43,897 nucleotides of DNA from contig NZ_CALXKQ010000023.1 in the NCBI RefSeq assembly GCF_944388875.1, positions 1-43,897 of the forward strand, written 5' to 3'. The notes below the pieces were generated by a model. The model saw only the letters and a list, made by a program, of their open reading frames with translations, had not been told where the DNA came from and did not search any database. The translations under genes were made by a program, and so were the position numbers. Of this stretch, positions 1 to 43,897 are shown one piece after another (within the stretch, counting starts at the first letter, position 1; each line of letters opens with the position of its first letter). Source of the stretch: an uncultured Brachyspira sp. Lineage in GTDB: Bacteria > Spirochaetota > Brachyspiria > Brachyspirales > Brachyspiraceae.

Positions 1-48
1 AATATATTTATAATAATGAAAAAATAGTATAATTAATATGTATTTGAT

Positions 49-104
49 AAATAATAATTTCAACGAATTTGAAAATCAAAAAAATATATAGAAAGCGGTA
101 CAAG
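49..104. repeat. Left copy of an imperfect inverted end repeat
   Basis: Read forwards, this segment matches the reverse complement of the last 48 bases of the window. Shared blocks are AAATAATAATTT, AACGAATTT and GAAAGCGGTAC, with small mismatches and a variable spacer between the second and third. The match runs right to the window edge on the right, so the true outer limit there is not visible. Confidence 0.75.
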
Positions 105-693
105 GCTTTATTTTTATTGCAAGACAAAATACAAGCAGGACATAAACTATTTGAGAGATAGTTGTTCACACTTGTACCGCATTTCGAGCTTATTAAAATT
201 AAAGAACTATTACTTTTATTTTTCTTCTGAGTATACAACTCTTTTGAAGATAGTATTATACTTCTATCATCTTTCATTTTTATGTCCTTATAATGCTTAC
301 AAAAGTTTCTCAGGCTTTTGTTTTTTTGATGCATTTTATAATTTGTCTTGCGTTAACTAATATACACAAAATAATTTTAAAGTCAACAAAAAAACATTTT
401 TTTTAAAAATTTAAAATACTGCTGTAAAGAGTGATTTTTAGTAAAGTATATATAAATGTATACCTAGATAAAAAAGTCCCTAAAAATAAGGCTCTACGCT
501 TCAAATAAAGGCATTGTAATAAATACTTCAAGCTGCGATTTGCATTATATTATTGCAACAGCTTTCAAATATTTTTTTATTTCGCCATTATTCAAAAAAT
601 AAAAATCTGCATAAGTCAGTTAGTCAGTTTAAAGTCTTTAAATAATCATTAGGTTAATCTTTAACATGTCTTTAAATATCTTTAAACTCATAC

Positions 694-813
694 CCCACTT
701 TATTAAATATAACTTAATAAAGTGGGCTGTACTACCAACCACTTTATTAAATATAACTTAATAAAGTGGACTGTACTACCCACCACATTATTAAGTACTA
801 CTTAACAAAATGA
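694..813. repeat. Three tandem 44-bp repeats, each a loxP-like palindrome
   Basis: Copy 1 (694-726) has 13-bp arms CCCACTTTATTAA and TTAATAAAGTGGG around a 7-bp spacer ATATAAC. Copy 2 (739-769) has perfect 12-bp arms and the same spacer. Copy 3 (783-813) is degenerate, with spacer GTACTAC. The period is exactly 44 bp. Inverted arms of 11-13 bp around a 6-8 bp spacer are the usual form of a tyrosine-recombinase core site, and the integrase gene lies just downstream. They could instead be operators or RNA hairpins. Confidence 0.8.
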
Positions 814-928
814 TAGTTGAACCTATATATATGCAATTTTTTTATGTTTTGCAGACTGATATTTTCTAATATTTTTTATATTAACTAAACAGTATTATAG
901 TTTTAACTAATCCTGAAATTAGCCCGCA

Positions 929-956
929 GGCTGTAATCTTGGCAGAGATTACAGCC
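929..956 (-). terminator. Hairpin after the left integrase gene
   Basis: An 11-bp perfect stem (GGCTGTAATCT with AGATTACAGCC) and a 6-base loop sit six bases past the integrase stop. There is no strong T run directly after it on the minus strand, so efficiency is uncertain. Confidence 0.6.
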
Positions 957-962
957 CATCTT

Positions 963-2081
963 TTAAGCCCTATTAAAATCCTTTTCGATTTTTTCAAAAC
1001 TGTTTAATATTTCATTCATTCTGCCAGTTAAGTCTTTCCATTCTTCAAGCATATTTGTTTTAATGTCTTTTTTAATACAGTCTTTTTTCGTACTATTTTG
1101 AAACTTAGAAAATGGGTGATTTTCCATAGCTTCTTTTATCATACCAGCCAAGACATAAATATATCTTGACACGGTTGTATTTATATTTTGATGTCCTAGC
1201 ATTTTTGATATAACATAAATATCAGTTCCGTTTTCTGCCATGTCGGTTGCAAAGCCTCTGCGTAATGAATGACATGTAACTTTTATATTTGTTTTTTTAG
1301 AGATGAATTGCATTATTGTGCTTATAGTATTTATGCTCAAAGGCTCGCCGTTTATTTTAATAAATAGCATATTATGTATTTTGTTTCTTTGTTTTAATAC
1401 AGATTTTCTTAATTTTAAATATTCAAATAGTTTCGATTTTATAGAATTAGAAAAAGAGATAATTCTTGGTTTATCCCCTTTTGTTTTATAAATAGTTATG
1501 GTATTATTAGATAGGTTTATATTTTCGATGTCTATGCAGGCAAGCTCTTTACGGCGTATGCCTGTGTTAGACATCAGCAAAAGCATGAATATATTTCTCT
1601 CATCTGCAAAACTTTCTGATTTTTCTTTTATCTTTTTTGTAATGCTAATCGTTTCATCTGCTTTTATTAATAGCTGATTTTTTACGATTATCTTCGGAGT
1701 TTTAAGTTCATCAAAAATATCAAAAAAAGTTTCTGTACTTATCTTTTTTAATTTAAGCAAATACTTAAAATAATTTTTTACAGCCATAATTCTGCAGTGA
1801 ATAACATCGGCACTAAGATTTTTATTAACTTGATAAGCGATATAGTCTTCAATGCATTTTCTATCTATTTTATTATACATAACAGGGGTATTGTATAATT
1901 GTATATATTTAGACTGTCCGATATTATAATAATGATAAAGAAAATCATAGAAGTTTTTTAAAGAATGAGCATAAGTTTGTATAGTTGCTTTTGATTTATA
2001 GAGTTTTATATATTCAAGATATTGAATGATTAAATTAGAATTATTATTGTCATATAATTTTAGATAGTCTAGTGTTTTCAT
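963..2081 (-). CDS. Tyrosine recombinase/integrase (Int1)
   Basis: A site-specific DNA recombinase of the phage-integrase/XerC-D family, 372 residues. It has an N-terminal SAM-like core-binding domain (about residues 15-110) and a catalytic domain with the expected set: Arg in TGIRRKEL, Lys in TKGDK, His and Arg in HSLRRGF, His in LGHQNINTT and the nucleophile Tyr in SRYIYV. The start is at 2081 because AAGGAG lies about nine bases upstream; an upstream in-frame ATG at 2201 would add 40 atypical residues. It is the last gene on the late side and lies next to the tandem palindromes, which may be its sites. It probably integrates and excises the element; target and directionality factor are unknown. 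Confidence 0.93.
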   Translation of the reverse strand: MKTLDYLKLYDNNNSNLIIQYLEYIKLYKSKATIQTYAHSLKNFYDFLYHYYNIGQSKYIQLYNTPVMYNKIDRKCIEDYIAYQVNKNLSADVIHCRIMAVKNYFKYLLKLKKISTETFFDIFDELKTPKIIVKNQLLIKADETISITKKIKEKSESFADERNIFMLLLMSNTGIRRKELACIDIENINLSNNTITIYKTKGDKPRIISFSNSIKSKLFEYLKLRKSVLKQRNKIHNMLFIKINGEPLSINTISTIMQFISKKTNIKVTCHSLRRGFATDMAENGTDIYVISKMLGHQNINTTVSRYIYVLAGMIKEAMENHPFSKFQNSTKKDCIKKDIKTNMLEEWKDLTGRMNEILNSFEKIEKDFNRA

Positions 2082-2108
2082 AAAAAACAGCTCCTTTATT
2101 ATTTTAAT

Positions 2109-2133
2109 AAGCCTGCCATTAATAGACAGGCTT
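2109..2133. other. Inverted repeat in the leader of the integrase
   Basis: AAGCCTG and CAGGCTT (7 bp) are separated by 11 bases, between the integrase ribosome binding site and upstream DNA. It may be an RNA hairpin limiting integrase expression, or a recombination core site. The sequence cannot decide. Confidence 0.45.
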
Positions 2134-2232
2134 TTGCAAATAAAAAAGTTTTTAGAACTGTTTTTTAATATATTTCTGAGCAGTAATATTATCGTCTTCA
2201 ATCATTTAAGATTAAATATTTTTATATAATTA

Positions 2233-2261
2233 TTGACAAAGTCATTTTATTTTATTAAATT
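2233..2261 (+). promoter_or_regulatory. Sigma-70-type promoter for the exonuclease gene
   Basis: TTGACA (2233-2238), 17-bp spacer, TAAATT (2256-2261). Transcription would begin near 2268, leaving about 22 bases before the chosen start. This is why the longer frame beginning at 2233 is rejected. Confidence 0.65.
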
Positions 2262-2289
2262 TTTAGTAAACAATATAAGTGAGGGTTAT

Positions 2290-3072
2290 ATGTTAATAGC
2301 ATTTATGATATTTATTTTTATAATAGTTATAGCTAGTTTTTTATATAGTTTTACTTTCTCTAAAAAATCAAATGTTGAAAAAGTTAATAGTAACGATCAA
2401 ATAGAAATTACTTTTGAATATGATAAACCTAGAGAAACAGGTAAATTATTAAGGGATTTTCCTGCTAATTATACTATAATAGATATTGAGACTACAGGAT
2501 TAAAACCTAGAGAAGATAAGATAATAGAAATAGGAGCTATTAAATATAGAGATAATAAAGAAACAGATAGTTTCTCAACTTTAGTAAAAGTAGATCACAT
2601 TCCTAGTTTTATAAGTTCATACACAAATATTACTAACAAAATGGTAAAAAATGCCCCTACAATAAATGAGGCTATAAAACAATTTTATGATTTCATAGGA
2701 GATGACATACTAGTTGGTTATAACGTTTCATTTGATATAAAGTTTTTATATGATGCTTTATATGAAGTTAGTAATGAAGAACTTTTATTAAAGAATGATT
2801 TTATTGATGTTATGTATATAGCCAAAAGAGTATTAAAAGATTTAGAGAATTATAAGCAAGCAACAGTTGCATCATATTATAACATTAGTATAGATAATTT
2901 GCATAGAGCTATAGATGATTGTAAATTATGCAGTGCTATATACGGATGTTTACAAAAAGATATACTTGAAAAATGGGGAGGATTTAATAAGTTCTACAAA
3001 AAATATACTCCAAAAAAAATAAAATTGAAAATAACGAAAATGAATAATTCTTTTGACCTTCATATTGATTGA
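2290..3072 (+). CDS. Membrane-anchored DnaQ-family 3'-5' exonuclease
   Basis: A DEDDh exonuclease of the DNA polymerase III epsilon type, 260 residues. The motifs are DIETTGL (ExoI), GYNVSFDIKF (ExoII) and HRAIDD (ExoIII). An N-terminal hydrophobic segment of about 20 residues followed by lysines predicts one membrane anchor with the nuclease in the cytoplasm. The start at 2290 has GAGG six bases upstream. It is a single-gene unit with its own promoter and terminator, on the strand opposite the late genes, as expected for a moron carried by a prophage. The exonuclease assignment is firm. A role in superinfection exclusion or DNA degradation at the membrane is a guess. Confidence 0.85.
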   Translation: MLIAFMIFIFIIVIASFLYSFTFSKKSNVEKVNSNDQIEITFEYDKPRETGKLLRDFPANYTIIDIETTGLKPREDKIIEIGAIKYRDNKETDSFSTLVKVDHIPSFISSYTNITNKMVKNAPTINEAIKQFYDFIGDDILVGYNVSFDIKFLYDALYEVSNEELLLKNDFIDVMYIAKRVLKDLENYKQATVASYYNISIDNLHRAIDDCKLCSAIYGCLQKDILEKWGGFNKFYKKYTPKKIKLKITKMNNSFDLHID

Positions 3073-3159
3073 TTATATTATAAAAAGTTTAATATAAGTT
3101 GTATTAATTTCTAAAAACTCATAAATTATATTTTTAAAATAAATAATACATAAAAATAT

Positions 3160-3182
3160 GGCGGAACTTTTTAAGCTCCGCC
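3160..3182. terminator. Bidirectional terminator between convergent genes
   Basis: GGCGGA and TCCGCC form a stem around an A/T-rich loop between the plus-strand exonuclease and the end of the minus-strand late genes. A- and T-rich flanks lie on both sides. Confidence 0.6.
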
Positions 3183-3217
3183 TTAAAACATTTTATTATT
3201 TAGGGAGAAAAAATATT

Positions 3218-3514
3218 TTATTGCTCTATTGTCAATCTTCCTGTTTTTCTTATTTCATTTTCTCTTTTATTTTCCAAAGCATCTAAAATAATCTCAACTT
3301 CTTCATCTGAAGGCTTTTCAAACTGTATATGTCCGTATTTACATTCTTCTATCATGTCATTAAGTTTGTCTATACTTTCAATTACAGTATTATTAAGACT
3401 TTTATAACTTTCTAAATGATATTTGACAGCCTCATAATATTCTATTTGTTCTACGTTTTGATTATCTTTAATTTTATTTTCTATGAACTTTATGCATTCT
3501 TCTATTTTTATCAT
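3218..3514 (-). CDS. Small helical protein, end of late operon
   Basis: 98 residues, rich in Glu, Lys and Ile and predicted to be almost entirely helical with coiled-coil-like spacing. No Cys motif, signal peptide or membrane segment is visible and I do not recognise the family. It is the last gene of the late minus-strand series, 12 bases after the preceding two-helix membrane protein, so it is probably made late in infection. Function unknown. Confidence 0.7.
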   Translation of the reverse strand: MIKIEECIKFIENKIKDNQNVEQIEYYEAVKYHLESYKSLNNTVIESIDKLNDMIEECKYGHIQFEKPSDEEVEIILDALENKRENEIRKTGRLTIEQ

Positions 3515-3526
3515 TTAATAAACCTT

Positions 3527-3736
3527 TTATGAAATAATAGCTATAAAAAACATCAAGCATGCATAAGCTAATTTAATAAAATAAAATATTGATGTTTTCT
3601 CTTTAATAAGAGCTTTTAATCTCTCTTTAAATGTTCCTTCTTTTTCATTCATAAACTTATTATAGTATTTTACTATTACAATGAAACTAAATAGCACCAT
3701 AATACCTATTAAAAAAATTAAAATTAATTTAAACAT
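3527..3736 (-). CDS. Small membrane protein, two predicted helices
   Basis: 69 residues: a hydrophobic helix at residues 1-24, a charged middle (Lys/Glu-rich, about 25-48) and a second hydrophobic segment at 51-69. The topology fits a small inner-membrane protein, and a holin-like or antiholin role is possible in a phage with a separate lysis block. Its start overlaps the end of the upstream Cys-rich gene by 8 bases, so the two are probably translationally coupled. Not assigned to a family. Confidence 0.65.
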   Translation of the reverse strand: MFKLILIFLIGIMVLFSFIVIVKYYNKFMNEKEGTFKERLKALIKEKTSIFYFIKLAYACLMFFIAIIS

Positions 3737-4238
3737 GTTTACTCCTTAATTTATAAACTTCTAATTTTTCTGCTATTATTTCAAAACTGTTAATAAACAG
3801 CTCTTTTATTTTTTCTCTGTTGTTTTTCAATTCTATTATTTTGCTTTCTTTCACTTCAAATAACGTTCCTATCTGACTATTTTGATTATTAAAAATATAA
3901 ACAGTCTCAATTTGAAGATTTTCTTTTTCTATAAGTTCAGATATTTTTTTTGACATATCATAAACATTAATATCACATAAATAGCTGAAATATATATACG
4001 GATGAAAATAGCTATCTTCAATATGCCCTTCACAGCATTGACTTGTTTTATAACCTTTTTTATTTAACTCTGAAATTATATTTGCTATATTTTTATCAAT
4101 ACGCACAAAATGTATTAACTCTCCGCATTTGCAAATCATTTTATTTTCATAAAGAATATTGCATTGAGGACAAAAATTATAATGTTCTTTATTATTGAGA
4201 ATATTGTGTTTAAATAGTGTATCAAACTGTCTTTGCAT
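3729..4238 (-). CDS. Zinc-ribbon protein of a phage hypothetical family
   Basis: 169 residues. Near the N-terminus FCPQC and ICKCG form a probable four-Cys zinc ribbon. It is followed by GYKTSQCCEGH and PYIYF, a conserved Cys-Cys-Glu-Gly-His block that I associate with small phage proteins of unknown function. The C-terminal half is helical and Lys/Glu-rich. It is not a known structural protein by sequence. It lies between the fibre gene and a small membrane protein in the late operon. Confidence 0.7.
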   Translation of the reverse strand: MQRQFDTLFKHNILNNKEHYNFCPQCNILYENKMICKCGELIHFVRIDKNIANIISELNKKGYKTSQCCEGHIEDSYFHPYIYFSYLCDINVYDMSKKISELIEKENLQIETVYIFNNQNSQIGTLFEVKESKIIELKNNREKIKELFINSFEIIAEKLEVYKLRSKHV

Positions 4239-4248
4239 AATAAAACCT

Positions 4249-6141
4249 TTACTGCTGTAAAATACTAGGCTGAAGAGGACATTCTATATTCAGTAAATAC
4301 TCTTGATTAGGCGTTACACCTGAAATTGTAATCATAGAATACAGCGGTTCTGATGCTTGAACTTCTATATTATATAAATCATAATTATATGTTTTGGCAT
4401 TCTCAAAAAACTCTTGTATGCTTAAATTGATAAAAAACTGCATACTGTTTGATGATGAAGTGAAAGAACCTTTTAACTTATAAACTCCGTTTTCTAAATA
4501 TATGCCAAAATCATCAGAAATGTTATTTCCGCTGAGTTTTATATAAGAGGAATCAGCAGGACATATTATATTGCTGTCATATATTTTTATGCTTTCTAAA
4601 TTAAATGTTGTGTTCTGAACTTTGCTTGCCATGATAATTATATATAAATAATCATCTTGATATTTATATATAATTTGTATATCTTTATATGACATTGCTA
4701 TTAACTTTCTTTTATCTAATTTGAGTTTTTTATTAACTCTTATAACTCCCATACCTTCAGCATTAATCTGCATACTTCCTTTAATATTTAAAGAACCGTC
4801 ATCATTTGACACTAATGATAAATTATTTATGTCTTCTATAATGTCTGCATTTAAACTTGCAATATTTTCTAAATACAAAGTAGTTTTTTCAAAAGTAAAT
4901 ATAGAGCCTGTTTGATGTTCTTCTGAATTAAGTCCAAGATAATTTAATATATCAATTATTTTGCTGTTTAATATTTCTACAGCATTTTGAATATTCTTAT
5001 CTTTTTCTATTTTTTGAACATCAGCATTTTTAGGAGCTGTCAGATTAAATGTTAGTATTTCCTCATATTCTATATTGCTGCCGTCTGTATGCTTTATCTC
5101 TAAATAATAATAAGTCATAGTTATATTTGCAAATTTAGGTGATAACTCTGCACCATCTGTTATTAATTTTCTTATATAATATTTAAGAGGCTTATTTTTA
5201 TTAGAAGTTATCATGTTATTAGCTTCTATATAATAGCTGTCATTTTGATCAGTTTTTATATCAAAATAATTTTCCAAAGCGGAATAAGAAAAGAGCATTA
5301 ATAAAACAGAAACTACTTCTTTTTTTATCTCTCCTGTTATTACAGCTTTATTGTTTATATTCTTCAGTGTTAATAAATTAATAAAACTGCTATGTACTGT
5401 AGGAATAAAATCCTGATTATTTTTTATATCTGATATTTCTATATTAATTGCAATGTCATATTCTTTAATATCAAAATTAATATCGCTTTTTATAGTAAAA
5501 ATAGGTATGCCTACAAAAATGCTGAAACTATATTTTAAGTTTTGAATATTCTCTATAGTTATTTCATTTTCTTTAGCATTTTTCTCAACGCTTAGAAACT
5601 GCAGTATTTCGCTTATTACATATCCTAAATCATTATTATTATTTATTGATATTAAATAAAAGTTCATTGATGAAGAACTGCTTTTATTATTGTATTTTAG
5701 ATTTCCTTTTAAAATATATTTATTCATATTTTTTTCTAATATAAGAGTATGTATATCTTGTATATCATCTATATGAGAACATTCATTAAAAGAGTAATCA
5801 GTTATTAATTTTATTTCATAACTTTCTTTAAGCTCATTTTTGAAAGGAGGAAAATCATAGCCTGCTGAAAAATCCAAATTAGCATTATCATTATTAAAAG
5901 CTATTTTATCAGCTGATGATGGAAGCTGTGAGGATTCTCCGTTTCCTAAACCATCAATTCTTTCTTTTAACTCATTTATACTAGAATGTAAATCTTTTAT
6001 ATTAGAAATAGGAGCTTCATTAGCTTGTCCGCCTTTTATTTTTTCTATATTTGATATTATTTGATTAATATCTTCAGCATATACAGTTTCTTCACCCTGC
6101 TGTGCAGGTACTTCTTGATATTCTGTAGGTTTTTCAAGCAT
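4249..6141 (-). CDS. Large tail-fibre or baseplate-associated protein
   Basis: 630 residues from the ATG at 6141, chosen because AGGAG lies eight bases upstream; a longer frame begins at 6180. The N-terminus (LEKPTEYQEV, then a Gln/Glu-rich helix with INQIISNIEKIKG) resembles attachment domains of phage fibres. The rest is made of repeating beta-rich, Asn- and Ser-rich stretches, with several similar segments of the type NLESIKIYDSN and KLSGNNIS, as expected of an elongated fibre. No enzymatic motif is visible. It lies after the lysis genes, not next to the tail tip, which is unusual but seen in some phages. Probably a receptor-binding or side-fibre protein; moderate certainty. Confidence 0.55.
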   Translation of the reverse strand: MLEKPTEYQEVPAQQGEETVYAEDINQIISNIEKIKGGQANEAPISNIKDLHSSINELKERIDGLGNGESSQLPSSADKIAFNNDNANLDFSAGYDFPPFKNELKESYEIKLITDYSFNECSHIDDIQDIHTLILEKNMNKYILKGNLKYNNKSSSSSMNFYLISINNNNDLGYVISEILQFLSVEKNAKENEITIENIQNLKYSFSIFVGIPIFTIKSDINFDIKEYDIAINIEISDIKNNQDFIPTVHSSFINLLTLKNINNKAVITGEIKKEVVSVLLMLFSYSALENYFDIKTDQNDSYYIEANNMITSNKNKPLKYYIRKLITDGAELSPKFANITMTYYYLEIKHTDGSNIEYEEILTFNLTAPKNADVQKIEKDKNIQNAVEILNSKIIDILNYLGLNSEEHQTGSIFTFEKTTLYLENIASLNADIIEDINNLSLVSNDDGSLNIKGSMQINAEGMGVIRVNKKLKLDKRKLIAMSYKDIQIIYKYQDDYLYIIIMASKVQNTTFNLESIKIYDSNIICPADSSYIKLSGNNISDDFGIYLENGVYKLKGSFTSSSNSMQFFINLSIQEFFENAKTYNYDLYNIEVQASEPLYSMITISGVTPNQEYLLNIECPLQPSILQQ

Positions 6142-6184
6142 AATAAAACTCCTATTATTGTTATCACTCCAGCCTCGCAATAAT

Positions 6185-6210
6185 CAGCTGTTAAATTTAT
6201 TTAACAGCTG
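6185..6210. terminator. Strong hairpin between spanins and fibre gene
   Basis: CAGCTGTTAAAT and ATTTAACAGCTG form a perfect 12-bp stem with a 2-base spacer. It may end lysis transcripts or protect the mRNA. No long T run follows on the minus strand. Confidence 0.6.
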
Positions 6211-6279
6211 CTCGGCTGTCGTTTCTATAAAACATAGATGTTTTTACACGAAAGTAAAAGCAGCTGTATACATATTATT

Positions 6280-6525
6280 TTATTTTTTATATAAGTAATA
6301 ATTTGTGCCTACTTGTGCGTTGTACCAAATCTGCCATTCTCCTATTTTTATAATACTTTCCTGATATCTTCTCATTAAATCCTGCCGATTTGTTACGGAC
6401 TTTATAATAAAGATTTCTGGAGGCGTAGAAAGCGGTGTTTTGACATATTTTATTTGTGCCTGACATGATGTTAATACTATTAAAATACTTATAAAAATTA
6501 TTAGATATGCTATTAAATGTTTCAT
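6280..6525 (-). CDS. Rz1-like outer-membrane lipoprotein spanin, nested
   Basis: 81 residues. The signal peptide MKHLIAYLIIFISILIV is followed by the lipobox LTSC, so lipidation at Cys20 or near is predicted. The short mature part is Pro-rich at its start (TPLSTPPE), as in Rz1. It begins inside the i-spanin gene in another frame and ends 7 bases beyond it, the classical embedded arrangement. AAGGAC precedes the start. By family knowledge it would sit in the outer membrane and join with the i-spanin to fuse inner and outer membranes at the end of lysis. It implies a host with an outer membrane. Confidence 0.8.
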   Translation of the reverse strand: MKHLIAYLIIFISILIVLTSCQAQIKYVKTPLSTPPEIFIIKSVTNRQDLMRRYQESIIKIGEWQIWYNAQVGTNYYLYKK

Positions 6526-6835
6526 ATTCTGTCCTTGTCAGCTTTTCTTTGTCTATGCTTTTAATCATAGCATCAGAATTACTAAAACTATTTTGGAACT
6601 TTTCATTTTCTTTAATAAACAGTATCTCATTTTGAAGCGTCTGAGCTTGAAGCTCCAAGCCCTTAATATTCTCCTGATACTGTGCTATCTCTTTTTCTTT
6701 TTGCCTTATAGCATTATCTTTATATGCTATAACTGAAAAGCATACAAAACATACTAAAGCAATAATAACAGCTGCTATTATTGACTTTCCTAATTTAGTT
6801 CTAAAAAAACTAAAAAACATTGTCGATGTAATCAT
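6287..6835 (-). CDS. Rz-like inner-membrane spanin
   Basis: 182 residues. One N-terminal membrane helix (about residues 17-37, KSIIAAVIIALVCFVCFSV) is followed by a Glu/Gln/Leu-rich coiled coil (about 40-80) and a basic C-terminal third. This is the layout of a type II inner-membrane spanin subunit with the bulk in the periplasm. AAGGAG lies just upstream of the start. The C-terminal part shares its DNA with the nested lipoprotein gene, which explains its unusual composition there. It directly follows the holin candidate, so the lysis block reads endolysin, unknown membrane protein, holin candidate, spanins. Confidence 0.78.
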   Translation of the reverse strand: MITSTMFFSFFRTKLGKSIIAAVIIALVCFVCFSVIAYKDNAIRQKEKEIAQYQENIKGLELQAQTLQNEILFIKENEKFQNSFSNSDAMIKSIDKEKLTRTEYETFNSISNNFYKYFNSINIMSGTNKICQNTAFYASRNLYYKVRNKSAGFNEKISGKYYKNRRMADLVQRTSRHKLLLI

Positions 6836-6837
6836 TC

Positions 6838-7098
6838 TTACTCCTTTTCATTATTTTTTTTATCATCATTAATATTATTGTTTCTTAATATCTTCAAAAA
6901 GCCTCTTAAATCGCTTCCAAAACTAACAGCATTAAGACCAAGAAAAATTATTACAACAGCAATAGCTTCTTCTTTAGCAACTGTTCTACCTCTCCAGATA
7001 AGATTAACACTAACCCAAACAACACCTAAAATAAAAGTAACTATGCTTGTATAGATACTTAATTTTTTATTAGCATTATGCTTTTCTATAAAACTCAT
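6838..7098 (-). CDS. Holin candidate
   Basis: 86 residues with two predicted membrane helices (about residues 15-34, SIVTFILGVVWVSVNLI, and 44-60, AIAVVIIFLGLNAV) and a highly charged C-terminal tail (NDDKKNNEKE). Size, topology and tail fit a class II holin. It lies two bases upstream of the i-spanin gene and one gene after the endolysin. No family match can be claimed by eye. The call rests on topology and position; a membrane protein with another role in lysis timing is the alternative. Confidence 0.6.
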   Translation of the reverse strand: MSFIEKHNANKKLSIYTSIVTFILGVVWVSVNLIWRGRTVAKEEAIAVVIIFLGLNAVSFGSDLRGFLKILRNNNINDDKKNNEKE

Positions 7099-7106
7099 AT
7101 AAAATC

Positions 7107-7952
7107 CTATTTAAAATTATTTTTTAACATACTTAAAAAATTACCTAAAATAAACTCTTTTAATTCTTTAATATCTTTATTTAATATGCTGTCTTCAATT
7201 TCACGTAAAGTCTCATTAAAATCATTTATACTTTTTAAATCATTTTCAATTAGTTCTTTATTATTTTTATAATTACATATTGAAAGAGTAGTTACTTTTA
7301 TCCTATTTGTTTCAGCATCTATATGTCTATTTTTGATATCATCAAATATTCTATTAAGTTCAGCATTAAATAAAAGCATATTAGTATCAAGTATAATTTT
7401 AAGTTCTTTATTTTTAAGACTTTTGATTTCACTTTTTTGTAATAATTGATTAAAAGAAAGTACAATATTATTAATATATTCTTGCTTATAATCAGAATAT
7501 TTTTGTCCTTCATACTTTCCAATACCATTTTTAAAAATTACTTTTCTAAAAATCTTACGTGTATATGCTTCCCAATTTAGTACAATATACAAGAATGCTA
7601 TGTATATTGTTTTATTAATATATTTATTCTTCAAATTATATATTTCAGCTTTATATTTCTTTATTGCTTCTTTATAATCATATTCTTTTTGAGTAGGAAC
7701 TTTTATGTTAAGATTATTAAGAAGTTTATCTTCATTTATGGAATCACTATTTAAGATTTCTTTTTTTACCTCTTTTACATTATTATCAAAATTAGAATTA
7801 ATATTAAATTGATGCCCGTCTTTGTGTTTAGCTTCAATATTAATATCTTTCATCTTTTCTTTTAGATTTCCAAAAATATGATATAAAAATCTTAGCAAAA
7901 GAATAAAACATATTAAACCTGCTATTATTGAAATAAAAGTATATAAATCCAT
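7107..7952 (-). CDS. Unknown single-anchor membrane protein in the lysis block
   Basis: 281 residues. An N-terminal hydrophobic helix (about residues 5-26) is followed by a large Lys/Glu/Asn-rich, mostly helical cytoplasmic or periplasmic domain with no Cys motif or catalytic signature that I recognise. Its start codon overlaps the endolysin stop by one base, indicating translational coupling. It separates endolysin from holin. It could be a lysis regulator (antiholin-like), or a moron such as a membrane-bound exclusion factor. Function not known. Confidence 0.6.
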   Translation of the reverse strand: MDLYTFISIIAGLICFILLLRFLYHIFGNLKEKMKDINIEAKHKDGHQFNINSNFDNNVKEVKKEILNSDSINEDKLLNNLNIKVPTQKEYDYKEAIKKYKAEIYNLKNKYINKTIYIAFLYIVLNWEAYTRKIFRKVIFKNGIGKYEGQKYSDYKQEYINNIVLSFNQLLQKSEIKSLKNKELKIILDTNMLLFNAELNRIFDDIKNRHIDAETNRIKVTTLSICNYKNNKELIENDLKSINDFNETLREIEDSILNKDIKELKEFILGNFLSMLKNNFK

Positions 7953-8542
7953 TACATTAATACCTTTAATATGTTTTGATATCTTTCTTCTCTGTCATCA
8001 AGTCCGTTGTATCCGCCGTTAATAAGTTTAGTAACTCCTTTTACATCGCCTTGATGGGCAAGCAAACCGCAGCCTTTTTCCTGCCAAAATAATAAAGCAA
8101 TTTCTATTGCATTATTAGGCTCTTTTGCCAAGTCTGGATTATTAACTAAATCAGCATTTATTTTTTTACCGTAGTTTTTATAATTATTTTTTCCAGTAAG
8201 CTGAATGATGCCTCTTCCTCTGTATTTATAGCCTTCATCTTGGCCATTACCCAAACGTCCTCCGTAAACAAAATTGCCTATAGCCTCAGCTCCTTGAAGA
8301 CAAAGCTGTTTAGCATTTTCCAAACTTCCTACTCTTTTTTTGAAAACATCAAAAAGCCTTTGAGGAGTATATCTGAAGCTCTCTTCAAGCCTTTTATAGT
8401 TATTACTTTCATGTGTAGTTTGTGCCAAGAACATAGCTGTTTCTTTTTTATCCGTAATATTGTATTTTTGAAAAGCATTATTTAATGGTGCTAGCCATTT
8501 CTTATTTATTCCTATTTCATTTAAAATATTTTCATTTAACAT
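7952..8542 (-). CDS. Endolysin, glycoside hydrolase family 19 type
   Basis: 196 residues, matching the single-domain phage GH19 lysozyme/chitinase-like endolysins, usually 180-220 residues. Visible motifs are the catalytic Glu in TTHESNNY, the second-Glu region of RLEESFRYTP, and the substrate-cleft motif YRGRGIIQLTGKNNY. It has no signal peptide, so it needs a holin to reach peptidoglycan. The substrate would be the glycan strand of the host wall. It is the first recognisable gene of the lysis block and couples to the next gene by a one-base overlap. Confidence 0.92.
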   Translation of the reverse strand: MLNENILNEIGINKKWLAPLNNAFQKYNITDKKETAMFLAQTTHESNNYKRLEESFRYTPQRLFDVFKKRVGSLENAKQLCLQGAEAIGNFVYGGRLGNGQDEGYKYRGRGIIQLTGKNNYKNYGKKINADLVNNPDLAKEPNNAIEIALLFWQEKGCGLLAHQGDVKGVTKLINGGYNGLDDREERYQNILKVLM

Positions 8543-8545
8543 AAA

Positions 8546-8890
8546 TTAATCCTCTTTATTTTTGCTTTGTAATTCGTATACTTTTACATATTCGCTCTTG
8601 CTTTTTTCTTTAGCTATTTGAAGAGCAACCTCTCTTTGCTTTAATACTTTAATCTCTGTTTCTATATTCACTATAGCTTCGCTATATTGATATGATGTAT
8701 TCTCATGCATTGATATGTTATATCCGTTATGCACGATTTTTCCTTCATGTTCTTTTAATATTTTAAGAACATCATCTTTTAAAGCCTCAATATTCTCTTT
8801 ATTTTTTTTATCTTCATTTTTTAGTTTTATATATTTTTCTATTAATGAAGTTTCTTTTTTACTTAATTCTGTTATACTTTCTTTTGGCAT
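8546..8890 (-). CDS. Coiled-coil protein at the head of the lysis operon
   Basis: 114 residues, almost wholly helical, with Lys/Glu heptads (about residues 5-50 and 70-110) split by a short HNGYNISMHENTSY segment. Signal and membrane segments are absent. AAGGAT before the start is a good ribosome binding site. It lies three bases upstream of the endolysin gene and downstream of a promoter-like element shared with the portal gene. It may be a minor virion or lysis-timing protein; not recognised. Confidence 0.65.
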   Translation of the reverse strand: MPKESITELSKKETSLIEKYIKLKNEDKKNKENIEALKDDVLKILKEHEGKIVHNGYNISMHENTSYQYSEAIVNIETEIKVLKQREVALQIAKEKSKSEYVKVYELQSKNKED

Positions 8891-8893
8891 GTT

Positions 8894-8943
8894 TTATCCT
8901 TATATCTATATTCATACACTTATATAAAAAAATATAAGGATAA
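8894..8943 (-). promoter_or_regulatory. Putative late promoter/operator before the lysis genes
   Basis: On the minus strand the 18-mer TCCTTATATTTTTTTATA recurs exactly before the portal gene at 24226-24243. Here it is also part of a 12-bp inverted repeat, TTATCCTTATAT (8894-8905) with ATATAAGGATAA (8932-8943). The sharing suggests a common regulator acting on the head/tail and lysis units. Confidence 0.5.
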
Positions 8944-8963
8944 TTCATTGCCTAGAGAAAAAA

Positions 8964-9353
8964 TTATAAAATATACGGCATTATTTGTATCATTGATTCT
9001 TGAAGTTCTTTTTTTATATTATTTAATTTTTGAGAAACATTACTCTGAGACATTTTTAATTCTTCTGCTATTTCTTTTTGTGTATATCCTTTTGACAATA
9101 GAGAAAGCATTTCTCTTTGATCTTTTTTTAGCAATGCTATTATTATTCTCTTGCTGTCTCTCTCTTCTAATTTTGACAGCCCAAAAGTATATATAACATT
9201 TGACAGATCTATTTCAAATGCATTAAATGTAGCATCAGAATAAATATCATTATTATTTTTTTTATTTCTTATTATTTTTTTCATATCACTGCACAACTGC
9301 ATGCATTTATCTCTCTTACTGCATAAATTACAAGTATTAGTATTTTTTTTCAT
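8964..9353 (-). CDS. Sigma-region-4-like HTH regulator with Cys cluster
   Basis: 129 residues. The N-terminus has CNLCSKRDKCMQLC, four cysteines fit for a zinc or iron-sulphur site. The C-terminal half carries a helix-turn-helix of the sigma-70 region 4/LuxR type (LLSKGYTQKEIAEELKMSQSNVS, quoted in part: GYTQKEIAEELKMSQSNVS). Late transcription in many phages is controlled by such small sigma-like proteins. It lies upstream of the lysis block and its promoter-like repeat, which could be its target. Regulation of late genes is inferred. Confidence 0.7.
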   Translation of the reverse strand: MKKNTNTCNLCSKRDKCMQLCSDMKKIIRNKKNNNDIYSDATFNAFEIDLSNVIYTFGLSKLEERDSKRIIIALLKKDQREMLSLLSKGYTQKEIAEELKMSQSNVSQKLNNIKKELQESMIQIMPYIL

Positions 9354-9356
9354 TTT

Positions 9357-9551
9357 TTATCTCCATAAATTATTTATATATTCTGCTATTCTTACAGCAT
9401 CATCAGTATTGCAAATATTTTTAATATTTAATTTTTTTTTCGCAGAATCTATATCATTTTTCAATTCAATATACTCTGTATAATTATTGCTGTATGCTAT
9501 ATCTTCTACCGACATATTATCTATTGCAATAACTCCTAAACTTGTAATCAT
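9357..9551 (-). CDS. Small hypothetical protein
   Basis: 64 residues, with no recognised family. It has a hydrophobic start (MITSLGVIAI), an acidic middle and a helical C-terminus ending NNLWR. A strong purine-rich ribosome binding site (GGGGGAGATT) precedes the start, which supports translation. It lies between the tail-tip gene and the HTH regulator and ends three bases before the latter, so the two are probably co-expressed. Confidence 0.6.
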   Translation of the reverse strand: MITSLGVIAIDNMSVEDIAYSNNYTEYIELKNDIDSAKKKLNIKNICNTDDAVRIAEYINNLWR

Positions 9552-9569
9552 AATCTCCCCCCTAAAAAA

Positions 9570-11513
9570 CTATAACTGCCTTAATTTTATAACATTATCA
9601 AATATATTGAGTTTAAGTATTTCACACTTACAAGGCTTTATATAATAAGTGCCGTTTTCTCTTTTATATTCAAACTCTACTATATCAAATAACTTTAGAA
9701 AATCTAAAGTTTCATAATATTCAAATGTATAATACTCTTTTAATAGATATCTGCTTTTCATTATTTCATTAGATAAGCTCACTGCATCTTCTTTTCTTTT
9801 TAATAAAGTTTCAAACTCCTCATGTGCATTTATCCTATGCCTTTTTTTAGCCTCCTCTTCAAAATCAGTATTTTTATATGTTGATTTTAATAAATCATAT
9901 TTAATGCTGCAGCTTGATAAATACTCATCGCTTTCTGCTGTTTTATCAACTCTGCCCATACAGTACTGTTTTATTTTATATTTAGCTTCATTGCTGCGAA
10001 ATCTTGTACTGCGAAAATCTATTTTATTGTTGTCTATTTCTAATCTTCCTTGCTCTAAAAATGAAAGTTCTCCTATTAAATCAAGTGTAGTCTTTTTATT
10101 ATCATTATCAAGCAAAACAGCTATTTCTCTTGAACGCTCTTCTTCAATCTGCCAATTTTCTATATTATAATTTTCTTTTATGTATGCTATGTTCTCATAA
10201 TCTTCTAAAATCTCTCTAATAAGAGTTAAAGATTTATAAGGAGGAATATCTATTTCTGCATATATCTCATATAAATTGTCATTAGTATCAGTTATAGAAT
10301 GTACTTGTTTGTGTCCTCTGAAAATTAACTGTCCTCTTTCTTTATCTAAAATCCATACTCTTTGTTCCCCTTTGTCATCTTGATAATCTTTGAACTCTGG
10401 AATAAATATCTCCAATTCTCCGCTTATAACCTTCGCAGGATGCGTGCCTTCGGCACCATTTTCACGTTCTATTATTTCACTTTCGCTTTCTGGTGTTTCT
10501 ATAAAATATATATGAGGTTTTAATTTATTTTCATCAAGCGGATCATTCCTATTAACAATACTTTCTATAGCATGCCTTGAAGTGTCGCATATTTCAAAAA
10601 CTACTTCAGGAATCAAATCAGGATTTAATATATCAGGTGTATAGTATTTTATAGGCTTTAATTTTACTATAATGCCATGTCCTGCTGCTAAAGTTCTGCA
10701 GGTATCAACAGTATCTTCACCGCTTTGCACATTTTCAGGGAAGTTCTTTAAATCTGGGTATTCTTTTTCACTAAAAACATTTTTAGGAAGCTCAGCAGAA
10801 AAAGAAGCTCTTATATCTGAAGCTGTTATTGTTACAGTTTCTAAAAAAGCATATTCAGGCTTTTGAATAAAACCAGAGAATATAATTTTAGAATCTGAAA
10901 AATCGCTGCTATCAAATATCTGCCTTACCAAAAATCTATTGCCGTATAAATTAGAAAAATCATCAAAAAGTCCGTCATCATTTCTTAAAGTAACAGACAT
11001 TTCATTTGTTTGAATAGTATCAAATGCAAGCGAATCGCCTTCTATATCCGCAGTATCTATTTCTTCAACTCTAGGCTCTATATATATATTGTTTAATTCA
11101 GTTATTAAACTATTATTGCCATCTAACCATTCACGTGTAGAGAATAATCTTTTTATATTTATAATAATATTTTTTTTGCTGTAAGGTGTTTCAAAGTTAT
11201 TAAAATGTACAGCTATATAATTTATTTTATTTTCTGTATATTGATAATAAGATTTATTTTGTTTATAAAGTGCTTCTAAAGAAAAAACTTCTATATATCC
11301 TCTGTCATTATCCACACTTATAGAACCTATACTAAACAAATTATATAATTCATCTTCTTGAATATTTACTAACTCAGTAAAATAAGAAGATAAATACTGA
11401 GAATATATTTCATTAATACTTGCAGCCCATACACCTCCGAAAGGTGCAAATATTAATTTGATATCAGGATTAGAAATATCAAGTTCTATAATGTTTGCAA
11501 ATGATTTTATCAT
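9570..11513 (-). CDS. Tail-tip/baseplate hub protein
   Basis: 647 residues. The order after the tape measure and distal-tail candidates, the size and the beta-rich, acidic composition fit a central tail-tip (Tal/gp44-like) protein. The segment NEMSVTLRNDDGLFDDF and the surrounding region resemble hub domains that bind the tail tube. No peptidase or lysozyme motif is visible at the C-terminus. It follows the glycine-rich fibre gene after a 73-base gap containing a 17-bp repeat of that gene's end. The tail role is likely from context; the exact part is not certain. Confidence 0.6.
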   Translation of the reverse strand: MIKSFANIIELDISNPDIKLIFAPFGGVWAASINEIYSQYLSSYFTELVNIQEDELYNLFSIGSISVDNDRGYIEVFSLEALYKQNKSYYQYTENKINYIAVHFNNFETPYSKKNIIINIKRLFSTREWLDGNNSLITELNNIYIEPRVEEIDTADIEGDSLAFDTIQTNEMSVTLRNDDGLFDDFSNLYGNRFLVRQIFDSSDFSDSKIIFSGFIQKPEYAFLETVTITASDIRASFSAELPKNVFSEKEYPDLKNFPENVQSGEDTVDTCRTLAAGHGIIVKLKPIKYYTPDILNPDLIPEVVFEICDTSRHAIESIVNRNDPLDENKLKPHIYFIETPESESEIIERENGAEGTHPAKVISGELEIFIPEFKDYQDDKGEQRVWILDKERGQLIFRGHKQVHSITDTNDNLYEIYAEIDIPPYKSLTLIREILEDYENIAYIKENYNIENWQIEEERSREIAVLLDNDNKKTTLDLIGELSFLEQGRLEIDNNKIDFRSTRFRSNEAKYKIKQYCMGRVDKTAESDEYLSSCSIKYDLLKSTYKNTDFEEEAKKRHRINAHEEFETLLKRKEDAVSLSNEIMKSRYLLKEYYTFEYYETLDFLKLFDIVEFEYKRENGTYYIKPCKCEILKLNIFDNVIKLRQL

Positions 11514-11525
11514 TTTATAAACTCA

Positions 11526-11603
11526 CTATTTCTGCATATATTTATTATTGTTATACTCCCTACTTGGTCGTTTCTTTCTGTATAACCTATTTCTGCATAT
11601 ATT
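11526..11603. repeat. 17-bp direct repeat copying the end of the fibre gene
   Basis: CTATTTCTGCATATATT occurs at 11526-11542 and 11587-11603, 61 bp apart. The second copy encodes the last residues (EYMQK, stop) of the glycine-rich fibre. The first is an orphan copy just before the next gene's start. This is a duplication scar. Confidence 0.8.
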
Positions 11604-12687
11604 CTATAACTGCTGAGCCGTCCTGTCCGTTTTCTCCGTCTGTTTTTCCATTGTATAATCCGCCAGTTCCTCCAGCACCAACTACAATTTTTATTGCAGA
11701 ACTTCCTTTAAGCATTCCTCTTGTTATATCTGCTATAGCAGCACTTCCGCTTCCGCCTCCTGCAGAAGTTACTCCTGTAGAAGAACCATTTCCTCCATTT
11801 CCTCCGCTTGCCAAAGTTGTATTATTCGAAAATACCGCTCCGCTAATACCAAGAGCATCATTGCCGTTTATTAATTTTCCATATCCGCTAGCTGTACCGC
11901 CTTTTCCTCCTGTGTAGTCAAAAGCACCGCTTCCTATTTTTTTACCTATACCTCCGCCTTTGCAGGTTGTTATTATTTCATTATTTAATATTATTTGTGA
12001 ATCACCGCCTTCTTTTGGCAGTGTTCCTGCATTAAATCCTATACCATAATATCCGCCTCCTCCTCCAGATGTTATATGTATTGTTATGCTATTTACATCA
12101 TCAGGAAAATTAAACTCATGTTCTCCAGCTTCGAAGGTTACTGTTTTTCTTTTTAATGTTACTCCTTTTCTTTGAAAGTCATTAATATTCCAATATTTTT
12201 TCTCTACATAGCCGCCTAAATTAGCATCATATTTCATTGACAATCTTAAATATTTCTCTTTTATGATATTATTTTCATCTTTTACATAAAAGCCTCTGTT
12301 TTCATAATCATAACTTGGAAATCCATCACTTACTGTTGAACTATATCCGCCTGCTATTTCAGCTCTTAAATAATCATTATCTTTATTATCAGCATCTCTT
12401 ACTATAACAAGTTTTATAAATCTCAAATCTTCTTTATCAGCTCCCAAAGGGACACTGTCGTGTAGCTTTATATTTTCATTTGTTGCAAATAATCTGCCTT
12501 CAAACTCGCAAATGCTGCCTGCTAAAATGTCAGGCAATTCTCTGTCTGTATCATTCCAATGATTTAATTTTATGCCGTCAAAAGCTGTATGAAGCATACG
12601 CATTTTCTGCATAATAATATTCTGCTGTCTATAGCTGTCTAGTAAATTGCTTGGATTTTCTTCAGCTTCTTTAATTAACTTAAACAT
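11587..12687 (-). CDS. Tail fibre with glycine-rich adhesin domain
   Basis: 366 residues. The N-terminal half (residues 1-170) is related to the neighbouring 154-residue protein: both have MRMLHTAFDGIK- or TRFLHTAFEGIK-like segments and GSIC. After residue 190 comes a polyglycine region (SGGGGGYYGIGF, GGKGGTASGYG, GGNGGNGSS, AGGGSGSAA, GAGGTGGLYNG) like the glycine-rich sandwiches of phage adhesins such as T-even Gp38. Such regions form receptor-binding surfaces with variable loops. It probably recognises the host surface. An orphan copy of its final codons lies downstream. Confidence 0.75.
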   Translation of the reverse strand: MFKLIKEAEENPSNLLDSYRQQNIIMQKMRMLHTAFDGIKLNHWNDTDRELPDILAGSICEFEGRLFATNENIKLHDSVPLGADKEDLRFIKLVIVRDADNKDNDYLRAEIAGGYSSTVSDGFPSYDYENRGFYVKDENNIIKEKYLRLSMKYDANLGGYVEKKYWNINDFQRKGVTLKRKTVTFEAGEHEFNFPDDVNSITIHITSGGGGGYYGIGFNAGTLPKEGGDSQIILNNEIITTCKGGGIGKKIGSGAFDYTGGKGGTASGYGKLINGNDALGISGAVFSNNTTLASGGNGGNGSSTGVTSAGGGSGSAAIADITRGMLKGSSAIKIVVGAGGTGGLYNGKTDGENGQDGSAVIEYMQK

Positions 12688-12697
12688 TAATATACCT

Positions 12698-12859
12698 CAT
12701 TATTATACATATCAAAATAATCTATTATTGCTATGCTCAAACTCGGCTATAATCATAAAGCAAATAAATTTGCTTTCACGCCTGTGTCCCTGTGGGAATG
12801 CCTCGTTCTCGCTTTATTTTTAATAAACTTCATTATTATACATATCAAAATAATCTATT
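12698..12859. repeat. 29-bp direct repeat around a 104-bp spacer between fibre genes
   Basis: The same 29 bases occur at 12698-12726 and 12831-12859. The right copy encodes the residues IDYFDMYNN at the end of the upstream short fibre. The left copy is an orphan just before the next fibre's start. The spacer holds a hairpin (AAGCAAA with TTTGCTT, near 12758-12775) and no gene. With the 17-bp repeat at 11526-11603 it indicates a repeated mode of rearrangement. Confidence 0.85.
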
Positions 12860-13284
12860 TCATAATATCCATTGCCAAAGGCGGTTATTACCAATGGAAT
12901 ATATTTGCTTATTCCTTCACTATTAATTAAATAAAATCCGCCAAGCTCTTCATTATAATAGCAGTCTAAACTGCTTACTATTTGGGCATCTAGGTTTCTG
13001 CCGTTATTAATTAATTTTAATAGTATGTATTTATTGCTGTCATTATTGGTATTATCTTTCCCGTGTAACACTATATGCTTTTTAGCTTCATATATTGAAT
13101 AGCAAAACATACATATAGAACCTTTCCTTATAAACGGCATGCTGCTTTTATTAGAGAAATCTATTTTTATACCCTCGAATGCAGTATGCAGAAATCTTGT
13201 ATGTTTTAATAATTCGTTCTGTCTTTTATATGCATCTTCAATAGTAAGAGGTAGGCAGGAAGGCTCATAAACAAGTTCAAACAT
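12820..13284 (-). CDS. Short tail-fibre attachment-domain protein
   Basis: 154 residues, a paralogue of the N-terminal half of the next fibre (shared LHTAFEGIK and GSIC motifs and similar spacing) but without a glycine-rich tip. It starts on the stop codon of the preceding tail gene (1-base overlap), implying coupling. It may be a short fibre or chaperone-like adaptor, or what remains of a longer fibre whose distal part was lost or exchanged. The duplicated last 29 bases downstream favour the second reading. Confidence 0.65.
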   Translation of the reverse strand: MFELVYEPSCLPLTIEDAYKRQNELLKHTRFLHTAFEGIKIDFSNKSSMPFIRKGSICMFCYSIYEAKKHIVLHGKDNTNNDSNKYILLKLINNGRNLDAQIVSSLDCYYNEELGGFYLINSEGISKYIPLVITAFGNGYYEIDYFDMYNNEVY

Positions 13285-14189
13285 TATTTAACCTCTCTAA
13301 ATGTAAGCTCTGTAGAATACTGATATAAATCATTCTTTCCTTTCTTAAAAGTTATCTCTTCATTAGTACATACATAAAGCCCTGACTTCATGTAATATTT
13401 TGGCAGTGTTGAATTAGAATTATCAGTAATATTTGTTTTGGTAATAATTCTTTTTTCTATTGTTTCTGTAATTGTATTTGTTCTGCTAGCATATTTAGAC
13501 AATCCGTATTTGCTTATATTATATCTTGCTGTTTCTATTTCCGAATTACCATTTTCTATAATCTCATCAGGACTTATTGTTTCTTCTATCCAAACTTGAA
13601 GTGCAAAAGGTTCAAAATTACTAATATCAAAAAAGTTTATTATTTTTTTTCTGTCATCATTAGTGAGATACGGAAAAGATACTTTCCAAGTGTCATAACT
13701 TTTAGCAGGAAGTTTTCTATAAAAATAATGCCCTGTTAAAGAAAAATATTGATTATGAGTATAATTAACAGTATGTGTTTTCGTTTTATCGTGAGGAGGA
13801 AAATCTACTCCTTCGCCTAATATTAAATATCCGCATTCAAGTATATTGCCGTCTTTATTTTCTTTGATAAAAGTTATTTTTACTTTTATAAACTCTACAG
13901 CAGCTATATTATGAATAGCCTGTTTATTTATAATATTAATATTATATATTAAAGTATTATTTTCTGTATCAGTTATTTCTAATCTTATTTTATCAGCATT
14001 AGTATTAAATACAGCTATTTCATTTATAATGCCGTTTCCTGATAGTGTTAAACTTCCTTCACTTTCACTTGCAAATTTTCCAACTTCAAAAGTTTGATAA
14101 TTAAACATGTTAGAAATAGGGAAAAAATCATCTTCACTAGAGAAAGTATATTCAAAATTATTAAAAATATTATCCCATAATAGCCTCAT
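13284..14189 (-). CDS. Distal-tail-like protein
   Basis: 301 residues, directly after the tape measure with a 4-base overlap. It has a galactose-binding-like beta-sandwich pattern at the N-terminus (about 40-150) and a C-terminal beta-rich domain with FPYLTNDDRKKIINFFD. The position and the short stretch YFSLTGHYFYRKLP fit a distal tail or tail-tip attachment protein. The call is by gene order; motif support is weak. Confidence 0.55.
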   Translation of the reverse strand: MRLLWDNIFNNFEYTFSSEDDFFPISNMFNYQTFEVGKFASESEGSLTLSGNGIINEIAVFNTNADKIRLEITDTENNTLIYNINIINKQAIHNIAAVEFIKVKITFIKENKDGNILECGYLILGEGVDFPPHDKTKTHTVNYTHNQYFSLTGHYFYRKLPAKSYDTWKVSFPYLTNDDRKKIINFFDISNFEPFALQVWIEETISPDEIIENGNSEIETARYNISKYGLSKYASRTNTITETIEKRIITKTNITDNSNSTLPKYYMKSGLYVCTNEEITFKKGKNDLYQYSTELTFREVK

Positions 14190-17100
14190 AATATTCCCCT
14201 TTCTGATACTACCTTAACGCCTCTTTTACTTAAATTAAGCATAGTGCTTGCAACTATTTTGCCGTCAAGCATTAAATAAACAGGCTGATTGAATATAGTT
14301 TCTGATGTTTTTGTATCAACAGAATAACTGCCATCTTTAGCTTTGCTCGCTTCAAAAATCTGACTTCCTATTTTTGAAAGTATTCTATCTTCAAGGGGTA
14401 TAACCGCTTCATCGCTTGCTCCCTCTCCGATTACAGCATTAATTCCTCCGTTTCTTCTCTCTACAAGTCCGCCTTTTGCCAAGTATTTAGGCTCTTGCGG
14501 TTTAGCTTGCGATAATGTTGCCAAGTTAACAGATCCCGCTGCTATAATTCCAAGCAAAGTTGCATAAGCGACTAAGTTTGCAGGGAAAGGAACTGCCATT
14601 GCTGAAGCTAAAGCACTTATGCCTGCTTGTGCTATAGATGCTGTTGCCTGAGCTAAAGACATTTTCCAGCTTTCCATTTGAGAATTATATTCAAGCCTCA
14701 TCTTCTCATTATTGTAGTTTTTTTCTACTTCCATCTGTTTGGCTTTGGCTTCTTCTTCTATTTGTATTTTAGCTAGTTCTTTTTGTTTTTCTTCAAGCTC
14801 TGCTTTTATTCTCTCTTGTTCATAAAGTCCTAGAGCAACTTTCTGTCTATTTTGTAATTGCTTTATTTCTTTTAATAAACTCTGCTTTTGCGAGTTCTCC
14901 ATTATTCCTATAGCTTCAAGTCTTGCATTTTTTTCTTCTTCTATAGCTTCTAATGCTGCCTCTTTTCTTTCCTCGTTTTTTTCTATTTCGTATTCTATAG
15001 CCTGTATTTTCATTTCCTGTATAGAAGAATAAAAATCGCTTGCATACCCTATAGTATCATTAAACATTTGAAGCCAATTAGCACTAAAATAATCTGCAAA
15101 ACTTTGCGTAGGTGTTTTCCAAAGCTCTCCGAACTTTTCTTTTAATATTTCTACCTGTTCAGTTGTAAGTTCTAATTCATTAGTTATGCTCTCTATTCCG
15201 CTTCTTACTATTTCGCTTTTCTGTCCCTGCTGTTCAGCTTCGCTTACTTTATCACCAAACTCCTCAGCAACTGCAACACCTCTTTCATAAGCGGATATAC
15301 TGTCTTCTATTTCTTTTACTAATTCTGAGAATCTATCAGTTTTGATACTGTCTAATGCGTATCCGTAATTATCACTTAAATACTTTATTTGATTAGCATT
15401 TAAGTTTAATACTGTACTCATTTCTGTGAGTATAGAACCTACTTTGTCTTTTTTAGCTTCAAGAGCTTCAGCATCACTGATTTCAGCTCCCATATTACGA
15501 AGATTGCTTACTCTTCTGTTTTCCTCTGCCTCTGCTTTTTTTAGTAAAGCTAAATAATCTTCATAAGTTTTTGTTTTATCTTTAGTAGATTTAGATAAAT
15601 TATTATTCGCTTCTATTTCTTTATCTGTTATACTAATGCCGTCTATTGAAAGAGCTTTTCTTTCTCTAATATTTGTATTTAATCTAGTAATCTCAGCATT
15701 TAATGAATCCTGCTGAGACTTCCATTTTTCCGCTTCTTTTCTAGCTTCTTCTAATAACTCTGGACGAACTGCACCTGCCGCATCTAATGCATTTAAATCC
15801 TGATATATTCCTTTATCAAAATATTCTTGTGCTTTCTTATATTCTTCAGTTACTTTTTTATAATTTTCAGATGCTTTTGCAAGTTTTTCAGCTTCCTCTG
15901 AAGTCATAAAATCTTCATCTTTAGCTTTTCTAGCATCTATAACGCTGTAGGCATCAAGCATTTTTGTTTTTAAGTTTGGAAATAATGAAGTAAGTTCTTC
16001 TGTTAATTCATTTAATCTTTTTGTTTCCTCTGCATCAAGATTTTTTGCTTTTGCTAAATTATTATATTCTCTAAATAGTAAAGCTATATTATCAGCTTCT
16101 CTATTTAATCCCATCAAATCAGATGTATCTGTAGTAGAATTATCATAAAGTTCTTTTTTTAATTTTCTTATTTCTTGCCCTGTCTTATAAGCATTTACTG
16201 CTAATATTGCAAGACCTGCACTAACTGCCGTAATAATTCCAATAGGAGTAGCAATCATTACTGTATTTAATGCTTTCCAAGCTGTACTTAATCCTTGAAT
16301 AGAACTTGCGGCTGTCTTTAATGTAGATACCGCATTTTTAAAATCTGATATAGTTTTCTTAGCTTCTGTTATTCCTTTTGAAAGTCCTACTATACCTTTT
16401 AATGCAGGACCAAAGCCTGCTGCTAAAGAAACAAAGCCTACACTTGCCGCCTGCAAAGGTGCTGGCAAGTTGCTGAATGTTTTTATTAAAGAGATAATAG
16501 TGAGAATCATCTTTTCTGCGATAGGAACTGCTTTATCTCTTATAACAGGCAGTAAATCCTCATTAACAACAGGAAGCAGGGTATTTCCAAGTTCTACTAC
16601 TAAAGCACTAAGCTCAGCTTTTATTTTCTCAAACTGTCTTGCTGGACCGTCATCTATTTTTTTGAATGCCTCAGATGTAGCACCTGCTGAATTATTCATC
16701 TGATCTAAGGCATCTTTGAACTTATCTGCATTCTTTCCAGATAATGCTAAAGCAGCATTTCCTGCCTCAACACTGCTGAACATACTAGAAATATCTTTGT
16801 TATTTTTAGCAGCGGCTTCGCTCATCATTTGAAGAGCTTCCTGAAGCGTACCGCCTTCTGCTATAAAGTCTTTGAAAGTTTTGCCTGTTAATTCTTGGAA
16901 TATAATAGCAGCAGCTGTACCTTCTTTATTAAGCTCTACTAAAGTCTGTCTAATCTGAGTTGTTACCACAGAGGTAGGAGTACCCTGTGCAGTCATTACA
17001 GCTATACCAGCTCCTATTTCTTCAAACTTCACTCCTAAAGCTGAAGCTGTAGGAATGACATTAAATAAAGATTTTGATAATTGTGTGAAATCTGTTTTTC

Positions 17101-17644
17101 CTAGTTTTACAGTTTGAAACATTATATCCGAAGCTCTATTAACATTAAGAACTTCTGTTCCATAAGCATTAGTAACTGAAGTAAGTCCGTCAACTGAGGT
17201 TTCTAATTCAGCAACACCTGCAATAGCAGCTTCGCCTGCAGTTTTTAAGAACTCAAATACATTTTCACGTGGAACTCCTGCAGAAAGTGATTGATATAAA
17301 GCAGGTACTACTTCCTCAGGTACTTTTCCAAGCTCTTTAGAGAAAGCCAAAGTTTCCTGCTTTAAAGATTCAAAACCTTCATTGCTTAATTTAGGAAGAA
17401 GTGTAAGAACCTCACGCATTCCATTATCAAAATCAGTAGCTTTTTTAGTAGCTAATGCAAAAGCTGTTGTCACTGCTGCTATTGGAACAGTTAAACTTTT
17501 AGCAGCTAAAGAACCGAACTTATCAAAAGATTTTCCTATTTTATCAAACCCTTTTTCTAAGTCTGTTGTTTTATCTTTAAGTTTTCCGAATGCTTCAATA
17601 GCTTGGGAAGCATCTGCATATATACTGACATTTAAGCTGCTCAT
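14186..17644 (-). CDS. Tail tape measure protein (TP901 type)
   Basis: 1152 residues. The N-terminus (ASQAIEAFGKLKDKTTDLEK) and the core (TKKATDFDNGMREVLTLLPK through GVKFEEIGAGIAVMTAQGTP, about residues 60-330) match the TP901 tape-measure core. Hydrophobic segments lie near residues 470-495 (PIGIITAVSAGLAILAV) and 1030-1080, with long Lys/Glu coiled coils between them. It sets tail length: at about 0.15 nm per residue this predicts a tail of roughly 170 nm. It is the longest gene in the window, follows the G/T chaperone genes, and precedes the tail-tip genes. Confidence 0.95.
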   Translation of the reverse strand: MSSLNVSIYADASQAIEAFGKLKDKTTDLEKGFDKIGKSFDKFGSLAAKSLTVPIAAVTTAFALATKKATDFDNGMREVLTLLPKLSNEGFESLKQETLAFSKELGKVPEEVVPALYQSLSAGVPRENVFEFLKTAGEAAIAGVAELETSVDGLTSVTNAYGTEVLNVNRASDIMFQTVKLGKTDFTQLSKSLFNVIPTASALGVKFEEIGAGIAVMTAQGTPTSVVTTQIRQTLVELNKEGTAAAIIFQELTGKTFKDFIAEGGTLQEALQMMSEAAAKNNKDISSMFSSVEAGNAALALSGKNADKFKDALDQMNNSAGATSEAFKKIDDGPARQFEKIKAELSALVVELGNTLLPVVNEDLLPVIRDKAVPIAEKMILTIISLIKTFSNLPAPLQAASVGFVSLAAGFGPALKGIVGLSKGITEAKKTISDFKNAVSTLKTAASSIQGLSTAWKALNTVMIATPIGIITAVSAGLAILAVNAYKTGQEIRKLKKELYDNSTTDTSDLMGLNREADNIALLFREYNNLAKAKNLDAEETKRLNELTEELTSLFPNLKTKMLDAYSVIDARKAKDEDFMTSEEAEKLAKASENYKKVTEEYKKAQEYFDKGIYQDLNALDAAGAVRPELLEEARKEAEKWKSQQDSLNAEITRLNTNIRERKALSIDGISITDKEIEANNNLSKSTKDKTKTYEDYLALLKKAEAEENRRVSNLRNMGAEISDAEALEAKKDKVGSILTEMSTVLNLNANQIKYLSDNYGYALDSIKTDRFSELVKEIEDSISAYERGVAVAEEFGDKVSEAEQQGQKSEIVRSGIESITNELELTTEQVEILKEKFGELWKTPTQSFADYFSANWLQMFNDTIGYASDFYSSIQEMKIQAIEYEIEKNEERKEAALEAIEEEKNARLEAIGIMENSQKQSLLKEIKQLQNRQKVALGLYEQERIKAELEEKQKELAKIQIEEEAKAKQMEVEKNYNNEKMRLEYNSQMESWKMSLAQATASIAQAGISALASAMAVPFPANLVAYATLLGIIAAGSVNLATLSQAKPQEPKYLAKGGLVERRNGGINAVIGEGASDEAVIPLEDRILSKIGSQIFEASKAKDGSYSVDTKTSETIFNQPVYLMLDGKIVASTMLNLSKRGVKVVSERGIL

Positions 17645-17648
17645 TTAT

Positions 17649-17912
17649 TTAATTATCCGTTATTATTGTTTCTATTTCCCAAAGCCCTTGCTTTTCTTTT
17701 CTTATAGTTTTGTTTCCCTGCTTTATTTCAGATGAAGAATTGTTTAATTTTGTTTCTTCTTGAACTTCAATTATGTAAGGCAAATTTAAAGAAGCTGTAT
17801 AATAGAGCAGAAGTCTTTGCAAACTCATCTCCATCATACAGTCTTCTGTCCAGCCGTAGCTACTAGCTAAATGTGCCAATAACTTTATTAATTCTATTTT
17901 TATTAGTTTTCT
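17649..17912 (-). CDS. T domain of tail assembly chaperone, made by -1 frameshift
   Basis: The frame is open only from the A9 run at 17912-17920, because a TAA in this frame lies directly upstream at 17921-17919. It encodes about 87 residues including LIKLLAHLASSYGWTED. A TTG at 17879 could start a 76-residue form, but no good ribosome binding site precedes it. A -1 slip on the A run joins the 118 residues read from the G frame to this frame, giving a fusion of about 205 residues, as for lambda gpG-gpGT. The fusion would bind the tape measure and recruit tail-tube subunits. Confidence 0.75.
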   Translation of the reverse strand, partial: RKLIKIELIKLLAHLASSYGWTEDCMMEMSLQRLLLYYTASLNLPYIIEVQEETKLNNSSSEIKQGNKTIRKEKQGLWEIETIITDN

Positions 17913-18265
17913 TTTTTTTTATTTTTTGTATCAGCCTCTTTTGTTTCTTGTGAATCAGCACCTGCATGAAGATAAGAATCAAATACCATATTCATCAATT
18001 TTAATAATTGATCATAATTAAAATCTTCTGATATTTTTTCTTTATCTACATTCGCATTTTGTTTTTGTATGAGAGGAATGACTATTTCATCAATCAATAT
18101 TTCAGGATCAATATCTCCGCCATTTTTCAAGCTCTTAAAATAATTATTTACTTTAAGAGCTATTTTAAGAGGTATATCATTAACATCTATTTTATAATCT
18201 CCAAGCGTTGCGTAAACAGCTCTCTTTTTACTAAACTCTTCTAAATCTGTAATTACTATGTCCAT
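17903..18265 (-). CDS. Tail assembly chaperone, G-like
   Basis: 120 residues, acidic and helical, with a Lys/Asn-rich tail (TKNKKKEN). Position between major tail protein and tape measure and the nine-A run near the stop (codons AAA AAA AAA GAA AAC TAA) are diagnostic of the G gene of long-tailed phages. The unshifted product stops here; the shifted product continues into the T frame. It acts in the cytoplasm during tail assembly and is not expected in the virion. Confidence 0.85.
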   Translation of the reverse strand: MDIVITDLEEFSKKRAVYATLGDYKIDVNDIPLKIALKVNNYFKSLKNGGDIDPEILIDEIVIPLIQKQNANVDKEKISEDFNYDQLLKLMNMVFDSYLHAGADSQETKEADTKNKKKEN

Positions 18266-18282
18266 AGATTAACTCCAATATT

Positions 18283-19416
18283 TTAATTAGCTGCTTGTAT
18301 ATTAATAGATATATCTTTAATAATATCTTCACTGCCTGCTTTCTTAGCTGTGATTTTTAATGTAGCTGTACCTTCTGCCTTTCCTGTTATAGTGAAAGTT
18401 TTAGTTTCAGCTTCATAGCTTACATCAAAAAAAGATTGCTCAGCAGGTTCTACTGCATGTGTTATCTCATCTGCATTAGATGTTAATACTACAGTATCAT
18501 TTCCATCTGCTCTTATATCCACATTTTGTTTATTGCTTTCTAAAGTTAATGGAACATCAGGTTCACCTTCGGCATCTGATGTTTCCTCTTCTGTATCTTT
18601 TATTTCCTCTTCATCATCACTTACAGACTGTTCATCTTCATACCATGCCAGCTGTTCTCCGCTTTTCTGACTGCCTGATGTAGTTGCTGAAAAACTCAAT
18701 TTACCCACTAGCACATCCTGTGCTTTATCTGAAGGGAAGGTAAACTCTAAGCCTCCTGCTATTGAAGCCTGAGGTAAATATATTCTAAATTCTTTACCCT
18801 CAGCATTAGTATTAACTAGCATTATGCATTTAGGTTTGATTGTAGAACTTTTTCCGCCTGTTGTCATACGAACCATTTTAGGCATTATTCTAGTATATGT
18901 TATAATTAAAGTATCTGTACTAGGAGATATTTTACTATCTGTAATTTTTATTCCATTAGTTCCTATTTTCTCATAGCTTGTTTCTTCTATAAGAATATTT
19001 CCCATAGAGTTTTTCTTTTCTACTTTAGTTATTGTTACTTCGCTTCCGTCTGCATTCTTAAATGGAACTTTTATTTCTTCACCTCTTTTATATGTATCTG
19101 ATTCTACCACATACTCTTTTATAATTTCTGTTTTACCATCATATTCGTTTATATTATCAATACCGCCCCTTGCCTCAGCATACTTTTTGAAATTAATTTC
19201 TAAACTATCAAGTGAAACATCAATTTTATGCTCTGTCTGTAGAGTACCTACAGTTCCTGCATTGTCGCTTTCTACATCTGCTGTAGACATAGTTTCTTTT
19301 AGACTAACATTGCGTCCTGCCCCTATATCTGTAAGTTTATCAAATCTATCTCCAATTAAAACTTTTGCACTTCCATATCTTATTGTACTTTTTTCTTGAA
19401 CTTGTGTTTGACTCAT
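18283..19416 (-). CDS. Major tail tube protein with C-terminal Ig-like domain
   Basis: 377 residues. The N-terminal two thirds (about 1-250) are beta-rich, with KVLIGDRFDKLTDIGAGRNV and GGLEFTFPSDKAQDVLVGKL, as in siphovirus tail-tube proteins. An acidic linker (DDEEEIKDTEEETSDAEGE) leads to a Big2-like immunoglobulin domain (about 285-377, TGKAEGTATLKITAKKAG). Such decorations project from the tail surface and may bind the cell surface weakly. It is placed between the tail-completion gene and the chaperone gene. Confidence 0.88.
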   Translation of the reverse strand: MSQTQVQEKSTIRYGSAKVLIGDRFDKLTDIGAGRNVSLKETMSTADVESDNAGTVGTLQTEHKIDVSLDSLEINFKKYAEARGGIDNINEYDGKTEIIKEYVVESDTYKRGEEIKVPFKNADGSEVTITKVEKKNSMGNILIEETSYEKIGTNGIKITDSKISPSTDTLIITYTRIMPKMVRMTTGGKSSTIKPKCIMLVNTNAEGKEFRIYLPQASIAGGLEFTFPSDKAQDVLVGKLSFSATTSGSQKSGEQLAWYEDEQSVSDDEEEIKDTEEETSDAEGEPDVPLTLESNKQNVDIRADGNDTVVLTSNADEITHAVEPAEQSFFDVSYEAETKTFTITGKAEGTATLKITAKKAGSEDIIKDISINIQAAN

Positions 19417-19429
19417 AATATCTCCTTTA

Positions 19430-19798
19430 TTAATATTTATATAATATATTTACTATGCTTACAGCTTGATAAAAACCTTCAGTATAGTTATGTGTTTCAT
19501 TTGAAACATCACATCCGCATATTTCTGTATCTTCAATAATAGTTTTTAAATTGCTGAAATGCTTTCCTATTTCTCTTTGTATATTTAATGCTTTGCTCAA
19601 ATCATTAGAATATACCGCTATTTGATAAACATTCCTCCCATACTCAAAATCATAATGCGGTGTGCTGCTTGTTAAAGAATAAACTATATATGTTTTCTCT
19701 TTGTCTATTTCTGAATCATTAACAAAATCTAAATAAACTCCGTGTGCTTTATCTTTTGTTAATTCTTTAAGTATTGTGTATATAGCATTCTCAATCAT
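19430..19798 (-). CDS. Tail completion protein (DUF3168/gp17-like)
   Basis: 122 residues, of the size and position of the tail terminator that caps the tail tube and joins it to the head. Motifs such as TYIVYSLTSS, DFEYGRNVYQIAVYS and a YQAVSIVNI C-terminus match the alternating beta pattern of DUF3168-like proteins. It overlaps the end of the upstream HK97 gp10-like gene by 4 bases. Assigned from order plus weak sequence resemblance. Confidence 0.75.
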   Translation of the reverse strand: MIENAIYTILKELTKDKAHGVYLDFVNDSEIDKEKTYIVYSLTSSTPHYDFEYGRNVYQIAVYSNDLSKALNIQREIGKHFSNLKTIIEDTEICGCDVSNETHNYTEGFYQAVSIVNILYKY

Positions 19799-20265
19799 TT
19801 CTTTTTATTCGCCTTATCTATTGCTTGCTGTAATTTCTGTTTTATATATTCTTCTATAACAGGTTTTTTATTTTCAAAAATTGGAATTAAAAGAGGCTGA
19901 GGAGGCTGATAAATTGTCCCATATTCAGGGAAGCGTACATAATATCTGTCTCCTTGCTCTTTATACCATTTTATTTTATTTTTTTGAGGAACTCCTCCGC
20001 CTTTTTTTTCTAAAGTACCAACTTTTATAGCTACTGAAGTGTCGCTTCCTTTTGATGATTTTCTTTCTTTTACATCATAATATTTATCTTCACTCCAGCC
20101 TCTGCTTTTCGCTTCTGCATTAGCTTCTTTTGCTATTTCATTTCCTGCTTTTCTAGCTCCTGCTTTTATAGCCTTTTTAAAATCACCTCCTAGCTCTTCT
20201 AAAGTTTTCCTAAACTCATCAAGTCCTTTTATACTTATAGAAGTTTTTCTGCTTACACCTGACAT
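19795..20265 (-). CDS. HK97 gp10-like tail completion/head-tail joining protein
   Basis: 156 residues. The N-terminal signature GLDEFRKTLEELGGDFKKA followed by an Ala-rich helix (AIKAGARKAGNEIAKEANA) is typical of the HK97 gp10 family. The C-terminal half contains the usual YYVRFPEYGT block. The protein works in the neck or in tail completion. It is preceded by the head-tail adaptor one base away and overlaps the tail terminator gene. Confidence 0.88.
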   Translation of the reverse strand: MSGVSRKTSISIKGLDEFRKTLEELGGDFKKAIKAGARKAGNEIAKEANAEAKSRGWSEDKYYDVKERKSSKGSDTSVAIKVGTLEKKGGGVPQKNKIKWYKEQGDRYYVRFPEYGTIYQPPQPLLIPIFENKKPVIEEYIKQKLQQAIDKANKKK

Positions 20266-20266
20266 A

Positions 20267-20608
20267 TTATTTACTTTTATTATTTACTAATTTCTTTATT
20301 GTAAATATGCATTCTATATTTTTATATGAAACATTCTCTCTATAAATCACTTCATAAATATCAGTTTCACGGTTTATTTTGGCCATCATTCCTTTGGTAT
20401 CAAACTCTTTGAAATAATGAGTATGTACTTTCAAAGTTCTTTCTAAATCTTTTCTTTTACCCTGCTGTATATCTTTATATGTTATATCTTCAATAGAGCA
20501 TTTTACTTTTCTTAATTCTATTAATTCATTATTTCCTGTTCCGTTTCCATTATCTATATACTTAGTTGTATAAAAAGTTATAGTATGAACTAATTTTCCA
20601 ACTTTCAT
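20267..20608 (-). CDS. Head-tail adaptor (head closure) protein
   Basis: 113 residues, starting MKVGKLVHTITFYTTKYIDNG. The opening G-L-x-H-x-I-T-F pattern and size are those of the SPP1 gp16/HK97 head-closure family (Phage_H_T_join). It would form the ring closing the DNA channel below the connector. It overlaps the connector gene by 4 bases. Confidence 0.85.
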   Translation of the reverse strand: MKVGKLVHTITFYTTKYIDNGNGTGNNELIELRKVKCSIEDITYKDIQQGKRKDLERTLKVHTHYFKEFDTKGMMAKINRETDIYEVIYRENVSYKNIECIFTIKKLVNNKSK

Positions 20609-20967
20609 AAAGTAAACTTTTCCCTTGCTATAGCTAATAATCTGTGAACACCTTTCAAAGCTGTTTCCTCGCTTTGACTAGCTTCTCCTGTTTTGCTTTC
20701 AAAATAATGAGCAGCAAGTCCAAGAATAGCATATCTGACTTCAGGAGGACAATCGGTTCTTTTGTATTCAGTCTCATTAGCTTTATTACAATATCCGATT
20801 GCACTGTCTAAAGTCAATTGCAGTATATCATCATCATAGTCGATGCCTTCCAAGTTTAGAAACTTTTTGAACTCAGCCAAAGTAACTACTCTGTTATCAT
20901 CACCTGCCTCAACAACTTTTCCGACATCAATGTCTATGCTATTAATATCTTCAGTATCACTGCTCAT
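20605..20967 (-). CDS. Head-tail connector (gp6-like)
   Basis: 120 residues from the ATG at 20967, preceded by AAGG. A longer frame reaching 21054 would run into the capsid gene and is rejected. The core VVTLAEFKKFLNLEGIDYDDD and the helix ILQLTLDSAIGYCNKA are typical of the gp6-like connectors that bind the portal; YAILGLAAHYFESK follows, as in that family. The acidic N-terminal leader (DTEDINSIDIDVG) is unusual. Confidence 0.88.
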   Translation of the reverse strand: MSSDTEDINSIDIDVGKVVEAGDDNRVVTLAEFKKFLNLEGIDYDDDILQLTLDSAIGYCNKANETEYKRTDCPPEVRYAILGLAAHYFESKTGEASQSEETALKGVHRLLAIAREKFTL

Positions 20968-20978
20968 ATATAAAAGCC

Positions 20979-22262
20979 TTAAGCTGCATACGCTTGATCG
21001 TTTGGAAGCAGTCTTACAAATGCTGATTTTTGAATAGGTGCACCGTCTCCCCAATATCCTACTTGGAAGCCTACTTGATTTGTTTTGCTGTATAGTTCAT
21101 GCAAAACTTGAAGCTCCATAGACAAGCTGTCCATAATCCAATAATATTTTAAGTTTGCTAAGAAACCGAAATATTTTGTAGCTTCCAGCTTATCTTCTAT
21201 AAAGTCATTTTGCACTACAGGTATTCCAAGAAGAATGCTAGGCTGTCCCGCTATTAAACTTTCCTGCCAAATAGGACGATCCTGCTTATCTTTTAGTTTT
21301 CTTAATGCCGCAATAGCTTTTTTATTAAGCATCCATACAGCTCCGTTTTGATATCCTCCTTGCAATCCGCTTACTGCATCTACTAAACCATCATAAGTTA
21401 CAGCAGCACTTGCAGTTCCTACTTTTATATCTCTGTCAGTTGGGATAGCTGCTGTATTATCTGAAGTTTGGGCAAATATTCCAAGAGGTTTATCCTGTCC
21501 GTTTCCATATAAATAATTATGCTCTAATGTAGAAGCCAATTTATGTGCTATTCTCTCCTTAACAAAACCTTGAATATCTATATTGCTCTGAGTTATTAAT
21601 CTTTTACTAAGTTTAACTAACTTAGTAAGTTGATTGGCCTTCATTTCTCTTTTTCCAAAAGACATATTTGTATCTTCTGTAACTTCTGCAATTTCAGCTG
21701 TCCAATCAAGATCATTTAAATCGCTGTCAAGCGTAGGTATTCCTATACTTGCATATCCGTTCATAGCAGGAATAATATTAGCTCTTTTTCTTATTTGAAC
21801 TGCATTATCCAAATCTTTTATAATTTGCTGTACTAGATACTGAGGTGCTATAGTATATCCGCCGCCTTCAGCAACTCCTGCCTGAAGTGTTTCTCTTATT
21901 TCTTTATCATCTCCTGATATAAACCATCTGTCAACTTTAGCTCTTAATTCAGCTTCGTTATTATCAGCAGATGAATTGTCTAAATTATCAGCTATATTTC
22001 TTTTATTCATAGAAGAATTAGTTTGAAGCGATAGAAGTCTATCACATCTTTCTATCTCTTTGTTTCTGTTTTCTATATTCTGCATTAAAGTATCTATATC
22101 ATTATCTAATTTTGATATATCATCTTTTTTAATTTCTCTCTCTTCTATACTCATAGAAGAATACACTTGTCTTTTTTTCATAAGTTCATCAATAGTTGTT
22201 AAAGCTAAATTATTTTCATTTTTTAGTTTTTCTATTAAAGCTCTTAATTCTTCTGGTGTCAT
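20979..22262 (-). CDS. Major capsid protein, HK97 fold
   Basis: 427 residues. A Lys/Glu-rich N-terminal coiled coil (about 1-100) corresponds to the delta scaffold domain removed by the prohead protease. The mature part starts near EGGGYTIAPQYLVQQII and contains IPAMNGYASIGIPT, AKELxx-like E-loop sequence, EHNYLYGNGQDKPLGIF and the P-domain helix region AIAALRKLKDKQDRPIW, all characteristic of HK97-type capsids. It lies between the protease and connector genes in standard order. Confidence 0.95.
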   Translation of the reverse strand: MTPEELRALIEKLKNENNLALTTIDELMKKRQVYSSMSIEEREIKKDDISKLDNDIDTLMQNIENRNKEIERCDRLLSLQTNSSMNKRNIADNLDNSSADNNEAELRAKVDRWFISGDDKEIRETLQAGVAEGGGYTIAPQYLVQQIIKDLDNAVQIRKRANIIPAMNGYASIGIPTLDSDLNDLDWTAEIAEVTEDTNMSFGKREMKANQLTKLVKLSKRLITQSNIDIQGFVKERIAHKLASTLEHNYLYGNGQDKPLGIFAQTSDNTAAIPTDRDIKVGTASAAVTYDGLVDAVSGLQGGYQNGAVWMLNKKAIAALRKLKDKQDRPIWQESLIAGQPSILLGIPVVQNDFIEDKLEATKYFGFLANLKYYWIMDSLSMELQVLHELYSKTNQVGFQVGYWGDGAPIQKSAFVRLLPNDQAYAA

Positions 22263-22281
22263 AACTTGATACTCCTTGTTA

Positions 22282-22923
22282 TTATTTATTTTTTATTTTT
22301 AGGTATTTTATTTTTTGTTCATATTCTTTATTTCTATAATCAAAATCATCATTTACTGTAGATGTAGGTTTATCAGGCGGTTTGGGAATATATTCATACT
22401 CATTTTTATTTCTAACATTAGTTTGAGTGTAAGCTGGAAATGTTACTAATGATATTTCATGCAAAGTGATTTCTTCTACTTCACGGATAGGCATTCCGTA
22501 TTCTTTTAATGTTTCTTTATCATCAATCCAATTATCTCTCATTACTTTGAAGCCAAAAGACATTTGATTTATATCGCCTCTGTCCACGCTTTCTTTCAAA
22601 TCCCTTGCCCAAGTTGTATTTGGAAGAGAAACTTCAAAATATAATCCTTTATCGTCTTCTCTTAAAATCAATGTTCCAGCACTTTTTCTGCCTAGAACAT
22701 ATCTTGTGTCATGCCCCCATAAACATACCTGATCATTTTCTAATAATGATTTAGTGAAAGCACCTTTGTTTATACGTTCCCTAAATAAATCTCCATAGAG
22801 AGGTTCACTTAAAGAGTTATATACAATAGCATAGCCTCTTAATTTAAGAGATTCACCTTCGGTGTCTGTGCTTTTTTGAATATTAATATCTATATTTCTA
22901 ATTTCATTGTTGCTTGTTGGCAT
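22282..22923 (-). CDS. Prohead protease (HK97 family, U35)
   Basis: 213 residues. The N-terminal LRGYAIVYNSLSEPL, the catalytic His in LWGHDTRYVLGR and the Ser in QMSFGFKV are the signatures of HK97 prohead proteases; the third residue (Glu/Asp) lies in the ITLHEISLVTFPAY block. It cleaves the capsid delta domain and itself during maturation. The start overlaps the portal gene by 20 bases, and the Lys-rich tail is probably self-cleaved. Confidence 0.93.
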   Translation of the reverse strand: MPTSNNEIRNIDINIQKSTDTEGESLKLRGYAIVYNSLSEPLYGDLFRERINKGAFTKSLLENDQVCLWGHDTRYVLGRKSAGTLILREDDKGLYFEVSLPNTTWARDLKESVDRGDINQMSFGFKVMRDNWIDDKETLKEYGMPIREVEEITLHEISLVTFPAYTQTNVRNKNEYEYIPKPPDKPTSTVNDDFDYRNKEYEQKIKYLKIKNK

Positions 22924-24217
22924 CTTTCTCTTCCTCTTCTAATTTTTTATTTTCATCATTGTTATTTATATTAAAGTCTTGATTGTCTTCAGTTTCTTTA
23001 GTTTCTTCACCGACGCTCTGCGTGCTTTCGGCATATATACTTTTTATTGGTCTTATTTGCTGAGAACAGAAATACTCATCTCCGTATTCATCTTCTACTT
23101 CATTAAGGTTTTCTTGCCTTCTCCATTCATTTCTAGTAAGAACACCATTATTTAATTTTATTTGATTCGCTTGCTGCCTTGTAAGAGTATCTCCTCTCAA
23201 AAGTCCGTCCAAATTAAACTCTATATTATATTTTTTTCTTTCTAATCCGCTTAATAAACATCTATTTAATGCTTTTTCTATACGAACGCACCACGGTCTT
23301 ATTGTGTGTGTTACAAACTCTATACTTTGATGTTCTATATTATTATTTGTACTTCTGCTTAAATCACCAATTAAATGAGGAGGTACACGGAACACTCGGC
23401 ATATTTCTTCTACTGAAAATCTTCTGCTCTCTAGGAATTGGGCATCAGATAGATTCATCGTTATAGGATCTATTTTCATCCCTTCTTCAAGAACTACAAT
23501 ACCTTTCTCCCAAGCCTCTCTGAAACTTTCTTTTAAGTTCTTTTTAGCATCTGGACTTAATTTCTGCGGATGTGAAATAATTGGAACTTTTTTAACACCA
23601 TTTGAAAAGAAATCTAATGCGAAATTATCCTGATAAAGTCCTGTAGTTATTTGCTTACGCATCATAGCTATTGGGCTGTATCCTATCACTCCGTTCCATC
23701 CAAGTCCTGCTATATGCATAACTTGATATGAAGATAAAGTGATTATTTCTCCATCATTGTAGTATTCAAACATTTTATTGCCGTTTGAATCTCTATATAC
23801 TTTAATTTTATTAGAATCTATTAGATAAAGTTCTGTTACTCTGTTGAAATTATCTCTTACTACTTCTACAAAACCATTGCCTTGCAAAAGTATTTGAGTG
23901 ATTAGGCTTTCTATAAATGACACTGATGTGCATTCTTCATTAGGTGAGTCATGTAATAAGCTATATAAAGAATGATCTTTTGCTTTTATTTTGTTATTTC
24001 CATTTATTTTATATACAAAAAGAGGTAAAGTTGCTATTGTTTCGGCTATAACTCTCACGCATGCGAATACTGTAGAGAAAGTTAAAGCTGTATTAGGATT
24101 AACAGCTGATAAAGTTTTATCATTTTGAATTGATAAAAAATTACTGCTGTCAACATGACTGAAATCAGGAAACAGCCATTTTTTTATACCGCTTTTTATT
24201 TTTTCTATAATTGGCAT
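22904..24217 (-). CDS. Portal protein, HK97 family
   Basis: 437 residues. Signatures include TVFACVRVIAETIATLPLFVYK (quoted here in part: ACVRVIAETIATLPLFVYK), SLYSLLHDSPNEECTS, ARVIGYSP-like GWNGVIGYSPIAMMRK, and SVEEICRVFRVPPHLIGDL. It forms the dodecamer at the capsid vertex through which DNA is packaged. The acidic C-terminal tail is Asn/Glu-rich. No clear ribosome binding site precedes the ATG; TATAAT ends only four bases before it, so a very short leader or leaderless mRNA is possible. Confidence 0.95.
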   Translation of the reverse strand: MPIIEKIKSGIKKWLFPDFSHVDSSNFLSIQNDKTLSAVNPNTALTFSTVFACVRVIAETIATLPLFVYKINGNNKIKAKDHSLYSLLHDSPNEECTSVSFIESLITQILLQGNGFVEVVRDNFNRVTELYLIDSNKIKVYRDSNGNKMFEYYNDGEIITLSSYQVMHIAGLGWNGVIGYSPIAMMRKQITTGLYQDNFALDFFSNGVKKVPIISHPQKLSPDAKKNLKESFREAWEKGIVVLEEGMKIDPITMNLSDAQFLESRRFSVEEICRVFRVPPHLIGDLSRSTNNNIEHQSIEFVTHTIRPWCVRIEKALNRCLLSGLERKKYNIEFNLDGLLRGDTLTRQQANQIKLNNGVLTRNEWRRQENLNEVEDEYGDEYFCSQQIRPIKSIYAESTQSVGEETKETEDNQDFNINNNDENKKLEEEEKDANKQQ

Positions 24218-24220
24218 ACA

Positions 24221-24246
24221 ATTATAAAAAAATATAAGGAAATATC
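24221..24246 (-). promoter_or_regulatory. Putative late promoter before the portal gene
   Basis: On the minus strand TCCTTATATTTTTTTATA (24226-24243) is identical to the element before the lysis operon. It is followed at once by TATAAT-like sequence and the portal start. No good -35 hexamer is seen, so a phage-specific factor may be needed. Confidence 0.5.
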
Positions 24247-24250
24247 AGTT

Positions 24251-25243
24251 TTATATTGTTATTTTATTACAAGAACTTGAAGCCCAAAGACGTTCTTTAA
24301 ATTTATTATCATTATTTCCGCTCATATTGCTATATCCGCCCCGTGCTTTCCAAGAATATTTTACATATCCGTAATCTTCAAGATTATTATGTTCTCCTTC
24401 ATATCCTGCAATAACTATTTTATAAGTTTCTCTATATGCATTTTTTATACAAAAATCATTGACTTCTTTTGCTGTATCATAACTGTCAATTCTATATAAA
24501 GATTTTTTTCTGCTTGTATCAGAATATGGAGGATCGAAAAATATTCCTATATTGCTTTTTCCGCAATCATCTTGCCAATGCGTGCCTTCATTAAAAAGTC
24601 TTTTCCAATCCATGCATGTTATTTTTACATTTTCTAATATATTTTCTATTTGTGCAAACCATAGGCTAAGTCTTTCTAATTTACATCTAGTTACGCTGTA
24701 TGGATTGTATAATTGAGTGCATTTTGAATGAATGCCGTTTCCTCTTAATAATTGTATGCGTCCTTTTGTAATTCCATTATCTATTGATTTATAAACCTCT
24801 TCTGCATCAATTTTATCTATTTCCATTCTTCCGATTTCTGAACTTTTGCAGTATATCCAGTATGCTGCAAGTTTTACATCATAATACTCATCATCTTTCA
24901 GCATTTTTTCTAATAAACTGTCTTTATTTTTTACTATATAGCATATTCTCTGCCAATACAAAAGCTGCGAACTTGGATCGCAGCATAAAAGAGCTACTTC
25001 AGCTGATGCTTTCTTTAATGCTCTCCAAACATTAATTAATAAGCAGTCTAAATCATTAACTATTTCATTATATAATTTATTATTCTTTCTTTTCCTAGCT
25101 AATAATACAGCCAAACTTCCTGCAAAAGGCTCAAAATATCTTTTTACATCATTGCCAATAAGCTCCCAAACTAAATCAGCAACCGCACTTTTACCTCCAA
25201 AATAACAAAAAGGTGCTTTAATTTTATGCTGCTTTTTCATCAA
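24251..25243 (-). CDS. DNA adenine N6-methyltransferase, Dam/D12 (alpha) class
   Basis: 330 residues. Motif FCYFGGKSAVADLV and the SAM-binding YFEPFAGSLAVLL lie in the first 50 residues. The catalytic motif FFDPPYSDTS is near residue 237, and a late motif KIVIAGYEGEH follows. This is the D12-class order with AdoMet motifs first. It would methylate adenine in a short DNA site on phage or host DNA, probably to evade restriction. It overlaps the end of the second methyltransferase by 20 bases. Confidence 0.9.
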   Translation of the reverse strand: MMKKQHKIKAPFCYFGGKSAVADLVWELIGNDVKRYFEPFAGSLAVLLARKRKNNKLYNEIVNDLDCLLINVWRALKKASAEVALLCCDPSSQLLYWQRICYIVKNKDSLLEKMLKDDEYYDVKLAAYWIYCKSSEIGRMEIDKIDAEEVYKSIDNGITKGRIQLLRGNGIHSKCTQLYNPYSVTRCKLERLSLWFAQIENILENVKITCMDWKRLFNEGTHWQDDCGKSNIGIFFDPPYSDTSRKKSLYRIDSYDTAKEVNDFCIKNAYRETYKIVIAGYEGEHNNLEDYGYVKYSWKARGGYSNMSGNNDNKFKERLWASSSCNKITI

Positions 25244-26135
25244 TAAACTCCTCTTCTTTATCTTGATATGCTTTGCTTATTCTTTTTACTGCTGTATCAA
25301 AATATTCATCATCTAGCTCTATTCCTATAAACTTTCTATTAGTATTAATACATGCAACTCCTGTACTGCCTCCGCCCATAAATGGATCTAATATTGTATT
25401 ATTTTCATCTGAAACTAATCTTACTAAACGCTCCATTAAAGCAATAGGCTTCTGAGTCGGATGCTGATATTGATACTGTTCTCTATTACAACGCATAATA
25501 GATGTTTCTATTTTTCCTACTTTTACTGACTGAAATAAATTAACTCCTCTTTTTGCACCTTGATGTTTTCTTGCTGTTATTTCATATTTTCTTTTGCTTT
25601 CATAATTAAACTCCTTGATGCCTGTCTCTATATATTTAATAACATCATCTTTGTCTTTGCTGTTTAATGCACTCCTTAATCCTTTCCAAATATCTATTAT
25701 TCTATCCAATTTATTTTTGTTAATTTGATATTCTAAATAGTCAACATATTCTTTTCTTAAATTAGCATTACCTAAACTGCGAAAAGAAATATCCTCATGT
25801 ATTCTTAAAAAATTATTTAGATAATTTGATGCATTTTCTTTTTCCCATACTGCCGTTTCTTTAAACTTGAAACCTAATTTGTCAAGCATTAAGTTCCATC
25901 TGAAAAATGCATCTCCTCTTCCGAAAAATGCTATCATAGAATTATTTTTTAATAATCTTTTCCATTCTCCAAATACTTTATCTTCACAAAAAGGTATGTC
26001 TAGCTTATGTTTTAAATATAGATAGGGAGGATCTGATACAACAGCATTTATTGAATCGCTTTCTAATTCTTCCATAACCTCTTCACAATTTCCTTTTATT
26101 AAAGTACAGTTTCCAATTACAACTTTTCTGATCAT
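25224..26135 (-). CDS. DNA methyltransferase, beta class (N4C/N6A)
   Basis: 303 residues from the ATG at 26135, supported by AGGAG upstream; a start at 26177 is rejected. The catalytic SDPPYLY comes early (about residue 36). It is followed by a helical target-recognition region, QHPTQKP, and the SAM-binding DPFMGGGSTGVAC and GIELDDEYF near the C-terminus. This order, DPPY before FxGxG, defines the beta class of N4-cytosine and N6-adenine enzymes. With the overlapping Dam-type enzyme it forms a two-gene unit inserted between terminase and portal; no cognate nuclease gene is next to it. Confidence 0.9.
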   Translation of the reverse strand: MIRKVVIGNCTLIKGNCEEVMEELESDSINAVVSDPPYLYLKHKLDIPFCEDKVFGEWKRLLKNNSMIAFFGRGDAFFRWNLMLDKLGFKFKETAVWEKENASNYLNNFLRIHEDISFRSLGNANLRKEYVDYLEYQINKNKLDRIIDIWKGLRSALNSKDKDDVIKYIETGIKEFNYESKRKYEITARKHQGAKRGVNLFQSVKVGKIETSIMRCNREQYQYQHPTQKPIALMERLVRLVSDENNTILDPFMGGGSTGVACINTNRKFIGIELDDEYFDTAVKRISKAYQDKEEEFIDEKAA

Positions 26136-26252
26136 ACAAAGCTCCTGAATTATTTTTTTTACGCCATAGGCGGACATTTGTCTAGTTATAAAATATTATA
26201 TTACTTATTATTAATGTAGATTTTTAACTAAAATATAGGATTAGGAGTATAA

Positions 26253-26681
26253 ATGCCTGATAAAGCTAAAAAAGCCCCAAAAAACGCCAAAAATAAGCCC
26301 AAAAAAGCCGTTATAACACCAAATCCGCCAGAATATTTTAGTGGGTATTCTCTAAAAAAATGGGAAGAACTTGCACCTATTTTTGCTGAAAAAAATATGC
26401 TCGGACCTGCTGATTTATCAGCTTTTGAACTTTTATGTCTGCATTACGGTGATGCTATGCATCTCTATCAAGCTATGATTAATGAAGGAGGTTCTATCGC
26501 TGGATATTTAGAAGGGAAAAACTCTCAGACTATGGGCGAATATTTAGCTTATCATAAAGCTATAACAGCATATCATAAAATGCTTACTGAGTTTGGTTTA
26601 ACTCCTGCTTCAAAAAAGAAAGTTGTCATTCCTGAAACTATAGAAGAGAATGATCCGCTTGAAAAAATGATAAATGGTTAA
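26253..26681 (+). CDS. Terminase small subunit, P27 family
   Basis: 142 residues. A Lys-rich N-terminus (KKAPKNAKNKPKKA) is followed by the P27-type core: WEELAPIFAEKNMLGPADLSAF, LLCLHYGDAM and ITAYHKMLTEFGLTPASK. It recognises the packaging site and loads the large subunit. GGATTAGGAG before the ATG is a strong ribosome binding site. Unlike the head genes it is transcribed rightward, and the large subunit follows after six bases. Confidence 0.9.
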   Translation: MPDKAKKAPKNAKNKPKKAVITPNPPEYFSGYSLKKWEELAPIFAEKNMLGPADLSAFELLCLHYGDAMHLYQAMINEGGSIAGYLEGKNSQTMGEYLAYHKAITAYHKMLTEFGLTPASKKKVVIPETIEENDPLEKMING

Positions 26682-26687
26682 ATATAA

Positions 26688-28460
26688 ATGTATACCTATG
26701 AAGAATATATCAATAAAGTTATAAATAAAGAACTGCCAGTATGTCAAGCTGCTTTTTTATCTGTAAAAAGGCATTTGGATGATATTGAAAAATCAAAAAA
26801 TAATGATTATCCTTTTTATTTTGATGAGAACGAAGCTAAACGTCCTATCATGTTCATACAATCTTTAGTACATACAAAAGGCGAATGGGCTAATCATAAT
26901 ATTATACTAGAGCCTTGGGAACAGTTTATAATAGCAAGTATATTCGGATGGAGAAGAAAAGAAAATAAACTCAGACGTTACAAAAAAGCATACGTTCAGG
27001 TAAGCAGAAAAAATGGAAAAACTACTTTTGCATCTGGAATTGGGAATTATTGCTTTTTCTGCGACAGTCCTGCAGAGGCTGGTGTCGAAATATATTATAT
27101 AGCTACGAAAAAAGATCAAGCGAAAATTGCATGGAGCGAAAGCGAAAGGCAGATAAGAAAAGCAAAAGCTCTTAATAAAGAAGCGATTACATATAAACAA
27201 ACTTCTACAATTACAAAGAAAAAAGATACTGCCTCAAAATCCAAACCATTAGGACAGGACAGCAACACTGAAGACGGATTAAATCCGCATTTAGTTATAG
27301 TAGATGAATATCATGCACATCCTGATAATGAATTATTAAATGTTCTTGAATCTGGAATGGGAGCTAGAAGGCAGCCGCTTGTATTTATAATTACTACTGC
27401 TGGTTTTGATAAATCTTCTGTATGTTTTTCTGAATATGAATATGCAAAGCAAATATTAAAAGGTTCATTAAATAATGATGAATATTTTACAATAATATAT
27501 GAGCCTGACGACATCAATGATATTTGGGTATTTATGTCAGAATATAAAGAAAAATTGACAAAAAAAGAGGATATTTCAAAGCAGGAAGAATTAATAAATA
27601 AAATTATTTTTCAAGCTAATCCTAACATAAATATTTCTGTAAAAGACAGTTACTTAAAATCTAGGCTTTTAGAAGGACTAGATAAACCTATTCAGAGAAC
27701 AGATATTCTTACAAAAAACTTGAATATTTGGACACAGGCTAGTGAAGTTTGGATATCTTCTGACAGGTGGCTTAAATCTTATTTACATCAAAATATAAAT
27801 ATAAATGAATTAAAAGGCAGAAAAGCCTGCATCGGTTTAGATTTAGCAACTACAAGAGATATAGCAGCTTATGTTTTATGTTTTGATTCTATTGATAATG
27901 GTCCGTATATACTTTTGCCTCGCTTCTTTATGCCTAAAGAAAATATAAGACAGCGCTCTAAAGAGGACAGAGTACCTTATGAATTATGGGCTTCGCAAGG
28001 TTTAATTACTTTAACAAGCGGTGATATAATAGATTTTGATGTAATAGAATCTTCAATCTTAAATGATGCGAAAGATTTTGAAATTATAGAAATAGGCTAT
28101 GACCCTTGGAAAGCTATTGAAATAGTCACTCATTTGAAAAAAGAAGGGTTAAAAATGACAGATATAAGACAATCTTTTGCAGTCGGCGGTTTATCTGAAG
28201 GAACTTCTTTATTTGAAAAAACTATAGATGAGCGAAAACTTTTACATGGTAATAATGCTGTTCTTAATTGGATGATAAGCTGCTGTGAAGTAAGAACAGA
28301 CGGCAGGGATAATTATCTTCCTACTAAGCCTGATAGGCAAAGATCACGTAAAAGAATTGATGGTGTTGTAGCTTCTATTATGGCTCTTCATAGAGTGATT
28401 AAAAATCATTTTGAAGATACGAAAAGTATTTATGAAAGTGAAGGTGTATTTACTTTATAA
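26688..28460 (+). CDS. Terminase large subunit (TerL)
   Basis: 590 residues. The ATPase has Walker A VSRKNGKTT (about residue 105), Walker B LVIVDEYHAH (about 202) and a Thr/Asp coupling motif in IITTAGF. The nuclease domain shows the RNase H-like pattern GLDLATTRDIAAYVL (about 385) and later acidic residues (EIGYDPWKA). It packages DNA into proheads; the HK97-like family suggests cos or headful packaging, not decided here. It is followed by a strong hairpin terminator. Confidence 0.95.
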   Translation: MYTYEEYINKVINKELPVCQAAFLSVKRHLDDIEKSKNNDYPFYFDENEAKRPIMFIQSLVHTKGEWANHNIILEPWEQFIIASIFGWRRKENKLRRYKKAYVQVSRKNGKTTFASGIGNYCFFCDSPAEAGVEIYYIATKKDQAKIAWSESERQIRKAKALNKEAITYKQTSTITKKKDTASKSKPLGQDSNTEDGLNPHLVIVDEYHAHPDNELLNVLESGMGARRQPLVFIITTAGFDKSSVCFSEYEYAKQILKGSLNNDEYFTIIYEPDDINDIWVFMSEYKEKLTKKEDISKQEELINKIIFQANPNINISVKDSYLKSRLLEGLDKPIQRTDILTKNLNIWTQASEVWISSDRWLKSYLHQNININELKGRKACIGLDLATTRDIAAYVLCFDSIDNGPYILLPRFFMPKENIRQRSKEDRVPYELWASQGLITLTSGDIIDFDVIESSILNDAKDFEIIEIGYDPWKAIEIVTHLKKEGLKMTDIRQSFAVGGLSEGTSLFEKTIDERKLLHGNNAVLNWMISCCEVRTDGRDNYLPTKPDRQRSRKRIDGVVASIMALHRVIKNHFEDTKSIYESEGVFTL

Positions 28461-28463
28461 TCT

Positions 28464-28496
28464 GCATACTTTATATATTATATATAAAGTATGCAT
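28464..28496. terminator. Bidirectional terminator between terminase and small-gene cluster
   Basis: TGCATACTTTATATAT and ATATATAAAGTATGCA pair perfectly around one base. It lies between convergent genes and so serves both the terminase operon and the 28518-28916 gene. Confidence 0.8.
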
Positions 28497-28517
28497 TAAT
28501 AAATAATTAAAAAAGGT

Positions 28518-28916
28518 TTACGATACTTTCAAATTGTCTATTTCATATTTTAGTTTATTCATATAGCTGTCTAATATTTTATTAATTTTATTTCTAATAG
28601 TTTTACTTTCTAATATATTTGATGATAATCTTAATAATACTGCATAATGCGATATAACATCTTGATCTGTTTCATCATCTATATAAGTTGTATATGTTGA
28701 GTATTTGCATATAGTTTTACTATCTTTTATGTGAGCCCCTATAATTTCAGTATATTTTCTTTTTCCATTTATATAATGTTCTATATATACTGCCGCATTA
28801 TATTGTGTTAAATCTACATATAGATTATTATTGTTCAATAATTTTCTTATTTCTACTGTAGCTTCTTCATTATTATTTTTTATTATTGCTAATTCTTTTT
28901 CTAATTGTTTATTCAT
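28518..28916 (-). CDS. Small unknown protein, cassette A
   Basis: 132 residues, mostly alpha-helical and Asn/Lys-rich, without Cys. A middle beta stretch reads YVDLTQYNAAVYIEHY. It belongs to no family I know. It is the last of four tandem one-gene units that share almost the same 5' leader. GAGGTAATT precedes the start. Proximity to defence genes and separate expression suggest an accessory role such as counter-defence, which is only a hypothesis. Confidence 0.65.
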   Translation of the reverse strand: MNKQLEKELAIIKNNNEEATVEIRKLLNNNNLYVDLTQYNAAVYIEHYINGKRKYTEIIGAHIKDSKTICKYSTYTTYIDDETDQDVISHYAVLLRLSSNILESKTIRNKINKILDSYMNKLKYEIDNLKVS

Positions 28917-29000
28917 TTTTAATTACCTCTTTTTTAATTATTTATGTGATGACAATAACTCTGTTCCGAAAGATAGCAAGTCCTTTTCCTCCGAAACCAT
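28917..29000 (-). promoter_or_regulatory. Conserved leader, copy A
   Basis: First of four near-identical leaders. On the minus strand it contains GGACTTGCTATCTTTCGG and CAGAGTTATTGTCATCAC, then AAAGAGG before the ATG. A 13-codon frame (28938-28979, TTG start, LLSFGTELLSSHK, TAA) has GGAGG upstream in this copy only. See findings. Confidence 0.7.
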
Positions 29001-29030
29001 AATTTTTTCACACTTATTTCTCAAAATTAA

Positions 29031-29063
29031 GGCAAAAAAATAAGGGGCTTAATGCCCCTTATT
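29031..29063 (-). terminator. Terminator of cassette B
   Basis: AATAAGGGGC and GCCCCTTATT form a 10-bp stem around ATTAA on the minus strand, followed by seven T. A clear rho-independent terminator. Confidence 0.85.
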
Positions 29064-29067
29064 GCTA

Positions 29068-29274
29068 TTAAAGCCCTTTCATAAATAGCTTACATCCTGC
29101 TATATTATTATTAATACTTTCTCTTAATTCTTTATAATCTGATATAATATCTTTGTTATCGTCAAGCATTTCAATTAAAGATTCAAAGCGAGTTATAGCA
29201 TAACTATATTTTTCTTCTTTTACTAAATCTAATCCTTGTTTATAATTAATTAAAAATAATGTTAAGTTAATCAT
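29068..29274 (-). CDS. Small unknown protein, cassette B
   Basis: 68 residues from the ATG at 29274. An in-frame ATG at 29298 lies upstream of the AAAGAGG ribosome binding site and is rejected. The protein is helical: a hydrophobic N-terminus (MINLTLFLINYKQGL) and a repeat-like part (LVKEEKYSYAITRFESLIEML) resembling one TPR-type helical hairpin. It stands alone between its own leader and terminator. Function unknown. Confidence 0.65.
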   Translation of the reverse strand: MINLTLFLINYKQGLDLVKEEKYSYAITRFESLIEMLDDNKDIISDYKELRESINNNIAGCKLFMKGL

Positions 29275-29360
29275 GTTGCTTACCTCTTTTCTAATCATTT
29301 ATGTGATGACAATAACTCTGTTCCGAAAGATAGCAAGTTCTTTTCCGCAGAAAAGTTATT
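29275..29360 (-). promoter_or_regulatory. Conserved leader, copy B
   Basis: Same core as copies A, C and D. Upstream it has the inverted repeat CTTTTCTGCGGAAAAG, a possible operator. The small leader frame ends in TGA here, not TAA, so the stop is kept despite a base change. Confidence 0.7.
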
Positions 29361-29388
29361 TTTTTCGCACTATTTTTTTTAATTAAGG

Positions 29389-29420
29389 CAAAAAAATAAA
29401 GGGCGTTAAGCCCCTTATTT
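29389..29420 (-). terminator. Terminator of cassette C
   Basis: A stem of ten positions with one mismatch (AATAAGGGGC against GCCCTTTATT on the minus strand), then a T run. Nearly identical to the terminator of cassette B. Confidence 0.8.
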
Positions 29421-29428
29421 TTATAAAA

Positions 29429-29743
29429 TTACATTCTATACAATATATAATTAGTATCTTTTTTCATTATTTTATTTTTATCAAACTTATTTTTTTTGTT
29501 TTTAACAAAATCAGCAAATTGCTTAGTATTAAACTCTTTAAATACATTTAATATTGCTTGTATATTAACATCAATTATAAGTTCCTTTTTTTCTTTATCA
29601 TACACCCTTGAAAAAAAATCTTCTTCAAGTGTAAAGCAATCATCTTCTATTATAAAATTAGCTATAACCTCAGATGAAGCTTTAGAAAAATTAGTGTTTT
29701 CTAATATTTTTTTAGTAATACTATCTAATGTAAAAGTTGTCAT
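29429..29743 (-). CDS. Small unknown protein, cassette C (paralogue of D)
   Basis: 104 residues, with acidic stretches (IIEDDCFTLEEDFF) and a basic C-terminal part. The segment VFKEFNTKQFADFVKNKKN matches FYQEFNTDGFVKYLEENEN in cassette D at the same relative position, so the two are divergent paralogues. It is expressed from its own leader and ends at its own terminator. No known family. Confidence 0.7.
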   Translation of the reverse strand: MTTFTLDSITKKILENTNFSKASSEVIANFIIEDDCFTLEEDFFSRVYDKEKKELIIDVNIQAILNVFKEFNTKQFADFVKNKKNKFDKNKIMKKDTNYILYRM

Positions 29744-29830
29744 TTTATTTACCTCTTTTTAATTATTTATGTGATGACAATAACTCTGTTTGGAAAGATA
29801 GCAAGTTCTTTTCCGCAAAAAAGTTATTTT
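29744..29830 (-). promoter_or_regulatory. Conserved leader, copy C
   Basis: Identical core except TTTCCAAACAG in place of TTTCGGAACAG. In the 13-codon leader frame this changes one codon, GGA to CAA. Confidence 0.7.
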
Positions 29831-29857
29831 TTTCAGACATCAATTAAAAATTAGGGC

Positions 29858-29891
29858 AAAAAACAATGGGCTTTAAAGCCCATTGTTTAAT
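29858..29891 (-). terminator. Terminator of cassette D
   Basis: A perfect 22-bp palindrome, CAATGGGCTTT with its complement AAAGCCCATTG, followed on the minus strand by TTTTTTG. A strong rho-independent terminator of different stem sequence from B and C but in the same place. Confidence 0.85.
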
Positions 29892-29906
29892 ATAATTATT
29901 GTATTA

Positions 29907-30209
29907 TTATTCTATATAGCATATTACTAAATCATCATCACTAATTAATATATTATCCCCATACAAATTTTCATTTTCTTCTAAATATTTAACAAAACCA
30001 TCTGTATTAAACTCTTGATAAAAATCTTTGATAATATCATAACCTATAGATACTTCATATTCATTATTATCCTCATTTAATACAGCTATAATTGGTAATG
30101 ATGAACCTTGCTCATTCTCTAATAAATATTTTGCTAATAATTCAGCAGCTTTCTCTGAGTAGTATTCTTTTAATCCTTCTACTATACTATTAAAATCAAA
30201 ATTAATCAT
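29907..30209 (-). CDS. Small acidic unknown protein, cassette D (paralogue of C)
   Basis: 100 residues, strongly acidic (ENEQGSS, NEDNNEYE, SDDDLV), with a single domain of mixed alpha/beta pattern. It shares the EFNT-F motif region with cassette C. Small acidic proteins near phage defence genes are often DNA mimics or anti-restriction factors, but nothing in the sequence proves that here. It is the first gene of the cluster, divergent from the coiled-coil protein at 30386. Confidence 0.7.
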   Translation of the reverse strand: MINFDFNSIVEGLKEYYSEKAAELLAKYLLENEQGSSLPIIAVLNEDNNEYEVSIGYDIIKDFYQEFNTDGFVKYLEENENLYGDNILISDDDLVICYIE

Positions 30210-30295
30210 GTTAATTACCTCTTTTTTTAATTATTTATGTGATGACAATAACTCTGTTCCAAAAGATAGCAAGTTCTTTTCTGCAAAAGTTTTAT
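30210..30295 (-). promoter_or_regulatory. Conserved leader, copy D
   Basis: Fourth copy, with TTTTGGAACAG (synonymous in the 13-codon frame). Upstream lies GCAGAAAAG. It occupies most of the divergent region before the gene at 30386. Confidence 0.7.
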
Positions 30296-30385
30296 TTTTT
30301 ATACCCAAAATATTAAATTGTGTGTAAATGTAATTTTTATTATTTATAAATACAATAATTATAATAATAATTTTAAGGAGATATT

Positions 30386-30655
30386 ATGGATTCAAGGAAT
30401 AGTGTATCAATTAATTTTAATCAAGATATATATAGATGGATTGTTAAAATGGTGAAAAATAGTAAAGCAGATCCTTTAAATTATTCAAATGCCACTTTCG
30501 GTGGTTTTGTACAGGCTTGTGTTGCAAAAGCTAAAAAAGAATGGGAAGAGAAAGGCAGCGAAATGCAAAAATTAGAAAAAAGAGTAGCAGAATTAGAAGA
30601 AACTGTAAAAAGAATTGATGAATTAGAAACTAAAATTAAAGAATTAGAAAAATGA
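30386..30655 (+). CDS. Coiled-coil protein, possible DNA-binding regulator
   Basis: 89 residues. The N-terminal part (SINFNQDIYRWIVKMVKN) is amphipathic and could form a small alpha/beta DNA-binding fold. The C-terminal 35 residues are a regular leucine-type coiled coil (MQKLEKRVAELEETVKRI, DELETKIKELEK). Such a protein would dimerise or trimerise. AAGGAG precedes the start. It diverges from the leader-cassette cluster and could control it; this is conjecture. Confidence 0.7.
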   Translation: MDSRNSVSINFNQDIYRWIVKMVKNSKADPLNYSNATFGGFVQACVAKAKKEWEEKGSEMQKLEKRVAELEETVKRIDELETKIKELEK

Positions 30656-30887
30656 TGCTCATACCCCCTAATAAAAAAGTTATCGCCATGTATAAAAGAC
30701 TCCCCACTCGTTGCACCGAGTAAAAGCCTGTAGAGATTTTCCCCACCCCCTGCCAAGCAAATATAAATCAGTTATAATTCGAATAAGAAAAAAATTAAAA
30801 TAATTTATTATTTTTTTGTTGAAAAAGTATTGACAAAATCATCAAAAATGATATAATAATATTATCCTTAAAGTTAAGGAGGTAAAA
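30656..30887 (+). other. Non-coding region upstream of the peptide genes
   Basis: It has a weak hairpin ACTCG/CGAGT (30706-30721) that may end the 30386 gene. Near 30830 begins the promoter of the peptide unit. No other gene is visible. Confidence 0.6.
30830..30857 (+). promoter_or_regulatory. Perfect sigma-70 promoter for the first peptide
   Basis: TTGACA (30830-30835), 16-bp spacer, TATAAT (30852-30857). The spacer includes ATCAT and ATGAT as an inverted repeat. Transcription would start near 30864. TCCTTA (30865-30870) can pair with TAAGGA (30875-30880), which overlaps the ribosome binding site AAGGAGG. Confidence 0.85.
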
Positions 30888-30968
30888 ATGGAAGTTCTAA
30901 CTTTCATAACTGCGGTTATCAATTTAGTGTCTGCTATTATAATCGTAGTTAAATCAATTAAAGATTAA
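30888..30968 (+). CDS. Small hydrophobic peptide, type I toxin candidate
   Basis: 26 residues, one membrane helix (TFITAVINLVSAIIIVV) and a charged end (KSIKD). This is the form of type I toxins such as Fst/Ldr/TxpA-like peptides. AAGGAGG lies just upstream but can be paired in a short hairpin. A perfect promoter precedes it and a perfect promoter on the other strand at 31034-31061 points back at it. A related peptide lies 96 bases downstream. Toxicity is inferred from form and context. Confidence 0.65.
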   Translation: MEVLTFITAVINLVSAIIIVVKSIKD

Positions 30969-31027
30969 AACCTTTGATTGATTACGAAAGGGAGTCAAGT
31001 TGGTAGCTTGGCTCCTGAACTTCCATA
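30889..31027 (-). ncRNA. Predicted antisense RNA (antitoxin)
   Basis: Predicted only from the antisense promoter; the 3' end is not defined and is drawn at the peptide start. It would be complementary to the peptide mRNA, including the region around 30992-31016. In type I systems such RNAs block translation or trigger RNase decay. Confidence 0.45.
30992..31016. other. Hairpin between the two peptide genes
   Basis: GGAGTCAAG and CTTGGCTCC pair with one G-T-type mismatch around 7 bases. It would be present in both the toxin mRNA and the antisense transcript, possibly as a shared terminator or kissing loop. Confidence 0.6.
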
Positions 31028-31033
31028 CTTACT

Positions 31034-31061
31034 ATTATATATAAATTATATGAGGTGTCAA
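31034..31061 (-). promoter_or_regulatory. Perfect antisense promoter
   Basis: On the minus strand TTGACA (31061-31056), 16-bp spacer, TATAAT (31039-31034): both hexamers match consensus and the spacer equals that of the facing promoter. Transcription from about 31027 would run leftward through the hairpin and across the first peptide gene, giving an antisense RNA. Confidence 0.8.
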
Positions 31062-31063
31062 GT

Positions 31064-31177
31064 ATGCTTTCAACAATAACTGCAATAATTAATATTGTTA
31101 CATTATGTCTTAATATAACAATATTAATAATTTTATTTAAGAAAGGAAATAAAAATGGAAGTAAAGAAAAAAGATAA
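31064..31177 (+). CDS. Second small hydrophobic peptide
   Basis: 37 residues. STITAIINIVTLCLN and ITILIILF form one membrane helix, then a basic tail (KKGNKNGSKEKR). It is recognisably related to the first peptide (shared T-I-T-A-I-I-N pattern). GAGGTG precedes the ATG. The sequence around the start (AAGTATG) can pair with CATACTT at 31025-31031, which would hide it. It overlaps the start of the next gene by 23 bases. Confidence 0.6.
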   Translation: MLSTITAIINIVTLCLNITILIILFKKGNKNGSKEKR

Positions 31178-31379
31178 TAGAGGCGGTGCTAGAGCAAATA
31201 CGGGCGGAGCTCGTGAAGGTTCAGGCAGAAAAAGAATAATAGAGGATAGACTTGACATTAAATTATATATGCGTGTTAGTGAAAAAGAACAGCTCCTAAT
31301 AAAAGAAAAAGCAGAACAGAATAATGTCAGTGTATCTCAATATATTAGAGATGCTGTATTAAAAGAATTAAATATATAA
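31155..31379 (+). CDS. Ribbon-helix-helix protein with Gly-Ala-Arg N-terminus
   Basis: 74 residues. The N-terminus (NRGGARANTGGAREGSGRK) has the repeated GGAR/GxGRK motif seen in small phage and plasmid DNA-binding proteins. Then follows a MetJ/Arc/CopG-type ribbon-helix-helix: IKLYMRVSEKEQLLIKEKA then VSVSQYIRDAVLKEL. It binds DNA as a dimer and probably represses its own unit or the peptide promoters. It overlaps the second peptide frame, so it belongs to the same unit. It ends just before a strong bidirectional terminator. Confidence 0.85.
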   Translation: MEVKKKDNRGGARANTGGAREGSGRKRIIEDRLDIKLYMRVSEKEQLLIKEKAEQNNVSVSQYIRDAVLKELNI

Positions 31380-31394
31380 TTTATTAATTATAGG

Positions 31395-31422
31395 TGTTGC
31401 GATAATAAAGGTTATCGCAACA
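31395..31422. terminator. Bidirectional terminator at the left edge of the defence operon
   Basis: TGTTGCGATAA and TTATCGCAACA form an 11-bp perfect stem with 6-base loop between convergent genes. A shorter version of the same core (CGATAA/TTATCG, then CAACAC) lies at the other edge, 35691-35708. Confidence 0.8.
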
Positions 31423-31431
31423 ATTATATTT

Positions 31432-33174
31432 TTAGAATTTAAATAGCTTATCATCTTGAGATAATGATAAGGTTGTATATTTATCTACATCTATTTCAGG
31501 CGGTAGTTTATCTTTTAAAACAGATATTATGTATTGACAGTTAATATTATTTAATACATCTAATACTAAATTATTTATTTGATTATTATGAACTTTTTCC
31601 ATTTCATCAAGTAATATAAAATGTAAACATTTTATATTATTTTTATCTGCAAATAGTATATATGATAAATCAAATGCTTCTATTTGTGTTATTTTTCTCC
31701 CTGAACCAGAAGGTTTATTTTCATATGGTATAATATTAATAGTATAATTCTTAACTTTACTTTTATCTTCCTTTTCTTCTAAAGTAAGAACCAATTTTTC
31801 TCCATATAATTTGTATGATATTTCAGAAAAAATATCATTAAACTCTGTAATTTTTTTAGATATTAAATCACTATAAGAAACATTTTCTTCTTCTATAGCT
31901 TTTAATCTTTTATTTATTTCATTAATATTAGAATTAGAATCTTTCCACATAGATAATTTTGATTCCAATGTACCTCTATCTTCGTAAAGTATATTTAATT
32001 CATTTATAATGAGATTTAATTCCTCTATAGTAGAACTTTTTTTCAAAATATTAGTATAATGTTTTTCTTCTTCTAAAAGTTCATTTAATTCTAATTCCAA
32101 ATGAATTATTTTGGATTCTAAATCAGGAAGTTCTTTTGTAATAAAACTGATTTTATTAACTATCATAGAATTATGAAACTTAAGTGTATCATCAAAACTT
32201 TTATGTATATTTGGAATAAATTTTTTAACTTCCTCATACAGATACTTTATATATTCAATATCTATATTTACTTTATTATTTTCTAGTTCATTTTTGCTTT
32301 CAATAATTAGATTTTTTCTCATATTTAATGCTGAAATATCTGTGTTCAAACGATTAATATTTCTTTTTATATTATCTAATTTATTTAAATCTTCTTTATA
32401 ATTTTCATTAATATTTAAATTATCTTTCAACTTTTCTTTTTCTTCAATTTCTTTATTCTTTAAATGTAATTTTTGTTCTAAAACAGCCAATGAACCATCT
32501 TTTTCTAACCTTGATTGCAATTTTTCTTCTAAATCTTTTTGTGATTTTAATTGAGCTTTTTCTTGTGATAAATTAGAATGTATCCCAAACCAAAATAAAT
32601 ATAAAGCTTCATATTCTGTAGATTTTGTAGCGGGATGCAATACTTTTACTATATTTTCAAGTCTTATTTTTTCATACCTTATATTTTTTGATATAATTTG
32701 TCTAAAGCTTGGTTTGTTATAATCATAATTAAATATTAATTTATTTAATAGCAACCCAGCATTAGATTCATCATTGTTAGAACTATAACTAACATCTTTA
32801 TTGTTTATAGTACATATTTTTTCTTTATTTGATAAAAAATTGCGTTTTATTATAATATTATTGGATTTATTATCATTTAAGTTGTCTGTCAATATTAATG
32901 TAATTAATACTTTGTTTTTTATTAGAAAATCTTTGATTGTATATGTTCCATCATCAGTTTCACCAAATTCATTATCTTTATATATATTTTTTCCATCTCC
33001 GCCTAAACAAAAATCTATTAATTTTAATAAAGTAGTTTTTCCAACATCGTTTCCAGATGAAGTTTTATCTTCTTTTGGTGTATTATCAAGTATTAAATTT
33101 AATCCCATATGAAATGGGATTTCTCTTATTATTTCACCATCATTCTTTTCTATTAGTATTTTTTTTATAAACAT
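31432..33174 (-). CDS. DUF2326-type SMC-like ABC ATPase of an ABC-3C system
   Basis: 580 residues. Walker A is SGNDVGKTTLLKLIDF (near residue 42). Two long coiled-coil arms occupy about 200-460. The C-terminal DUF2326 domain contains SGSGRKITQIEAFDLSYILF (ABC-signature region) and a Walker B-like HFILLDEMEKV. In the ABC-three-component systems described by comparative genomics, this ATPase senses or grips DNA and controls the effector through a middle component. It is the last gene of a four-gene operon and overlaps the middle-component gene by 10 bases. Confidence 0.85.
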   Translation of the reverse strand: MFIKKILIEKNDGEIIREIPFHMGLNLILDNTPKEDKTSSGNDVGKTTLLKLIDFCLGGDGKNIYKDNEFGETDDGTYTIKDFLIKNKVLITLILTDNLNDNKSNNIIIKRNFLSNKEKICTINNKDVSYSSNNDESNAGLLLNKLIFNYDYNKPSFRQIISKNIRYEKIRLENIVKVLHPATKSTEYEALYLFWFGIHSNLSQEKAQLKSQKDLEEKLQSRLEKDGSLAVLEQKLHLKNKEIEEKEKLKDNLNINENYKEDLNKLDNIKRNINRLNTDISALNMRKNLIIESKNELENNKVNIDIEYIKYLYEEVKKFIPNIHKSFDDTLKFHNSMIVNKISFITKELPDLESKIIHLELELNELLEEEKHYTNILKKSSTIEELNLIINELNILYEDRGTLESKLSMWKDSNSNINEINKRLKAIEEENVSYSDLISKKITEFNDIFSEISYKLYGEKLVLTLEEKEDKSKVKNYTINIIPYENKPSGSGRKITQIEAFDLSYILFADKNNIKCLHFILLDEMEKVHNNQINNLVLDVLNNINCQYIISVLKDKLPPEIDVDKYTTLSLSQDDKLFKF

Positions 33175-33395
33175 ATCTTTATCTCTTCATCTTCTATGTT
33201 TAAAATATCTATCATAAATAACCAATCAAAAGAAAAAAGTAATAAAGACATAGATATATTTTCTTTTTTATTTACTTCTTTATATACCTCTATGATATCC
33301 AATTTATCAGTATTTTGTTTCTTTAATACTTCTATAACTAGAGCCCCAACATAATATAGATTTTTATTTGGAGTTATATCTTTACTCACTATCAT
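33165..33395 (-). CDS. ABC-3C middle component (MC6-like)
   Basis: 76 residues. KNLYYVGALVIEVLKK followed by LDIIEVYKEV and SFDWLFMIDILNIEDEEI matches the winged-helix pattern of small ABC-3C middle components, closest in my judgement to type 6. It would link the effector to the ATPase. Both neighbours overlap it (1 and 10 bases), so strict stoichiometric expression is likely. Confidence 0.72.
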   Translation of the reverse strand: MIVSKDITPNKNLYYVGALVIEVLKKQNTDKLDIIEVYKEVNKKENISMSLLLFSFDWLFMIDILNIEDEEIKICL

Positions 33396-34207
33396 TATTT
33401 AGGCTCCTCTAATATTTTACATCTAATAAAAGCATCTACAAGAATAATAGGTAAAGCAATATATACATCGTCTTCTTCTACATTGGATAAACAATTTTCT
33501 ATTCTTTCTTTTATATTATCAAATATATTATCGCTATTTTCTCTTATAATATTTATATCGTTTGTTCCATTATAATTTTCCTTTATCTCATCTATATAAA
33601 ATTGTCTAATTTTTCTTAATAATTTTGTTTTTTTAAAAGAATTGAAATTTTCTAATTCTTTATATATAGCATCTATCTTTCCATAATATACTTTGTATTC
33701 ATCTATATATATTTTATTATGTTTTAAATTATTATATAATATTTTATTATCTATATCAAAAATTTCTGCCTTATTATCATAATCTAAATTATCTACATCC
33801 ATATTAGCAATATGTTCTATAGCTATTTCAAGTACCCCATTATTTTCATTAATTTTTTTAGAAATGGCTTCTGATTCTCGTTTTGTTTTCCATTGATGTA
33901 ATAAATCTATAGTATATTTTTCAGGTGATTTATCTATTTGAGTGTGGCAATTAGGGCACAAAAGAATTAAATTATGAAAATCCTTTAATTCTTTTTCAGA
34001 AATATTAGGGTTAGCTCTTGGACCTTTTTCAGAATGTGCAATTATATGAGCAATATAACCAATATTGATATATTTTCCATTTTCATTTATAAAAATATTT
34101 TTATTACAATCTGGATTATAACATCTATTTAAACTGAGTGCATGTAATTTTTTTAATGTTAATATACTATATGATCTTGGTTTTTGTTTATTATCATTAT
34201 TTTTCAT
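33395..34207 (-). CDS. HNH nuclease effector with ABC-3C C-terminal domain
   Basis: 270 residues. The N-terminal HNH domain has a zinc site (CYNPDC, later CPNCH), AHIIAHSEKGPRANP and NLILLCPNCHTQID, with the His-Asn-His positions intact. The C-terminal 130 residues are helical and without known catalytic motifs, as expected for the ABC-3C interaction domain (VYIALPIILVDAFIRCK at the end). It would cut DNA when activated by phage infection. It starts four bases after the RHH gene and overlaps the middle component by one. Confidence 0.82.
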   Translation of the reverse strand: MKNNDNKQKPRSYSILTLKKLHALSLNRCYNPDCNKNIFINENGKYINIGYIAHIIAHSEKGPRANPNISEKELKDFHNLILLCPNCHTQIDKSPEKYTIDLLHQWKTKRESEAISKKINENNGVLEIAIEHIANMDVDNLDYDNKAEIFDIDNKILYNNLKHNKIYIDEYKVYYGKIDAIYKELENFNSFKKTKLLRKIRQFYIDEIKENYNGTNDINIIRENSDNIFDNIKERIENCLSNVEEDDVYIALPIILVDAFIRCKILEEPK

Positions 34208-34210
34208 AAT

Positions 34211-34399
34211 CTACTCTTTAATTAATTTTGCAAGAGTAACTTTACGTACATACTGCCCAACACTTAAATTTTCTTTCTGAGCATAAGTATTAATAAGATT
34301 ATACATCTCTTTGGTAAGCCTAAACATAACTCTTATATCAGCTTTTTCACTTCCATGTATTTTTCTGCCAGCTCCATTTCTAGCTCCACCTCTTGGCAT
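34211..34399 (-). CDS. Ribbon-helix-helix repressor of the defence operon
   Basis: 62 residues from the ATG at 34399, where AAGGAT is well placed; a longer frame to 34441 is rejected. It opens RGGARNGAGRK, the same motif as the 31155 gene, then an RHH fold: IRVMFRLTKEMYNLINTYA, SVGQYVRKVTLAKL. It is first in the defence operon and directly follows an operator-like inverted repeat that covers the -35 regions of the divergent promoters, so it probably silences the operon in the lysogen. Confidence 0.85.
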   Translation of the reverse strand: MPRGGARNGAGRKIHGSEKADIRVMFRLTKEMYNLINTYAQKENLSVGQYVRKVTLAKLIKE

Positions 34400-34429
34400 A
34401 AAGATATCCTTTTTATTTGATATAATTAT

Positions 34430-34500
34430 AGTATATAGCATTTATTTGAAAAAGTCCACTTTATTCAATAAAAAACATGTATGAATAAGGTTGACTTTTT
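34430..34500. promoter_or_regulatory. Divergent promoters inside a long inverted repeat
   Basis: Leftward: TGGACT (34458-34453), 17 bp, TATACT (34435-34430), facing the RHH gene. Rightward: TTGACT at 34491-34496 with a weak -10. The two -35 boxes sit in the arms of an imperfect inverted repeat, AAAAAGTCCACTTTATTC (from 34449) and GAATAAGGTTGACTTTTT (to 34500). A good candidate operator for the RHH protein. Confidence 0.7.
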
Positions 34501-34582
34501 TTATAATTAATATATCTTAAACAAATCATTTAGATAAAATTCTAAAGATTACAATATAGTTATTAGGTATAAGGAACTTATT

Positions 34583-35665
34583 ATGAATAATATATATTTT
34601 GATGAAGCTGGTAATACAGGATTTCAGTTATTAAATGAAGAACAGCCTATATATATATTATCAGGAAATACTTTAGAAGAAACAGAGTCTAAAAATATAT
34701 TAGAAAAATATTTTTCTGATATAGAAAAATTACATTTTGTTAAATTAAAAAAAAATTCTAAGGGAAAAAAAGAATTAATTAATTTTATAAAAAAAGAAAT
34801 GAATTCATTGAATAGTTATTTTTATACTTCTATTATACATAAAGAATTTTTTTTACTCATACAAATATTAGATCACATTATTGAGCCTCAAATGTATAGA
34901 GATGGTATAGATTATTATGATAGAGGATTTCATATAGCATTTTCTAATATAATGTTTTTTTCTTTACCTGTAGTTTGTGATAAAAATATACTTCATAATA
35001 TGTATATGAAATATTTAAAAATGATAAGAATAAAAGATGAAAAAACAATTAAAAATTTTGAAGAGGAATTATATAAATTAATTGATACATGTAAAAATGA
35101 TGATATAAAAAGATTTATCCAAATTTTAACAATGTATGAAGATTTGAATGAATATGTAAATAGTGAATCTACTAATAGTTTAGATCCATCTATGCATGCA
35201 TTAGTCAGCATATGTTTATATTTAAATGAAAAATATAATGATGGATTTACTGTATGCCATGACCAATCAAATATGATATATAATCAAGAAGATAAACTTT
35301 TATTCTTATCAAATAAAAAAATTCCAAATGTTAAAATAGGGTATGGTAAATTTAAATCTATACTTCCATTAAAAATATTAAATGTTAAATTTTTAAATAG
35401 TGAAGAAAGTTATTCCATTAAATTATGTGATATTATTTCTGGAATTTTGTTTTCATATGTAAGAAATATTTTAAATGAAAAATTTGATAATGAATTATTT
35501 AATGATGAAATAAAATCTATTTGTAAAGAATGGAAATATACACATATGGTATATCCATCAATAGAGAATGTAAAACCAATTGAAGATATGAAGAAAGAAA
35601 ATGGAGATATAAATTTACTAGATTTTTTTGCTGAAAATGATTTTGGTATGAGATTTAAAATATAA
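34583..35665 (+). CDS. DUF3800 protein
   Basis: 360 residues. The N-terminal YFDEAGNTGFQLL is the defining Asp-Glu-Ala-Gly motif of DUF3800, a predicted RNase H-like family often found near mobile elements and defence systems. Other acidic points are HDQSNMIYNQEDKL and SYSIKLCDIISGIL. It is longer than many family members (usually 220-300). It is divergent from the ABC-3C operon and shares its operator region, so the two are probably co-regulated. Nuclease activity is predicted for the family but not shown here. Confidence 0.82.
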   Translation: MNNIYFDEAGNTGFQLLNEEQPIYILSGNTLEETESKNILEKYFSDIEKLHFVKLKKNSKGKKELINFIKKEMNSLNSYFYTSIIHKEFFLLIQILDHIIEPQMYRDGIDYYDRGFHIAFSNIMFFSLPVVCDKNILHNMYMKYLKMIRIKDEKTIKNFEEELYKLIDTCKNDDIKRFIQILTMYEDLNEYVNSESTNSLDPSMHALVSICLYLNEKYNDGFTVCHDQSNMIYNQEDKLLFLSNKKIPNVKIGYGKFKSILPLKILNVKFLNSEESYSIKLCDIISGILFSYVRNILNEKFDNELFNDEIKSICKEWKYTHMVYPSIENVKPIEDMKKENGDINLLDFFAENDFGMRFKI

Positions 35666-35690
35666 TCTAACTTATAATTATTATATAATA

Positions 35691-35708
35691 CGATAACAGT
35701 AATTATCG
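35691..35708. terminator. Terminator between DUF3800 and integrase units
   Basis: CGATAA and TTATCG pair around six bases between convergent genes. The core and the flanking CAACAC echo the hairpin at 31395-31422. Confidence 0.6.
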
Positions 35709-35719
35709 CAACACTGTAT

Positions 35720-35848
35720 CTAATTGATATAATCTAAAATAAGTTTTTTTATATACTTACGTACACTCATATTATTTTCTTTAGCTAATCTTTTTAATAG
35801 CTTATATTCTTTATATGTGAATCTGCAAACTATTAATCTTTTTTTCAT
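35720..35848 (-). CDS. Mini ribbon-helix-helix protein coupled to Int2
   Basis: 42 residues, FTYKEYKLLKRLAKENNMSV then RKYIKKLILDYIN. This is nearly a bare RHH helical hairpin preceded by one short strand (RLIVCRF). Its ATG overlaps the integrase stop by one base (TAATG), so it is translated by coupling. It may be an excisionase-like directionality factor or a repressor. Short genes after integrases often have this role, but the fold alone does not prove it. Confidence 0.65.
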   Translation of the reverse strand: MKKRLIVCRFTYKEYKLLKRLAKENNMSVRKYIKKLILDYIN

Positions 35849-36774
35849 TATTCTACCTCTAAACTTTTTAAGTATATTCCTGTTATAGCTATACTGCTAT
35901 GATTTAATGCCTGTCTAATAAGTTCTATGTCTTTAGTTTGTTTGTATAGAGTAACAGCAAAATAATGCCTTATATCATGTATAGAGTAGGCAGCTTTTAT
36001 TTTGCCTTGTTTATATAAACGCTTTGAACTCCTATAAAAAATGTTTCTTATCACTTCAGAACTTTTATTTTTGAAAGGCTTATCAAAAGAAAGATTGTTC
36101 TTTTTTAATTCTTTTATAACTTTGTCAGTAACTTTCCAGCTTATTTCTTTTCCTTTTGAATATGAATAATATTTATTATTTCTTATTTCTAATTTAGGTA
36201 AAGCACCAACACGCACACCGCATTCCATTATAAAAATGATGGCCACTTTTATAAGCGGATCTGATATATCTTTAATTATTAATTCAATTTCTTTTTTAGT
36301 TGGTACTTCCAAACGTTTTTTATTTTTCACAGGAGGACGAGTTTTTGTCCCTCGAAAAGGATTTTTAATAAATGGATATCTTCTTTCTAAAAAAGAAAAG
36401 AAAGAGGAACAGGAAGAAACTAATGCACGTATACTTAAATTAGAAAGCTCGCTTGAATTAACTTCTGTTATAAAGTCATCAGCTTCTCTTGCTTTAATAA
36501 ATAAAATATTTTTATTATTCATATTACAGTATTCCTCTAGTTTATTAAGTCCGTTTTTATACTGTCTTTTTGTGTGATTGCTTTTTGTTTTTGAACATTG
36601 CTTAAAAAAGTTTTCTTTCTCTGTTTCATAATCTATCTGCTTAATAAGCTGCTCTTCCTTCATATAATCAAGTATATTTAAATAGTTAGCTTGTTTGTAA
36701 AGAAGTTCTGCTTGCTCTTGGCTTATTATATTATTCCTTTTTAATATTAATTCATTCTTTTTTTTAGAAGACAT
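35848..36774 (-). CDS. Second tyrosine recombinase/integrase (Int2)
   Basis: 308 residues. The core-binding part (about 60-145) includes SNHTKRQYKNGLNKLEEYC. The catalytic residues are Arg in CGVRVGALPK, Lys in YSKGKEISWK, His-Arg in HDIRHYFAV, His in LNHSSIAIT and Tyr in GIYLKSL. It differs clearly from Int1. GGAAAGG precedes the start. It closes the accessory island on the right, so it may have brought in that block, or may be the phage integrase while Int1 serves another purpose. Confidence 0.9.
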   Translation of the reverse strand: MSSKKKNELILKRNNIISQEQAELLYKQANYLNILDYMKEEQLIKQIDYETEKENFFKQCSKTKSNHTKRQYKNGLNKLEEYCNMNNKNILFIKAREADDFITEVNSSELSNLSIRALVSSCSSFFSFLERRYPFIKNPFRGTKTRPPVKNKKRLEVPTKKEIELIIKDISDPLIKVAIIFIMECGVRVGALPKLEIRNNKYYSYSKGKEISWKVTDKVIKELKKNNLSFDKPFKNKSSEVIRNIFYRSSKRLYKQGKIKAAYSIHDIRHYFAVTLYKQTKDIELIRQALNHSSIAITGIYLKSLEVE

Positions 36775-36844
36775 GTTTATACCTTTCCATAAATTAAAGG
36801 CAAAAGCCCTTATATATAGAAAAGAATATAAACTTTTATAACTT

Positions 36845-37012
36845 CTAATTTAATTTTATTACTATATCACAAAGCAAAGCAGCAATATTTGATAAAAAGA
36901 AACAAAGCAAATAGAACGCCTTAGCAATGTCATTTTTAGATGTTATACTAATAAAAATACATATAACACTGAATATTCCAAAACATATAGATCCGATTTG
37001 ATAAACCATCAT
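36845..37012 (-). CDS. Small two-helix membrane protein
   Basis: 55 residues, two hydrophobic segments: IGSICFGIFSVICIFISI and FYLLCFFLSNIAALLC, separated by a charged turn (TSKNDIAKA). Three or four Cys lie in the membrane parts. The start overlaps the preceding gene by 4 bases (ATGA). It is the last gene of the early series. The role is unknown; a membrane-acting early protein is plausible. Confidence 0.6.
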   Translation of the reverse strand: MMVYQIGSICFGIFSVICIFISITSKNDIAKAFYLLCFFLSNIAALLCDIVIKLN

Positions 37013-37239
37013 TTTATAACCTTATTCAATATATTTTCTACTGCCTGCATATAAAACTCTAAACTATGATTACACTCTAATCTTTCATTATTAATAGTTA
37101 CAAACAGTTCATTTTTCTTTTTTAGTTTTTTATAACTAACATTAATATTTTTATATTTATATTTTATTACTCCTAAAATATCATTCATTCTTCTGAACTC
37201 ATCATTTACATCATTATAATTAATAACAGCTTTAATCAT
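37009..37239 (-). CDS. Small unknown early protein
   Basis: 76 residues, basic, beta-rich N-terminal half (NVSYKKLKKKNELFVTINN) and a helical C-terminus (SLEFYMQAVENILNKVI). No known motif is visible. It starts four bases after the previous gene and overlaps the next by 4, so it is well embedded in the operon. Confidence 0.6.
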   Translation of the reverse strand: MIKAVINYNDVNDEFRRMNDILGVIKYKYKNINVSYKKLKKKNELFVTINNERLECNHSLEFYMQAVENILNKVIK

Positions 37240-37243
37240 TTTT

Positions 37244-37447
37244 TTATATCTCTTTTACTAAATCAAATAATGATATTAGAATATTATAATATTTATTATA
37301 TTCATCTTCAGTTTCACATTCTATTGTTGTAGGCAATCCGCTGTCTAAAGTAAATATTTTTATAGTACTTTTATTTTCATCAAAATAAATGTTTGATATA
37401 CAATTTATATTGATTAAATATTTTTGAATAAAAACACCTTTAATCAT
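37244..37447 (-). CDS. Small unknown early protein
   Basis: 67 residues. Composed of alternating beta strands (IYFDENKSTIKIFTLDSG, TTIECETEDEY) and a final helix (NKYYNILISLFDLVKEI). No signature is recognised. Neighbours lie four bases away on each side. The composition (net acidic) is like other small early phage proteins. Confidence 0.6.
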   Translation of the reverse strand: MIKGVFIQKYLININCISNIYFDENKSTIKIFTLDSGLPTTIECETEDEYNKYYNILISLFDLVKEI

Positions 37448-37450
37448 AAA

Positions 37451-37639
37451 TTAATCCTCATCTTCAAAAATAATCCTTGTTGGTAATCCCGACTTTGCAA
37501 TTCTTAAAATACAATCTTCACATATATTTAATTTCTTTTCTTTTGATTTTATTTCTTTACCTTCTTTAGTTTTAGCTTCAATAGTTACTGTCGTTTCTGG
37601 TAAATCATCAAAATTATTCTTACATATACTGCAAATCAT
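37451..37639 (-). CDS. Small zinc-ribbon protein
   Basis: 62 residues. MICSICKNNF at the start and CEDCILRIAK near the end supply two CxxC pairs, a compact zinc ribbon joined by a Lys/Glu-rich hairpin. Such proteins commonly bind nucleic acid or another protein. It ends just before the gene at 37244 and lies downstream of the methylase-like gene. Confidence 0.68.
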   Translation of the reverse strand: MICSICKNNFDDLPETTVTIEAKTKEGKEIKSKEKKLNICEDCILRIAKSGLPTRIIFEDED

Positions 37640-37649
37640 TTTATAACCT

Positions 37650-38387
37650 CTAGTTATTAGATAAAGACTGCATATCTTTTATTGCTGCTAACATCTTATT
37701 ACAATGTTCTTCTATTTGAAGTCTTTGACTGCATCTATTTAAAATATATCCGAGTGTATAAAACCTATCAAAAACTTCCATACTTAATGTATTGCAATGC
37801 TGTATTAAAGCGGAAGCTCCTATTAAGTTTAATTGTATGAATGACATATATACGCACATCAAATCTACATCATTAATACTCCATATTAATTTTTCTGAAT
37901 AATTATAGCCTAGTTCCTCTGCTATCTGACATGAAGCTATAACAATTCCTCCGCTTCCTGCTGCTGGTTCATTGCAGTGAATAAAATCTTTATTTTCTAA
38001 TAATGATTTATCAAAATTAATTTTATTCATACAGTATGATAATTCATAAGGCGTAAAAAATTGACCTTTGAAATCATTTTTTAATTCAAGCTCTTGAAAT
38101 AAAACTCCTAATACATCCTGATATCTATTATTCTGATATTCATTTGCTAATTCTAATTTAAATGCATTAAAAAGCTCCATTTCGTTTTCATCATAAGTAA
38201 CAGCGATTTTTTTAAATTGCTCTATTCTTTTTTTCTTATCTTCAATATTAAAACTTATTTCTATAGCAATATTTAATGCTGTCATAGCTATAAAGTCATA
38301 AAATACTTTAGCTATAGTATGTTTATAAGAAACATCTTTTAATATGTTATATAGATTTTTATATTTAGATGATCTTAATTTTTTCAT
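37650..38387 (-). CDS. N6-adenine methylase-like protein lacking the catalytic motif
   Basis: 245 residues. It keeps the start of the HsdM-type methyltransferase core: DFKGQFFTPYELSYCM (near 108), SAM-binding NEPAAGSGGIVIASC (near 138) and NDVDLMCVYMSFIQLNLIG (near 170). The expected NPPF/DPPY motif after it is absent, and the protein ends after a short helical tail. It could be a phage-type truncated family that binds SAM or DNA without methylating, an inhibitor of type I enzymes, or use an unusual motif. Confidence 0.75.
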   Translation of the reverse strand: MKKLRSSKYKNLYNILKDVSYKHTIAKVFYDFIAMTALNIAIEISFNIEDKKKRIEQFKKIAVTYDENEMELFNAFKLELANEYQNNRYQDVLGVLFQELELKNDFKGQFFTPYELSYCMNKINFDKSLLENKDFIHCNEPAAGSGGIVIASCQIAEELGYNYSEKLIWSINDVDLMCVYMSFIQLNLIGASALIQHCNTLSMEVFDRFYTLGYILNRCSQRLQIEEHCNKMLAAIKDMQSLSNN

Positions 38388-38614
38388 TTTTTATTCCTTT
38401 CATTATTTTTCATATATTTATATAAAGTTCCTTTATTATCTTTAACTTTATACAATATATCCAAAACAACATCCTCAGGTTTTTTCTTACTTTTTATAGC
38501 AGTTTGATATATTAGTGTCATATATCCTATTATTACATCATCATAACAGCCTTTTATTTTTCCAACGCTTTCATTTTCTTTTGTATTATCAAAGACTATA
38601 ATAGTATCTTTCAT
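38384..38614 (-). CDS. Small unknown early protein
   Basis: 76 residues. N-terminal strand and acidic turn (IIVFDNTKENESVG), then a helix (GYMTLIYQTAIKSKKKPEDV) and a Lys/Asn-rich end. Its 3' end overlaps the methylase-like gene by 4 bases, which points to translational coupling with it. The family is unknown. Confidence 0.6.
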   Translation of the reverse strand: MKDTIIVFDNTKENESVGKIKGCYDDVIIGYMTLIYQTAIKSKKKPEDVVLDILYKVKDNKGTLYKYMKNNERNKK

Positions 38615-38629
38615 TTTTATACCTATTTA

Positions 38630-38806
38630 TCAAATAACTGGTTTATAATCAATATTTTTAATCTTTATAGATGTTAGTTTATTATAAAAACTGCATTTTT
38701 TAGTATCTCTTAAATCTATATATTTATTAAGTATATTACAAAAGAAAGTGTTTTCTTTTCTATTAAAGCAATTTATACATTGTTCTTTATATTTTGTATT
38801 TGACAT
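38630..38806 (-). CDS. Small Cys-containing early protein
   Basis: 58 residues, too short for many callers. CINCFNRK, FFCNIL and KKCSFYNK give four or more Cys, enough for a zinc-binding site of the kind CxxC-(n)-C-(n)-C. AGGAGTGAATTAAT is well placed before the ATG, which supports translation. It starts a few dozen bases past a strong hairpin. Its role is unknown. Confidence 0.62.
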   Translation of the reverse strand: MSNTKYKEQCINCFNRKENTFFCNILNKYIDLRDTKKCSFYNKLTSIKIKNIDYKPVI

Positions 38807-38861
38807 ATTAATTCACTCCTTAATAATCAAAAAGCATTTTATTGCCTTTTATTATTGCTAA

Positions 38862-38921
38862 AGCTAAAAAACTCGTAATAAGCTCCTGTATCTTTCAGAT
38901 ACAGGCACTCGTTTTTTAGCT
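38862..38921. terminator. Nested hairpin between early genes
   Basis: Outer arms AGCTAAAAAAC and GTTTTTTAGCT (11 bp) enclose an inner stem CCTGTATCT/AGATACAGG with a 3-base loop. T runs flank it on both strands. It probably ends or attenuates the upstream early transcript. Confidence 0.75.
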
Positions 38922-38929
38922 TTATATTT

Positions 38930-39328
38930 TTAATCCTCAAAAAGAAACTTGTTGCCTTCAATATCCACTTTATCACCGTCTGCATCATAGTCCCATCTGT
39001 TTATATTATCTGCATCTACACTTAATGGATCTTCTTCACACTCCTCATCTATTCTATAATTTGAATCATCTTCATCTTCTCCGAAAGATATTATCTCATT
39101 GTTTTCTTTTAATGTGTCTTCAAAAGATTTATTTTCTATTTCAGCAATTTCTTTTTGTATATCTTTTTTTTGATTTTTAAGCTCAGTCTTCTTTGATATT
39201 TCTTTATTACTATTTTTTAATATAAATCTCTGTATAGCATTCATTACAGTGTTAGCTTCTGCTTTATCATCAGACATAAAAGTTATGCCAAAACGCCCAT
39301 TATTTTCTATAAAGTTTAGTTCTCTCAT
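38930..39328 (-). CDS. Acidic early protein
   Basis: 132 residues. A short N-terminal domain (MRELNFIENNGRFGITFMSD), a helix (NTVMNAIQRFILKN), a Lys/Glu coil and a strongly acidic C-terminal third (GEDEDDSNYRIDEECEED). The charge pattern resembles single-strand-binding or DNA-mimic proteins but there is no fold signature. It follows a small Cys-rich gene and precedes a strong hairpin. Confidence 0.6.
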   Translation of the reverse strand: MRELNFIENNGRFGITFMSDDKAEANTVMNAIQRFILKNSNKEISKKTELKNQKKDIQKEIAEIENKSFEDTLKENNEIISFGEDEDDSNYRIDEECEEDPLSVDADNINRWDYDADGDKVDIEGNKFLFED

Positions 39329-39341
39329 TGCTGGTGCTCCA

Positions 39342-39509
39342 TTATTTATTTTTACGGCGTATAAAATCAGGTTTTAATTCAAAATCTAAGCAGGCTTTAT
39401 TGCTTATATCAGTAATTCCTCTGTATACACTGCATATTAAAGCACCTTTTATTCTTTTAGCAAATTTGCATTCAAAACAGTAATACAATCTTTTATTTTG
39501 TGTTTTCAT
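39342..39509 (-). CDS. Small Cys-rich early protein
   Basis: 55 residues, four Cys (YYCFECKFAK, LICSVYRG, NKACLDFE) and a basic tail (FIRRKNK). It is a probable small zinc protein of a kind common in phage early operons. Its ATG overlaps the preceding broken gene by ATGA, so it is coupled to that gene; if the upstream frame is really broken, its expression may suffer. Confidence 0.65.
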   Translation of the reverse strand: MKTQNKRLYYCFECKFAKRIKGALICSVYRGITDISNKACLDFELKPDFIRRKNK

Positions 39510-39738
39510 TGTTCATTTCCTTTTTTATTTTCTAATTCTCTTTTTTTCATTATTGCTTTATCTATCATAATCAAAAAGACATTTGCAGGCATATCTTCTT
39601 TTTTACTTACAAAGTCTATAAACTCAGATAATAAATATATAATATCTTTACCGTTGACATTTTTTATATCAATTAATACTTTTCCTTCTGATGTATCTTT
39701 TTCTAAATATATATATATTCTCTATTATCTTTTTCCAT
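39506..39738 (-). pseudogene. Small gene interrupted at an (AT)6 tract
   Basis: From the ATG at 39738 the frame reads MEKDNREYIYI and stops at TAG inside an AT-repeat (39707-39718). In another frame the sequence continues as a plausible protein (LEKDTSEGKVLIDIKNVNG through FLIMIDKAIMKKRELENKKG) and ends at 39506, overlapping the next start by ATGA. Loss of one AT unit restores a 75-residue protein. This may be a phase-variable tract, a real mutation or a sequencing error. Confidence 0.6.
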
Positions 39739-39747
39739 TGTTTACTC

Positions 39748-40017
39748 CTAGTAGTCTTTTTTCTTATTTCCGAAAGCTCCGTCTTCTTTTGCAGTTTTTC
39801 TGCTATGACATCTCTTACATAAAGCCTGCAAGTTGCTTTTATCATAAAACAATGGATCATCTTCGCTTTCTATTCTTTTTATATGATCAACATGTTCAGC
39901 AAAATTATGGCACTCAGCAAAGTTTTTACAAAGAGGATTTTCTTTTAAAAAACTTTCTCTGAAGGCACGCCATTTTTTGCTTTTGTATCTTTTATATGCT
40001 TTATCATCACTTCTCAT
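39748..40017 (-). CDS. HNH endonuclease
   Basis: 89 residues. YKSKKWRAFRESFLKENPLCKN, then HVDHIKRIESEDDPLFYD and NLQALCKRCHSRKT, give the HNH core with zinc Cys pairs. It is the typical small phage HNH protein, often involved in packaging near terminases, or a free-standing homing nuclease. Here it is far from terminase, in the early region, with no clear ribosome binding site and a GC-rich hairpin just upstream. Confidence 0.88.
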   Translation of the reverse strand: MRSDDKAYKRYKSKKWRAFRESFLKENPLCKNFAECHNFAEHVDHIKRIESEDDPLFYDKSNLQALCKRCHSRKTAKEDGAFGNKKKDY

Positions 40018-40027
40018 TGCTGCTATG

Positions 40028-40078
40028 TTCGAACCCGCCTAATATACCCGAGCAAACAAGTTTACTCGGCGGCGGTTT
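40028..40078. other. GC-rich nested hairpin before the HNH gene
   Basis: Inner arms CCGAGCAAAC and GTTTACTCGG (one mismatch, 2-base loop), outer arms GAACCCGCC and GGCGGTTTC (seven of nine pairs). It stands out in the AT-rich surroundings. It lies between the DUF1599 stop and the HNH start and may control HNH translation or mark a mobile insertion. Confidence 0.6.
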
Positions 40079-40079
40079 C

Positions 40080-40370
40080 TCACTTTCCTCCTTTATTACC
40101 GCCCTGTTCTTTCAAGTAAATACTAAAAAGAACTGCGTAGCCTGCTATATCAAGTACAGTGTCAATAATACTTTCTTCTGTTCTTATTTTCTCTTTTAAT
40201 AAAAGAAGATTTTTTAATCTATTTAATTTATCTTCTATTCGTATTAATCCTATATTTCTGCCATACTCATTTAATGTTTTGTCATAGCTGTTTCCATAAT
40301 CCTTATTTTTAGCTATCAGCAATTTTTTAAGCTCTTCGCATTCATTAATAATTAAATCCTCTTTATTCAT
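40080..40370 (-). CDS. DUF1599/NMAD1-like nucleotide-modification-associated protein
   Basis: 96 residues. AKNKDYGNSYDKTLNEYG and RIEDKLNRLKNLL followed by ESIIDTVLDIAGYAVL are the conserved blocks of DUF1599, named nucleotide modification associated domain 1 because of its neighbourhoods. It is all-helical. It overlaps the DUF4406 gene by 8 bases, a natural pair for handling nucleotides. Confidence 0.85.
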   Translation of the reverse strand: MNKEDLIINECEELKKLLIAKNKDYGNSYDKTLNEYGRNIGLIRIEDKLNRLKNLLLLKEKIRTEESIIDTVLDIAGYAVLFSIYLKEQGGNKGGK

Positions 40371-40770
40371 TTTTTTTCTCCTTTTCGCTATCTTCTATAT
40401 ATTTATTATAAAGAAGAGTATCATACATTAATTTAAATTCGCTTAGTTCTATCATATTAATATTTAATGCTGTGCAAATCATTTTCTCCAGCATAACTCC
40501 TTTACTTTTTTCACTTCCGTTTTCTATATCTACAAGCCAATCACAGTCTGCAAGAAGTTTTATATCTGTTTTAAGATAATCTTCCCATTTCCCTGTTTTA
40601 TTCAAATGATCATAGTCGCAGGGTACTATTACCTCGACAGGTATATCTTTATTTTCTGTCCACTTCAATATTTTTTCTTTAGCATCATAAAACTCCTTTT
40701 GATATTCTATTTTTTCCTTACCGCTAATAGCTCCTGATAAATATATTTTTAATTTTTCTTTTTGACTCAT
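40363..40770 (-). CDS. DUF4406 nucleoside deoxyribosyltransferase-like protein
   Basis: 135 residues. KIYLSGAISGKEK at the N-terminus, YLKTDIKLLADCDWLVDI and GSEKSKGVMLEKMICTALNI are the Rossmann-like core and active-site region of DUF4406 and the nucleoside 2-deoxyribosyltransferase group (the glutamate in MLEK is the expected nucleophile-type position). It would act on deoxynucleosides or nucleotides in the cytoplasm. Overlap with DUF1599 supports joint action. Confidence 0.82.
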   Translation of the reverse strand: MSQKEKLKIYLSGAISGKEKIEYQKEFYDAKEKILKWTENKDIPVEVIVPCDYDHLNKTGKWEDYLKTDIKLLADCDWLVDIENGSEKSKGVMLEKMICTALNINMIELSEFKLMYDTLLYNKYIEDSEKEKKNE

Positions 40771-40783
40771 TTTTTATCTCCTT

Positions 40784-41035
40784 TCAAAAAGTATTTAAGT
40801 CTATATATATTTTTTCTTTTCCGATTTTATAGCCGTATTCTATTTCATCAGCTATATAATTAAATACTTCCATCACTTCTTTTCTATCTTCATTTTTATA
40901 AATATAAAATCCTGTATTTTTTGTATCTACATATAAAGAATAAAAATTATCATCTTTGCTTGGTTCTTTTATATACATACCTTCAAAGTCAGTTATATAA
41001 TTTATTTCCTCTTTATTTCTTATTAAAATAGTCAT
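40784..41035 (-). CDS. Small unknown early protein
   Basis: 83 residues, beta-rich, acidic: INYITDFEGMYIKEPSKDDN then YSLYVDTKNTGFYIYKNED. It ends with a helix (FNYIADEIEYGYKIGKEKIYI). No family is recognised; the alternating strands suggest a small barrel or sandwich. A purine-rich GGAGGAAGAT lies before its start. Fourteen bases separate it from the DUF4406 gene. Confidence 0.6.
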   Translation of the reverse strand: MTILIRNKEEINYITDFEGMYIKEPSKDDNFYSLYVDTKNTGFYIYKNEDRKEVMEVFNYIADEIEYGYKIGKEKIYIDLNTF

Positions 41036-41083
41036 ATCTTCCTCCTAATTTCTCAACATCTTATTTACAAGTTATCAACATTG

Positions 41084-41410
41084 TTAACAGTTTATTAACA
41101 TGCCTTTATCTTTTAATTGTGTTATATACTTTTCTTTTAATTCATTCATAGTTTTATAATCAGTTATCCAACCGTCATACATACATAAATAATCACCTTT
41201 ATGCAAACTTTTTAACCAATTAGAAAAATGTATATTCCAATCATCTCTTTTATAATCAGGTTCATAAGTATTTAATAATTCTTTTAATTCATTTGTTATT
41301 AAATTAGCATAAGAAGGCTCACCAAGATGTTTAATAAACTTTTCTAATTCTAAACAACCTAATTCAAAGTAGGTTTTAGTATTAATACTGAATACCATCA
41401 TTTTTAGCAT
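41084..41410 (-). CDS. Small unknown early protein
   Basis: 108 residues with one Cys-Leu-Glu turn (FELGCLELEKFIKHLGEPS) and Trp-rich middle (DDWNIHFSNWLKSLHKGDY). Mixed alpha/beta. No motif is known to me. The sequence after its end holds two TTATYAACA 9-mers, one overlapping the final codons. It lies between two other small orphan genes of the early operon. Confidence 0.58.
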   Translation of the reverse strand: MLKMMVFSINTKTYFELGCLELEKFIKHLGEPSYANLITNELKELLNTYEPDYKRDDWNIHFSNWLKSLHKGDYLCMYDGWITDYKTMNELKEKYITQLKDKGMLINC

Positions 41411-41455
41411 TTTAATTCTCCTATATTTTTAATAATCAAAATAATATTTTGACTA

Positions 41456-41806
41456 TTAAAAATCTATTTTCTTTATTTCTCCATTTAATGAATATTCAAA
41501 ATCATGTGATATCTCAATATAATCATTTAATAAATGAATATATCCAAATATGCTTCCGTTTTCTTGTCTCACTTCTATAAAACACTCTCTTGATTTTCTT
41601 CCGTAATCAGTTATTTCTTTCCTGTCTGTAATTTCTATATTTGAGATATGAAGCTCATTTTTGCCTGAATCTAAATTAACAATGTCATTATCAGTAAAAC
41701 CTAAATAACTTTTTTTATAATGTCCGAAACCTTCATCATATATTTTTATATAGTTTTTACCGTCTGACATAACTGCAGATTTTTTTAATAATTTTGTTTT
41801 TATCAT
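41456..41806 (-). CDS. Small unknown early protein
   Basis: 116 residues. MIKTKLLKKSAVMSDGKNYI is followed by predominantly beta sequence (YDEGFGHYKKSYLGFTD, SGKNELHISNIEITD, CFIEVRQENGSIFGYIHL). No Cys cluster or membrane part. The all-beta pattern could fit an OB or SH3-like fold, which would suit a replication accessory protein. It lies next to the helicase-loader gene, 22 bases away. Confidence 0.58.
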   Translation of the reverse strand: MIKTKLLKKSAVMSDGKNYIKIYDEGFGHYKKSYLGFTDNDIVNLDSGKNELHISNIEITDRKEITDYGRKSRECFIEVRQENGSIFGYIHLLNDYIEISHDFEYSLNGEIKKIDF

Positions 41807-41828
41807 ATTATTGATACCTCTATTATTA

Positions 41829-42686
41829 CTATGCTGTTATAAGCTCTTTAGACTTATGCATTTCAAGTTCTATAATATTTAAGTTCTTTAATCTGCTTGT
41901 AAGCCTGCCCTTAATTTCCTCAATATTATCTTTTCTTGTTTTTATATTTAAGCTGTTCATTAAACCGCTGTAGCTTTTATTTGATGTAAGAATAACTGTT
42001 TTTTCTAATTCTCTGATTTTATCAAATAGTTTATAATAGCCTTCGGCTGCATAATGAAAACCTACGCTGTCAATGTCGTCTATCATAATAATATCTGCAA
42101 ATTTTATATTATCTATTTTAGCATCTATACTTGATTTCAAATCTCTGTCCTGTGCATTTTTATTAAATAAGTTTTTATGCATATCTTCAAAACTAGATGC
42201 CTTCATATACAATGCTTTAATGTTATTAATAGCATATATCTGCCATAACATTTTAAGCATTGTAGTTTTACCTGTTCCGCTTTCTCCTTCAATATACAGT
42301 GAGTTCATACTTCCTAATTCTAAATATTTTTTTATACTGCTTACTAGCTTTTGATTATTAAACCTTTCTGCAAAAATATTTAATGTCATATCATTGTCTA
42401 ATTTATTAAATACATTATTGTATCTTTTTATTATTATTTCTAAGTCCTCTATTTTTCTTTCTATCTTACTTTTTTCATCACTCACACAATGACACATAAT
42501 AGGAATTAGATTTTCTTTAGAAGATGTTTTAGAATCAGTACCTATAACAAATCCAAACTCATCGCATCTTGTGCATAGAGGATCTTTGCCTTCTCTTGCT
42601 GTTTTTTTCAATTCTTCTAAATGATTTTTATAACTTTGCAGACAGTAACTGCTATCCGCAATTTGCAATTTTAGCATACGCTTCAT
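41829..42686 (-). CDS. DnaC-like helicase loader (AAA+ ATPase)
   Basis: 285 residues. An N-terminal zinc site (CTRCDEFGF and MCHC) and coiled coil lead to the AAA+ domain: Walker A YIEGESGTGKTTMLKML (about residue 135), Walker B IIMIDDIDS (about 200) and sensor-1 VILTSNKSY. It would load the replicative helicase at the phage origin. AAAGGAGG with good spacing fixes the start, and the gene overlaps its upstream partner by 35 bases, so the two are co-translated. Confidence 0.88.
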   Translation of the reverse strand: MKRMLKLQIADSSYCLQSYKNHLEELKKTAREGKDPLCTRCDEFGFVIGTDSKTSSKENLIPIMCHCVSDEKSKIERKIEDLEIIIKRYNNVFNKLDNDMTLNIFAERFNNQKLVSSIKKYLELGSMNSLYIEGESGTGKTTMLKMLWQIYAINNIKALYMKASSFEDMHKNLFNKNAQDRDLKSSIDAKIDNIKFADIIMIDDIDSVGFHYAAEGYYKLFDKIRELEKTVILTSNKSYSGLMNSLNIKTRKDNIEEIKGRLTSRLKNLNIIELEMHKSKELITA

Positions 42687-43596
42687 TTATGTTTCCTCCT
42701 TTTTCTAATTCATTTAATAAGAAGTCTAATTTATCAAGCCCTCGAGGTATTGAGTATTTTTTGTTATCTTCCTGTGTTTTATTTTCTTTGTTATCATTAT
42801 TTTTTGGATTTTCATTTTTTTGGCATAAAGCCATTTTTAATAAATCCTGAAGTTTTAACGAATATCTTTTATTTAGTGATAATTTTAAGAAATTAAACTT
42901 TACTATAGACAATGCTTCATCAAAATTATCATGCACACGTTTTTTGAATATATCAATTAAAAAGCTAGTATATACTTGATGATATTTATGATTTATTTTA
43001 ACGCCTATTAGTTCTTTATGAAGCTCATTATATTTTTCTAAAAACTCTTCCTGTTTTTTATCCTCTTCTTTTTCCTCAGGAGTTTTTTCTTCTTCGCTTT
43101 TTTCTTTTTCATCTTTGATTAATTTCGGAGGCTGTAAAGGTTCTGTGTTTATGTCTTCATTAAACAAGCTAGGCTCATCATATTTCTGCTCTACAGGTGC
43201 ATCCATATTTTGTATTGCTCTGTCTTCTTCAACAAGCATCTCTATAGCTTTTTTTAATCCTGAGAAATTATATACCGTTCCTGTTCCTGCAAATCTGTCG
43301 CCTATATAAACATTCTTGCTTGAGAAAGTTAAATAGCCTTTAGCATACAGACTTTGTCTTTGTCTGTAATAATTTTTTTCTGCAGGATTGATTTCTTTAT
43401 CTCTGATTTCTTTATCTCTTTTCCAGCTCAAACTCATTACAGCAATTATAAACTCAAACTCGCTTGCAGTAAGTCCTAATCTTTTTCTGTAATAAATTAA
43501 TGTATTCGGTATAGAGGTAAAGCCTCTGTCAAGCATAGCATCGCCGTACGTTGCTATTAAGTATTCGCTTTTTACTTCTGGTGTTTCTGTAGTCAT
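42652..43596 (-). CDS. Phage replication organiser
   Basis: 314 residues from the ATG at 43596, where GGAG lies seven bases upstream; a 5-residue longer form from 43611 is possible. The N-terminal 110 residues (FTSIPNTLIYYRKRLGLTAS, FEFIIAVMSL, YYRQRQSLYAKGYLTF) form a winged-helix domain like those of phage replisome organisers and DnaD/plasmid initiators. A Glu/Lys-rich linker follows, then a helical C-terminal domain that probably contacts the loader. First gene of the early operon; its gene or upstream DNA may hold the origin. Confidence 0.78.
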   Translation of the reverse strand: MTTETPEVKSEYLIATYGDAMLDRGFTSIPNTLIYYRKRLGLTASEFEFIIAVMSLSWKRDKEIRDKEINPAEKNYYRQRQSLYAKGYLTFSSKNVYIGDRFAGTGTVYNFSGLKKAIEMLVEEDRAIQNMDAPVEQKYDEPSLFNEDINTEPLQPPKLIKDEKEKSEEEKTPEEKEEDKKQEEFLEKYNELHKELIGVKINHKYHQVYTSFLIDIFKKRVHDNFDEALSIVKFNFLKLSLNKRYSLKLQDLLKMALCQKNENPKNNDNKENKTQEDNKKYSIPRGLDKLDFLLNELEKGGNINEAYAKIANCG

Positions 43597-43849
43597 AGCA
43601 CTGCTCCGCATAAATATTTTTTTGATTTGTTTTCAAATGATTTAAATAAATTTTTGATGTATTGATTTGTTATTTTTTTAACTGATGGATAGTTAAAAGA
43701 TATGCTCAGATTTATATTAAAAAAGTTATGAAAAAACTTTTTATTTGCTTTTATTTTCGATATTTTTGGAAATTGATTTTGCTTTAAATCTAGTATGTTT
43801 TTTACGCATACTAGATTTTTTATTATGTCGATTAGTGGAAATTTTGAAA
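43597..43849. other. Right-end control region
   Basis: No gene is seen. TTTTAACT and AGTTAAAA (43676-43698, 7-base spacer) form a likely operator upstream of the early operon. TTGATTTG repeats occur near 43622 and 43662. AAAAAGTT and AACTTTTT pair near 43722-43744. No consensus promoter stands out. Confidence 0.5.
43786..43820 (+). terminator. Hairpin with T run near the right end
   Basis: AAATCTAGTATG and CATACTAGATTT (12 bp, loop TTTTTTACG) are followed by T residues on the plus strand. It has the form of a terminator, yet no plus-strand gene precedes it in the window. Confidence 0.65.
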
Positions 43850-43897
43850 CTCGTACCGCTTTCCATATTCTTTTGAAATTCGTTAAAATTATTATTT
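43850..43897. repeat. Right copy of the inverted end repeat
   Basis: The reverse complement matches 49-104 in three blocks including GAAAGCGGTAC and AAATAATAATTT. The match runs to the last base of the window. Confidence 0.75.

Follow-up and report, generated by a model that had tools for sequence, protein, structure and literature searches.

The window analysed here is an entire Brachyspira contig of 43,897 bases, taken from a 3.1-Mb host genome, and it carries a prophage in which capsid, portal, terminase, integrase and replication genes are all present. The interval from terL (3′ end) to the plus-strand gene orf30386 is occupied by four minus-strand genes, each with an ~80-base leader upstream (Table 1). 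A preliminary description of this DNA had noted that a nearly identical leader precedes each of the four open reading frames, and this is confirmed both by alignment and by nhmmer, which finds all four copies. The terS and terL genes (26253–28460) run opposite to the portal, capsid and tail genes, an arrangement shared by every related prophage that was checked. A second tyrosine recombinase, which is XerC-like, is encoded at the opposite end of the contig (963–2201).

Table 1. Features of the cassette array and its borders in the window (positions of the 43,897-base contig).
Feature	Position	Strand	Basis or remark
orf30386, divergent small gene, candidate regulator	30386..30655	+	Model with helix-helix-coiled coil
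Leader 1, promoter-like block of C1	30219..30295	-	nhmmer, alignment; core NNN = TGG
Cassette gene C1, 100 aa, orphan family C	29907..30209	-	ORF; AlphaFold pLDDT 86.5; without fold match
Terminator of C1	29862..29887	-	AACAATGGGC / GCCCATTGTT, then T-run; dG about -14.6
Leader 2	29751..29829	-	nhmmer; core NNN = CCA
Cassette gene C2, 104 aa, distant paralogue of C1	29429..29743	-	ORF
Terminator of C2	29399..29416	-	GC hairpin and T-tail; dG about -13.9
Leader 3	29281..29361	-	nhmmer; core NNN = CGG
Cassette gene B3, 68 aa, TPR-like helical family B	29068..29274	-	ORF; weak TPR matches
Terminator of B3	29039..29063	-	GC hairpin and T-tail; dG about -14.9
Leader 4	28924..29003	-	nhmmer; core NNN = CGG
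Cassette gene A132, 132 aa, orphan family A	28518..28916	-	ORF; family A always terL-proximal
A+T-rich 14-bp palindrome where array and terL converge; possible bidirectional terminator	28464..28494	.	No T-run
terL, fixed right-hand boundary of array site	26688..28460	+	Context

The terminators that had been assigned individually to C1, C2 and B3 are indeed present as GC hairpins with T-tails, and those of C2 and B3 were picked up by two separate scans. Across the arrays, a terminator follows the majority of the genes. A terminator common to A132 and terL is plausible at the palindrome between them, which neither terminator scan detected. The B3 gene has an alternative, longer in-frame start at 29298, within its leader; both the relatives of B3 and the AAAGAGG site support the start at 29274.

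The core of the leader reads GAAAAGAACTTGCTATCTTT-NNN-AACAGAGTTATTGTCA, and its 18-base half CAGAGTTATTGTCATCAC has four exact matches against 0.02 expected from dinucleotide shuffles. The whole genome contains exactly four copies of the leader and no fifth, and all of them are tied to cassette genes, so that the leader is not the common dispersed repeat that the preliminary description had weighed as an alternative. A BLAST search with the leader identified it in 13 of 26 Brachyspira genomes (11 substantial matches and two 35-base fragments), among them B. alvinipulli ATCC 51933 and B. pilosicoli PC5538III-hc, as well as in nine IMG/VR records of viral contigs. The core gave no match in the phage record collection and, across the databases searched, is confined to Brachyspira genomes and to viral contigs bearing these arrays, where the leader precedes only the cassette gene families described below.

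A profile search of the fetched loci yielded about 19 arrays with 62 leaders, duplicates having been set aside, and all of the arrays reside in one prophage family. The largest, in genome G025, comprises eight leaders and ten genes. Every array for which a flank is sequenced occupies the site between terL and orf30386, with the exception of pieces in genome G005, and prophages with a 96–99% identical terL are found without an array at the same site. A collapsed array is present in G007, in which only an internal remnant of an A gene separates terL from orf30386. The G005 sequence appears to be misassembled around its arrays, and the assembly is probably chimeric at the array pieces; it was weighted down accordingly in the analysis. 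Pieces of the G005 array join unrelated genes, such as a chemoreceptor gene in locus L050, and in locus L049 (~6270–6340) the stretch AGATCGGAAGAGCGTC, located just upstream of a leader, resembles a sequencing adapter. The pattern of one gene per unit is not universal, as H130, E75 and one B1 cassette have no leader; these cassettes have lost it, their terminator or leader being truncated, and are probably read together with the preceding gene.

The genes that follow the leaders were assigned to families A, B, C, E and F, with B and C each comprising four subfamilies; sequence comparison identifies H and D as probable distant relatives of A. The proposal that C1 and C2 are distant paralogues proved sound: BLASTP finds no match between them, and hhalign relates them with P = 2e-4 within a four-member family, C1–C4. 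Profile searches with families A, B and C in Brachyspira return matches only in or beside arrays, apart from one marginal family B match in G019 (E 4e-4), and the family C profile has no match in another genus among 296 genomes of the phylum. Median dN/dS values of 0.11–0.56 demonstrate purifying selection, and thus the cassette reading frames are real genes. Comparison of their products with Pfam, PHROGs, PADLOC, NCBIfam and the PDB produced chance-level matches only, save for family B, which carries a vague TPR-like signal. Fold searches with the C1 model against the PDB and BFVD gave no significant match, and the best Z value in a VIA-align comparison was 3.3. The cassette products may serve as accessory factors during infection or lysogeny.

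The leader is likewise under purifying selection. Across the 135-base block between genes, the copies are 63–81% identical to the reference copy, and the core is nearly identical. Among the 62 leaders, the 23-base core is identical in 55 and differs by 1.6% on average, as compared to synonymous-site differences of 15–29% among cassette-gene orthologues of those families that are better sampled; the values for B1 and B2, each represented by two or three genes, are lower. The DNA between the genes is thus more alike than the genes themselves, as had been suggested from the window.

By inspection of its sequence, the core most likely contains a weak promoter of the sigma70 type (TTGCTA, 16 bp, TATTGT). 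The spacing of these hexamers is constant across the leaders, A and T tracts upstream of them are conserved, and insertions and deletions occur only downstream. Because the hexamers agree with the consensus at only 8 of 12 bases, and a promoter scan at a cut-off of 9/12 found no promoter common to the leaders, we infer the promoter function from this conservation; each cassette gene would be transcribed separately. The leader is far longer than a usual promoter and lies directly upstream of the ribosome-binding site, as might be expected if it were instead a structured RNA, such as a riboswitch-like 5′ untranslated region, or a translational enhancer. We consider this very unlikely, given that RNAalifold analysis of 24 leaders gave −1.0 kcal/mol and five pairs with zero compensatory change, hence no covarying pairs, and that all Rfam matches to the leader lie far below the gathering scores. 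The absence of a conserved RNA structure favours action of the leader at the level of DNA.

The order of the cassettes is conserved. When arrays are collapsed to subfamilies, the consensus is D, E, C4, C3, C1, C2, F, B2/B1/B3/B4, H, A124, A132, and without G005 only 1 of 140 gene pairs conflicts with it, as against a mean of 30.7 and a minimum of 16 in 2000 shuffles. Two conflicts occur overall, one in G005 and the other a B2-B1-B2 duplication in G025, the B2 cassettes of which are 95.6% identical. The first gene of the arrays varies (C1, C4, D, E, B1, B3 or A), whereas the terL-side end, where sequenced, is always occupied by family A, as a gene or as the remnant of one. No core lies beyond this last gene, and a constant A end is therefore expected from recombination between direct core repeats.

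The position of the junction can be read from the sequences flanking the core. To the left of the core, the segment from −75 to −10 tracks the upstream gene (0.83–0.84, as against 0.70–0.78 under permutation; two segments were tested, with p = 0.0005 and p = 0.0015), and no effect of the downstream gene on the left-hand segments is seen in the same test. To the right of the core, the segment tracks the downstream gene (p = 0.007), with a similarity of 0.904 as against 0.866 where only the upstream gene is in common; in a stricter test of 41 junctions, the effect of the downstream gene on the short right-hand segment was not significant (p = 0.37). Each flank thus goes with the gene on its own side, which puts the switch point inside the core; the cores are too invariant for individual breakpoints to be located exactly. 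The preliminary description held that cassettes were gained or shuffled by recombination through the shared blocks. The linkage of the flanks upholds recombination through the block, and the conserved order, which fits deletion and duplication between repeats, speaks against free shuffling of cassettes.

Leaders within one array are also more alike than expected, strongly so in the upstream block (p = 0.0005) and weakly in the NNN positions (p = 0.04), a sign that leaders may have been partly homogenised within an array. Ordinary tandem duplication followed by divergence, with the likeness of the leaders due to recency or strong selection and no recombination at the core, would account for the fact that neighbouring genes are paralogues (C1–C4, B1–B4 and A/H) and is compatible with the strong constraint on the core. 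The genes within an array are, however, more diverged than their leaders, array content differs greatly among close relatives, and the flanks follow their respective neighbour genes when the neighbours change, which requires exchange at the core. We therefore judge duplication and divergence alone to be an improbable account. Homologous recombination between cores, RecA- or phage-driven, would be the process at work.

A constant junction at direct repeats and one-gene units are also features of an integron-like system, in which the core would be the recombination site of the tyrosine recombinase encoded nearby (35848–36774), which would excise and insert cassettes; such a recombinase lies within a few kb in most of these prophages. 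It is equally conserved in prophages without an array, however, and thus looks like the prophage integrase. It scores 34 of 265 bits, far under the cut-off of the integron integrase model TIGR02249, and no gene in the genome reaches that cut-off, so that an IntI is not found. The inverted arms of the core measure 7 nt, a length reached in 174 of 200 shuffles, and give no indication of an attC site. Moreover, integron insertion at one end should scramble the order of the cassettes, yet the order is conserved. An integron-like origin is consequently the least credible of the alternatives, with hardly any likelihood in our estimation.

On the far side of orf30386, a slot extends to the integrase (30656–35847) and in the window prophage is filled with ABC-3C genes. 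This operon (31432–34207) encodes an ATPase with DUF2326, MC6 and HNH-CTD10, and also matches the PADLOC candidate PDC-M68; no close copy is present in the other prophages fetched. Loci L047, L053, L060, L041, L059, L074 and L075 each have their own set of genes in this slot, often of a defence-like kind. A DUF3800 gene (34583–35665) adjoins the ABC-3C operon, and another is found in the slot of L053. Small proteins of ribbon-helix-helix type with a conserved N-terminal GGAR-G-GRK motif (in the window at 31155–31379 and 34211–34441) recur beside the cargo in many of the prophages. In addition, two hydrophobic reading frames of ~26 and ~36 aa with similar starts (30889–31170) recall the membrane toxins of type I toxin-antitoxin systems.

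Cargo in other prophages includes a GHKL ATPase, a GmrSD-like protein with a cytosine methyltransferase, and a toxin-antitoxin-like pair. Three arrays, with four, six and eight leaders, adjoin a slot without substantial cargo, and prophages without an array fill the slot as well. As the cargo is independent of the presence of the array, the array and the ABC-3C operon are independent features, and the earlier suggestion of a counter-defence locus, which was drawn from their adjacency, is not supported: the cargo differs by prophage or is absent, and there is no match to a defence model. Counter-defence against ABC-3C, restriction or CRISPR concerns the function of the products and is compatible with the recombining array that we favour. 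Small orphan phage proteins encoded in a variable array beside a defence-cargo slot follow the general pattern of anti-defence loci, and C1 has a very weak match to the AcrIIA4 model (E 0.019; 15 of 40 bits). This match is seen in only two of 15 C proteins at a chance-level E-value, the C1 model has no fold match, the cassette proteins have zero PADLOC matches, and arrays stand beside empty slots and unrelated cargo alike. A counter-defence role is thus somewhat unlikely.

The gene that adjoins the first leader, orf30386, is 67–90% identical across prophages. Prophages with the same terL that lack the array and also lack orf30386 are found in G010, G004 (its second prophage) and G022 (contig 3), and the gene is shortened or broken in the array-less prophages of G002 (contig 5), G015 and G020, with G007 as an exception. 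A stop codon interrupts it in two array-bearing prophages, those of G025 and G012. This distribution is suggestive of a link between orf30386 and the array, and its product may regulate the cassettes. The predicted structure consists of two helices and a coiled coil with low confidence for the first residues; a ribbon-helix-helix fold is possible, and profile searches with orf30386 showed no link to that family.

Taken together, the locus is probably a tandem array of one-gene accessory cassettes, belonging to a family of temperate Brachyspira phages, in which a promoter-like leader doubles as the joint for homologous recombination. A unit would be made up of the invariant leader and one small orphan gene, usually joined by an intrinsic terminator. 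The putative promoter in the leader may depend on a regulator encoded by the phage, for which the adjacent orf30386 is a candidate, in which case all cassettes could be switched together and still be transcribed one by one. The cores, being direct repeats, would allow homologous recombination to delete, duplicate or exchange whole cassettes with a constant junction, and recombination from core to core could thereby leave a variable set of genes with a kept order, a kept last (A) gene and partly homogenised leaders.

Cassettes of a comparable kind, the PeSLs (promoter early stem-loops), have reportedly been characterized in T4-type phages by Arbiol and colleagues in 2010 and by Comeau and colleagues in 2014. 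In two other articles, the PeSL is described as a repeated intergenic unit of terminator stem-loop and promoter between small accessory genes, and is proposed to drive exchange of these genes by homologous recombination (PMC4503421, PMC3950731). As far as these secondary descriptions of PeSLs allow comparison, the Brachyspira array shares the terminator and promoter-like block between small genes and the exchange by recombination in the repeated unit, which is evident here from the linkage switch at the core and the varied gene content. It differs in that it belongs to a temperate spirochaete phage family, occupies a single site and conserves its order; its invariant core of ~40 bases is unrelated in sequence, its promoter is putative, and neither the T4 early-promoter sequence nor a T4-like phage is found.

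In halovirus HGTV-1, most left-arm reading frames are preceded by a conserved TATA-like motif and an inverted repeat, an arrangement that the authors of the study liken to PeSLs (PMC3950731). This virus shares the repeated promoter-like motif ahead of many small viral genes, but it is an archaeal virus, its motif is spread over half a genome, and an inverted repeat is included. The SAS and ESAS elements of Cluster K mycobacteriophages are 13-bp repeats scattered across the genome, with a presumed role in translation (PMC3203893). Like the Brachyspira leader, they are found immediately before the start codons of certain phage genes, consistently for orthologues; the leader, by contrast, is ~80 bp long, in tandem, at a single locus and accompanied by terminators.

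Prophage morons are accessory genes that are each equipped with a promoter and a terminator (compare PMC7067206). The cassettes resemble them as accessory genes with a promoter-like leader and a terminator, inserted between core phage genes; some close relatives lack them at this site, and they have a distinct base composition (20–23% GC, as against 31.5% in the phage structural genes). They differ from morons in forming up to eight leader-bearing tandem units with one common leader, which evolve as a set. The known phages of Brachyspira are VSH-1, pphBhCH20 and pP1–pP5, and their descriptions in the available portions of the two source articles mention no such array (PMC8845278, PMC3532143).

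The array would extend the concept of a repeated regulatory block as a recombination joint, proposed for T4-type phages, to temperate phages of spirochaetes, and offers a compact case with a fixed site, a known order, a constant junction and about 19 natural variants. A single search with the 23-base core now suffices to read any cassette-bearing Brachyspira prophage genome. Several orphan families are confined to the arrays and under purifying selection, and are worth testing as accessory or anti-defence factors. A more far-reaching reading, which we regard as unlikely, is that the array stores phage inhibitors of host functions or defences in a library that can be expanded, with a single phage-specific promoter serving as the recombination joint and orf30386, as a dedicated regulator, switching all cassettes simultaneously. 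If so, the phages of this family would trade inhibitors from core to core and retain their regulation.
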